Below, piece by piece: positions 1 through 41,253 of a stretch of 41,253 nucleotides of DNA. Below the pieces are notes generated by a model that saw only the letters and a list, made by a program, of their open reading frames with translations, was not told where the DNA came from and did not search any database. Source of the DNA: a virus; the IMG/VR virus record IMGVR_UViG_3300033148_005520, positions 1 through 41,253 of that record. One strand, 5' to 3'. Positions within the stretch are counted from its first letter, which is position 1. Every line of letters starts with the position of its first letter. Both the position numbers and the translations under genes were made by a program.

Positions 1-108
1 CGGTATTAGGTCAGAGCCATCATCAACTATACAAGTCCAGCGATATTCCTGATAATCTTCCCCTGGTACGCGCTTGCTGATTTGTATCTTCGCTATTGGG
101 TTGCCCAT
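1..108 (-). CDS. Small hypothetical protein, N-terminal part, cut by window edge
   Basis: An open frame begins with ATG behind a good SD (GGGAGG, about 8 bases upstream) and runs off the left edge after 36 codons (MGNPIAKIQISKRVPG...). I recognise no domain; the piece is polar and ends in an acidic stretch (VDDGSDLIP). It is the last minus-strand gene on this side. The right edge of the window also ends inside a minus-strand frame, so the two pieces may be one gene split where a circular map was opened. If the ends abut exactly, this frame continues for only 11 codons before a stop. Confidence 0.6.
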   Translation of the reverse strand, partial: MGNPIAKIQISKRVPGEDYQEYRWTCIVDDGSDLIP

Positions 109-173
109 TGTCTTTGCCTCCCGCCTGCGTAATAACGACCCGCGCCTGCGCCCGAAGACGCAAGCGCCGACCG

Positions 174-365
174 TTAGCTCACCACTGCCTCTGGATTGAT
201 AGTAAAGTGTTCCCCCTCATATCCGTCCTGTCCAGAGTATTGTGGGTCGTGAGTAACTTCCACTAACCACAATTCACCGAATTGTCCGCCCGCATTCTTG
301 TCAACAACCCTTCCCTCCACAATGTACTCCTCAAATTGTTGGGGCGCTTGGAACCGAATTGCCAT
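174..365 (-). CDS. Hypothetical protein, 63 aa
   Basis: Small soluble protein starting MAIRFQAPQQFEEYIV, with a clear GGGAGG SD about 9 bases before its ATG. It is acidic and rich in aromatic residues in its second half (GYEGEHFTINPEAVV), has no membrane segment, and matches no family I recognise. It lies downstream of the Mug113-like gene in the same direction, 60 bp away, so the two are probably cotranscribed from the promoter near 1.1 kb. Confidence 0.6.
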   Translation of the reverse strand: MAIRFQAPQQFEEYIVEGRVVDKNAGGQFGELWLVEVTHDPQYSGQDGYEGEHFTINPEAVVS

Positions 366-425
366 CTTCGCGACCTCCCTTCTGAATTGTCCTCCTGCTT
401 GTAGTGTACCCGAACCGCCAGTGGG

Positions 426-992
426 TTAAACATCGGCAATATCAATTAGGTCGGCTTCGGCTATGTATTGCCTGAGAACATCTGTCGCCTGGAACCATTC
501 GCCGTGGTCGCGTATATCGGCGAACCTCTCGTGAAGTTCCGCCTCAAGCGCACGACTACCTTGAATGTAGCCAAGCAGCGTTAATGGGACAGGGGAACCA
601 TTCTTCAGGGACGCTATCCGCTTCTCTACATCCTTTGAAACGCCTATCTTTATGAGGCCCGCGCCCTCCACAAAGTAGACATCCATCTTGCCCTCCATAT
701 AATCCCGCCGCGCCTTCTCCTTCGCTTCGTGCTTCCTCTTTTGCAACTCAGCATTTTGCTTTTGCCTCTGCTCCCTTAGCTTTTGTGCTAGTACGCCCTT
801 GGCCGCCCACGCCTCTTCCTTGGCCCTTTGCGCTGCCTCGTTCTTGGCAATGTTCTCGGCAATCCGAGCACTTACCCTCTTCGCCCGCGCCTTCAGCTTC
901 GCTTTATGCTTCTTTTGGCCAACCCCCTTCCTGCGCCTTGGCACATTGTTGGTCTCCGCTATTCTCCGATAATCCTCTTCTGTTGCAGGCAT
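426..992 (-). CDS. T5orf172/Mug113-type (GIY-YIG superfamily) protein with basic coiled-coil N-terminus
   Basis: Residues ~20-100 are a Lys/Arg/Ala-rich helical arm, likely coiled coil and nucleic-acid binding. Residues ~103-175 fit the T5orf172/Mug113 branch of the GIY-YIG fold: VYFVEG (105-110) and IKIG (114-117) stand for the GIY and YIG strands, followed by R125, E150, LHERF (153-157) and GEWF. Family members are predicted or known nucleases often found in phages; activity here is inferred. The start has an AGGAG SD 8 bases upstream. It is the first gene behind the strongest promoter in the window and a structured leader. What the domain cuts, if anything, cannot be read from sequence. 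Confidence 0.85.
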   Translation of the reverse strand: MPATEEDYRRIAETNNVPRRRKGVGQKKHKAKLKARAKRVSARIAENIAKNEAAQRAKEEAWAAKGVLAQKLREQRQKQNAELQKRKHEAKEKARRDYMEGKMDVYFVEGAGLIKIGVSKDVEKRIASLKNGSPVPLTLLGYIQGSRALEAELHERFADIRDHGEWFQATDVLRQYIAEADLIDIADV

Positions 993-1013
993 TTTATCAT
1001 CTCCTTAAACAAA

Positions 1014-1098
1014 TGACCGCCCAGGGGTGATGACGATAGCCGAGGCCATTGTTTCCCCAAAGGCGGTCAATTAGCGCGAAGGCCTCAACTCGTCATCA
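1014..1098 (-). ncRNA. Structured 5' leader of the Mug113-like gene (possible switch or pseudoknot)
   Basis: In the minus-strand RNA, TGATGACGA (1098-1090) can pair with TCGTCATCA (1036-1028), and inside that GAGGCC (1086-1081) with GGCCTC (1047-1042). The remaining loop carries TGACCGCC (1069-1062), perfectly complementary to GGCGGTCA (1021-1014), with a further GGGG/CCCC pairing (1058-1055 with 1027-1024). The last pairing interleaves with the first two, so the leader could form a pseudoknot or switch between two folds. Its 3' arm ends 8 bases before the SD. The outer stem begins at the predicted transcription start. I recognise no known riboswitch class. Confidence 0.55.
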
Positions 1099-1103
1099 TC
1101 TCT

Positions 1104-1131
1104 ATTATACACATTTGGCCTCATTTGTCAA
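1104..1131 (-). promoter_or_regulatory. Consensus sigma70-type promoter
   Basis: TTGACA (1131-1126), a 16-base spacer and TATAAT (1109-1104): both hexamers match consensus exactly. Transcription should start near 1097, at the first bases of the structured leader of the Mug113-like gene. The -35 and spacer share long words (CCTTGACAAA, TGAG, CCAAATGTG) with the plus-strand promoter in front of portal near 5.65 kb. Confidence 0.85.
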
Positions 1132-1190
1132 GGTGCATTTCTTGCGCAGGATTGGTATCCGATTTTATATCAATACAAGAATTGATGCTC

Positions 1191-1470
1191 CTATATATAC
1201 AACTTTTCTGTATATGCTGGAAAAACTGTATTTCGCCATTAGGCACCTCTGCGAACTGCACGGCTGCGCTACGGCGAAATTACAGCTATATATACAAAAA
1301 ATAGGACATATATAGATGTGTAGATGTGTGAAAATAGAGATGTGAACAAATTGTGAACACGAAAGAGTAGGTATGTATATATAGTTTGTATATATATAAT
1401 TGTATAGGTGGCTTTACGCCGTTCTATGAACCGCTGGGCGGCGGAACGCCCTAATACGGCTATATATACA
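1191..1470. repeat. AT-rich iteron-like cluster, candidate origin or operator region
   Basis: The 11-mer CTATATATACA occurs exactly at 1191-1201, 1286-1296 and 1460-1470, and in reverse orientation at 1374-1384; a one-mismatch inverted copy is at 1387-1397. Between them lie three copies of TGTGAA (1325-1365) and an 8-bp inverted repeat ATTTCGCC/GGCGAAAT (1230-1237, 1273-1280). The surrounding stretch (about 1132-1597) has no open frame with an SD, so it is genuinely non-coding. Repeats plus AT-richness fit an origin of replication or a multi-site operator. No DnaA box set was recognised, and the binding protein is unknown. Confidence 0.6.
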
Positions 1471-1597
1471 GATACAGAGTGTGGTGCGGCACGCCGCCTT
1501 GCCGTACAAGTTTGGCGCGAAAAGCTATACACGGGTACTATTCTTGTTTGCTACGAAATAATGTTTGCGAAGTTTTCCGTAGATTATGTTAACTTGC

Positions 1598-1641
1598 GGT
1601 GCGCCCGGGCAAAGGCCCGAAGGCCCTTGCGCTGGAGCACC
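1598..1641 (-). terminator. Strong hairpin directly after a stop codon, with a UUCG loop on the minus strand
   Basis: Minus-strand RNA pairs GCAAGGGCC (1630-1622) with GGCCTTTGC (1617-1609) around a TTCG loop closed by C-G, the very stable cUUCGg type, with one G-U pair. An outer GGTGC/GCACC stem (1641-1637, 1602-1598) encloses it. The G-U pair and the UUCG loop exist only in the minus transcript. The structure begins at the base after the TAA of the upstream 100-aa gene. There is no U-tract after it, so it could be a 3' stabiliser rather than a simple intrinsic terminator. Confidence 0.6.
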
Positions 1642-1944
1642 TTAGATAATCTGGCTGGCGGTCATAGCTTCTTGCTGCGGTGTTGGCCTACTGAGCACGA
1701 ACCCTGGCTCGTCTCTCATCTCACGGAACCAGGACAGCGGCTTGGAGTAATTCCTGCCTGTGTACTGGCTACATCGCAAATAGCCGTCATCCTTCAACAC
1801 AATCCACCGCGTCGGCTTCACTTTGTAGTCGCTTGCGTAGCCGTAGCGGCGTTCCCCTTCAAACAGGAACGCCGCCGCGCTTGGCTTCTCAGGGTGGGTG
1901 AGTACGAGCTTCAACCTTGCGCTGTTGGGGATGTTTACCTTCAT
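1642..1944 (-). CDS. Hypothetical protein, 100 aa
   Basis: I chose the ATG giving MKVNIPNSARLKLVLT because GGAGGG lies 6 bases upstream and the ATG overlaps the stop of the previous gene (ATGA). The protein is basic and soluble, with a W-rich middle (RWIVLKDDGYLRCSQY, LSWFREM) and no recognised domain. It is the last of three tightly coupled small genes read from the promoter at about 2.27 kb and is followed at once by a stable hairpin. Confidence 0.65.
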   Translation of the reverse strand: MKVNIPNSARLKLVLTHPEKPSAAAFLFEGERRYGYASDYKVKPTRWIVLKDDGYLRCSQYTGRNYSKPLSWFREMRDEPGFVLSRPTPQQEAMTASQII

Positions 1945-2051
1945 TGTTGTCCCTCCTTCCATATATGTATCGCGCGCGCGCCTGCGAAGGCCGCCGCGGC
2001 AATCAGCGGCAATAGCAGGAGCCTTTCAATGAGTGGTAGTAGGTCAATCAT
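1941..2051 (-). CDS. Tiny single-span membrane protein, 36 aa
   Basis: MIDLLPLIERLLLLPLIAAA followed by a short basic tail: one predicted transmembrane helix (residues ~4-24). The ATG overlaps the end of the upstream 58-aa gene by 8 bases, and its TGA overlaps the ATG of the 100-aa gene, so all three are translationally coupled. Function unknown. The position and hydrophobicity argue for a real gene even though it is very short. Confidence 0.55.
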   Translation of the reverse strand: MIDLLPLIERLLLLPLIAAAAFAGARAIHIWKEGQQ

Positions 2052-2220
2052 TGTTTCTTCCCTCCCGGGCGTTGCAAATTAGTTCTCTATAGGTGGCTAG
2101 TCCGTCGGCGAACCCTAACAGATAGTCGTTGCCATCGCCGTCTATCTGTTCTGCCCGGGCGTCCAGCTTCTCTGCGGCCAATTGTTGTAGGCGCACTACG
2201 GCTGTGGTGTCGTCGGTCAT
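2044..2220 (-). CDS. Small hypothetical protein, 58 aa
   Basis: Begins MTDDTTAVVRLQQLAAEKLD with an excellent SD (GGGAGGT, 6 bases before ATG). It is an acidic, probably all-helical protein with a conserved-looking segment GFADGLATYRELI; no family recognised. It is the first gene behind the promoter at 2259-2286 and leads a three-gene microoperon ending at the hairpin near 1.6 kb. Confidence 0.65.
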   Translation of the reverse strand: MTDDTTAVVRLQQLAAEKLDARAEQIDGDGNDYLLGFADGLATYRELICNAREGRNND

Positions 2221-2258
2221 TGACTTACCTCCCTTCAGTGTTGTTGCCCTCCACTACC

Positions 2259-2286
2259 ATTATACCACATCAGCGCAGAAAGTAAA
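2259..2286 (-). promoter_or_regulatory. Sigma70-type promoter with extended -10
   Basis: TTTACT (2286-2281), a 16-base spacer and a perfect TATAAT (2264-2259) preceded by TG, giving an extended -10. The predicted start is near 2252, about 32 bases before the ATG of the 58-aa gene. It is the outermost promoter of the minus block at the divergent junction. Confidence 0.75.
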
Positions 2287-2301
2287 CCCCAAAATCAAAG
2301 T

Positions 2302-2373
2302 TTCCGCTCAACTTCCGCCCCAAAAGGCCTGATAGTGCCCTTAATAGGCGAAAAATCGCCGAAATGAGCGGAA
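2302..2373. other. Nested inverted repeats in the divergent intergenic region
   Basis: TTCCGCTCA (2302-2310) is perfectly inverted at 2365-2373 (TGAGCGGAA). Inside is a perfect hairpin GGCGA-AAAA-TCGCC (2347-2360). The element sits just upstream of the minus promoter and belongs to the gene-free stretch 2230-2708. The rest of that stretch holds a weak terminator-like hairpin near 2.65 kb and two T-rich runs. I found no convincing plus-strand promoter, although the plus block must start somewhere here. Confidence 0.45.
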
Positions 2374-2650
2374 GGGGCTTCCGCCCACTGCATTGCGTCT
2401 CATAAACGCGCTATAAGCCGCTAAAATCGCGGTGTGGACTATACCCTTGCCCGCCGCCAAAAAACGCGTCCTGTGGCCTCCTGCGGCCCGCGCGCGATAC
2501 CACTGTTCCGAACCCCCCTACAGTCAATTCCATTCCCTAATGTCTCATATAGTATACTTACATTGACGGGAGTTTATTTTCTTTTTCCAGATTTTTCGGG
2601 ACATATCTTTTGCTAATCTTGCTAATTTCGGGGGGAAAATCGTCGTAGAG

Positions 2651-2669
2651 GGGCGTGGTGGCCCTTTTT
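2651..2669 (+). terminator. Weak terminator or attenuator ahead of the plus block
   Basis: GGGC-GTGGTG-GCCC followed by TTTTT, then a second run of six T. It lies 40 bases before the first plus-strand gene, so any transcript entering the plus block from upstream must cross it. The stem is only 4 bp (5 with a flanking G-U pair). An attenuator role is inference. Confidence 0.35.
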
Positions 2670-2708
2670 GCGATTTTTTCTTAATTTTTTCTTAATGGAG
2701 GTTTAGAA

Positions 2709-2945
2709 ATGTGCGAGAGTGGGTATAGTAAGATTACTATGACAAGGAGTGATTTTGTGATAATCCAGAAAACCCGCGATGGGCTTAGCACCACTTATAT
2801 CCCAAACGGGGTTATTCGGTACAATGGGGGCGATGCTGCTGTGACGGTGAGCAACAATACCGTAAACTGTATGGCCGAGGCTATGTTTATGACGATGGTC
2901 AATGCGTCAAAACATATTCTAAAGGAGCAGAGATGCGAAAGATAA
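2709..2945 (+). CDS. Hypothetical protein, 78 aa
   Basis: First gene of the plus block, with SD GGAGGT 6 bases before ATG. Begins MCESGYSKITMTRSDFVII. Contains a predicted beta-rich middle (TTYIPNGVIRYNGGDAAVTV) and a helical C-terminus. No family recognised. It overlaps the next gene by 13 bases, so the two are coupled. Confidence 0.6.
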   Translation: MCESGYSKITMTRSDFVIIQKTRDGLSTTYIPNGVIRYNGGDAAVTVSNNTVNCMAEAMFMTMVNASKHILKEQRCER

Positions 2946-3244
2946 TTGCTGGCAAGAAGCGGATGGTTTGCTCCGAGTGTGGGAAGCCAATTCAGTGGTT
3001 GCAGGTGGAATACAAGGTTTTTGAGTGTTCATCTGATAATGATTTGCCCACTGAGGAATGTGCTATTCTGGCTGATGCCAGGACGCTTTATGACACGGTG
3101 CGGCTATTTTGCGGATGCGAGGGGCATAGGATTTCGGACTTAATTGAACAATTAAAAAACTTATGTGAAAGGCCAGGAGATGCGAAAAATAGAAGCGAAA
3201 GTAACACGGGCAAAGACGCGGCTCAATCAATTTCTGAGCAATGA
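2933..3244 (+). CDS. Zinc-ribbon-like hypothetical protein, 103 aa
   Basis: MRKIIAGKKRMVCSECGKPI carries CxxC at residues 13-16, and FCGCEGH near residue 60 can supply the second ligand pair, suggesting one zinc site. An AGGAG SD lies ahead of the ATG. The C-terminus is polar and low-complexity. Its role is unknown; it is one of several small CxxC proteins preceding the terminase genes. Confidence 0.6.
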   Translation: MRKIIAGKKRMVCSECGKPIQWLQVEYKVFECSSDNDLPTEECAILADARTLYDTVRLFCGCEGHRISDLIEQLKNLCERPGDAKNRSESNTGKDAAQSISEQ

Positions 3245-3455
3245 GGTGGCTGCACTTCAGTTGGATGGGGGGTCGTGGCCGCTGCCGTCGCTACTGCGGC
3301 AGGCCGATTTTTCGGTGGGCGACCGCGTGGTGATAGTGGCCGCTGATGAGTATAATGACTGCGCTGCCGAGTGCGAGAAACTGGCGAAGAAGCTGGCGAA
3401 AGTGGAGAAAAAGGCTGCCAGAATGGAGGAAGAACTTGCCAGGCGACCCGCTTAA
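3180..3455 (+). CDS. Hypothetical protein with C-terminal coiled coil, 91 aa
   Basis: I prefer the ATG at MRKIEAKVTRAKTRLN (AAGG about 7 bases upstream) over an in-frame GTG 15 bases earlier that lacks an SD. Two Lys/Glu-rich helical parts (residues ~1-20 and ~60-91) flank a small hydrophobic core (FSVGDRVVIVAADEYND). Structure suggests a helical oligomer; no function assigned. It overlaps both neighbouring genes. Confidence 0.5.
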   Translation: MRKIEAKVTRAKTRLNQFLSNEVAALQLDGGSWPLPSLLRQADFSVGDRVVIVAADEYNDCAAECEKLAKKLAKVEKKAARMEEELARRPA

Positions 3456-3771
3456 GGGCAGAGATAAGACCAAGGTGAATGTTGCGGATGTGGTGGCGGG
3501 AGTGGATGCGGCGCGAAAAGCGCGTGATGCCAAACGCGAGGATAATGTGGCGAAATATGCCAAGCGAGTGCGGGAGTACTGGAAGCGCGAGCAGGGTAAG
3601 AAGGTGTGGAATGTGCCAATTGAGTTAAAGTCCAGCGAAAATCCCTGTGCATTATGCGGTGCGCCGATGCCGAAGAGGAGAAAGAACCCCATTTGCGCGG
3701 AATGCGTTGAAAAGCTGAAGCAGCAGCAAGAAAAGCTAAAGGAGGAAATGGCGGATGCTGACTCCCAGTGA
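3436..3771 (+). CDS. Basic protein with C-terminal CxxC zinc motif, TTG start, 111 aa
   Basis: GGAGG sits 6 bases before a TTG codon, which I take as the start (PGDPLKGRDKTKVNVADVV follows); frame-compatible ATGs further upstream have no SD and lie deep inside the previous gene. The middle is Lys/Arg-rich and helical, the C-terminus holds CALCGAPMP...CAEC and a Gln/Lys helix. It is adjacent to the terminase genes; a DNA-binding accessory role is possible but unproven. Confidence 0.6.
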   Translation: MPGDPLKGRDKTKVNVADVVAGVDAARKARDAKREDNVAKYAKRVREYWKREQGKKVWNVPIELKSSENPCALCGAPMPKRRKNPICAECVEKLKQQQEKLKEEMADADSQ

Positions 3772-3970
3772 ATTGCGCGGCGCGGCCTTTGAAGTCTTAG
3801 AACAGGCACTGAAGAGCGAGAACTGGAAGGAGCAATTAACTGCGGCGCGAATAGTGCTTGCCAAAGTTGATGGTGGCGACGAGATTGACGAGTTTGATGT
3901 TTACGAAACTGCGGTGCAGCATTATAATGAGCAGCAGCAGAAACGCAGAGCGCCCAACGATGAGGAATAA
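3755..3970 (+). CDS. Possible small terminase subunit, 71 aa
   Basis: Short acidic helical protein immediately upstream of the large terminase, with GGAGG 9 bases before ATG. The segment SELRGAAFEVLEQALKSEN plus ARIVLAKVDG resembles the helical core of some short small-terminase subunits, but at 71 residues it is much shorter than the usual ~150-180 and no HTH is evident. Assignment rests mainly on position; it could equally be an unrelated accessory gene. Confidence 0.4.
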   Translation: MLTPSELRGAAFEVLEQALKSENWKEQLTAARIVLAKVDGGDEIDEFDVYETAVQHYNEQQQKRRAPNDEE

Positions 3971-3972
3971 GA

Positions 3973-5529
3973 ATGGCGCTATCGTTTGACGAGAAGCTGT
4001 CTCAATGGTACGGCATTGAACATCGCGACCTCAGCGATGTTTCCACAAGGGCGATATGGGCAGAACGAGGCAAGAAAGATTTGCATTTCTTCTGCTTTGC
4101 CATTCTGGGCAATAGCCTGCTGGTTTCGCCAGACCGATTTCACGGGGAAATGTGCGAGAGGGCCACGCGGCGCGGCACGGGCAGGGGGCAGCTTATTATT
4201 GTGCCTCGCGGCCATTTCAAGTCCACGATAACCACTATCGGCAGTACACTCCAAGACCTCGTGATTAACCCTGACGAGACGATTTTGATTGTTACTGGGG
4301 CAACGCGGCTGCACCTCAAGTTTCTGGCGGTAATAAAGAACCACATAGAGAACAACAAAATCCTCCACGCGCTATATCCTTACCTGAAGCCCAGCGGTGA
4401 GAAATGGGACGCGGCGGAAATCATTGTCAAACGCAGCGTCGGCATCGTAGAGCCATCCATCACCACAATGAGTTGGAAGCAGTCCCCCGAAGGTACGCAC
4501 TATGGCCGCATCAAGGTGGACGACATTGCGGTGAAGGAGAATATGGAGACGCGCCACCAAGCCCAGAAGGCAACTGAGAAGCTGCTTGACTTGTGGAGCA
4601 ATGTTGAGACGGGCGACTTTCTTATCCCAGGAACGCGCTATGCTGATTACGACCCCTACGGCTATGTGATTGAAAACTTGGCGGACGATATAGATGTTTT
4701 CACACTCCAGGCGGAAATTCCTGGCACGGAAGACCCCGATAATCCTGGGCACGGACTTCCGCTTTTCCCTGAGCGGTTCCCTGGGCGGCGATTGAGGCAA
4801 CTCCGTAATACGCTGGGGGCGCGGTATTGGGCGCAGTATATGAATGACCCGATGCCTGAAGAATTGCAGGTCATTAAGGCAGCGTGGTTTAAGCCCTGGC
4901 ACGAATTGCCACGAGACGATGACGGTAATCTGCTACTCAGTGTCTACTTCGGCGGCGACCACGCTTCGGGGTCAGAGCAGGGCGGCGTCAGCGAGTCTGT
5001 GCTGATTGTTGGCGGGATTGACGAGGCGGGTAATGTCTACCACCTTGAGACGATTGGCAACATTCGTTCCACCGCCGATTTCATTAACCAGACATTTAGC
5101 CTGTGCGCTCGTTGGAACCCTGTTGCGGGACTAATTGAGATGCAGGCGGCGGCGGGGAAAATGCTTAAGGAGCAGTTCAATGCGGAGATGCGGGAGCGCA
5201 ACGAGTATATTCCTGTCAAGTTTGAGACGGGTGGCGGTATAGAGAAAACAAGACGCATTGAATTGGCTGTGTCAAAGCTCTACGAGGAGGGCCGACTTTT
5301 CCACAATCCAGATACTGACAAAGAGTTGGAGAAGCAACTTATCGGGCTAAAGAAGGCGAAGCGCTTAGACCGCGCCGACGCACTCTCCTATATGGTCACG
5401 ATTGCGTTGCGAATTGGGTACTGGAGGGATGTGGGTGAGGATGATAGCGAGGAGCGAGACCCCTTTGTGGCGAATTGGCAAAATCGGCGGAAGCGGAAGC
5501 GAAAACCGAATGGGGTGATAGTATGGTAG
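3973..5529 (+). CDS. terL: Terminase large subunit (packaging ATPase-nuclease)
   Basis: The 518-residue length fits TerL. The ATPase has Walker A PRGHFKST (residues ~78-85) and a Walker-B-like RIKVDD (~179-184). The C-terminal RNase-H-like nuclease has YFGGDHAS (Asp ~329) and a final DRADALSY acidic motif (~466-472). The very end is basic (RRKRKRKP). TerL docks on the portal, pumps DNA into the prohead and cuts the concatemer. The window shows no terminal repeat, consistent with headful cutting, but this is inference. The SD is GAGG ahead of ATG. Confidence 0.93.
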   Translation: MALSFDEKLSQWYGIEHRDLSDVSTRAIWAERGKKDLHFFCFAILGNSLLVSPDRFHGEMCERATRRGTGRGQLIIVPRGHFKSTITTIGSTLQDLVINPDETILIVTGATRLHLKFLAVIKNHIENNKILHALYPYLKPSGEKWDAAEIIVKRSVGIVEPSITTMSWKQSPEGTHYGRIKVDDIAVKENMETRHQAQKATEKLLDLWSNVETGDFLIPGTRYADYDPYGYVIENLADDIDVFTLQAEIPGTEDPDNPGHGLPLFPERFPGRRLRQLRNTLGARYWAQYMNDPMPEELQVIKAAWFKPWHELPRDDDGNLLLSVYFGGDHASGSEQGGVSESVLIVGGIDEAGNVYHLETIGNIRSTADFINQTFSLCARWNPVAGLIEMQAAAGKMLKEQFNAEMRERNEYIPVKFETGGGIEKTRRIELAVSKLYEEGRLFHNPDTDKELEKQLIGLKKAKRLDRADALSYMVTIALRIGYWRDVGEDDSEERDPFVANWQNRRKRKRKPNGVIVW

Positions 5530-5530
5530 T

Positions 5531-5578
5531 GTTCGCAAGAAGCGAACGAGTGTTCGCAATTTGGGTACAATTGTACCC
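5531..5578. terminator. Back-to-back palindromes between TerL and portal
   Basis: GTTCGC-AAGAA-GCGAAC (5531-5547) is followed by a perfect 16-bp palindrome GGGTACAATTGTACCC (5563-5578) and TTATT. GTTCGCAA recurs at 5552-5559, so it exists twice as a direct repeat. The pair could end the terminase transcript before the new portal promoter, or act as an operator for it; the U-tract is poor. Confidence 0.45.
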
Positions 5579-5649
5579 TTATTAGGTACGACTTTTGCCC
5601 GCAATCATAGGCTTTCTTGAGCTTTCGGGAAAAAACTTTTGCTGGGGCC

Positions 5650-5678
5650 TTGACAAACTGAGCCAAATGTGCTTTACT
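5650..5678 (+). promoter_or_regulatory. Sigma70-type promoter for the portal/capsid operon
   Basis: Perfect TTGACA (5650-5655), 17-base spacer, TTTACT (5673-5678). The spacer shares CCAAATGTG and TGAG with the promoter at 1104-1131. The start of transcription is predicted at about 5685, only a few bases before the portal ATG at 5689, leaving no room for an SD. Confidence 0.7.
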
Positions 5679-5688
5679 GTTGAGCACT

Positions 5689-7530
5689 ATGCAGCTATCT
5701 TCGCGTCCACCTAAAGTTGTTGAAGACCTCAACACGCTTATCGCGGAGTCTATCACTATTCAGGAGGCCCTGCATACTGACTGGACTTCGTGGCGCGAAT
5801 ATGTAGACGGCGAGCAGGACTCCGAGCTTAGGCTTGAGAAGTGGCAGGAGCAGGACTACTTCCCCGCGAACATCTGCAAGTCTTATGTCCAGACCGTTTT
5901 GCCCATTCTTCTTTCTGCACAGCCCACCCCCTTTGTTGTGGCCGAAGACCGCCGCCAGGACGAGTACGCGGTTGAGATAACAAAAATCCTTCACGCCCTC
6001 CGCGACCGTCTGCGGTTCAACTGGACGCTGCACCACATTTACGATGACGCGCTTTCAATCGGCACGGGTGTGGGTAAGGTCTGGTGGGATATAAATGCGG
6101 CACAAGGGCAGGGCGATGCGGCTTTCTCGTGGCTTGACCCGTTCACCGTTTACCCCGACCCCGCTGCCCGCTTCATAGAAGATTGTGAGTATGTTGCGAT
6201 TTGCAATAAGTATACTGAGCCGCGCATTCGTCGGCTATTCCCCAAAGCGCGTTTCCGAAAGTCGGAATTGGGCGCAGCGGGAACGCGGCCAAGTGCAGCA
6301 TATGGCGAGGGTATTCAGGGGCGGCCTGGCGTAGTCGCGCTCGGAGGCCCCGAAAAGGCAGGAGAGAGCAAGTATTCCCTCTGGGAGGTTTACCACAAGT
6401 TCGGCGAGAAGTTGACCATCTATTCGGGCACCAAGGTTTTCTACGACGGCGACAATCCGACGCCAGGCAACAATTTCCCCGTGTTCCTTTTCCCCATCAG
6501 TCCAGTCGGCGACAGTCTCTGGGGAACTCCCGCAATCAAAGATATTATGGGCATTCAGGACGCCATCAATCTTACTAATATGCGGATTGCGGAAAACGCT
6601 CGCCTGATGGGTAATGCGATATGGCTCACCAACGACCCATCATTTAAGGCCACAAATGAGCCTGGTGGTATAGCCAGATACAAAGGTGATGTCCCGCCTG
6701 CCCGCATATCGCCTCCGCCGCTTCCCGACTACATCTTTGCGTGGCTCCAGATGTTGTATAATCTTGCGGACACCGTCAGCGGTGTCTATGATGTTACGCG
6801 AGGCCAGCGGCCCAAGGGTGTCCAATCAGGCGTCGCAATTCAGCAGCTTCAGAGTTCGGCCATCTCGCGGATTTCGCTTCCCGTGGAGGATTTTGGTCAG
6901 ATATTGGAGGGCGTTTGGCAGGCGATTTTAGAGGTCATCTCGCGGAATTACACAGGAGAGCGCACCATTGGTTACAGTCGCGACAATGTGGCAGAGGCAA
7001 TCACTGTCAGCCCCGAACTCTTCGGCGGCAGGAGCCTTTCTACTGGCTTTAAGCGGGTTCCGTACAAGTATCGGTGCATCGTGCAGCCCAGCGGCGACCT
7101 CCCGATTTCTCAGGTGGCACGGGTGGAACAGGCAATGCGCTTAGTTGGTGTCATACCAGCCTCAATGTTGGTTGACCAGCTCAAATGGCCAGACAGCGAG
7201 AAATTGGTAGAGAAGCTGGAGCAGCAAGAAGCGCAGGCGCAACAAATGCAGGCGGCGCAAATGGAATTGCAGACCGTTTCTGCGCTGGCCCAGATAAAGA
7301 TGATTGAGGCGCAGGTCGCACAAATGGAGGCACAGACGCAGGCGGAGCAAGGACAGCAGATACCGCCCGTAGATGAAGTATTCAATCCTGAAGAACAACA
7401 AGTGCTTGCAACAATAGCTGGAAAAGTACAAGCAGGCGAGCCGCTAAGCCAAGAGGAACAGATGTATCTTGACGCGCTCCCTCCCGAAGACCGCGAAGTG
7501 GCTGATGCACATATAGGTGGGGCACAGTAA
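5689..7530 (+). CDS. Portal protein
   Basis: Dodecameric head-vertex protein through which DNA is packaged and ejected. The 613-residue length, the place between TerL and scaffold, and features such as a conserved-looking FSWLDPFTVYPDP segment and a helical Gln/Ala-rich C-terminus (residues ~500-570, barrel-like coiled coil) fit podoviral portals. The ATG (MQLSSRPPKVVEDL) is preferred; an in-frame TTG lies 9 bases upstream. Neither has an SD, and the promoter just upstream suggests an almost leaderless mRNA. Confidence 0.88.
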   Translation: MQLSSRPPKVVEDLNTLIAESITIQEALHTDWTSWREYVDGEQDSELRLEKWQEQDYFPANICKSYVQTVLPILLSAQPTPFVVAEDRRQDEYAVEITKILHALRDRLRFNWTLHHIYDDALSIGTGVGKVWWDINAAQGQGDAAFSWLDPFTVYPDPAARFIEDCEYVAICNKYTEPRIRRLFPKARFRKSELGAAGTRPSAAYGEGIQGRPGVVALGGPEKAGESKYSLWEVYHKFGEKLTIYSGTKVFYDGDNPTPGNNFPVFLFPISPVGDSLWGTPAIKDIMGIQDAINLTNMRIAENARLMGNAIWLTNDPSFKATNEPGGIARYKGDVPPARISPPPLPDYIFAWLQMLYNLADTVSGVYDVTRGQRPKGVQSGVAIQQLQSSAISRISLPVEDFGQILEGVWQAILEVISRNYTGERTIGYSRDNVAEAITVSPELFGGRSLSTGFKRVPYKYRCIVQPSGDLPISQVARVEQAMRLVGVIPASMLVDQLKWPDSEKLVEKLEQQEAQAQQMQAAQMELQTVSALAQIKMIEAQVAQMEAQTQAEQGQQIPPVDEVFNPEEQQVLATIAGKVQAGEPLSQEEQMYLDALPPEDREVADAHIGGAQ

Positions 7531-7664
7531 TGCCAGTGCATAAGTGTGGCAAAAAGTGGCGCATTGGGCACGGCAAATGTATGTACAAAACGAAGGCCGC
7601 CGCCGACAGAGCATACAAGGCGTATTTGGCGAAAAAGCACAGTAAGGGGAAAAAGCGAAAATGA
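7530..7664 (+). CDS. Small Lys/Arg-rich protein, 44 aa
   Basis: MPVHKCGKKWRIGHGKC followed by a helical KAAADRAYKAYLAKK segment and a lysine-rich tail. Its ATG overlaps the TAA of portal (TAATG), with no SD, implying reinitiation. Similar short basic proteins often sit next to phage structural genes. Two Cys and two His (C6, C17, H4, H14) could bind zinc. Function unknown; DNA or scaffold binding is possible. Confidence 0.7.
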   Translation: MPVHKCGKKWRIGHGKCMYKTKAAADRAYKAYLAKKHSKGKKRK

Positions 7665-7915
7665 GTACAACTGTCTGCTGGATAAAATGGCAAGACGCCT
7701 CCTATGAGCGGGGCGAAGCAAGGCCTGACGAGGTGGAACCTGGCGTTTATCTTCAGACCTGCGGCCAACTTGTGCGCGAGGATGATGAGTTTGTATCGCT
7801 TGCCCTTGACCACTTTGAGGGTAGCGCAACTTACGATGCAACCTATCGCCATATCTGCCATATTCCGAAAGTCAATATTATAAGAGAGCGTCGCTTTGAG
7901 GTGCGAAGAACATAA
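7661..7915 (+). CDS. Hypothetical protein, 84 aa
   Basis: Overlaps the stop of the 44-aa gene (ATGA). Acidic, beta-rich protein starting MSTTVCWIKWQDASYERGEA. No motif recognised. It lies between portal and scaffold genes, in the same operon. Confidence 0.55.
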   Translation: MSTTVCWIKWQDASYERGEARPDEVEPGVYLQTCGQLVREDDEFVSLALDHFEGSATYDATYRHICHIPKVNIIRERRFEVRRT

Positions 7916-7979
7916 AGGCCGTACCCGTGACCGCAAAGTGTGGCACGGTTTATTATAGCTGTAAATAGGAGGTGTCGTT

Positions 7980-8354
7980 ATGACACTGGAACAGATGGAG
8001 AAACAATTAGTTGAGTGGTTGGGCGAGTTCAGATTTGATTTTGATTACGAGACAGAGAAGCAAGAACGACCAGATGGGCACAGTGTTTTTCGCGTTCGCA
8101 TCTATACGTTTACAAATAAGTATAGTATCGCGGCCAGTCCTCCTGACTATTTGGGGTGCATAGCCTCGGCGCGAAAGCCACGAGCAGGCGAGGACTGGAC
8201 AAGGGGTAGCGATTTAGCTGATGGCCCATTCAGTCGCGAAACTTGGGATAAGATACTAACAGACATTGTGGCCTATGAAGTGGTGAAAATACATCGGCAA
8301 GAGGCTGTACCCACCACAAATAGTGGTAACTGTACCACATTTAGTGGTGGTTAA
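7980..8354 (+). CDS. Hypothetical protein, 124 aa
   Basis: Strong GGAGGT SD. Begins MTLEQMEKQLVEWLGEF, with alternating charged beta-like segments (FRFDFDYETEK, FRVRIYTFTNKYSI) and a helix near the end. The last codons are encoded by two tandem inverted repeats, giving a low-complexity PTTNSGNCTTFSGG tail. No family recognised. Confidence 0.6.
   Translation: MTLEQMEKQLVEWLGEFRFDFDYETEKQERPDGHSVFRVRIYTFTNKYSIAASPPDYLGCIASARKPRAGEDWTRGSDLADGPFSRETWDKILTDIVAYEVVKIHRQEAVPTTNSGNCTTFSGG
8313..8348. promoter_or_regulatory. Tandem ACCAC-N5-GTGGT operator-like repeats
   Basis: ACCAC-AAATA-GTGGT (8313-8327) and ACCAC-ATTTA-GTGGT (8334-8348), centres 21 bp apart (two helical turns), lie in the last codons of the 124-aa gene, just ahead of the scaffold/capsid genes. 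Downstream TTAAAATAGCTGTGAA resembles TTTATTATAGCTGTAA near 7.95 kb, both shortly before an SD. A protein-binding site or an RNA hairpin pair is possible. Confidence 0.45.
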
Positions 8355-8375
8355 AATAGCTGTGAAGGAGACAAT

Positions 8376-9197
8376 ATGCCTGATAAGCAAGAAGGACAAC
8401 CTGTCGTAGAACCCCAGACACCTGCGGAACCACCCGCTGGCGGACAAGGCGACGCAGACCTGGGACAATCTGGCGAAGGCCCCTCTGAGAGTCCTGAGGC
8501 AGCCATAGACGCTTATGTGGAGTCTCTCGGAATGAAGTATGACGACGAGCTTAATTTGGCCGTCGTCTCGGACGAGATGCTTCCACAGGTGGCCGCACGG
8601 CTGGCTCAGAAAAACCCTGATGCTGCAAGGCGAATGTACTTGAGACACAGCGACTATACGCAAAAGCGTCAGAGGGAAGCAGCAGAATTGCGCGCTGCGC
8701 AAGCAGAGAAGGAAAGGCTGGAGCAGTTGGCAGCTATGACTGCACCGCAAGCAGCGGTGCCGCAGCCCACAGCAGCCCCAGACTACTATGCTGAACCCTA
8801 TGCCGAGACTCCTGTATTGGAACAGCGGCTGGGGCAACTGGAGCAGTACCTGCGGAATATGCAGGTGGAGATGAACGCCCGCACGATTGAGCAACAGTTA
8901 GACGCAGTCTCGCGGGAGTTCCCCGATATGACGGCTCCAGGAGCACGGGAGGATTTGCTCCGCTATATGGCGGAAAAGCAGATTTCCGACCCTCGTGCAG
9001 CATACTGGGCTATGAAGGGGCCAGAGATTGTAAACAAAGTCAAGGCTGACGCAACTCCAGCGCCCCAGTTACCACAAGTGCCGCCGTCTGGTAGCGGCCC
9101 CGCGAAAACGGAGCCGCCCAAAACGCCAGAGGCTGCTCGCGCTGGAATAGTGGGCTTTCTCAAAAAGCACGGCGTGTCAAAGCTGGAAGATTTGTAG
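8376..9197 (+). CDS. Capsid scaffolding protein
   Basis: Acidic, Pro/Gln/Ala-rich 273-residue protein directly before the major capsid gene. The N-terminus is disordered (residues ~1-40), the centre is helical coiled coil (~95-170) and the C-terminus is Pro-rich, ending in a short amphipathic helix (GIVGFLKKHGVSKLEDL) typical of scaffold-coat contact. It should direct prohead assembly and then leave the shell. SD GAAGGAG. No protease motif seen. Confidence 0.8.
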   Translation: MPDKQEGQPVVEPQTPAEPPAGGQGDADLGQSGEGPSESPEAAIDAYVESLGMKYDDELNLAVVSDEMLPQVAARLAQKNPDAARRMYLRHSDYTQKRQREAAELRAAQAEKERLEQLAAMTAPQAAVPQPTAAPDYYAEPYAETPVLEQRLGQLEQYLRNMQVEMNARTIEQQLDAVSREFPDMTAPGAREDLLRYMAEKQISDPRAAYWAMKGPEIVNKVKADATPAPQLPQVPPSGSGPAKTEPPKTPEAARAGIVGFLKKHGVSKLEDL

Positions 9198-9223
9198 CTC
9201 CCTCTGACTGAGAGGAGCCAAAA

Positions 9224-10246
9224 ATGGCCTTAGACTACACAACGAACCTCGACGCCCTGGTGCGCGAGTACATTGAGCCTGGCTTAGTAGACAACTACTT
9301 CTCTGGGACTCCTGTGCTTGATGCGCTGCGTAAAACCCAACGCCGTGCTGGTGGCGATGTAATCCAGACCCTGCTTGAATATGATGCAGGGGATGCTGCT
9401 GCCGTGGCAGATAAGGCACAGCTAACCCCATCGGAGACCGATGTAGCCACGCGCTCCACATATAGTTGGCGTCACTACTATGCCGATGTACGGTTGAGTA
9501 AGTGGGAACTCGGTCTGAGCCAGGAGCCAGAAGGCCTGGCTGATTTGATGCAGGTTATTACTGCCAACGCGATGAAGGCGTTGAAGAAAGTCGTCTCCGC
9601 GAAGTTGTTTACCACACAGTCTGGCAACGACCTTGATGCGCTGATTGATGCCGCCGATGACGGGACGACTACTGACCCCTACGGCAGCATCGAAGTCAGT
9701 GATTTGCCCTCTTGGGCAGCTCACGTAATTGAGGATGATGACAATAGCAGCGGCAAGGTTGCCCCGTCAATCACCAACTTCAAGCGGATGATACGCCGAA
9801 TACAAATGTATTCTGGCGAAAAGCCTGATATGTGCGTGGTGCACCCCGACCTTTACGACATCATTGAGGCGCAAGTAGATGACAATGATTTTGTCTCTAT
9901 GATACGCCTAAACAATGGTGTTGAGGTCGGTTATGACGCCATTAACATTAACGGGTGCAGTGTCGTCGCTGATTTGGATATGACGGGTTCGGCCTTTAGC
10001 TCAGGCAGTCGTAGCGACGGATATGAGGCTATGTTCCTGAACTGGAACTATGTCTGGCTTGCCAACTTCCCAGATACCTCGTGGAAGTTTGAGGGCTGGC
10101 AGAAACCATACGACTATCGGGACATAGTTAACTACCTGTGGCTGGACGGTAATGTGGTATGCAGCCAGCGTCGTGCGCTCGGTCGCATCTACAACATTGA
10201 CATCACTCTTGACCCGAACGATTGGGTCGCGGGTGCATTCTCTTAG
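9224..10246 (+). CDS. Major capsid protein
   Basis: 340 residues, placed right after the scaffold gene, with typical N-terminal text (LDALVREYIEPGLVDNYFSG) and a mixed alpha/beta body compatible with the HK97 fold. It should form the icosahedral shell. A run DADDGTTTDPYG-like loop around residues 145-160 and a C-terminus rich in Trp/Tyr (WLANFPDTSWKFEGWQKPYD) stand out. SD GAGAGGAG is well placed. The fold assignment is by context and general resemblance. Confidence 0.85.
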   Translation: MALDYTTNLDALVREYIEPGLVDNYFSGTPVLDALRKTQRRAGGDVIQTLLEYDAGDAAAVADKAQLTPSETDVATRSTYSWRHYYADVRLSKWELGLSQEPEGLADLMQVITANAMKALKKVVSAKLFTTQSGNDLDALIDAADDGTTTDPYGSIEVSDLPSWAAHVIEDDDNSSGKVAPSITNFKRMIRRIQMYSGEKPDMCVVHPDLYDIIEAQVDDNDFVSMIRLNNGVEVGYDAININGCSVVADLDMTGSAFSSGSRSDGYEAMFLNWNYVWLANFPDTSWKFEGWQKPYDYRDIVNYLWLDGNVVCSQRRALGRIYNIDITLDPNDWVAGAFS

Positions 10247-10259
10247 GGGGGTGTGACCA

Positions 10260-11687
10260 ATGGCGACTTACTATCGTGATATGTCTGGTTATCAGCTAAC
10301 GAAGGGAGCAACTGCTGACGCTGATACCACGCTTGTTTACGAGGTCGGCACGTCTGAAGCGCAGACCATCACAGTCAGCAAGAATGGTGGCGCGTTTGGT
10401 GCCACTGCTGGTACTACATCAACGCAGATTGAAGGCACTGTTTACAAGCTGGTGGTGCACGAAGATGATATTGACACCGCTGGCAATGTCACCTTCAAAT
10501 CTGCGGGGGCAACTGATACTCAGTACTTGATGAACATTCTGGTCGTTTCGCACGATGTCCAAGATGATATTGCTGCGATACTGGCCGACACAGGTACTGA
10601 TGGTGTAGTTGTGGCGAGCATCAACAACAATGCCATCACTGCGGCTGCCATCAACGCCGACGCCATCACCAATGCCAAAATCGCGGACGATGCGATTGCG
10701 GCGGAGAACTTGGCGACGGGCGCGCTTACTGCTGATGCCTTCGCTGCTGACGCTATCGTAGCGGCAACACTGGCTACCGATGCCATTACCACCGATGCAC
10801 TGGCTGATGGCACGCTGACTGCGGCCAAGTTCGGCGCGGACTGCATCACCAACGCGAAAATCGCAGACGATGCGATTGCAGCGGAGAACCTGAAGACAGG
10901 GGCACTTACAGCGGACGCTTTCGCCGCTGATGCCCTCGTTGCAGCCACCTTTGCGACGGGTGCCTTCACTGCGGACGCCTTTGCAGCCGATGCGCTGGTA
11001 GCCGCAACGTTCGCGACGGGTGCTTTCACCGCTGACGTATTTGCGGCTGATGCAATCGTTGCCGCGACACTTGCCACTGACGCAATCGGAGCCGATGCGC
11101 TGGCTACTGATGCTGTTCAGGAAATCGCCGACCAAGTGTGGGATGAGCTTGCCGCTGACCACGTTGGCGCAGGCACCATCTCCAAGGCAATTCAGGACGG
11201 CGTTAGTGCTGCTGGTGTGGCAGATGCAGTGTGGGACGAGGCCGCCGCTGACCACGTTGGTGCAGGCTCGCTTGGTAAGAGTATGGCCGACATTCTTGCC
11301 GACACTGGCACGGATGGTGTGGTACTTGCTGCTGACGCCATTACCTCGGCCAAGATTGCGGATGACGCATTTTCCGCAGAGCACTTCGCCGACGATGCCT
11401 TGGCAGCCGCCGCCTTCGCCACTGGCTGTTTGACCGCCGATGCTTTTGCAGCCGATGCCCTGGTCGCTGCCACTTTCGCGACCAATTCCATCACGGCAGA
11501 CGCCATCGCAGATGGTGCTATTGATGCAGGAGCCATCGCAACTGATGCCATCACTGCGGTGAAGATTGCAGCCGACGCTATCAGTTCTTCGGAACTGGCC
11601 GCCGCCGCTGCAACCGAAATCGCCACGGCGACAACTGGTGCGGTTGACAGGAACCGCTCGAAGGTGCACTACGCACAGCCGAGCTAA
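10260..11687 (+). CDS. Virion protein with long pentapeptide-repeat region
   Basis: The N-terminal ~110 residues form a beta domain (SKNGGAFGATAG..., VYKLVVHEDDIDTAG). Residues ~125-285 and ~360-450 are pentapeptide repeats (ADAIT NAKIA DDAIA type, hydrophobic residue at the fourth place), expected to fold as a square beta-helix. They are interrupted by two VWDE...ADHVGAG motifs common in phage structural proteins. Position after capsid suggests a head fibre or decoration protein; a tail fibre is the alternative. The gene is internally repetitive at the DNA level. It is followed by a strong terminator. Confidence 0.75.
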   Translation: MATYYRDMSGYQLTKGATADADTTLVYEVGTSEAQTITVSKNGGAFGATAGTTSTQIEGTVYKLVVHEDDIDTAGNVTFKSAGATDTQYLMNILVVSHDVQDDIAAILADTGTDGVVVASINNNAITAAAINADAITNAKIADDAIAAENLATGALTADAFAADAIVAATLATDAITTDALADGTLTAAKFGADCITNAKIADDAIAAENLKTGALTADAFAADALVAATFATGAFTADAFAADALVAATFATGAFTADVFAADAIVAATLATDAIGADALATDAVQEIADQVWDELAADHVGAGTISKAIQDGVSAAGVADAVWDEAAADHVGAGSLGKSMADILADTGTDGVVLAADAITSAKIADDAFSAEHFADDALAAAAFATGCLTADAFAADALVAATFATNSITADAIADGAIDAGAIATDAITAVKIAADAISSSELAAAAATEIATATTGAVDRNRSKVHYAQPS

Positions 11688-11716
11688 GACGCAAAAAAAC
11701 TGAATAGCGTAAACCC

Positions 11717-11749
11717 AAGGGGGCCGAGACGAAAGGCCTCGGCCCCCTT
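11717..11749 (+). terminator. Strong intrinsic terminator after the capsid module
   Basis: A 12-bp perfect stem AAGGGGGCCGAG / CTCGGCCCCCTT around a 9-base loop, followed by TTTAA. It lies 30 bases after the pentapeptide-repeat gene and 45 bases before the amidase, separating the two transcription units. As it is symmetric it could also act on antisense transcripts. Confidence 0.8.
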
Positions 11750-11793
11750 TAAGAAACTAAAGTTTGATTGGGTGGCCGTAAAGAAACTTTTCT

Positions 11794-12483
11794 ATGCCAA
11801 AAGAAAGATTGGCGACAATAGAAGATGTGAAGCAAGAGGCGTTCCAGACGCGGCGAAGAATAACAGAAATTATTCTGCACCATACCTGGCGGCCCCGCAC
11901 CGAGGACTATCGTGGCATTGAAACGGTCAGAGCAGTCCGACGCTACCATATGCAGCAGCGGGGCTGGTCAGATAATGGCTACCACATAATGATTGGGCCG
12001 TCTGGAGATGTTTTCCTCTGCCGCCCGATGAACAGGATAGGCGCACATTGTCGCGGGCACAATGCTCGCAGTATAGGTTTGTCATACATTGCCGACTTTG
12101 ACGAGCAAGACCCTGCTACTTACAAGGGGCTGGCTACTGGGCAGAAGGTAGTGGCTATGCTACTGAAACGCTTTGGCCTTGGCGTAGAGGATGTTTTTTT
12201 CCACCGAGATTTCGCGAACAAGTCCTGTCCTGGGGCGCGAATGGATAGGGCACAATACAGAGAGGCGGTGCGCGGATTTATGGACGGCAGCCCGAAAATT
12301 GTCCTGCTGCCTGGCAGTACAGTCATAGATTGCAATCCCGCGATTGAGGACGGGGTTACAAGATGCGACTTGCGCTCGCTGGCAGAAGCCCTGGGTGCAG
12401 AAGTGTACACCGAGCACTTGAAAGAACAGAATAAAATCTATCTTAGGAGGAAAATGAATGTGGCCGTTTCCGAAGAAGTCTGA
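11794..12483 (+). CDS. N-acetylmuramoyl-L-alanine amidase with C-terminal stalk domain (endolysin or virion lysin)
   Basis: Amidase_2/PGRP fold: zinc ligands H29, H137 and C145, with Y63 and K143 at the places of the T7 lysozyme catalytic Tyr and Lys. It cleaves the MurNAc-L-Ala bond of peptidoglycan. Residues ~168-220 (VLLPGSTVIDCNPAIEDG, LRSLAEALGAEV) match the copper-amine-oxidase N-terminal-like 'stalk' domain, a cell-surface module typical of Bacillota and likely the wall-binding part. No signal peptide, so release needs a holin or virion delivery. No good SD is visible; it follows a terminator. Confidence 0.9.
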   Translation: MPKERLATIEDVKQEAFQTRRRITEIILHHTWRPRTEDYRGIETVRAVRRYHMQQRGWSDNGYHIMIGPSGDVFLCRPMNRIGAHCRGHNARSIGLSYIADFDEQDPATYKGLATGQKVVAMLLKRFGLGVEDVFFHRDFANKSCPGARMDRAQYREAVRGFMDGSPKIVLLPGSTVIDCNPAIEDGVTRCDLRSLAEALGAEVYTEHLKEQNKIYLRRKMNVAVSEEV

Positions 12484-12769
12484 GCCTGCACCAGTGCAAA
12501 TTAACATTACAGATGATGATGTCGGCCAGCTTATGGTTATGTTATCTGAATGGCGCAACACTAAGATGCAAGATGCTGATGCGATGATGAAACGCGCCCA
12601 CCAAGAACTGCATCGCGATTTGCCTGACCCAAGAGCCACACAACTATACAGATACAAGGCCATTCGCGACCGTCTGGTTGAGCAGCGTCCATTTCTTCCG
12701 TCCGATTTGCAGCACGGAATTGACCAAAAGATAACCGAACTTGAGAGAGCTATAGAAGGTTTGCGTTAA
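12458..12769 (+). CDS. Hypothetical helical protein, 103 aa
   Basis: Begins MWPFPKKSEPAPVQINITDD with GGAGG 7 bases before ATG, inside the end of the amidase gene (26-base overlap in another frame). Mostly alpha-helical, ending in a coiled-coil-like DQKITELERAIEGL. No membrane span. Coupled to the amidase, so a lysis- or tail-related role is possible but not shown. Confidence 0.6.
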   Translation: MWPFPKKSEPAPVQINITDDDVGQLMVMLSEWRNTKMQDADAMMKRAHQELHRDLPDPRATQLYRYKAIRDRLVEQRPFLPSDLQHGIDQKITELERAIEGLR

Positions 12770-12781
12770 GGAGGCCGTAAG

Positions 12782-12997
12782 ATGGCAATAGCAGATATGA
12801 CTTTGCAGGACATTCTCGCCGATGTGCAGGAGGGCGAGGTCAAGGCCGACATCGCCGCGCTGAAGAACCAGGCTCAGGGTGCGGTCACGCAACTGAAGGC
12901 CGTCGTTGCCCAGCTTGAGAACAGCGCGGCCACGAAAGCAGCGGGCCAGTTACGGGCCGCTATAATCGCGGAACTGAAAGAAACCTTCAAGGGGTAA
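12782..12997 (+). CDS. Small alpha-helical protein, 71 aa
   Basis: MAIADMTLQDILADVQEGEV continues as a regular Ala/Gln/Lys heptad-like helix (residues ~18-65), likely a coiled-coil oligomer. Excellent SD AAGGAGG. No recognised family. Sits between the amidase module and the LamG-domain protein. Confidence 0.6.
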   Translation: MAIADMTLQDILADVQEGEVKADIAALKNQAQGAVTQLKAVVAQLENSAATKAAGQLRAAIIAELKETFKG

Positions 12998-13000
12998 CCG

Positions 13001-14131
13001 ATGGCCTTCACCGAATCGGACTGGTCGGCTTACTGTCCGATAACAATTGACCACACCAAGGTTCCCGCTGGTTTGCCCGACGGCGACCCAGTTGAGTCTG
13101 GCTTCCCCGTTGTGCTGGTTATTGACCAGGCCAACAGTGTCAACTACGAGGGCGGCGCGGCCAATATCTTTACGACCGTTGTTGACTACACGAAGGATAT
13201 AGCCATCACGCTTGACGATGGTTCAACGCAGGTCAAGCACGATATTGTTGAGTGGAATGCTGCGGACGGTTCGCGCCTGCTTGTCTGCCACATCCTCGTT
13301 CCTTCGGTGGCCTCGGCTACCGACACGACGCTGCGGCTCTACTACCGCGACGACGGAGCCGCCGACCAGCAGCAGACGGTGTACCTGGCGGCGGATAACT
13401 GGCGATTGTATTTAGCCTTGCATTCATCAACTTACACCGACCTGACAGACAATGGCAACGACGGGCAAGATTTTGTGAGTGCAGGCAATGTGGCGGGCAA
13501 GGTGGGAGACGCACAAGACTTTGATGGGGTGGACGATTATATCAAAGTCCCGACCAGTATGTCAATAGACGATATGGCCCAGATGACCTTTATGGCCTGG
13601 CTTTATCCAGACACTTGGGGGGAGGGTGGCAATACTGGACGCGTCTTTGACAAGACGGCGGGCAGGATTGTCTTCGTGGATAATCGGGGCAGGCTATATT
13701 TTCTGTGCTACTGGAGTGGCACTGACGGACAGTGGTATAGCGAAAATTGGGTACTGGATAATTGGCAGCACTGTGCAATTACATATGACAATGGGGCAAC
13801 TACGAATAAGCCTATTCATTACCGCGATGGTGTCGCGCGGTATCTAAGCACAACATCCACGCCGACTGGCACTGCTGACAGTGATGCGGGAGCTGATATT
13901 TACATCGGCAATCGGGCAGATACAGCTCGTAGCTGGGATGGTTATCAAGATGAGTTCTCGCTGTCTGACACAATACGCTCCGCCGACTGGATAGCCACAA
14001 CCTACAACTGCCAGAACGACAACGACGCGTTCTGGACGGTGGGTGCTGAAGTGCCAGTGGTGACAGGCTCAGTCCCCGTCATACTCAAAATGTCGCGCCC
14101 AAAGATTATGCCAGCAAGGACAATGGGGTGA
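13001..14131 (+). CDS. DUF2341-LamG (concanavalin-like) receptor-binding protein
   Basis: Residues ~1-130 fit DUF2341 (SDWSAYCPITIDHTKV..., TLRLYYRDDGA). Residues ~135-350 fit the LamG/concanavalin-like jelly roll (DFDGVDDYIKVP, FMAWLYP, WQHCAITYDNG, YIGNRADTARSWDGYQDEF), a carbohydrate-binding fold frequent in phage tail fibres. It probably sits on the tail or head surface and binds host glycans. It opens a block of surface proteins. Confidence 0.8.
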   Translation: MAFTESDWSAYCPITIDHTKVPAGLPDGDPVESGFPVVLVIDQANSVNYEGGAANIFTTVVDYTKDIAITLDDGSTQVKHDIVEWNAADGSRLLVCHILVPSVASATDTTLRLYYRDDGAADQQQTVYLAADNWRLYLALHSSTYTDLTDNGNDGQDFVSAGNVAGKVGDAQDFDGVDDYIKVPTSMSIDDMAQMTFMAWLYPDTWGEGGNTGRVFDKTAGRIVFVDNRGRLYFLCYWSGTDGQWYSENWVLDNWQHCAITYDNGATTNKPIHYRDGVARYLSTTSTPTGTADSDAGADIYIGNRADTARSWDGYQDEFSLSDTIRSADWIATTYNCQNDNDAFWTVGAEVPVVTGSVPVILKMSRPKIMPARTMG

Positions 14132-14135
14132 GACT

Positions 14136-15551
14136 ATGCTTCCTATAATCGAGAACCGCACGAACCGCCTAATCTATGTGGCCGAGAAGCGTGATGGTAG
14201 CGGCGTGGTGTCAACAGGCACGGATGTTCACCTCAAGATACATAATATCACTGACAACAAGTGGTGGACTGGAGCAGCTTGGGATACGGAGACGGAGCTT
14301 GACGGAACGCACCTTTCCAACGGTGTGTGGTACTACAACTGGGCTACCCCCGATGGTGACGCAGGCGACCGTGTGGAATGGTTCTTCTATAATGAGACGG
14401 ATGAGACAGTAGTGCTCTACGAAGAGGCGGAGGTAATTGATAAAGGTGGCTTGGCGATTGAAGCTACCGTCCAGGAAGGTATGGAGGACATTCTGCACTG
14501 TAATTGGCCAATCGTCTATGTACAGACTGGCGCGACAGGAGCCGCTGACGGCACAAGCTGGACGGATGCCTACACAACCATTCAAGCGGCCATAGACGCG
14601 GCTGATAATTCGGGAACCATCATCGTTGTCGGTGCTGGGTTCTACTCTGAGGCCATTACCATAGACAAAGACAAAATATCGCTGCGGGCATTTGACTGGA
14701 ACGTACCTGTAGGCCATTCCAACAATAGTATAGCGATTTTGGGAGCAGCGGATACACCTACGGTCACTATTGCAGGCGACTATGATACTATGATAGGCAT
14801 CGTTGCCACCGACCACGCGACGGGTACTGAGAATGGAATTGATATAAGTAATGCACTTTCCCCCAGCATCGTCAGGTGCACAATTCGGGCCTTAAACGGG
14901 CAGTTGGCAACTGGAATTAAAACCACAGGAACTAATAGCTGGGGCCTCATTTCGCAAGTTCACATTGATGGCGCGGAGCAGTATGGTATAGACTTTAGCG
15001 GGACTGACAGTCACTTACACGTTTGGGACTGCTCGGTCGAAATGGAGGATGGAGCCAGCGCCGCTATTGCCGTTTCGGGCACGGGTACTGACATTGGCAT
15101 TAAGAATACCACATTGCAGACCACAGGAACAGTTGCGGCAGGTTTCGAATTCGGGAATAATAGCAGTAGATGCCGAGCAACGCGGTGCGCCGTGCGAGGG
15201 TTTACGGCAATCTATGATGACAACGGCACCAATAATAGCTTTATTGACTGCTACGATATGGTAGCGCCAGCGGACGGGGCGGACTACACGGCGGCGCGAG
15301 CGGCGTATTTGGACAACATAGATGCTATTCCTGGTCTGGTCTGGGACCACGATTTGGTCGACAAAGAGGTCACTGGCGACAGCGGCAGTGATGCGGGCGA
15401 AATGCTTGTGGCAAGTCGGGCAGGCATAATTGGCAGAATGTCAATCGTCGGTACTACTGTTACCTTCTATGAATTGGATGGTACTACCGTAATCTTCACA
15501 GCAACCCTGGACAGCGCAACCGTTCCAACAAGCAGGACGAAACCAGCATAA
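14136..15551 (+). CDS. Tailspike-like protein with parallel beta-helix domain
   Basis: The N-terminal ~115 residues form a beta adaptor module (HLKIHNITDNKWWTGAAWD, RVEWFFYN). Residues ~125-380 are a pectate-lyase-like right-handed beta-helix: entry motif GTSWTDAYTTIQAAIDAADN, then repeated turns with GID/GIK and NN-containing strands. The C-terminal ~70 residues are a small beta domain. Likely a trimeric receptor-binding or polysaccharide-degrading spike. No catalytic residues can be fixed from sequence alone. Confidence 0.8.
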   Translation: MLPIIENRTNRLIYVAEKRDGSGVVSTGTDVHLKIHNITDNKWWTGAAWDTETELDGTHLSNGVWYYNWATPDGDAGDRVEWFFYNETDETVVLYEEAEVIDKGGLAIEATVQEGMEDILHCNWPIVYVQTGATGAADGTSWTDAYTTIQAAIDAADNSGTIIVVGAGFYSEAITIDKDKISLRAFDWNVPVGHSNNSIAILGAADTPTVTIAGDYDTMIGIVATDHATGTENGIDISNALSPSIVRCTIRALNGQLATGIKTTGTNSWGLISQVHIDGAEQYGIDFSGTDSHLHVWDCSVEMEDGASAAIAVSGTGTDIGIKNTTLQTTGTVAAGFEFGNNSSRCRATRCAVRGFTAIYDDNGTNNSFIDCYDMVAPADGADYTAARAAYLDNIDAIPGLVWDHDLVDKEVTGDSGSDAGEMLVASRAGIIGRMSIVGTTVTFYELDGTTVIFTATLDSATVPTSRTKPA

Positions 15552-15757
15552 TGGCAATAACTGGCTCAGGCACAATCATAACGCGCGGTATGGGTGCAAA
15601 TATAACCCATTATCCAGTCTTGGGCTATTACCCTGAGTCGCGTCTGGGGCAACCGATGATGGCACGGGCGCAGCAGGTTCCGTATATGCGACCGCCAGGA
15701 ATTGGCGGCATAGCAGTCTTGTCGGTGCTGCTCAACTTATTCAGGGGTTGGTGGTAA
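15551..15757 (+). CDS. Small hypothetical virion-associated protein, 68 aa
   Basis: Its ATG overlaps the TAA of the tailspike gene (TAATG) without an SD. Starts MAITGSGTIITRGMGANITH, is Gly/Pro-rich, and ends with a hydrophobic stretch IGGIAVLSVLLNLFRGWW that could enter a membrane or pack in a trimer. Unknown function. Confidence 0.55.
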   Translation: MAITGSGTIITRGMGANITHYPVLGYYPESRLGQPMMARAQQVPYMRPPGIGGIAVLSVLLNLFRGWW

Positions 15758-16089
15758 TGGCTGACTATACAGTATCTGGCGCGGGAACTGCCGCAGTAAA
15801 CCAGAACTACACTGCTAACGGCACATATAGTGGCAAGACTGCCTACGAGTCGGCGGATACTAATTACTGGATATGGTGGCTCAACCCCTTTTGGTGCATT
15901 TCGGTCAACAAAGGTGATGGCTCTGGTGGTTGGTACTACACTGATGATGGGGGCGCTAATCCCGACGACGGAGAATGGTCAACTGCTGACGCGGGCGAAG
16001 ACCCTCCGCCGACAGTAATGGCGGCGGGCGGCAATGGCGGGCAACCGATACAATTGCGTAGACGTTACTATGGACAAAGGAGTTGGTAA
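15757..16089 (+). CDS. Beta-rich surface domain protein, 110 aa
   Basis: I take the TAATG-overlapping ATG (MADYTVSGAGTAAVNQNYTA) as start; an in-frame upstream codon has no better signal. The protein has a Trp/Tyr-rich single-domain pattern (TAYESADTNYWIWWLNP, GGWYYTDDGGANPDDGEW) seen in small phage surface domains. Ends with a basic RRRYYGQRSW tail. Likely part of the receptor-binding apparatus. Confidence 0.55.
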   Translation: MADYTVSGAGTAAVNQNYTANGTYSGKTAYESADTNYWIWWLNPFWCISVNKGDGSGGWYYTDDGGANPDDGEWSTADAGEDPPPTVMAAGGNGGQPIQLRRRYYGQRSW

Positions 16090-16091
16090 CA

Positions 16092-16817
16092 ATGGCCGCA
16101 GGAGATAGCGCACTTCCGTATCCAATTCACGGAGGCGCATACAGGATTTACTTCCCTATCCTTGACAATGACGGGGACTTGGTGGCTGATGCCGCTGGGC
16201 TTGACACCGAGCTTTCCAAGGACGGTGGCACCTTTGCGGATGCCATCAATGAGGCAACGCAAATTGCCGCGAGTTCAGGAATGTACTATCTTGATATTGA
16301 TTATACCGAGACCCAGTGTTCCTGTCTGGCGGGCAAGGTGCATTCCACGACCGCCGACTCAAAGGACACCCCCTTTGTGCTTTACCCGCGACAGTTACCC
16401 GTGCTCATTTCGGGGACTGCGGCGGCGGGCGCGAACGGGTCAATAACACTGGCGGCGGCGAGTTCGGCCATAGACGACTTCTATAATGGCTGCATTGTGC
16501 TACTGCAAACGAACACGGGCGCAGGCCAGGCTCGGATTGTCACGGATTACAACGGCACCACCAAGGTCGCCACTGTAAGCCCCAACTGGGGCACCAATCC
16601 AGATGACACAAGCACCTATGCGGTGCTGCTCACTGATTTGGCAGTTAACCGCATACTGCACGCCGACGCCATCGGAGCCGCGCAGATGGGGACGGACGCC
16701 ATTGGTGCGCTTGAACTGGGGACTGATGCCGTCACTGAAATCACTGACGCGGTGGCCGTTGTAGCCAATGCCCGCCGCGCAAAGATACAATCGGCACAAA
16801 AATCAGTGTATCCATAA
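16092..16817 (+). CDS. Virion structural protein, 241 aa
   Basis: SD AAAGGAG lies 9 bases before the chosen ATG (MAAGDSALPYPIHGGAYRIY). The N-terminal domain (LDTELSKDGGTFADAINEAT, GMYYLDIDYTETQ) resembles the N-terminal domain of the pentapeptide-repeat protein at 10.3-11.7 kb. The C-terminus has a short ADAIGAAQMGTDAIGALELG stretch of the same repeat type. Probably a fibre or decoration protein sharing an attachment domain with it. Confidence 0.65.
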   Translation: MAAGDSALPYPIHGGAYRIYFPILDNDGDLVADAAGLDTELSKDGGTFADAINEATQIAASSGMYYLDIDYTETQCSCLAGKVHSTTADSKDTPFVLYPRQLPVLISGTAAAGANGSITLAAASSAIDDFYNGCIVLLQTNTGAGQARIVTDYNGTTKVATVSPNWGTNPDDTSTYAVLLTDLAVNRILHADAIGAAQMGTDAIGALELGTDAVTEITDAVAVVANARRAKIQSAQKSVYP

Positions 16818-16829
16818 GGAGGCCGCGAT

Positions 16830-17051
16830 ATGAATGGCTACTTGAAACTATGGCCTGTGTTGATGCTTATAATCTTAATGGTCGGCGGCTGGATGACGGT
16901 GCGCTATCAGGCAGAGGCGGCATTATCGCGAGAAGAAGCCCTAAGGACATTTGTCACCATTGAGCAATACAACAGACAACAGGATAGTCTGGAGCACCGA
17001 CTAATACGCATTGAGGAAAAAATAGACCGCTTAATTTTGGAGGCACAATGA
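16830..17051 (+). CDS. Single-span membrane protein with coiled coil, 73 aa
   Basis: One transmembrane helix (LWPVLMLIILMVGGWMTV, residues ~7-24) followed by a long charged helix (LRTFVTIEQYNRQQDSLEHR). Very good SD AAGGAGG. The topology resembles short spanin-like or holin-accessory proteins, but nothing confirms it. Its stop overlaps the next ATG (ATGA). Confidence 0.6.
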   Translation: MNGYLKLWPVLMLIILMVGGWMTVRYQAEAALSREEALRTFVTIEQYNRQQDSLEHRLIRIEEKIDRLILEAQ

Positions 17052-17650
17052 ACTTTGGGGAGATGAAGAGTAGCGTCCAAGTAACCTTAGCGCGCCACGG
17101 GATTTGGCCCTCGGAGACGCAGTTGGGCATCTGGGTCAGAGACGCGCACACAGCCATTGACAGTATTCTGGGCTGGACGCGCACCGTGGACGAAACCGAC
17201 TCGGAAGTTGGCACAGAGAGCTATGCCGTCCCCAGTGGAATGCACAAGATTGTTGAAGTAACCTACGACGACAAGGTGCTTGAGGAGATTGGCCTGCGGG
17301 ACTATCTACGGCTGGTGAAATCGGTGACGGGCAACGGCACGCCCGACTACTGGTGCCTCTGGGGGGCGCAAATCTATTTGCACAAGCCACCCGACGCGGT
17401 CAAAACTATTGGTGTATGGACAATCATTAAGCCAACCGCCCTCTCTGACGCAGCGGATGAGCCGACATTCCCACAGGAAATGCACAGGGCGGTCATAGAC
17501 TATGCACTAATGATGGCTTATGCCGACAATGGACTTGTGCAGGAGTCTCTGGGGTACAGGATGCTCTGGGAAAAGGCAGTCCAGAGGACGGCCTCATTAT
17601 CAGGCGCAGAATTGCAGGGGCCTGCACGGGTGGAGGCCAAGGGAGCTTAA
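17048..17650 (+). CDS. Head-tail adaptor protein, first copy
   Basis: 200-residue, mostly helical protein just before a second similar-sized protein and the nozzle gene, as in podoviral tail modules (T7 gp11 or P22 gp4 role). The N-terminus (GEMKSSVQVTLARHGIWPSE) and the pattern of helix, beta insertion (YAVPSGMHKIVEVTYDD), then C-terminal helices (EMHRAVIDYALMMAYADNG) fit adaptor proteins that form a ring under the portal. Assignment by pattern and context. Confidence 0.7.
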   Translation: MNFGEMKSSVQVTLARHGIWPSETQLGIWVRDAHTAIDSILGWTRTVDETDSEVGTESYAVPSGMHKIVEVTYDDKVLEEIGLRDYLRLVKSVTGNGTPDYWCLWGAQIYLHKPPDAVKTIGVWTIIKPTALSDAADEPTFPQEMHRAVIDYALMMAYADNGLVQESLGYRMLWEKAVQRTASLSGAELQGPARVEAKGA

Positions 17651-17652
17651 TT

Positions 17653-18294
17653 ATGGCAGATGGCGATATTAGCGATGCGATGGTTGCCGAAATACGCAGC
17701 AGAATAGGTGAGGCGGCAACAAGTGGCCTTACCAATCCTGAGATATTCTACGCACTCAATAACGGCCAGTTTGATTTGGCGGAGCGGCTCTGCGACTCTG
17801 CGCTGCCTGAGCTTATGAAAACGGCGGCTGGCAGCCTCAGCAGTTCAAAGGTGGCCCTGCCAACGGACTGCCTGCGGCCCCGCGCCCTGACGCTGGCGAC
17901 CGTTTGGGCCAAATACATACCTCTCGCAGAATTGTATACGCTGGAGTCTACTGGTGTAACGCCCGCCTCGGCTGACGAACCCTACTGGAGCATTTGGTAT
18001 GACACTGACGCGCCCTACATTTTGGGCCAAGGCTGCGCCGCCGATGCCGCCTATCTGCTTTACTACATTGCAACACCGACGACAATGACCACCGATGTAG
18101 ACCCGCTCTTCTGGGCACCGCGCCGCGAAATGGTAAAGGACTTTGCCCTTTCTGAACTGCTGCGGCTGCGCCAGCGGCACGGGGAGGCAGAGATAATTAG
18201 AGTGCGCTATGAGGCGAAAGTGGCCGCCATTAACAGCCGCTATACTGATGGGGCCGCCTATGACGGATTGCCAGGCGATGTGAAGTATGGGTAA
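17653..18294 (+). CDS. Head-tail adaptor-like protein, second copy
   Basis: 213 residues with the same order of parts as its neighbour: helical start (VAEIRSRIGEAATSGLTNPE), central beta part (SSSKVALPTDCLRPRALTLA), C-terminal helices (RREMVKDFALSELLRLRQRH). The two may be diverged paralogues or a T7 gp11-like adaptor plus a connector. The stop codon overlaps the nozzle ATG (TAATG). Confidence 0.65.
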   Translation: MADGDISDAMVAEIRSRIGEAATSGLTNPEIFYALNNGQFDLAERLCDSALPELMKTAAGSLSSSKVALPTDCLRPRALTLATVWAKYIPLAELYTLESTGVTPASADEPYWSIWYDTDAPYILGQGCAADAAYLLYYIATPTTMTTDVDPLFWAPRREMVKDFALSELLRLRQRHGEAEIIRVRYEAKVAAINSRYTDGAAYDGLPGDVKYG

Positions 18295-20858
18295 TGAGAA
18301 CATTCTTTCTGATAACTGCTCTTCTGATATTGACGGGGTGCGAAATGCCTGACGGAGAAGCGCCACAAATTGAAGAAGTCATCTTCCAAGGATTTAATGG
18401 CTGGTCTCCCGCTAATGTGCCGCCAACCGACCTATATCCGCGCCTCCTTAAAGAAGGAGAGCTAATTGATGCGAGGGGCGTTGTTGTTGACCCTGACGGG
18501 GTTATCCGCTGGCGGCGAGACCAGTACACGGTGCCCGCCGTAGGAAAGACGCTGCTGGATGTCTGGGAGTATAAGGCGTCCCCTTCGGGCGTTGACAAGA
18601 ACCAGATGCTGGCCTTCTGCACCGATGGGCATTTGTACAAGCTGGAAACGGACTGGCCCAGTGCCTCCGCGACACAATTTGCCTATGGCTATGAGCTTTT
18701 TAACGGGACAAGCTGGAGTGATATTACCAGTGGGCTTGCGACTTCGGGGCGGCGGGGTTTCTGTGCGGCGCGGGATGTTGTGCTGGTGGGGCATCGTAGC
18801 GAGGCGACGAAGCGGTGGAACGGGACTGCGTTGACGGATGCAGGGATTTTGCCGCCTTCTTCGGCTCCATATCTGAACGAGGTAGATATTGATTTTACTA
18901 ATCCTGCTTGGACAGAGAGCGATGGTGACGGTGTTCTGACTGTGGCCGCCGCTAAGGTCACCGCAACAAACATAAATCCTGCTTCAGACAGCTATGTCCA
19001 GTATGACTACACGGCTGACCATTTCGGCGATTTCGTACATACATTTACTTTCTACTTCGACAATGCTACCAACGATGGTGGGGAGTTTTATGTCTGGGCA
19101 TTAGCGGAGGAAAGCGGCAGTGCCTCAAACTGGTCTACCTACTTGGCTCTCAAAGCTGCGCGTTCAGGCTCCACCTACACACTGACGCTTGAGGGCACAG
19201 GTGTGAGCAGCGACGACCTGGACATAGAGATTGAGACTAACACGCCCTACTATATGACCATTAGCCGCTATGGAAACGCCATCACAGTATCACCCTACCA
19301 GGTTTACATAGGGACACCGCCAGACTCAATAGAGGCTGCTTGCACAGCAGAGGCGCTTCGTTATATGTATGTGATGTCTGGCAGTGATGATGCAGGCGCA
19401 GTAACAGCCTGTGGCTATGTAGAGGACTTAAACCTTGGCGAATACACTGCACCCACAGGTTCGTTGCCCGCGGGCACGTACTCTTACTGTTATACCTATG
19501 GCAATTCGGAATGGGAGAGTATGCCGTCGCCAATCCTGGATGTAACCATTAGTGCAGATGACAAGAAGATATTATTGAAGCGTATTGCCGTGGGGCCAAC
19601 TGGGACAACTTGGCGCAGAATATATCGGGCTTACACCTCAGATATAACCGACGGTGCCAGGGGTAGCGTTTTCGGCCTACTTGAGGAAATAACTGACAAT
19701 ACTACTACGACATATAGCGACAATACACAACAGGCCTATGTGGGCCTCCCAATGGCCTATGACCACGCCATTCCTCCGCGCGGCGACCTGCTGGTTTATC
19801 ACAACAACCGCGTATTTATGGCGAATTGCTCCTGCACCTCACGGAGTTATGACGATTACGAAACAACTGGCCTGGACAATGTGCTTTTCTGGTCTGAACT
19901 GGACGAGCCGTACTATTGGCCTTCCGTCAACTACCTCCGCGTTGGCGACAACACGCCAATCAAGGCACTGGTAAGCTGGCGCGACTGGCTATTCATCTTC
20001 AAGGAAAGCTCAGTCTGGGTATTGCGCGGCTATGATGCTGCCGACTTTCAGCTTGCTCAGTTGACCAATGAGTATGGGTGTGTCCACCAAAACGCCGCCG
20101 CTTCGGGGCCGCCTGGTGTGCTGTGGCGCGACAAGGGCGGCTTGTGCTTCTTCAACGGCGTCGGGATACAAGTCATTCTGGACTATGCTATCAGTTCAAC
20201 TTTTGGGCCGCCCGCGACAACGATAACGCAGCCAACAATCGCCTACCATCGCAGCAAGTTCTATATCTTGGAGGGAAACTATCTGCTGACCTATGACCCT
20301 GAGCCACAGCGGTGGGGATATCGTGACTTTGACGAGACAACCGTGGGCATTCGCGCTTTCAACTTTGGCCGCTACCAGTCGCACCTTCTGAGCTACTGGG
20401 TGTGGAAAACTGGCTCCAGTTATCTCGGAGTGCTGGACACGGGCAAGGAGTTCGGGCACTATGCTGACCAAGGCACTACCACATCGGTCAATGAGTTCGC
20501 GCCCGTGCAGATAACCCTGCCGCCACTGCTGGCGCGGCCAGGCGAAGAGATTGTGCCCGTAGAGGTCTGGATTGACGGGACTTGGACTGCCCACGCGACC
20601 ACAACACGGCGGCCTTATATTTACCTTAACGATGATGCCGATTACTCCGCCACAGCAGGTCAGAACGCTTGGGCGGCGGCAACATTCGCGCCTAAAGACG
20701 GCAATGTAATTGGAGTGCCACAAGGATATACTTACGACAGCACAGGGAAGACCAATGCGTTCAAAACTTTGTACATACAGATTAAGGCGACCGAGGCTGA
20801 AGACTTCGTGCTGACAGCGGTAGGCCTGCGGTTCAAGAGAAGGAGCGCACGAGGCTAA
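18294..20858 (+). CDS. Tail nozzle-like protein with an N-terminal lipobox-like sequence
   Basis: 854 residues, beta-rich throughout (RGFCAARDVVLVGHRSEATK, FWSELDEPYYWPSVNYLRVG, VLWRDKGGLCFFNGVGIQVI), resembling the beta-propeller nozzle of podoviral tails (P22 gp10 or T7 gp12 role). It should close the tail below the adaptors. The reading frame begins MRTFFLITALLILTGC, a textbook lipoprotein signal with LTGC lipobox, which is odd for a virion protein. An in-frame ATG at codon 18 (MPDGEAPQIEEVIFQGF) with GGGGTG upstream is the alternative start. The long form overlaps the upstream stop as TAATG. Confidence 0.75.
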   Translation: MRTFFLITALLILTGCEMPDGEAPQIEEVIFQGFNGWSPANVPPTDLYPRLLKEGELIDARGVVVDPDGVIRWRRDQYTVPAVGKTLLDVWEYKASPSGVDKNQMLAFCTDGHLYKLETDWPSASATQFAYGYELFNGTSWSDITSGLATSGRRGFCAARDVVLVGHRSEATKRWNGTALTDAGILPPSSAPYLNEVDIDFTNPAWTESDGDGVLTVAAAKVTATNINPASDSYVQYDYTADHFGDFVHTFTFYFDNATNDGGEFYVWALAEESGSASNWSTYLALKAARSGSTYTLTLEGTGVSSDDLDIEIETNTPYYMTISRYGNAITVSPYQVYIGTPPDSIEAACTAEALRYMYVMSGSDDAGAVTACGYVEDLNLGEYTAPTGSLPAGTYSYCYTYGNSEWESMPSPILDVTISADDKKILLKRIAVGPTGTTWRRIYRAYTSDITDGARGSVFGLLEEITDNTTTTYSDNTQQAYVGLPMAYDHAIPPRGDLLVYHNNRVFMANCSCTSRSYDDYETTGLDNVLFWSELDEPYYWPSVNYLRVGDNTPIKALVSWRDWLFIFKESSVWVLRGYDAADFQLAQLTNEYGCVHQNAAASGPPGVLWRDKGGLCFFNGVGIQVILDYAISSTFGPPATTITQPTIAYHRSKFYILEGNYLLTYDPEPQRWGYRDFDETTVGIRAFNFGRYQSHLLSYWVWKTGSSYLGVLDTGKEFGHYADQGTTTSVNEFAPVQITLPPLLARPGEEIVPVEVWIDGTWTAHATTTRRPYIYLNDDADYSATAGQNAWAAATFAPKDGNVIGVPQGYTYDSTGKTNAFKTLYIQIKATEAEDFVLTAVGLRFKRRSARG

Positions 20859-21328
20859 TGGCAAAACCACGACCGCCAGACGCGCTTTTCCCTGACAATC
20901 CGCAGCTTACGCGGGTAATTCAGGACATCTATGACCTGCTGACCGACGACACGAATACGGATACGGTCTATGATGATACTGATGTGGTGGCGGCTATTGC
21001 AACTAAATTGCAGACGGCAGCCTACACCGAAAAGTGGGAGGAATGCGGTCACGCTGTTGATGGCGTCTGGACTGATATTGACCTTTCGGGCTACGGAGTT
21101 CTCGCGGGCGATATCTGTGAGTTTGTGATTGACTCAGGTGGGGGAGCGAACAATGGCGGAGTGCGGACGGATGGTTCGTCATTGGAGCGGCGTCTCAATT
21201 TAGGGCAGGAGCAAACTGTAGTAATGCACGCTGTCGCGGGCACGGGTGGCATAGTAGAGGCGTACTTTAATGACGCCAGCGAGTTTGATTTCTACTTGGC
21301 AGGCTACTGGCGGTTCAGCACATCATAG
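20858..21328 (+). CDS. Hypothetical virion protein, 156 aa
   Basis: TAATG overlap with the nozzle gene. The N-terminal helix (NPQLTRVIQDIYDLLTDDTN) is followed by a beta domain (DGVWTDIDLSGYGVLAGDIC, FDFYLAGYWRFS) that looks like a small jelly-roll or tip domain. Position between nozzle and ejection proteins suggests a tail-tip component. No family recognised. Confidence 0.6.
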   Translation: MAKPRPPDALFPDNPQLTRVIQDIYDLLTDDTNTDTVYDDTDVVAAIATKLQTAAYTEKWEECGHAVDGVWTDIDLSGYGVLAGDICEFVIDSGGGANNGGVRTDGSSLERRLNLGQEQTVVMHAVAGTGGIVEAYFNDASEFDFYLAGYWRFSTS

Positions 21329-21341
21329 AAAGGTGATTTAG

Positions 21342-21455
21342 ATGGCACGGGCACGCAATAAGAGGAACGGGACGGGGCCTCCGCCAGGCGGACGGCGCAG
21401 AAATAGGCCAAAGAGTGGGCGGTGCCGCCGCAATCCGAAAAAGAAGGCAAGATGA
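21342..21455 (+). CDS. Protamine-like basic mini-protein, 37 aa
   Basis: MARARNKRNGTGPPPGGRRR continues almost entirely with Arg, Lys, Pro and Gly: extreme positive charge, no hydrophobic core. AAAGGTGA lies 5 bases before ATG, and the frame sits exactly between two virion genes. Plausibly binds the packaged genome or an ejection protein; it has the make-up of viral core peptides but no shared sequence I can name. Confidence 0.65.
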   Translation: MARARNKRNGTGPPPGGRRRNRPKSGRCRRNPKKKAR

Positions 21456-21483
21456 AATGGCGCGGAAGAAGGAGCTGAGCTAA

Positions 21484-22308
21484 ATGTCGCTTTTTGGTAT
21501 CCCACTAACACTGGGCAACATAGTCAAGGGGTTGCCGCTCATTGGCGGCCTGTTTGGAGGTGGCGGGGGTAGCAGCGGTGGCGGGCTAAGCCGCGAGCAA
21601 CAAGAAGCCCTCGCACAAGGGTCGGCCCTTGGAATGGGCGTCCTGAACGCACCACTGGGCAGCCAATATATGTCGCCGTCATATCAGCAGGCCTTGTACG
21701 GTCTCGCGGGGCAAATGGCAAATCAGCGTGGCGGGATGGCGACTATGCCTGGCGTTCCCGATAATCGCCCGCGCCTGCGCTGGACTAAGGTCAATGGCAA
21801 ATGGCAAAAAGTCGCCACGGGCACGGCACAACCAACCACGATGACGGCCTATACATCTGCGCTGCAAGGGATGCTGACGGGGCAGTCGCCATTCTATCAG
21901 TCCCAGCTTGCACAGGGCGTCGGGGGCATCAATACTCAGGCGGTATTGGGCCAGCAGCAGTTAATGGGGCAACTGGGGCGGCGCGGCCTGCTGCAATCGG
22001 GCGTGATGACACAGGGCCTCGGCGGGATTGAGAGCGGGCGGCTTCAGGCCTTGAGCGGACTTATAGGTAATCTTGAGCAACAGAGAATGCAGGCGCAACA
22101 GTTTGGGATGGGCCAAGTCGCCGCACAGCAGGAACTAATAATGATGGCGCGGCGGGCGGGTATCAGCGAAGAGCAAATCGCCCAAGCCCAGCGTAATCAG
22201 GATTGGCAACGGTTAGCTGGCGCGATAGCAGCCGTCTCTGGGACTTGGGGCGGCGGGGACAATGGAATAGACTTCTCCTATCAATCCACATCGTCTCCAT
22301 TGGGTTAG
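21484..22308 (+). CDS. Ejection (internal virion) protein, Gly/Gln-rich, 274 aa
   Basis: First of three genes after the tail module. The N-terminus is hydrophobic and Gly-rich (FGIPLTLGNIVKGLPLIGG, residues ~4-22), then Gln/Met/Gly-rich helices (GQVAAQQELIMMARRAGIS). Small size, membrane-seeking start and gene order match the T7 gp14-like component of the ejectosome, which forms the outermost pore. By context; no sequence identity claimed. Confidence 0.65.
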   Translation: MSLFGIPLTLGNIVKGLPLIGGLFGGGGGSSGGGLSREQQEALAQGSALGMGVLNAPLGSQYMSPSYQQALYGLAGQMANQRGGMATMPGVPDNRPRLRWTKVNGKWQKVATGTAQPTTMTAYTSALQGMLTGQSPFYQSQLAQGVGGINTQAVLGQQQLMGQLGRRGLLQSGVMTQGLGGIESGRLQALSGLIGNLEQQRMQAQQFGMGQVAAQQELIMMARRAGISEEQIAQAQRNQDWQRLAGAIAAVSGTWGGGDNGIDFSYQSTSSPLG

Positions 22309-22319
22309 GATGATAAACT

Positions 22320-23636
22320 ATGAACACACTTGACTGGCTAACGGCGGTCGCGACTGGCCTGGGGCGCGGCGAGCAGATGCAGCAGCAACAGCAACTCGCG
22401 GCGCAGGCGCGGCAGGACGCCCTGCGGCAGCAGGCCCTGGAAAATGCCTTGGCGCGGCAGAAATACGAGCTTGATGTCGCTGAACTTGCACAAGAGCAAA
22501 AGCAGTTTCAGCTTAAGCAGGAGGCAATAGCCGCCGAGAACTTAGCGGAGCAGAGACGGCGTGAGCAGATAATAATGGGTAATAGGCAGCGAGCCGCGGG
22601 GTATTATCAGGCTATGGTGCCCGAATATCAAACTGGTACTGAAAAGGTATTTGCGCCAGGAACGCCTGAGGCCTGGAAGCCCGAAATAGAGAAGCTCTTT
22701 TCTGGCGAAATACCACTTCAGACACTTTCACCTGAAGTGGAGCAGCAAGTAGCGGGACTGATGGGCGTTCGGCCAACCTATGCGCCGACGGCGGGGCTTT
22801 CTCAAGAAGAAAAGCTCCTAAGGGCCGTAGCTGAAAACTGGGTTAAGGAGGATTTTAATGCAACATTGGGTGCGCCTATCTATACACGGGTTTCACAACC
22901 TAAGCGGGCCGAGATGATGGCAGAATTAGCAAGCGCACAAGCGGGTGCTGCTGTGGATGTGGCAAGTATGACGCCAAGGATAGAACAAATCGCGCAAACT
23001 GCTGAAAATGCCAAGCAGACGGCTATCGCGTCTACATTCAAGAACTTAATAACAGAAATGGTGGATATTCCAAGGGCGAGCATAGAAAGCAAGTTTATTG
23101 CCGACTATGCACAGAGCCTCTACGACGCCTACGTCAAAGACCTTCGCGCTCAGTATGCTAAGGACGATAAAGCTATCCTTGTTGAGCGAGCGGCACAGCG
23201 ATTTGCAGCAACGCACAATGGTATGAGGCCAGAGGTCTATGCTCAGACGTTAGGCTTAGATATTAGTCTGGAACGGTTGGGGATTAGCAAGGCTTTGGCT
23301 GGCCGTACATTGAGCGCCCCCCCTCCTGGAAGCCCAACTGCCGCGAGTTATCGTAAGGAAGCAATGACCAGGCTTCGCGAGATAAGGGACAGCTATGTAA
23401 GAGGCGATTATGGCACGGGACAAGCGGCAGCCCAAGCTGCTATATCAGCAATCAATGAGGCCTATAAGCAGTACGCATATACGCTTGTCCAGAAGTACGG
23501 AGAAGTCCTTAAACACGAGGATATTGACCCATTGATTAAGGAAATTGAGGGCGGGCTGAAAGTTCAGCCACAAAAGGGGACGAGCACCAATTCTCTAATC
23601 AACCCCACGGGCATCGGGCCACTAAAGTTTGACTGA
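22320..23636 (+). CDS. Ejection (internal virion) protein, coiled-coil, 438 aa
   Basis: Residues ~20-95 form a long Gln/Ala/Glu coiled coil, with further helices to the end (EMVDIPRASIESKFIADYAQ; MTRLREIRDSYVRGDYGTGQ). Second of the three ordered ejection genes, corresponding by place and size class to T7 gp15. Probably stored in the head and released to build the DNA conduit. Eleven bases separate it from the giant protein gene. Confidence 0.65.
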   Translation: MNTLDWLTAVATGLGRGEQMQQQQQLAAQARQDALRQQALENALARQKYELDVAELAQEQKQFQLKQEAIAAENLAEQRRREQIIMGNRQRAAGYYQAMVPEYQTGTEKVFAPGTPEAWKPEIEKLFSGEIPLQTLSPEVEQQVAGLMGVRPTYAPTAGLSQEEKLLRAVAENWVKEDFNATLGAPIYTRVSQPKRAEMMAELASAQAGAAVDVASMTPRIEQIAQTAENAKQTAIASTFKNLITEMVDIPRASIESKFIADYAQSLYDAYVKDLRAQYAKDDKAILVERAAQRFAATHNGMRPEVYAQTLGLDISLERLGISKALAGRTLSAPPPGSPTAASYRKEAMTRLREIRDSYVRGDYGTGQAAAQAAISAINEAYKQYAYTLVQKYGEVLKHEDIDPLIKEIEGGLKVQPQKGTSTNSLINPTGIGPLKFD

Positions 23637-23647
23637 GGCGATAGTCT

Positions 23648-26600
23648 ATGGCTAAATCTCTCTTGGGCCGCGCCTGGAGTTGGACTAAACGCTATGTTTC
23701 TGCGGGTGCCCGTGAGGTAGCCGAGAAACTTGACTGGACGAAGTGGAGAGTGCCTGGCGAGCCTGGCACTCGCGAGGAGCAAGTAAAGGCCTTTCAGCAA
23801 GAGGTGGAGGATGACAAAAAGTTCTGGGAGGCCTATGAAGAGGAACGCATACCAACCCCAGAGGGGCCGACCAAAGAAGCAAAGGAAAAGGCCCGCATCA
23901 CAGGTTGGAACTTTGTTAGTAATATGCGGGCCGACCCTACCGAAGCACGGTTCCAGCGGGCTAAGGCTTTCATAGCAAGTGCTGCAAATGATGGGCTGAT
24001 TACTTATGCTCAAAAGCAGCAATTCCTCCGCGCATTTCAAGACTCCCTGACTGCGAGGCAAATCCAACCCAAGGTGGAAAAGCAGCTTCAGGTGGAGGAT
24101 TATGCGGGGGCCTACCACACAATATACACTGCCCCGCACCTCAGTGATGACGCTCAGAGGAAATTGGGCGCTCAGGTTACAAGAATAATGGGCCTTCCGC
24201 CTGAGATGACGCCTCCCGCGAACAATCTGGAGCGAGTATTGCGCTGGGGCAAGGAAGCCCTTACGCTGGCCTTTGATGTACCTATGCAGATGACCCAACA
24301 GGGGCTGCGTAAGCACCGTGGGGATGTTCTAAATGTGGGGCGTGCCATTGAGGACTTTCACCAAAATCTCGAACAACACTCTGTGCTTTGGCCATTGGGT
24401 GTACTTGACCCTTCGCCGCTGTTAAGCGATATACTCATACAAAGTGTGAGCGGCCATTATGGTCGCGGGCCAGTAACCGAGAAGACCTGGGATGAGGTTG
24501 TGGCCGCTGCTCGCTATGGCAAGCGCATAGTCCCTGACTATATTGAAACCGCGATAAAGGAACTTCCTGAGGACGCTACCCCGCAGCAGCGAATATGGGC
24601 GATAGCTGGCGGTTTTATGGATAATATGGTAACCGAGCCTGTGGGGATGATACTTGCTACTGTTGATGTTATGCCTCGGTTTGGTATGGCAGTAGGCCGC
24701 GCAAGAGACGCTGTGCTGACGGGCGTTATCCGTAAGTTTGCGGTGAGCCACGACGACGCAGTAGCCGTGGCCCGTGCTATGCGAGTTGTGACAGAAGCCC
24801 CCGACTTTGATATGGTGGCGTTTTCCAACAAGGGCATCGGCACTAACGTCTTCCGCGAAACAGTTAGCGACGCACTACATCAGGCAGGGCGCGGAATGGC
24901 CCGCGAGCAGGCAGACGAGATTGCCCGATATGCGGTGGGAACTCTCGCGAATAAGACGCACCGAACATTGCACTGGTTTAACAGAGAACTTATACCTCGC
25001 GGCTTTCTGGAAGACCCTATCAATATCAAGGCCGACCGCGTGGAAAGGATTTTTGAGGCGGCTCAAGCAGGCATCCCGAAGCGCATTCCCAAGTTAGCAG
25101 CCGAAGTAGAGGCAGCATACCCTACTGCCGAAGCACTGCCTTGGGCTACTGCTCTCAAGCGCACACCTATTCCCATAAAGTTCCCCAAGCGCGTTGCCAT
25201 AGACATAGACGAAATTGAGCGAATATCCAAGGCGCGGGGACTGGCTACCCACGAAGAAGAAGCGGCTAAAGCATTGGCAGACGCCATCGCTGAAGAGGCG
25301 GCGCGGAGTGGCAACTCTGTCACGAAAATCATTGCAGGCGTGAAGAGTATTGTACTGGCCCGTGGTGATTTGCCCGCAGAGTTGGATGTCCCACTGAGGT
25401 CAGTGGTTAATCGTAGTGCAGCAACGGAGCGCAACTGGGGGGCTTTCCTTGCACAGCCTGTCGCTGACTTGAGTGCCGCTGAAAAAACCACCGTAACACG
25501 ATATTTGGCTCACTATCCACGGCAGATAAAAAGTGCAGCACGGGCCGCCGAGATGGGAATGGAGGTCGGCGATGTATGGGGAGCTACTCCTCTGGAGCGG
25601 CTCAGAATACTTTATGCCGAGGCGGGGCTTAATCCTAATAGCGCGGTTCAGGCAATGCACGGTGAGGAAATTGTTGCCGCGAAGTTGCCCGCCGCAGTCC
25701 GCAGGCTATATGTGGCAGGTGAAGATTTCGCGGAAAGAATGGTACTGGCCCGCGAAGCAATAGAGAAAATGGGCTACGAAATAGGCGACGAGGGTTTTGG
25801 CTATGTTACGCGCCTGCCTGTAACGCGGCCCGTTACTGGAATGATGCGGACAGAAAGAAGCATTGGCAGCGGCACCGTGCGCGTTATGCACAAAGCAGGA
25901 ACTGAGCACCCTGGTTGGGCACCACTCACCAGAGTACTTATGGGGGAGCACGCTGATGATATAGTGGACTTAGCGGCTGCCGAGGGGCAGGTTGCCACTT
26001 GGAGTACTGACCTTAACAAGGTGGGCCGCACTTATGCCGCCCTTATGGGCAGCCTGGATATGCATTCTGGACTGGTCAATTTTGCCAAACATTACGGCAT
26101 CCCGCGTAGTGCAATCGCTGGCCGCGTCATCAATTCAGCGGAACGGATTGCGGCCCAAAAGCTATCGCCAGACATTTTAGACCAAGCGATGCGCGGTGAG
26201 GGTTGGGAACCATTGGTGCGCCGAATAACCGATAGCGAGGCCCGCCATCACGGTCTGGAAACACTAACGGATTTGGGCGAGACCTTTGTTCGCGACGCAT
26301 CACAGAGCCTCAATGATTATTATCTGCCCCGAGGGGTTGCCCCATATCTGGAGCGGCAACTTGCTCGCACCAGCCCGCTGCGGGCTGAATTGAATAAGTG
26401 GTTCTCCCTTCACCGAATGGCGGGTATCAACAGTCCCACATTCATACAGGCTCAATTCCTTGAGCAACCCGTAAATATATTGCAATCGCGTTCGGCTCAA
26501 AAGTTCGCTCAGGGGTCGCGCTTTGCCACAGCAATTATGGCTAACGATATGGGGAAGTTGGCCGAGGCGTCTATCGGGAGCACTGCTCGCAACTGGCTTA

Positions 26601-28414
26601 GGGCGCGGGGTTGGCCGAAGGCGGCGGCCTACCCACTGATAGAAGACCTATACTTTCGCGGCCTCTCCGACCCAGTTAACATAGCGCGTGTGCGTGACCT
26701 CGCACTCAAGTCAGGCATTGAACCAGAAGAAGCTGCCCGCTACCTAAAGTTTGTCTTGGACAATGACATAGCTCATTCAGGGCCTATTCAAGCACTAAAT
26801 GTGGGCAAGGAAACTGGGAAGATGATAGGCGACGAGGTATTGCGGAGCACATTGGGCTTTGCGATGCGCTGGATTGGTGGGCCGATGGAAGGCTTTGCGC
26901 GAACGGCCTCAGCATTCTCGCTCAAACTCCAGGGCCTGAGCGACCCCGATGTCCTGCGCCAACTGGCCCGTGGCTATGTTCCCTATGAGCCTTCGGCGCG
27001 GGGGGCAATAGATAGTGCCGCGCAGATGTGGGCCTATTACTGGCAATACAATGCCCGTAAACCCTTCCAGACGGCGCGGTGGTTTATGGAGCGCCCCGTT
27101 TGGTTGTGGGCAGTTCATCGCACTAATCAATCCCTTTATGACGGGCTACTCAATGACAAACAAAAGCTGATGATACAAGGCCGCACTTGGCCTAACCAGT
27201 TGCGCCCCAATATCCTGCCCTGGTCTTGGGATGTGCCGCCATTTAGCTGGTACGATGTATCCGACGACCTCAAAAACGCGGCAATTCCTAATCTTGCACT
27301 GCGCAGTCCTGCCGAGGAAGCTATCCCCGATTGGTTCCGTTATATCGGCGTCACACAAACTGGTATATCGCCAGGGAAAGGCATCTTTAACAGCAGCCAT
27401 CCACTCGTGCGAGGACTGGGGAACATTCTCCAAGACCCCAGCGACTGGAAGAGTGCACTTCGGACGGCATTGATACCCTATTCGGCCAAGTATTTTGGTG
27501 TCAAGGTGCGGCCCCTCAATCGCGAGAACCTTGACAAAATGTATAGGTGGCAAGGAGTATCGCTTAGTCCACCCAAGGGCAGTAAGAACCCTGACGGCAG
27601 TCCTATATCTCTGGTGCAGTGGCGAACGCATTACGACAAGCTGTTCACTGAAATGAGAGACCTCCAAGACAGAATGAATTGGCCTGGGTTTCTGACAAGA
27701 ATTGACCTCAAGGGGCCAATGGTTCAACGGATGCCACCAGACGCTCTGGATAGTTACAATGAAATGCGGCGGGCTGAGGGCTGGCCCGCCTTTCCGTACA
27801 GTACCCGACAGGGGAATATAATCCGCAAAACATATAAGGATGCTGGCTTTGTTGAGCCATCGCTGGGTGATATTAACGCTGTCGTGCAGGCGGGCGGGAA
27901 CCCCAGTGCCTATGCGATGCGCGGTGCTGATATGGCTCGCGAACTCCGCGAGTCACAGATGTCATTTAAGGACTGGCGACTTATCTCCCAGCAGCGTATG
28001 GGTGCGGGAGAGCCGCCAATGCCACTATTTAAAGGTGCATTGACTGAAGTAATGCAGCTTGGCGCGGAGCACAATATAAAGTTTGACCCAGTGGAAATCC
28101 AGAAAATCGCACAGGAGGGTTATCCTGCCAGTAAGCTCGTGCAGAACTTTGACGCTGAGTTTGGCGAGAGCTTGGAACCTGTACTCGGCAAGAAAATAAA
28201 AGCCCGCCCAGAACAGTGGCCTGGGATATTACTAAAGCACGGCTGGCGCGAACGGGACTCCGAAGAGACACCCCAGCCTGGCGATGCTTACTTGGCAAAG
28301 GGGCAAATGGGCTGGGTGCTTGAAGGCCAAGGATTTCCCAGTGGCCGCTTCTTTGTGCCGCCCCCCATCACGGGCTTAGATGTGTACCTCAAGCAACTGC
28401 GGCTGGAGCCTTAG
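23648..28414 (+). CDS. Giant ejection (internal virion) protein, 1588 aa
   Basis: Largest gene of the window and last of the plus block. Mostly helical and Ala/Arg-rich, with no transmembrane run and no transglycosylase, protease or polymerase motif that I can recognise. Size and place match the T7 gp16-like inner component of the ejectosome. Features include YLPRGVAPYLERQL (~residue 890) and a Trp/Pro-rich part (~1165-1230: WLWAVHRTNQSLYDG, NILPWSWDVPPFSWYDV). Its last 26 bases overlap the end of a minus-strand gene. A lytic domain could be present but hidden. Confidence 0.7.
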   Translation: MAKSLLGRAWSWTKRYVSAGAREVAEKLDWTKWRVPGEPGTREEQVKAFQQEVEDDKKFWEAYEEERIPTPEGPTKEAKEKARITGWNFVSNMRADPTEARFQRAKAFIASAANDGLITYAQKQQFLRAFQDSLTARQIQPKVEKQLQVEDYAGAYHTIYTAPHLSDDAQRKLGAQVTRIMGLPPEMTPPANNLERVLRWGKEALTLAFDVPMQMTQQGLRKHRGDVLNVGRAIEDFHQNLEQHSVLWPLGVLDPSPLLSDILIQSVSGHYGRGPVTEKTWDEVVAAARYGKRIVPDYIETAIKELPEDATPQQRIWAIAGGFMDNMVTEPVGMILATVDVMPRFGMAVGRARDAVLTGVIRKFAVSHDDAVAVARAMRVVTEAPDFDMVAFSNKGIGTNVFRETVSDALHQAGRGMAREQADEIARYAVGTLANKTHRTLHWFNRELIPRGFLEDPINIKADRVERIFEAAQAGIPKRIPKLAAEVEAAYPTAEALPWATALKRTPIPIKFPKRVAIDIDEIERISKARGLATHEEEAAKALADAIAEEAARSGNSVTKIIAGVKSIVLARGDLPAELDVPLRSVVNRSAATERNWGAFLAQPVADLSAAEKTTVTRYLAHYPRQIKSAARAAEMGMEVGDVWGATPLERLRILYAEAGLNPNSAVQAMHGEEIVAAKLPAAVRRLYVAGEDFAERMVLAREAIEKMGYEIGDEGFGYVTRLPVTRPVTGMMRTERSIGSGTVRVMHKAGTEHPGWAPLTRVLMGEHADDIVDLAAAEGQVATWSTDLNKVGRTYAALMGSLDMHSGLVNFAKHYGIPRSAIAGRVINSAERIAAQKLSPDILDQAMRGEGWEPLVRRITDSEARHHGLETLTDLGETFVRDASQSLNDYYLPRGVAPYLERQLARTSPLRAELNKWFSLHRMAGINSPTFIQAQFLEQPVNILQSRSAQKFAQGSRFATAIMANDMGKLAEASIGSTARNWLRARGWPKAAAYPLIEDLYFRGLSDPVNIARVRDLALKSGIEPEEAARYLKFVLDNDIAHSGPIQALNVGKETGKMIGDEVLRSTLGFAMRWIGGPMEGFARTASAFSLKLQGLSDPDVLRQLARGYVPYEPSARGAIDSAAQMWAYYWQYNARKPFQTARWFMERPVWLWAVHRTNQSLYDGLLNDKQKLMIQGRTWPNQLRPNILPWSWDVPPFSWYDVSDDLKNAAIPNLALRSPAEEAIPDWFRYIGVTQTGISPGKGIFNSSHPLVRGLGNILQDPSDWKSALRTALIPYSAKYFGVKVRPLNRENLDKMYRWQGVSLSPPKGSKNPDGSPISLVQWRTHYDKLFTEMRDLQDRMNWPGFLTRIDLKGPMVQRMPPDALDSYNEMRRAEGWPAFPYSTRQGNIIRKTYKDAGFVEPSLGDINAVVQAGGNPSAYAMRGADMARELRESQMSFKDWRLISQQRMGAGEPPMPLFKGALTEVMQLGAEHNIKFDPVEIQKIAQEGYPASKLVQNFDAEFGESLEPVLGKKIKARPEQWPGILLKHGWRERDSEETPQPGDAYLAKGQMGWVLEGQGFPSGRFFVPPPITGLDVYLKQLRLEP

Positions 28415-28511
28415 CCCGCTTACGCTTTTTCCTCGGCTGCACTTTCCCGCACCATCCACATCGGCGGCAGTTATCGGTCAGCCAGTTTTTGCAGCGAGGG
28501 CATTGTTTCAT
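28389..28511 (-). CDS. Tiny zinc-ribbon protein, 40 aa
   Basis: MKQCPRCKNWLTDNCRRCGW carries CPRC and CRRC..C motifs, enough for one zinc knuckle, followed by a basic tail (KVQPRKKRKRAKAPAAVA). Its ATG overlaps the upstream TGA by 4 bases and its end overlaps the convergent giant gene by 26 bp. Nucleic-acid binding is likely from charge alone. Confidence 0.65.
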   Translation of the reverse strand: MKQCPRCKNWLTDNCRRCGWCGKVQPRKKRKRAKAPAAVA

Positions 28512-28708
28512 AAGTCATCACTCTTGAAGAGGCGTTTGTCGCGGTCGCAGTCGTCTCTTTTAATACTATATTCTGCTCCGCAGTGGCGGCACACGGCACG
28601 GCCAAGAACCTCACCTGTGCTTAAATCCTCGTGGTAGCTCAAATCTATGTGCCCGCCGCAAAGGAAGCACGCAAAGGGCCTGTTGCACTGTACACTCATA
28701 ATGCTCAT
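28508..28708 (-). CDS. Zinc-ribbon protein, 66 aa
   Basis: Two CxxC pairs, CFLCGGH and CRHCGAEY, about 26 residues apart, form a typical treble-clef-sized zinc ribbon. GGAGGT lies 7 bases before the ATG and right at the end of the primase gene. Acidic tail. Cotranslated with its neighbours; it could modulate replication or transcription, but no function is known. Confidence 0.65.
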   Translation of the reverse strand: MSIMSVQCNRPFACFLCGGHIDLSYHEDLSTGEVLGRAVCRHCGAEYSIKRDDCDRDKRLFKSDDL

Positions 28709-28711
28709 TTC

Positions 28712-31687
28712 TTATACCTCCAATTTCTCCTGTGGCTTTTCCATATCGGCGGTCATCTCCTCATAATCAAAGCTCGTCCAGCGGGCGTTGACGCCGCCGA
28801 CGGTCTTGGGCTGACTGGCCTGTATAAACCCAGGGATATTCTGTGCAATACTGTTAAGGTAGCGCGGCGAAGTGTACTGCTCGTGGCGAAATGGTGTCCC
28901 GTAGAGTGGCCCTTGTTGCTGCGCCGCCGCCCAGTTGACATACAGTTTCTTGATATGATGATGCTGGTCAAAAACAAGCGCGACGCCCAATGGGGCGGTG
29001 GCCGTTGGTGATGCCATCACATCAGACTCCGCAGACCCCGCAATTTGACTGATGGTAGTGCGACCGCCGCCTGTTATAAAGCTCCCGCTGATTAGAATAT
29101 CGCGCAGACGCAGTTCAATGCGGTCGGCAGTAACCCCGCGCTTGTACTCGCGGCGTGTGGCTGACAGGGTTCCCTCAATCTCCGCAACATCCAGCCCCAG
29201 CACTTGAGCGCAGGCCAGTTGGGGCAGCAGATTATTCTTCATCCGTGCCGTCATATAGTCCTCATCATTGGGCGGTCGTTCACGAAGTTCGGCATAAGCT
29301 GCCCGCAATTCTTCCCAATTATGTAGAAAGCTCAAAAGTATCGTGCGCCGCAGTTCTCGCGGCTCAATGCCCTTATCCCGCCAGAAACGATATAGCTCCA
29401 TCTCTGGGGGGCGGCTATCGCGCTCTTTGTCATTGTACAGCGGAATGTCCAGCCAGCGCGTGATGTCAGGGTCGCGCACCCACGGCTCAGTGCCAATGAA
29501 CACGGCGGGTAGATACAAATACTTTTCGCGGAAGCCACCTTCGGGAGTGCCGCGCAACTGTCCAGCACCCGATGTCCCACTATTCCGCATAATATCCAGC
29601 AGTTCTGCTATCGGGCGGCTCATAGGGTCGGCCTCGTCAACGATGATGGCTTGCCCCGCGTAGGCATATTTGCCGACAACCCCTGCTACGCTGGCGTCCT
29701 CCTCCGCACCCGCTGTGGGTACGAATGGCCCCCCCATCGGCGCATATAATTCCCCCTTCCCTGCCATAAAGCCCATCCCCAATGCTGACTTGCCCGACTC
29801 AGCGGGGCCGATGATGTGCAGCCACGGCTTGCTTGCAAAGACTGTGCCCCACGTCAGCGCAAAGCAGGACAGGGCTATAATCTGCACATCTTCTGGGTGC
29901 GGCCAAGTCCAACCATATATGAGGGCATCCTCCAATAGGTTGTAGGCCTCCAGCGGCTCAATGGTCAGCGGCGCGGAAAGCTCCTCAATAGAGAACTCCA
30001 GCCAATCCGCGACCTTGGGGCTGGTCTCCAACAGATACTCCCCAATCGCAGGTTCCTCCACTGGCTGCCATTTGTCTGTATATCGCAGAACGCGCCGCCG
30101 CGATAGCAGGAAAACGCCCTCGGTGGTGGCGTGAAGCCCATTCCTGAGCCGAACAAAGTCGTCAAGTGTCTGGGTTTCTCGTGCCATATCGTAGAGAACG
30201 CCCATAAAGAGGCTAAATCGCTCAGATGCTTTCGTTACCCCAGGGAGTTTCAACGCAAGGATATTGCCGATATTGCCGACGAACGGGGCAAGCGTGGCTT
30301 TTATGCCCTGTGGCCTATCCAATCTCAGGGCAATGGGTTTGCGTGTGGTGCGGTTCCAGCACATAAGGCTCGTGCCTTTATCATCCTGCTCGTGCCCAAT
30401 TACAAAGAATGCGTGGCGGAACCAGTCGCGGAGTGCTCCCCACTGGTCATCGGTCACAATTGTTTCGCCCGCCTGCTGTTTCAGCACAGCGAGAGAACTT
30501 CCCACCTCATCCTGTATCGTGGCAAGGGCCTGCTCTTTGTGCAACTTATCCAGCTTTGCTATGGTGGGCAACAATTCCGCGCTCAATGCCTGGTTGCGGC
30601 GGGCCTCCGTTAGCTGACTAAGCTCCGTCGCCCAGAACTGCCAAATGTCATTGCGGAATGCACCATCATCACTGACCTTACTGACCTCTTTCGCAAAGTC
30701 GGCTGAGCTATGCGTCAGCAGGTACTCAGCAGGGTCAGGCTGCAATTGCACTACAAAGATGTCCTGCACCCCGCGCTCAATTAACAGCCTTGCGCTTTCA
30801 ATCGTACCTGTCACGCCCGCACCGTCCACATCCAGCACCAAGTATATCTCTGGCGGGTTACTCTTTGCGATGGTGTCGGCGTCCTCTGGGCGCAGCTTGC
30901 TCCCCGCAAGCGCAAGGACTGACCACATTCGCTTTAGTTCTTGGGCTGCCTGCAAGACTGCCAGCGCGTCAAAGATGCCCTCCACAATAATAATCGCGTC
31001 TGCGCCTACAAGCGAGTCCCTCCCCCACAGTGGCTTTGGACAGGCCTTGGTCGCGGTCTGATTGAGGTACTTCGGCTCTACATCGTCCGCCAGCGTCCGC
31101 CCCACGATGTAGCACGGCTTCCCGTGGCTCGTCCAGCACAAAGTAAGCCGCCCTTTCAGCGGCTCGTAGAGCTTACCGTTTTTCTCCTTGAAAAGCCCTG
31201 TGGCAAGTCTCGTCTCATCGTTTGCTTTGGGTTTCCAGGTGGCATCACACCAGCCTATCTTCTGCGCGTCTATCGTCTCAGAAGTGATACCCCAGCGTTC
31301 CAGCACCACCTCCCGTACTCGGTCGGGCAATCTGCTATGATAGTAGTCGGCGGCCTCGGCCACCAAAGCCTGCACCTCGCGCCTGTGCTGGGAAGCAGGA
31401 GACTCATTCACTTCAACCCCCGCCTCCTCAGCACAAAGCGCGATAGCTTCGCCTCGCGTCACCCCCTTTCGGATTTCAACCCAGTTGATGACATCCCCCG
31501 CAGCCCCGCACGCAAAGCACTTCCACAAACCCTGTGCGTCGTCTATGGACAGCGACCGCTGCTTGTCTGAACCGTGAATGGGACAATAGGCGCGGTAACA
31601 ATCGCGGCCAGACGGCTTTAATTCAACTTCGCGGCTAATAATGTCACTAAGCCGCAGCTTAGCCTTTATATCGGCAATGTTAGTCAT
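28712..31687 (-). CDS. Primase fused to AAA+ ATPase (replicative primase-helicase)
   Basis: 991 residues. Residues ~28-80: CHC2 zinc-binding domain (C35, H38, C57, C60). Residues ~225-340: Toprim domain (IIIVEGIFDAL ~232, LVLDVDG ~286), giving a DnaG-type primase. Residues ~610-760: P-loop ATPase with GPAESGKS (~625) and IIVDEADP (~681), of the AAA+/SF3-like kind rather than a DnaB-type RecA helicase. The C-terminal ~230 residues are unassigned. It should unwind and prime at the fork; no phage DNA polymerase is seen, so the host enzyme is probably used. The SD is weak. Confidence 0.9.
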   Translation of the reverse strand: MTNIADIKAKLRLSDIISREVELKPSGRDCYRAYCPIHGSDKQRSLSIDDAQGLWKCFACGAAGDVINWVEIRKGVTRGEAIALCAEEAGVEVNESPASQHRREVQALVAEAADYYHSRLPDRVREVVLERWGITSETIDAQKIGWCDATWKPKANDETRLATGLFKEKNGKLYEPLKGRLTLCWTSHGKPCYIVGRTLADDVEPKYLNQTATKACPKPLWGRDSLVGADAIIIVEGIFDALAVLQAAQELKRMWSVLALAGSKLRPEDADTIAKSNPPEIYLVLDVDGAGVTGTIESARLLIERGVQDIFVVQLQPDPAEYLLTHSSADFAKEVSKVSDDGAFRNDIWQFWATELSQLTEARRNQALSAELLPTIAKLDKLHKEQALATIQDEVGSSLAVLKQQAGETIVTDDQWGALRDWFRHAFFVIGHEQDDKGTSLMCWNRTTRKPIALRLDRPQGIKATLAPFVGNIGNILALKLPGVTKASERFSLFMGVLYDMARETQTLDDFVRLRNGLHATTEGVFLLSRRRVLRYTDKWQPVEEPAIGEYLLETSPKVADWLEFSIEELSAPLTIEPLEAYNLLEDALIYGWTWPHPEDVQIIALSCFALTWGTVFASKPWLHIIGPAESGKSALGMGFMAGKGELYAPMGGPFVPTAGAEEDASVAGVVGKYAYAGQAIIVDEADPMSRPIAELLDIMRNSGTSGAGQLRGTPEGGFREKYLYLPAVFIGTEPWVRDPDITRWLDIPLYNDKERDSRPPEMELYRFWRDKGIEPRELRRTILLSFLHNWEELRAAYAELRERPPNDEDYMTARMKNNLLPQLACAQVLGLDVAEIEGTLSATRREYKRGVTADRIELRLRDILISGSFITGGGRTTISQIAGSAESDVMASPTATAPLGVALVFDQHHHIKKLYVNWAAAQQQGPLYGTPFRHEQYTSPRYLNSIAQNIPGFIQASQPKTVGGVNARWTSFDYEEMTADMEKPQEKLEV

Positions 31688-31739
31688 TGTATACCCTATC
31701 GGCTTTTGCTTTAATAACGTTAAAGAACTCTTTACTTCA

Positions 31740-31869
31740 GCGCGGCCACGGCTGCACGGTTTTCAGGCCTTTTGCCTCGCGTATTCAGCACGCTTAGCTG
31801 CTATTCACGCTTGTGGGAAATACCTCATACAAGTCGTGGCAGCATCTGTAAACATACCGCAGGCCGCGC
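31740..31869 (-). other. Long-range inverted repeat in the primase leader
   Basis: GCGCGGCC (31740-31747) and GGCCGCGC (31862-31869) are perfect inverted copies bounding a 114-base stretch without a credible gene. In front of the primase ATG is CTTTAACGTTATTAAAG (31716-31700), a 6-bp inverted repeat around CGTTA that resembles an operator. The distal arm is part of a second repeat shared with about 32.26 kb. An RNA fold or regulatory leader is possible. Confidence 0.35.
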
Positions 31870-31881
31870 CTCAAGCTACTC
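31858..31881. repeat. Gene-end repeat, copy 1
   Basis: CGCAGGCCGCGCC followed by TCAAGCTACTC covers the last codon and stop of the 68-aa gene. A near copy, with one G/A change and a 3-base insertion, ends the neighbouring 79-aa gene at 32250-32276. Both read GAG-TAG-CTTGA on the coding strand, so the repeats mark gene 3' ends rather than random similarity. Confidence 0.55.
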
Positions 31882-32082
31882 AAATTCCTCCCGCAGCAGG
31901 CGGAGAATATCTTCGGCTGCTTGGGGACCCTCATCAAATCCCGCTGGCATTCCTTCTAAGTCCCTGCATACCCCCTCCACAATCTCCAGCACGCGGGCAA
32001 GGGGGACGAGGTGCTCGCCGGTTGTGTCTGTCGCATTGCCTCTTCGTATTGGGCCTTCTATCGGCCCCCAGATTTCGCTCAT
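31876..32082 (-). CDS. Small acidic hypothetical protein, 68 aa
   Basis: MSEIWGPIEGPIRRGNATDT then a helical acidic half (LARVLEIVEGVCRDLEG, AAEDILRLLREEFE). Good SD AAAGGAGA. No family recognised. It lies in a loosely packed segment (gaps near 190 bases on both sides), unlike the rest of the block. Confidence 0.55.
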   Translation of the reverse strand: MSEIWGPIEGPIRRGNATDTTGEHLVPLARVLEIVEGVCRDLEGMPAGFDEGPQAAEDILRLLREEFE

Positions 32083-32249
32083 CTCGTCTCCTTTCAGAAT
32101 ATGGCGCGGCCCTGGCTGCGGTTTATCTGGCTATGCCAGCTTCGGAGTATAGTAGCCTGCATCCTCTGCCGTGTGTTGGATGCACCTGTGCCTTTATTAA
32201 GCAGGTTGGCGACTCACAGCCATTGAACTCTCGTAGGTTCGCGGACAAA

Positions 32250-32276
32250 CGCAGGCCGTGCCATTTCAAGCTACTC
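32250..32276. repeat. Gene-end repeat, copy 2
   Basis: Second copy of the CGCAGGCCGYGCC...TCAAGCTACTC element, covering the stop of the 79-aa gene. It differs from the first copy by one substitution and an ATT insertion before TCAAG. The 188 bases between this gene and the next hold only 8-22 codon frames without good SDs. Confidence 0.5.
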
Positions 32277-32510
32277 GGTGTCGGCCAGCCATTCAAGCTG
32301 TTCTGCCGTACTTACTATGTCAACAATCAACTTTCGACAGTGCCTACATATCTCACAACCAAATGGCAGGTCATCTATCATTGATGACCAGACAGGCAAA
32401 TACTCGGCCACGATAATTGTAGCACCGCACCAAGTATTAGTCTCGTCACCAGGCCAAGTTTGCTCGTGCATTAAGTGCCATTTTCCTCGCTGTCCTCTTG
32501 CAATAAACAT
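32271..32510 (-). CDS. Cysteine-containing hypothetical protein, 79 aa
   Basis: MFIARGQRGKWHLMHEQTWP begins a compact protein with C28 and FGCEICRHCRKL (CxxCxxC, residues ~51-57), plus two N-terminal His, a likely metal site. SD AAAGGAGA. No family recognised; one of many small zinc-type proteins in this genome. Confidence 0.6.
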   Translation of the reverse strand: MFIARGQRGKWHLMHEQTWPGDETNTWCGATIIVAEYLPVWSSMIDDLPFGCEICRHCRKLIVDIVSTAEQLEWLADTE

Positions 32511-32523
32511 CTCCGTCTCCTTT

Positions 32524-33192
32524 CTAAAACAGGTATATGTTCCTTACCCACGACTGGTCGCGCAGAGCCTTTGTTGGTGGTCGGTGCAGAAGGCACCTGT
32601 CAATCCAGACTTCAGCGGGCTTGCGCTTGCTACTATAGGCTTCAGGGTGTTGGGCACGGTGCCGGTTCTTCCTACTGCCGGTATCAAACACTTGGCGTAA
32701 CTCATACCCAGCAGGCAGGTCAATCAACACCCACGTCCCCCAATGCTGGTCAAGCATAGCTGCTACCCGTGACGATACCTTGCGACCGCTGGCGGTCGTG
32801 TGATTGACACCTGGCTCTCCTGGCCAATAATTCGTAATCCAGGCCAGCTTCCTCGTCGGCGTCACAGTCAGCAGTTTGCGGTAGCCCTGCTCTTGCCAGG
32901 CCTGCAATTCGCCAAACTCACCACGAAGGGCCTTCTTCGCTACTTGACGATAGACAGCAATACTCGTAATTTCTTTACTTGTATCGCCGCCCTTTGTCAA
33001 GTCGGCGGGCAACTCGGCGGGTTCGGCAGGTCTGGGGATAAGCAGCAATGCAAGTATGATAACGGCGGCTACCCCCAGTATCCCCAAGCCAACAACTGCT
33101 ATCATTACCCATTTGACTGTACGAAAGACGCTGCCGAACATATTCAATTCGGCTTCATTTTGCTCTTGGAATGAACTATGTTTCATCATCAT
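32524..33192 (-). CDS. Membrane-anchored 3D-domain protein (putative cell-wall hydrolase)
   Basis: I start it at the first of three consecutive ATGs, behind AAAGGA. Residues ~25-55 contain one transmembrane helix (VMIAVVGLGILGVAAVIILA). Residues ~110-210 match the 3D (three-Asp) double-psi barrel of lytic transglycosylase-like wall enzymes: ITNYWPGEPGVNHTTASG, GTWVLIDLP, FDTGS and WIDRC. The domain acts on peptidoglycan outside the membrane. Two tiny membrane-protein genes are directly coupled upstream. It may aid lysis, block superinfection or remodel the wall; which one is unclear. Confidence 0.7.
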   Translation of the reverse strand: MMMKHSSFQEQNEAELNMFGSVFRTVKWVMIAVVGLGILGVAAVIILALLLIPRPAEPAELPADLTKGGDTSKEITSIAVYRQVAKKALRGEFGELQAWQEQGYRKLLTVTPTRKLAWITNYWPGEPGVNHTTASGRKVSSRVAAMLDQHWGTWVLIDLPAGYELRQVFDTGSRKNRHRAQHPEAYSSKRKPAEVWIDRCLLHRPPTKALRDQSWVRNIYLF

Positions 33193-33326
33193 CCCATCCT
33201 TTCTGCGGCGTCGGCAATCCTTACGAGAAGCCCCAAGAAAAAGCCGAAAAGCAACCAAGGGACTATGCCTCAAAGAATAAACTCCCAGACTGGCATATCA
33301 ATTCTAATCCGTCGTCGTAGCATCAT
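33189..33326 (-). pseudogene. Tiny membrane protein interrupted by an in-frame TGA
   Basis: From ATG behind AAAGGATAAG the frame reads MMLRRRIRIDMPVWEFIL, then TGA (33272-33270), then continues in frame as GIVPWLLFGFFLGLLVRIAD and stops at a TGA that overlaps the start of the 3D-domain gene. The part after TGA is a good transmembrane helix, so the gene was or is a 45-residue membrane protein. Reading TGA as Trp would be structurally harmless, but TGA is a normal stop elsewhere here. Recent nonsense mutation, readthrough, or sequence error are all possible. Confidence 0.5.
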
Positions 33327-33415
33327 CTTATCCTTTCAACGGTCAGCATCAATAGCAGGAGGCTAAGCGCGACTCCACCAATCAGAATTGTGGGGGAGAA
33401 TACCTTCTGGCTCAT
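33323..33415 (-). CDS. Tiny single-span membrane protein, 30 aa
   Basis: MSQKVFSPTILIGGVALSLL then LLMLTVERIR: one predicted helix of about 18 residues with a basic end. TAGGAG lies 6 bases before ATG. It overlaps the end of the upstream 82-aa gene by about 50 bases in another frame and its TGA overlaps the next ATG (ATGATG). First of a coupled chain of membrane proteins. Confidence 0.55.
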   Translation of the reverse strand: MSQKVFSPTILIGGVALSLLLLMLTVERIR

Positions 33416-33611
33416 TTGTTTCTCCTATCTTTTGTAGTCTCCAATCTGTAAACTCGATTGGCTCTAACTTCACTGTTCTTTGTGCTAATGCTTTAGCTCT
33501 TCCTCTCGTAGATGCAACCACTAATTCTGCAAGTGCCCCATCAGAAGGCTCAGGGGGATAGCAATCCAAAAACGGCGGCAATTCCGCAATGCAAAGGTAA
33601 ACGCTATTCAT
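33363..33611 (-). CDS. Hypothetical protein, 82 aa
   Basis: Starts MNSVYLCIAELPPFLDCYPP, with AAAGGA 7 bases upstream; a longer frame has no SD. Pro/Glu-rich with two Cys. No domain recognised. It is coupled by TGATG to the gene before it and overlaps the 30-aa membrane gene after it. Confidence 0.55.
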   Translation of the reverse strand: MNSVYLCIAELPPFLDCYPPEPSDGALAELVVASTRGRAKALAQRTVKLEPIEFTDWRLQKIGETNEPEGILPHNSDWWSRA

Positions 33612-33802
33612 CACCGCGTCCTTTCTTCGGCAGGGCAATCGGGAGTGTCATCGGTGGCATCCTCCTCATCAGGTGCCAATGTTTTCAGGCAAGTAGTCCC
33701 AGCAAGTATCAGGGCTGCTAGACTATCTGTTTCCAGTATCGTTCGTACCATCTCTTCGTCATCGGTAGTGACACACAGGTTAAGTTTATAGTTGGTCATC
33801 AT
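33611..33802 (-). CDS. Small acidic protein, 63 aa
   Basis: MMTNYKLNLCVTTDDEEMVR continues as a helix and a very acidic tail (APDEEDATDDTPD) ending EERTR. SD AAAGGA; start overlaps the previous stop (ATGATG). The acidic tail suggests a DNA-mimic or protein-binding role only in the loosest sense; no function is assigned. Confidence 0.55.
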   Translation of the reverse strand: MMTNYKLNLCVTTDDEEMVRTILETDSLAALILAGTTCLKTLAPDEEDATDDTPDCPAEERTR

Positions 33803-34173
33803 CTCGTCCTTTCTGCGGCGGCGGCCTCCTCGCGGGCCTCTGCAATATAATCGCTGGCCAACATATCGCAGCGCGCACTTGCCAAATCTAACGCCCTTTG
33901 TGTCAATACAAGCATCTTCTTCAACTCGGCGACCCTTGCCTCCAGTGCTTTTATCTGCCCAATATAGTCTTGCTGCATAGCTCTATATCGGTCCTGTTCG
34001 TGCCCCAAGTCAGCAGACATAGCCCGAAGGTCATACTCCAACTCGGCGACGCGGTCGGCCCACTGCTCTAATTCGTGGTATTCCTCACTTGTACAAAGCA
34101 CATAGTCAAAGCCTGTCTCACTATTGAACTTGGATAGTAAGTCTATAACATTTCCCAGCGTAACTTCACTCAT
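33799..34173 (-). CDS. Coiled-coil protein, 124 aa
   Basis: Start chosen at MSEVTLGNVIDLLSKFNSET, behind GGAGGG. Residues ~30-120 are a continuous heptad-type coiled coil (WADRVAELEYDLRAMSADLG, IKALEARVAELKKMLVLTQR), implying a rod-like dimer or trimer. Ends AAAAERTR, part of the repeated junction cassette. No enzyme motif. Confidence 0.6.
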   Translation of the reverse strand: MSEVTLGNVIDLLSKFNSETGFDYVLCTSEEYHELEQWADRVAELEYDLRAMSADLGHEQDRYRAMQQDYIGQIKALEARVAELKKMLVLTQRALDLASARCDMLASDYIAEAREEAAAAERTR

Positions 34174-34519
34174 CTTTGCCCTCCTCCGCCGACCCGTCCA
34201 GCAGGGCGATGACCTTGGCGATGCGAGCACGTTCACTGTCGAGTAGGAAATACGTACCCTCTTCTCGCAACACCGTCAGCAACTCAACCGCCGCGTCCTT
34301 CGCCCGCGCTATTTGAGCATAGTCCTGGCGGAGAAGGTCGGTGGTCAGTTGCAGTAGCCGGCGGGCATCGCAGAGTTTCCGGCTAATAAGGTCTTCGTAG
34401 GAAAACCATTCTCCGCCCACCACTTTACCCCCGTACTGTCCACCCAAGCTGTCTGCCTCCTCCAACATCTCGTCAACATCATCCAGCTTCTCAATATGGT
34501 CTTGCATCTGCTCAGTCAC
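34166..34519 (-). CDS. Helical hypothetical protein with GTG start, 117 aa
   Basis: GGAGG lies 6 bases before a GTG (VTEQMQDHIEKLDDVDEMLE), inside the last codons of the Rad52-like gene; the ATG-initiated longer frame lacks an SD. Acidic helices throughout (LLQLTTDLLRQDYAQIARAK). Coupled to the recombination gene, so it could be an accessory factor, but no family is recognised. Confidence 0.6.
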   Translation of the reverse strand: MTEQMQDHIEKLDDVDEMLEEADSLGGQYGGKVVGGEWFSYEDLISRKLCDARRLLQLTTDLLRQDYAQIARAKDAAVELLTVLREEGTYFLLDSERARIAKVIALLDGSAEEGKDE

Positions 34520-35405
34520 TGGTGGCCTCCTTGATTTTCGCGATTTCCGCCTGGACTTCCGCGACAGTATCCAGCCCTTCTGGGAAGCCGCCAAGCCGTT
34601 TCAGTTCGGCGCGGGCTTTTTCATATTCTCCCCCGCGCACAAGTTTGGCCGCCTCCCTGACCGCCGACAAAATACCCCCCGCGCAATTCCGCGGCAAGTC
34701 CTCCATTCGCGTAACACCCTGCACTTTTTTGTAGTTGCGGAGTGCCCCCTTAATCTGCTCGTGCTGATAATCCACGCCAAGCTCATCGCAAATCTTCTTG
34801 TAGTCGTGTCTGAGCTTTGTCCAACCCGCCGCACCAAGGGTTTTCGGGGCATCAAAGTCCACATCTTTCCCACCGCCATCATCCCAAGCTGGCGTAGCCA
34901 TTTCCTGCACTGCTGGTTTCCCGCGCCGATTGTCACCACCATACAACTCCAGCCCAAAGGGGTCGCCGAGCAGGATACAAGCCCGCTTCATTGCGTCGGT
35001 CTCCGCCTCTTTGACCGCCGCCTCGTGCGCCTGGGCGGGGTTCTTGTAATCAATCCCCTCGCCATAGCCCCAACCGTCACTTGTCCAAGAGTGGCGAAAG
35101 TGTTTCTCCTCATCATTCAAGCGAACAGTGACCTCTACCTGAGCCACATAGCCGACAAGCGTGCCCTCTTGCCCTTTGCTGCCAGTATAAGGCCCATTAT
35201 AGACACACTCCATCTTTATAGTGTGCCGCTCCCAGCCCGCAGGCCCAAAGATGCGGTTCATCTCGCGGATAACATAGTGGCCCTCCACATAACTGAGTTG
35301 CCGCCCTCCCTGCTTCCGCTGCTTAATTTGGATGCGGTCAAGCGACTTCTTCAATTCTTCGGTCTGCCACGGGGTTAGCCCCTGCTCAAGAATGGTCTCG
35401 GTCAT
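34512..35405 (-). CDS. Rad52-family single-strand annealing protein
   Basis: 297 residues. The N-terminal half fits Rad52/Rad22: SYVEGHYVIREMNRIFGPAG (residues ~38-57), beta strands (YVAQVEVTVRLNDEEKHF), then the acidic/basic helix EAAVKEAETDAMKRACILLG and FGLELYGG (~125-150). Such proteins form rings that anneal complementary single strands in phage recombination. The C-terminal half is less ordered with a helical end. GGAGGT precedes the chosen ATG. The ERCC4-like nuclease is encoded nearby and may cooperate. Confidence 0.88.
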   Translation of the reverse strand: MTETILEQGLTPWQTEELKKSLDRIQIKQRKQGGRQLSYVEGHYVIREMNRIFGPAGWERHTIKMECVYNGPYTGSKGQEGTLVGYVAQVEVTVRLNDEEKHFRHSWTSDGWGYGEGIDYKNPAQAHEAAVKEAETDAMKRACILLGDPFGLELYGGDNRRGKPAVQEMATPAWDDGGGKDVDFDAPKTLGAAGWTKLRHDYKKICDELGVDYQHEQIKGALRNYKKVQGVTRMEDLPRNCAGGILSAVREAAKLVRGGEYEKARAELKRLGGFPEGLDTVAEVQAEIAKIKEATSD

Positions 35406-35493
35406 CGCACTACCTCCTTTCAATGATAGACTACCCAAATCGCACAACAGTTAAACTAAGCAGGGGCAGGAAGGTTGGAGGGAGGGGCGGGAG

Positions 35494-35835
35494 CTACCCG
35501 CACTTTGCCCTTCGCTGGCGCGAAGTGGCGACCTTCCTGCCCTGCTTAAGCGTACAATTCTCAGGGATGGCGGCATTGGGAATGTTGGGGAAATCGCGGC
35601 AGGCGGCAGGCCGCAGCGGGTGGTTGTAGATGGCGCATAGCCGCTGGCCCTTTTCGTTGGGCGGCAGTAGGAAGCGGCACTCGCCACCAGTGGCGATAAA
35701 GTGCCCCGTGAGACCCTCCACCCTATCGAGCTTGAAAACCCTGTGGCGCAGCCAAGCGTCACTCCAGTCGGAGCCTCCAATCTTCCTCGTCCCATCCCTA
35801 TCTATGCAGCATTCCCCGCACTTCGCACAGCCCAT
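35494..35835 (-). CDS. YkgJ-family cysteine-cluster protein
   Basis: MGCAKCGECCIDRDGTRKIG shows the CxxCxxCC cluster, with the partner motif CAIYNHPLRPAACRDFP near residue 65-80, the hallmark of YkgJ-type zinc/iron-chelating proteins. GGAGGG sits 8 bases before ATG. 113 residues. Biochemical role of the family is poorly known. It is followed by an 88-base gap before the Rad52-like gene, in which only weak promoter-like text is visible. Confidence 0.8.
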   Translation of the reverse strand: MGCAKCGECCIDRDGTRKIGGSDWSDAWLRHRVFKLDRVEGLTGHFIATGGECRFLLPPNEKGQRLCAIYNHPLRPAACRDFPNIPNAAIPENCTLKQGRKVATSRQRRAKCG

Positions 35836-35845
35836 CTTAGCCCTC

Positions 35846-36103
35846 CTACGCAAGTGGTTCGCTATTAAGCCATTCGTTATGGCGCTTCTCTGTCTCGTCC
35901 CACGCCTCTCGCGTTAAGTCGCCAGTCATTACCCCTTTGGCGATGCGGAGCGCATCAAGAAAGGAGTGGCTTACCGCGTACTGTGTGTCTAAGTATTGAG
36001 CCTCTTCCGACGAGCAAGCATAAACCCCCCTGGGATATATGCCAGCAGTATCGGCCTGCGCCTTCGCAATAAGATAATCTAAAAACTCAAGCTTTGCTTC
36101 CAT
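35846..36103 (-). CDS. Hypothetical protein, 85 aa
   Basis: MEAKLEFLDYLIAKAQADTA, helical and acidic, with strong SD GGAGG. No motif recognised. Only one or two bases separate it from the nuclease gene upstream, so it is in the same operon. Confidence 0.55.
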   Translation of the reverse strand: MEAKLEFLDYLIAKAQADTAGIYPRGVYACSSEEAQYLDTQYAVSHSFLDALRIAKGVMTGDLTREAWDETEKRHNEWLNSEPLA

Positions 36104-36104
36104 C

Positions 36105-36737
36105 TTAGTCCTCCTTCAGAAACTCAAAAGCCCTCGTCCCGACCGTCGGCCCCAGCACTGCCACCAAGTCATAGACATCGCAAGTCCACGCCAGCGGCAG
36201 CCCCATCTCATCGTATATCTTTTGCGCCCGCTTGTGCCCAATGCCTGGTAGCCCCTGCAAAAACCACACCTCGTCGGAGACGGGTTCGTAATTGGTGCGC
36301 GGCCTGATGAGCAGGCTGGTGTGCTCCTGCTGGTAGTAGGCGTCAAGCTCCACAATGCGGGCCGCCGTGTGTAGATGGTCTCTCGTCCGCTGAACCGCCA
36401 CCCCCGCCCGCTGCACAGTGAGAAGCTGGTTTTCCACGCCTGTTAGCGTCCACCCTCTGCGGAACGGGTGCCGCCCATCCTCTTCCCACCGTTCGCGGCT
36501 CTCCACAAGTAGCACCTGTTCGGGCATATCCGCGAGGCGGCGCAATTCGTCGGCAAGCCGCCCATCGTTCGCGCTCGCTATGAGGTCGGCCTCAGTCTTG
36601 CGCTGGATGCCGCAGATACCCTCTCCTACGATGTAGTCCGCACCAATGCCCTCAGGCATAGCATCAATGCGTGTGTCGGCATACTGCTCCAGCACATTCA
36701 GAATATCATCAGGTTCTTGTGGCGACGCGACTATCAC
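36105..36737 (-). CDS. ERCC4/XPF-like nuclease with HhH, GTG start, altered active-site motif
   Basis: Start is GTG (IVASPQEPDDILNVLEQYAD follows) behind GGAG, within the previous gene. Residues ~30-75 are the ERCC4 nuclease core: D34, then IQRKTEADL (44-52), then a helix and QVLLVE. The family's GDXnERKX3D signature reads here with Gln45 in place of the Glu of ERK. Residues ~165-205 hold a helix-hairpin-helix (GLPGIGHKRAQKIYDEM) for DNA binding. XPF/Mus81-type enzymes cut branched DNA. With the Glu missing, activity is uncertain. Confidence 0.8.
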   Translation of the reverse strand: MIVASPQEPDDILNVLEQYADTRIDAMPEGIGADYIVGEGICGIQRKTEADLIASANDGRLADELRRLADMPEQVLLVESRERWEEDGRHPFRRGWTLTGVENQLLTVQRAGVAVQRTRDHLHTAARIVELDAYYQQEHTSLLIRPRTNYEPVSDEVWFLQGLPGIGHKRAQKIYDEMGLPLAWTCDVYDLVAVLGPTVGTRAFEFLKED

Positions 36738-36933
36738 GCTTCTGCTCCTCCCGCGCTTTCTGGTAATCAAACTCCCACTCTGTCGTGCCACAGTGCGGGC
36801 ATCGCTCGGTGTCCGTCCAGCGGTAACCCGTTTCCTCTTCCACGAGGATAGTGAACTCCTCCCCGCACTTAGCGCAAATGACCTCTTCCTCCCAGGCCGA
36901 GTAGCCATAGCCATAGGGCATTGTTCCACTCAT
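36709..36933 (-). CDS. Zinc-ribbon protein, 74 aa
   Basis: MSGTMPYGYGYSAWEEEVIC opens with an aromatic stretch; CAKCGEEF and CPHCGTTEWEF give two CxxC pairs about 24 residues apart, a zinc ribbon. ATG overlaps the upstream TGA, and the C-terminal basic part encodes, in another frame, the start of the nuclease gene. Probably nucleic-acid or protein binding. Confidence 0.65.
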   Translation of the reverse strand: MSGTMPYGYGYSAWEEEVICAKCGEEFTILVEEETGYRWTDTERCPHCGTTEWEFDYQKAREEQKRDSRVATRT

Positions 36934-37097
36934 TTCGCCTCAGCCTCCAAGTCCTTCTCATAAACTCGCACCTGCATATACTTTCGGTTCACAGTCCCGC
37001 AGCGCGGGCAGGTTTGCTCATCATTGAGCCGATAAAAGTCCTGGCACTTCGGGCACCAGATAGCCCACACCGTCTTTTCTTGTTCTTCCCTGCTCAT
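36930..37097 (-). CDS. Zinc-ribbon protein, 55 aa
   Basis: MSREEQEKTVWAIWCPKCQD and CPRCGTVNRKY provide two CxxC pairs separated by 13 residues. Acidic C-terminus, stop overlapping the next start (ATGA). No clear SD is seen; instead a 9-bp hairpin lies just upstream, perhaps bringing the ribosome from the previous gene. Confidence 0.6.
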   Translation of the reverse strand: MSREEQEKTVWAIWCPKCQDFYRLNDEQTCPRCGTVNRKYMQVRVYEKDLEAEAK

Positions 37098-37108
37098 AAC
37101 AGTATCAG

Positions 37109-37132
37109 CTTCGCCCCATCCAAGGAGCGAAG
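37109..37132 (-). other. Intergenic RNA hairpin
   Basis: Minus-strand RNA forms CTTCGCTCC-TTGGAT-GGGGCGAAG, a 9-bp stem with a 6-base loop. The single non-Watson-Crick pair is G-U on this strand and a C-A clash on the other, so selection appears to act on the minus transcript. It lies between the 77-aa and 55-aa genes, with no U-tract; a processing or coupling element is likelier than a terminator. Confidence 0.5.
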
Positions 37133-37141
37133 TTGCTAATG

Positions 37142-37375
37142 CTACTCCTCCGTGGCCTCTTCTTTCGCCGCCTCTGCCCGCTCAATTAGGCGGGTCAGCA
37201 TTGCGGCGGTCTCATTAGCTTGGTCGCGGGCGTGATATAGGTAGATTGTCTTGTGGGTCTGAGCGGCAAGCCCAGCTAATGCTACCACAACCTCGCCCGC
37301 CGTACGAACAGCACGGCAAACATTAAGGTAAACATCGGGCTTCTCAATGTCTTTGGGCTTAGATTTCTTTGCCAC
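37142..37375 (-). CDS. Hypothetical helical protein with GTG start, 77 aa
   Basis: GAGG lies 7-8 bases before GTG. The product (AKKSKPKDIEKPDVYLNVC) has a moderately hydrophobic middle (AGEVVVALAGLAAQ) and a Glu/Ala-rich helical end. No family recognised. The SD lies inside the end of the exported-protein gene, implying coupling. Confidence 0.55.
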   Translation of the reverse strand: MAKKSKPKDIEKPDVYLNVCRAVRTAGEVVVALAGLAAQTHKTIYLYHARDQANETAAMLTRLIERAEAAKEEATEE

Positions 37376-37376
37376 T

Positions 37377-37742
37377 TTATTTCACCTCCCAGCTTCGTCC
37401 AACCCCGAACTCCCAGCCCCATTCGCTGGCTGTCCAGTTATAACCGTACCCACCCCAGCCGAAGTTGACCTGCTCCAGCACGGGGAAGTCCAGGTCAACG
37501 CCGATGTTCACACCACCACCGACCGCAACGGCCTCGGTGCCCAGGGCTACCAGAGGCCCCAAGCTAACCTCATACTCGGTCAGGGACAGAAGCGGCCAAT
37601 ATGCCGCGCCGCCCATACCGATTGTCCCGCCGATGCCAGAAACTTGCAGCTTCTTAGCCTTCAAGCTAATATCACTGGCACTGCAAAGAGACAGAGTAAG
37701 CGCCAACAGAACGACTACCGCAACTACCGTAATGGGTCTCAT
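37377..37742 (-). CDS. Exported beta-rich protein with signal peptide, 121 aa
   Basis: MRPITVVAVVVLLALTLSLC plus SAS fits a Sec signal with cleavage after CSA (residue ~22). The mature part alternates Gly and hydrophobic/aromatic residues (TEYEVSLGPLVALGTEAVAV, FGWGGYGYNWTASEWGWEFG) and ends in a charged strand, like small surface or barrel-type beta proteins. Strong SD AAAGGAGG. Export to the cell surface suggests superinfection exclusion or lysis support; neither is shown. Confidence 0.7.
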   Translation of the reverse strand: MRPITVVAVVVLLALTLSLCSASDISLKAKKLQVSGIGGTIGMGGAAYWPLLSLTEYEVSLGPLVALGTEAVAVGGGVNIGVDLDFPVLEQVNFGWGGYGYNWTASEWGWEFGVGRSWEVK

Positions 37743-37784
37743 TGTCTACCTCCTTTCGTTTGGTACAGTCTACCCATTCCCGCT

Positions 37785-38075
37785 TCAAAGTAAACGCTTC
37801 GCTGCTTTGTGACTGGTGTACAACCCTTGGCTACCGAGAAAGCCCACAATCGCGGCAGCAAACCACTTTTGCCAACTAAAATCTCCTGCATTCTGAACAG
37901 CCGCCACAACCAGGCTCCAAACCACCGCGTGGACATAATACCGCATCTTATCCTCCTGATATTCCATCCCCTTGGCAGCCGTGCACCGCTTAATGGCCCA
38001 GACGATGCCGAATGTGACAAAGGCCACAATCATTGCCTGCTGTTCCATTGTCAGCGACGCCAGAAAGTCAAGCAT
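37785..38075 (-). CDS. Holin-like membrane protein, 96 aa
   Basis: Start at MLDFLASLTMEQQAM behind GGGAGG; longer in-frame starts lie inside the previous gene. Three hydrophobic helices: AMIVAFVTFGIVWAI (~15-30), YYVHAVVWSLVVAAV (~48-65), WFAAAIVGFLGSQGLY (~73-88), then a basic tail (SHKAAKRLL). Size, spans and charged end match holins, which would release the amidase encoded at 11.8 kb on the other strand. No test of this from sequence alone. Confidence 0.65.
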   Translation of the reverse strand: MLDFLASLTMEQQAMIVAFVTFGIVWAIKRCTAAKGMEYQEDKMRYYVHAVVWSLVVAAVQNAGDFSWQKWFAAAIVGFLGSQGLYTSHKAAKRLL

Positions 38076-38328
38076 TTTTTTCACCTCCCTTGTTAGCATT
38101 TTGTTCCTCAATGGTCGCCAGCACTTCATCAGGCCATCGGCCCTTGCCTGCGCGGGTGCAATCGGGGCAGATGCCCCTTCCCGAAAAAGGCCCAGTTGGA
38201 ATAGACGAAGGCTTGCCATCATAATCCCGCCACTCGTGCCCCCCAAAATACTGACCGCAAAGTGGACAAGGAAGCCAAAAATAACCGTGTAAATATGCGT
38301 ACAGCCTATTGTAGGTTCTATCTTTCAT
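38068..38328 (-). CDS. CxxC zinc-binding protein, 86 aa
   Basis: CPLCGQYFGGHEW (residues ~21-33) and CPDC (~54-57) form a zinc site, with His between, flanked by aromatic residues at the N-terminus (YNRLYAYLHGYFWLP). Resembles small phage zinc proteins of unknown role. GGAG is 9 bases before ATG. Overlaps the holin-like gene by 8 bases. Confidence 0.65.
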   Translation of the reverse strand: MKDRTYNRLYAYLHGYFWLPCPLCGQYFGGHEWRDYDGKPSSIPTGPFSGRGICPDCTRAGKGRWPDEVLATIEEQNANKGGEKNA

Positions 38329-39034
38329 TTGTTATCACTCCGCCATTATCGACAATCGAAAGCAGTCTCTTCAAGAACCACTGTGCTTTCTTCAAATCCT
38401 CCACGCCTCCCTTGTGTCGCCAACGCACGATATACTTCAGCACTTGCGCCTCGTGAAACGGCAAGCCCAGTCCCTCAATGGCCTCAATGCACTCCATCTT
38501 ACCCTGTGTGTAGTGCGACGGGTGATTTATGGCATTGGGGCCTCGCTCTCCAAAATGGGCGGTCTCCGCCCACAATGCTCCAACAGTGGTTTGGTTTGGG
38601 TAAGTACCCACAACCACGTCATCGGGAAGATAGCCAGCATCTTGAACTGCGGGGTTTTGCACCACTTCGGCCTCGTCTTTCTCGGTGGGTTTTGCCACAG
38701 TTAGGTCGGGCACATCCTTTAGTGCATAATATCTGTCAAGCCCCAGAATATCGGCTTGGCGTAGTTCGGCCCGCGCTCCTTCGCTTCGCTGCCAGCCCAG
38801 TAGCATAAGGATAGCGTCACAATACTTCAGCCACTCAAGGTCGGTCTCCAGATATACTTCGCGCTTAATATCGGGAAACTGTACTTCAAAGTCATAGGTC
38901 ATCATATGGGGACAAAATGGTGCCCAGCCTTTGCGATAAAGTGTGGCTGCCGCCTCCGCTGCGCGTATGGTATTGAGGCGTTTTTCTTTCTGGTCGTCAT
39001 TCTCATACGGGCCAGCAATGTATATTCTTTTCAT
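38318..39034 (-). CDS. DUF4406-DUF3310 fusion (nucleoside 2-deoxyribosyltransferase-like plus nucleotide kinase-like)
   Basis: Residues ~1-110: MKRIYIAGPY, an FCPHMM loop and DAILMLLGWQRSEGA match DUF4406, related to nucleoside 2-deoxyribosyltransferases (Rossmann-like). Residues ~165-230: INHPSHYTQGKMECIEAIEG, VLKYIVRWRHKGG and DLKKAQWFL match DUF3310, a common phage domain next to nucleotide metabolism. The two are usually separate; here an acidic linker joins them. Base or nucleotide handling, perhaps for modified DNA or nucleotide salvage, is inferred. Confidence 0.85.
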   Translation of the reverse strand: MKRIYIAGPYENDDQKEKRLNTIRAAEAAATLYRKGWAPFCPHMMTYDFEVQFPDIKREVYLETDLEWLKYCDAILMLLGWQRSEGARAELRQADILGLDRYYALKDVPDLTVAKPTEKDEAEVVQNPAVQDAGYLPDDVVVGTYPNQTTVGALWAETAHFGERGPNAINHPSHYTQGKMECIEAIEGLGLPFHEAQVLKYIVRWRHKGGVEDLKKAQWFLKRLLSIVDNGGVITNER

Positions 39035-39037
39035 TAT

Positions 39038-40114
39038 TCACGCCCTCCCGTGGACGCTATGTCTATCAAGGTACAAGTGCGCCGCAGCAGCACCAAGCGA
39101 TGCTGGTCTCATACCCTTTTTACTGGCATAGCTGTCCTTTAAGTGCTTCTGAAAACTGCCTGTGCTAATAAGCGGCACACCATAAACCTCCACAACGCCG
39201 TCCACTACTCGCGCCTTTGATGTTTCCACACTGGCGCGCTGGTGGCGGTGCCCCATAGCTACCCAGTCGCAATCGTTCTGGGCCGCCAGCCGCTCCATTG
39301 AGTTGAGCACATATCCCCAGGTTGCCCCGCCCCCGAACCCGTGGTGCTGGAACCCTATGTACTTTTGTGTCCGACCCTTCCGTCCATCGGTTACCGTAAC
39401 ATTGACAAAGCCGCTGTACCCGCCATAGAAAATATCACACTCCTTCGCCCATCTCTTTACGGGGTCGTGGCCTATTTGCAACCCTCGCATAATCCGCTCA
39501 TCGTGATTGCCGCGATGCAACATTATGCACTGAGACATTATGGGTTCGGTATCTGCGCGCAGCAGGTCAGTCGCTTGGTCATAGGTAAGTGCCTGGCGGT
39601 GTATCCCTGGGCTTTGCATCGTTACTAAGTCCCAGTAGTCCCCCATTCCTATCCAGCGTACTTCAGGGCGTTCGGCTATCCAGTCACAGAGAGCTATAAA
39701 GCGCCGATAATCCATATCGGGCGAACCATAATGCAGGTCGCCCAGAAATATCAGATGAGCATATTCAGTGTCGCGAGGGACTTTCCACTCATAGGCAGGA
39801 GCAGTGTCGGCCCTTGCCGTAACAGCCAAATACATCTCGCGCACATTGGCAAGTGTCAGCGGCTGCTCAGTCATAGATGATAAATAGTTCTCGGCTGCCA
39901 GCAGCGGGTCAATATCAAGCCGCGAACCCTGGAGACGATTGCTCAAGCCAAGGCGTTTCCACTGGCGACGAATTATCGCATCGCTCTTATACCCCAGAAA
40001 CTCCTTCGCCAGTGTCGGCGACCCGTGGCACTTAGCGTGCAGCTCAATCAGGCCCTCATCACCAAGCTCTTTTTGCAGCAGGCTGCGCTTGCCACGATAT
40101 TGGTCAATCTCCAT
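39038..40114 (-). CDS. Calcineurin-like metallophosphoesterase with N-terminal HTH-like region
   Basis: Residues ~120-300 hold all dimetal motifs: GDLH (D126, H128), GDYWD (D159), GNHDE (N203, H204), QHHG (H257) and GHRH (H289, H291). Such enzymes cleave phosphodiesters; SbcD/Mre11-type nucleases and many phage proteins share the fold. Residues ~18-60 (HGSPTLAKEFLGYKSDAIIR) look like a helix-turn-helix, suggesting a DNA substrate. 358 residues. An SbcC partner is not seen in this window. Confidence 0.85.
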   Translation of the reverse strand: MEIDQYRGKRSLLQKELGDEGLIELHAKCHGSPTLAKEFLGYKSDAIIRRQWKRLGLSNRLQGSRLDIDPLLAAENYLSSMTEQPLTLANVREMYLAVTARADTAPAYEWKVPRDTEYAHLIFLGDLHYGSPDMDYRRFIALCDWIAERPEVRWIGMGDYWDLVTMQSPGIHRQALTYDQATDLLRADTEPIMSQCIMLHRGNHDERIMRGLQIGHDPVKRWAKECDIFYGGYSGFVNVTVTDGRKGRTQKYIGFQHHGFGGGATWGYVLNSMERLAAQNDCDWVAMGHRHQRASVETSKARVVDGVVEVYGVPLISTGSFQKHLKDSYASKKGMRPASLGAAAAHLYLDRHSVHGRA

Positions 40115-40313
40115 TGGTCAGCCCATCCTTTCGTTTCCAAAATGACCGCACACAGTTCTTGCAAAAGCTCTCATCCAAATCAAGCTCGGACAGAAGGCGG
40201 CCCTCGTAGGTATCCCACGAGTACCTATTTATGCCGCATAGATAGCTCATCTTATGCGCGTCGTACAGGTGCTTTTTCCCGCCGACAATCTGATAGATTT
40301 GGTGATGTTTCAT
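40104..40313 (-). CDS. Small basic hypothetical protein with CxxC, 69 aa
   Basis: MKHHQIYQIVGGKKHLYDAH, then CGIN and a C-terminal CKNCVRSFWKRK; His-rich start and CxxC could bind metal. No good SD, but ATG overlaps the preceding stop (ATGA), so translation probably continues from the 39-aa membrane gene. It overlaps the phosphoesterase start by 11 bases. Confidence 0.55.
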   Translation of the reverse strand: MKHHQIYQIVGGKKHLYDAHKMSYLCGINRYSWDTYEGRLLSELDLDESFCKNCVRSFWKRKDGLTNGD

Positions 40314-40429
40314 CGCCGTCGCCTCAACTCGCGGCTATTCTGAGAAGAACGCCGCGCTGCATTGACCGCCAAGCTGCCCAGAAATATCACCACGATGCCG
40401 ATACACCATAAAATCTGGCCTAATGTCAT
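40310..40429 (-). CDS. Tiny single-span membrane protein, 39 aa
   Basis: MTLGQILWCIGIVVIFLGSL begins a single hydrophobic helix (residues ~3-23) followed by a strongly basic tail (RELRRRR). AAGGAG lies 7 bases before ATG. It is the first gene after the structured leader and promoter near 40.5 kb, so its output may be controlled by that leader. Function unknown. Confidence 0.6.
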   Translation of the reverse strand: MTLGQILWCIGIVVIFLGSLAVNAARRSSQNSRELRRRR

Positions 40430-40442
40430 TTGTGTCTCCTTC

Positions 40443-40499
40443 GGCGGGGCCGAGTGTTATCGGTCAAGGAGGCGATAGCTGCTTTCACCCGACCCCGCC
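40443..40499 (-). ncRNA. 5'-terminal stem-loop leader presenting an anti-SD loop
   Basis: In the minus transcript GGCGGGGTCGGGTG (40499-40486) pairs along 14 positions with CACTCGGCCCCGCC (40456-40443), including two G-U pairs that exist only on this strand. Within, TATCG/CGATA forms a second stem whose 10-base loop is CCTCCTTGAC. The loop's CTCCTT is complementary to AAGGAG, the SD that begins two or three bases after the main stem, and equals the 16S anti-SD. The fold could hide the SD by pseudoknot or compete for it. Predicted transcription start is at or next to the first stem base. Confidence 0.65.
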
Positions 40500-40506
40500 A
40501 TTTAGT

Positions 40507-40535
40507 ATTATACCCGCCTGGCCAAAACTTAAACC
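40507..40535 (-). promoter_or_regulatory. Promoter with perfect TATAAT
   Basis: TATAAT at 40512-40507. The -35 is poor (GGTTTA at 17 bases or TTTAAG at 15), so an activator may be needed. Start predicted near 40500, which places the 14-bp stem at the very 5' end of the RNA. A 14-codon frame (MAGSGESSYRLLDR) begins at 40501 and would be leaderless. Confidence 0.65.
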
Positions 40536-40539
40536 TCCG

Positions 40540-40561
40540 CGTCAACTCGCTGGTTCATTGT
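40540..40561. repeat. 22-bp gene-boundary repeat, copy A
   Basis: Identical over 22 bp to 41131-41152 (coding-strand core AATGAACCAGCGAGTTGA). In both places it encodes the C-terminus NEPAS-stop of one gene and, in another frame, an ATG followed by NQRVD. Here the second frame is only 9 codons. Copy B at 40838-40852 keeps 15 bp. Confidence 0.7.
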
Positions 40562-40811
40562 TGGCACCCTTCTTTTGTGCTCTGACAAAAGTATCTATAT
40601 CGTACCCCGCTGGATTGGACTCTCCGTTGTCCAACATAATCGTGCAAACCCTATCACGAGCAGCATCCATTTTATTGACAATGGGAGTTCCGCCTGTAGC
40701 CTCACAATACCATCCTTGGCTCAACATAGGGCATTCAGGAATGGTCTTTCCCTCGTAATTGACATACTCAAAACAACTAGCACGAGGCAGGGCAAGTTCT
40801 TTGTCACGCAT
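40542..40811 (-). CDS. Hypothetical protein, 89 aa
   Basis: ATG (MRDKELALPRASCFEYVNYE) lies 7 bases after GGAGG; an in-frame GTG one codon earlier is possible. Four Cys (C13, C28, C37, C57) and a Pro/Gly-rich middle (CPMLSQGWYCEATGG) suggest a metal-bound or disulfide-linked fold. It ends in NNEPAS within the 22-bp repeat. No family recognised. Confidence 0.6.
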   Translation of the reverse strand: MRDKELALPRASCFEYVNYEGKTIPECPMLSQGWYCEATGGTPIVNKMDAARDRVCTIMLDNGESNPAGYDIDTFVRAQKKGANNEPAS

Positions 40812-40858
40812 CACTCACCCTCCTTATATTCGCCGAAGTCAACTCGCTGGTTGGGCAT
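40811..40858 (-). CDS. Micro-ORF, 15 aa
   Basis: MPNQRVDFGEYKEGE begins behind GAGGTGAA with proper spacing and ends TGATG, overlapping the start of the 89-aa gene. Its first codons belong to the NQRVD repeat. It may be a coupling leader peptide rather than a functional protein. Confidence 0.35.
   Translation of the reverse strand: MPNQRVDFGEYKEGE
40838..40852. repeat. Gene-boundary repeat, copy B (partial)
   Basis: Keeps GTCAACTCGCTGGTT of the 22-bp element and provides the NQRVD codons of the 15-aa micro-ORF. The flank diverges (GGGCATCG instead of CATTGT), changing MNQRVD to MPNQRVD. Confidence 0.6.
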
Positions 40859-40864
40859 CGTTAT

Positions 40865-41167
40865 TCACCTCATCACTCTGAAACCACAATAGCGCAACAA
40901 AAACTCCTGCGGATTTTGCATCAACTCGGGCCAGCCGCCGCATTCCGGACAAGCTTTCGTTGCTCGCACCTGTTTCGCCCCATTGCAGACAGGACACTCT
41001 TTCTCCTCCCAATGGAATAGCTTAGGTACTAGGATATGCCCAGTTCCCCCACATTCCTTACACGGGATTTGATATTCAATTGTACCCGTATAATTGCAAT
41101 AGCTACAAAACAAGCGCTTTCCAATGTCATCGTCAACTCGCTGGTTCATTGTCGGTGTCCTCGTCAT
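40865..41167 (-). CDS. DnaJ-type zinc-finger protein, ~100 aa
   Basis: Four CxxC motifs in the CxxCxGxG style: CSYCNYTG, CKECGGTG, CPVCNGAK and CPECGG (residues ~23-85), as in the DnaJ cysteine-rich domain, but with no J domain. It should bind two zinc ions and act in protein or nucleic-acid binding. Start at MTRTPTMNQRVDDDIG has GGAGG 10 bases upstream; the internal ATG at 41149 (MNQRVD, GAGG 9 bases upstream) is an equally good choice. Confidence 0.7.
   Translation of the reverse strand: MTRTPTMNQRVDDDIGKRLFCSYCNYTGTIEYQIPCKECGGTGHILVPKLFHWEEKECPVCNGAKQVRATKACPECGGWPELMQNPQEFLLRYCGFRVMR
41131..41152. repeat. 22-bp gene-boundary repeat, copy C
   Basis: Exact match to 40540-40561. It supplies the stop of the edge gene (DNEPAS) and the second possible start (MNQRVD) of the DnaJ-type zinc-finger gene. 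Three copies inside 620 bp suggest tandem duplication of a gene junction. Confidence 0.7.
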
Positions 41168-41253
41168 CTGTCTTAATCCTCCAGGCAATTTCCGCTCCGT
41201 GAGAACTCCCGTGAATATCAATCGGTGTATGCCCTGCGTATTGCCTGGCCTTT
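41133..41253 (-). CDS. C-terminal part of a small protein, cut by window edge
   Basis: From the right edge a frame stays open for 39 codons, KARQYAGHTPIDIHGSSHGA then EIAWRIKTDDEDTDNEPAS and TGA. It overlaps the start of the zinc-finger gene. It may be the rest of the gene that leaves the left edge, but joining the ends directly would need a one-base shift, so the junction is missing or has extra bases. No domain recognised. Confidence 0.55.
   Translation of the reverse strand, partial: KARQYAGHTPIDIHGSSHGAEIAWRIKTDDEDTDNEPAS

Follow-up and report, generated by a model that had tools for sequence, protein, structure and literature searches.

A predicted leader hairpin with an anti-Shine–Dalgarno-like loop before a small membrane-protein gene of a podovirus-type phage

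Described hairpins at gene starts

The hairpins between the early genes of phage T7 are cut by RNase III, which gives the processed early transcripts. The window analyzed here—the whole stretch of DNA, a single virus record of 41,253 bases—resembles the T7 early sites in that a Shine–Dalgarno (SD) sequence of a podovirus-like phage directly follows a hairpin whose internal loop is asymmetric; it differs in that its inner stem is weak and its processing only putative. H-type pseudoknot riboswitches such as preQ1-II draw the SD into the knot, and the window hairpin shares with them a loop sequence complementary to the downstream SD. In contrast to preQ1-II, it has no Rfam match, and its connector is too short for a 14-bp stem.

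Stem-loops at the 5′ end that stabilize mRNA are established for ompA and papA and, together with ribosome binding, for aprE (cited in PMC3997798). The leaders of ompA, papA, and Bacillus subtilis aprE carry a stable stem at or near the 5′ end followed by the SD, and the window leader would be likewise arranged relative to its predicted 5′ end. An anti-SD loop is not known to belong to this class, whereas the window leader has one and its 5′ end is a prediction. The ESAS of cluster K mycobacteriophages lie, like the window leader, at phage gene starts as inverted repeats immediately ahead of an SD-containing element; departures between their arms break RNA pairing, and a role as DNA sites was judged likelier for them (PMC3203893). 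Each genome has many ESAS copies, beside the 13-bp SAS, whereas the window leader is present in a single copy and preserves RNA pairing. The SAS 13-mer GGGATAGGAGCCC is absent at the leader, where CGAAGGAGACAC stands instead. The type I toxin mRNA aapA3 (PMC6733600) has in common with the window an anti-SD upstream of the SD and a gene for a small transmembrane (TM) protein; its anti-SD is part of a nested hairpin, whereas in the window a strong stem of its own encloses the anti-SD in its loop. Membership in the ESAS or the aapA3 class is not claimed, and a literature search on anti-SD loops in leaders found nothing beyond the aapA work.

Layout and fold of the leader

The plus strand of the window yields matches to terminase, portal, head, and internal virion proteins, the portal and internal virion protein matches being of the podovirus type. 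The minus strand carries a replication and metabolism block with a primase-like protein, a Rad52-type protein, an ERCC4 nuclease domain, and a metallophosphatase. The hairpin precedes the SD of the first gene of this block, most likely as leader or intercistronic RNA, and lies approximately 42 nt downstream of the stop codon of a 90-aa ORF, with codirectional genes on both sides. The order on the minus strand is TATAAT, 7 nt, a 14-bp stem with a 29-nt loop, one base, AAGGAG, 6 nt, and ATG:

40507..40512, minus strand: TATAAT, a possible −10 hexamer with GGG before it and without a consensus −35
40486..40499, minus strand: 5′ arm of the 14-bp stem, GGCGGGGTCGGGTG, from folding and sequence
40457..40485, minus strand: 29-nt loop region, AAAGCAGC-TATCG-CCTCCTTGAC-CGATA-A, with a weak 5-bp inner hairpin, from folding
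40466..40472, minus strand: CCTCCTT, anti-SD-like, within CCTCCTTGAC, predicted to be mostly unpaired
40443..40456, minus strand: 3′ arm of the 14-bp stem, CACTCGGCCCCGCC, from folding and sequence
40436..40441, minus strand: AAGGAG, the SD, separated from the stem by a single G
40310..40429, minus strand: 39-aa ORF, MTLGQILWCIGIVVIFLGSLAVNAARRSSQNSRELRRRR, with its ATG at 40429 and one predicted TM helix
40313–40104, minus strand: 69-aa ORF, joined to the 39-aa ORF by an ATGA overlap
39038..40114, minus strand: metallophosphatase/DNA repair exonuclease gene of 358 aa, in the same operon as the 39-aa ORF

The TM segment of the 39-aa ORF has a mean hydropathy of 2.36 over 19 residues, and a PHROGs search with this ORF gave no match. 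TATAAT, both arms, CCTCCTT, AAGGAG, and ATG all stand at the positions given in the original prediction. Its two G–U pairs, valid solely in the minus-strand transcript, are likewise borne out, and they account for both departures of the 14-bp stem from perfect symmetry. The proposed promoter fares only in part: the hexamer is present at 40512–40507, but TATAAT occurs 24 times on both strands of the window, about the chance number, no consensus −35 is found 16 to 18 nt upstream, and a promoter scan did not list the site. Transcription may start near 40500, as judged by this −10 hexamer of chance frequency; were TATAAT a true −10, at most ~1 to 3 unpaired nt would precede the stem.

The minus-strand leader RNA folds with a ΔG of −30.1 kcal/mol compared with −21.2 ± 3.5 kcal/mol for shuffled sequences (z = −2.51), a stability matched by seven of 200 shuffles. 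A G+C-rich 14-bp stem with a loop of at most 40 nt is matched three times on the two strands of the window—twice by the leader stem itself in overlapping registers—and is absent from 17 of 20 shuffled windows. The inner TATCG/CGATA hairpin gains approximately 1.8 kcal/mol (−26.8 without it, −28.6 with it) and is thus so weak that the leader is closer to a 29-nt loop holding CCTCCTT; of the stem and inner hairpin originally proposed, the stable 14-bp stem stands and the inner hairpin is marginal. The hairpin is probably real, and the leader is one of an ordinary class with an unusual loop. None of the covariance models of Rfam 15 matched the window at gathering score, and 40380–40560 at a permissive threshold gave only chance matches (E > 8), consistent with the statement that no described class has this layout. 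An intrinsic terminator was considered and rejected: there is no U-tract, the stem being followed by GAAGGAG on the minus strand and by ATTTAG on the plus strand, and a terminator scan did not list it.

The repeat AACCAGCGAGTTGAC, encoding (M)NQRVD or NEPAS, recurs where small ORFs end or start, at 40540–40564, 40838–40885, and 41131–41179 of the window. A viral contig, L004, holds a relative of the 90-aa ORF, and its sequence diverges ahead of the stem; at 3950–4480 it features some of the same small ORFs in another order around the repeat, which looks, from the arrangement of these sequences, like a recombining cassette array. A mini-ORF at 40561–40532 on the minus strand, MNQRVDAEV followed by a stop codon, terminates in GCGGAGGTTTAAG. 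This end is identical to that of the upstream gene in L002, a contig related to the window (...MAAEV and stop; L002 4785–4797), and the mini-ORF resembles the scar left by a deletion of that gene.

Relatives and similar leaders

The 358-aa metallophosphatase has relatives in the viral contigs L002 (87% identical) and L003 (77% identical) and none in the bacterial genomes searched; for the 69-aa ORF, no relatives were found. The region before the metallophosphatase in L002 and L003 contains neither the stem nor an anti-SD loop; the operon of these close relatives thus does without the stem, and compensatory changes are not observable there. The original prediction had looked to homologues for compensatory changes in stem and loop, and their lacking both counts in part against it. 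The window and L002 share the motif GCGGAGGTTTAAG-N12-GGGTA(T/A)AAT at matching positions, suggesting that they have an upstream region in common within which the stem may have been gained or lost; L003 has TTGACA-17-TATAAT at the corresponding place. The same slot is occupied in all three by single-TM ORFs of 38 to 42 aa unrelated in sequence (L002 4871–4987, L003 4861–4989, window 40429–40310), those of L002 and L003 having 38 and 42 aa, respectively, with start codons read by eye from the sequence. On the reverse strand of L002, GAGGAG and an 89-aa ORF (start 8466, reverse complement) follow a 9-bp hairpin whose loop contains CCTCC; this hairpin is likely due to chance.

Viral contigs were scanned with a pattern that prescribed the 11 inner base pairs of the stem and left the loop free. 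This gave 29 stretches, corresponding to 24 unique hairpins. Two have CCTCCTT in the loop, L013 (duplicated in L014) and L033, against ~0.03 expected by base counting from loop lengths, which is our own estimate. A control stem of equal composition also gave 24 unique hairpins, none with CCTCCTT (0/24). L013 and L033, leaders of unrelated metagenomic phages, differ in gene context, and a same-strand start codon follows the stem at a distance of 29 and 27 nt, respectively. Their stems differ from that of the window by G–C/G–U exchanges only, but as they were found by fixing the stem, this likeness is not independent evidence and only the loop counts. When the three leaders were aligned with MAFFT, the stems came out misplaced, and this alignment was kept out of the covariation assessment. 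The excess of CCTCCTT loops is suggestive, yet small and sought after the fact. We consider it doubtful that the window, L013/L014, and L033 represent an undescribed recurring phage leader element—a stem GGGGYCGGGUG...CAYYCGGCCCC with a CCUCCUU loop ~13 to 30 nt before the start codon—that would tune translation by anti-SD:SD contact. If the shared anti-SD loop were real, a compact leader element of phages would imitate the anti-SD tail of 16S rRNA; if not, the leader is one more of the many GC-rich hairpins just before phage ribosome-binding sites.

Other searches bear on how widespread such leaders are. Scans of the viral and bacterial collections that required the loop but only 9 bp of the stem added no convincing leader. 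A 20-mer of the leader had no match in the viral contigs, and a BLAST search of phages and plasmids with the leader returned chance-level short matches only, no named phage or plasmid having it. L034 and L035 fit the pattern of the loop and were rejected, as the stem does not form. The stem plus anti-SD pattern gave 32 matches in bacterial genomes; among the matches listed, all fall within long ORFs and look like chance. Hairpins 5 to 45 nt before SD-bearing start codons number 92 in 0.55 Mb of nonredundant viral sequence, some of them adjoining ORFs of doubtful reality. Anti-SD 5-mers are not generally enriched in these start-proximal hairpins (3 of ~90 without L013 and L033 versus ~3 expected), and the CCTCCTT 7-mer is found in none of the ~90 beyond L013 and L033. 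A different leader hairpin of 20 bp, GAAGGGTGGGTGRCGTGGRC...GTCCGCGTCACCCGCCCTTC, precedes AGGAGG and a 259-aa gene in L075, L076, L081, L084, and L095; it is conserved with one-sided changes, in phages of ~75 kb.

Competing explanations

With moderate confidence, we favor an ordinary leader hairpin that would stabilize the message or insulate the SD, the role of its anti-SD loop being uncertain. The 14-bp stem would act as a structural cap against decay, either at the 5′ end, should transcription start near 40500, or at a processed end. It would also prevent base pairing between upstream sequence and the strong AAGGAG, leaving the SD available to the ribosome, and the CCTCCTT loop may be incidental or a minor modulator. 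A stem stronger than in shuffles, two G–U pairs valid in the sense transcript, and the commonness of start-proximal hairpins with an SD in unrelated phage contigs support this reading, for which the stabilizing stem-loops of ompA, papA, and aprE provide precedents. Counting against it are the weak promoter, the absence of the stem from L002 and L003, and the anti-SD loop, which it leaves unexplained and which recurs in L013 and L033.

The loop was originally proposed to mask the SD in cis, and a translational switch of this kind would have CUCCUU and AAGGAG form a pseudoknot until a ligand, a protein, or the ribosome frees the SD. The 6-bp CUCCUU:AAGGAG duplex, at −8.9 kcal/mol, is on par with that of the 16S tail (−8.8 kcal/mol), and the CCTCCTT loop is also found upstream of genes in L013 and L033, the former with a geometry (12-bp stem, ~17 nt to GAGGAGG) that would fit an H-type pseudoknot. 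The match between loop and SD in L033 is only ~5 bp long and includes one G–U, and the two close relatives of the operon have neither stem nor loop. Chance co-occurrence is not negligible, CTCCTT followed by AAGGAG within 10 to 40 nt being present in seven of 100 window shuffles; when the 29-nt loop is shuffled, 3.8% of the resulting sequences hold a stretch of 6 nt or more complementary to the 20 nt that follow, and 0.4% contain CTCCTT itself. The complementarity of loop and SD thus has modest support over chance. Forced nested pairing of loop and SD is ~13 kcal/mol worse and loses the 14-bp stem, so the helix is predicted to be too stable for the 6-bp alternative to open. A pseudoknot preserving the stem would have to run loop strands of 14 and 9 nt back along 14 bp with a connector of 1 nt, which would be possible but strained; a normal H-type pseudoknot would probably not span the 14 bp. 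With the coding sequence added, the SD is predicted to be only partly open, owing to downstream pairing and not to the loop. Masking in cis is therefore not upheld, and on energy and geometry we consider such a switch unlikely. Action in trans, in which the loop, predicted to be mostly unpaired, would act as a 16S rRNA mimic or compete for SDs on other mRNAs, is scarcely credible: the closest SD is that of the leader itself, there is no terminator to yield a small RNA, and nothing else points to it.

An RNase III-like cut of the hairpin between the 90-aa and 39-aa genes, after which the message would start at or near the SD, would agree with the position of the hairpin after the upstream stop codon between codirectional genes, with its asymmetric internal loop and ~19 bp in all, and with the podovirus-type matches of the genome; given the weak inner stem, we hold this processing site to be possible but not probable. 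A palindrome acting as DNA, either operator or recombination site, has a precedent in the assessment of the ESAS repeats (PMC3203893), and apparently recombining repeats adjoin the hairpin; with one copy in the genome and both asymmetries being G–U pairs in the sense RNA, it is improbable. A type I toxin-like leader would restrain the SD of a toxic 39-aa TM protein by anti-SD elements during transcription, as in the aapA mRNAs. The small single-TM protein and the anti-SD element upstream of the SD fit this picture, and metastable UCCU anti-SD hairpins are described for aapA3 (PMC6733600). It is nevertheless very improbable: the aapA3 anti-SD nests with the SD whereas the 14-bp stem forms in the window, a consensus scan found no promoter-like site on the plus strand facing the leader from which an antisense RNA could start, other operon genes follow the 39-aa ORF, and unrelated TM ORFs replace it in the relatives.

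Elsewhere in the window, at 10638–11267, a 475-aa ORF of the structural region contains internal repeats of 180 and 40 nt.
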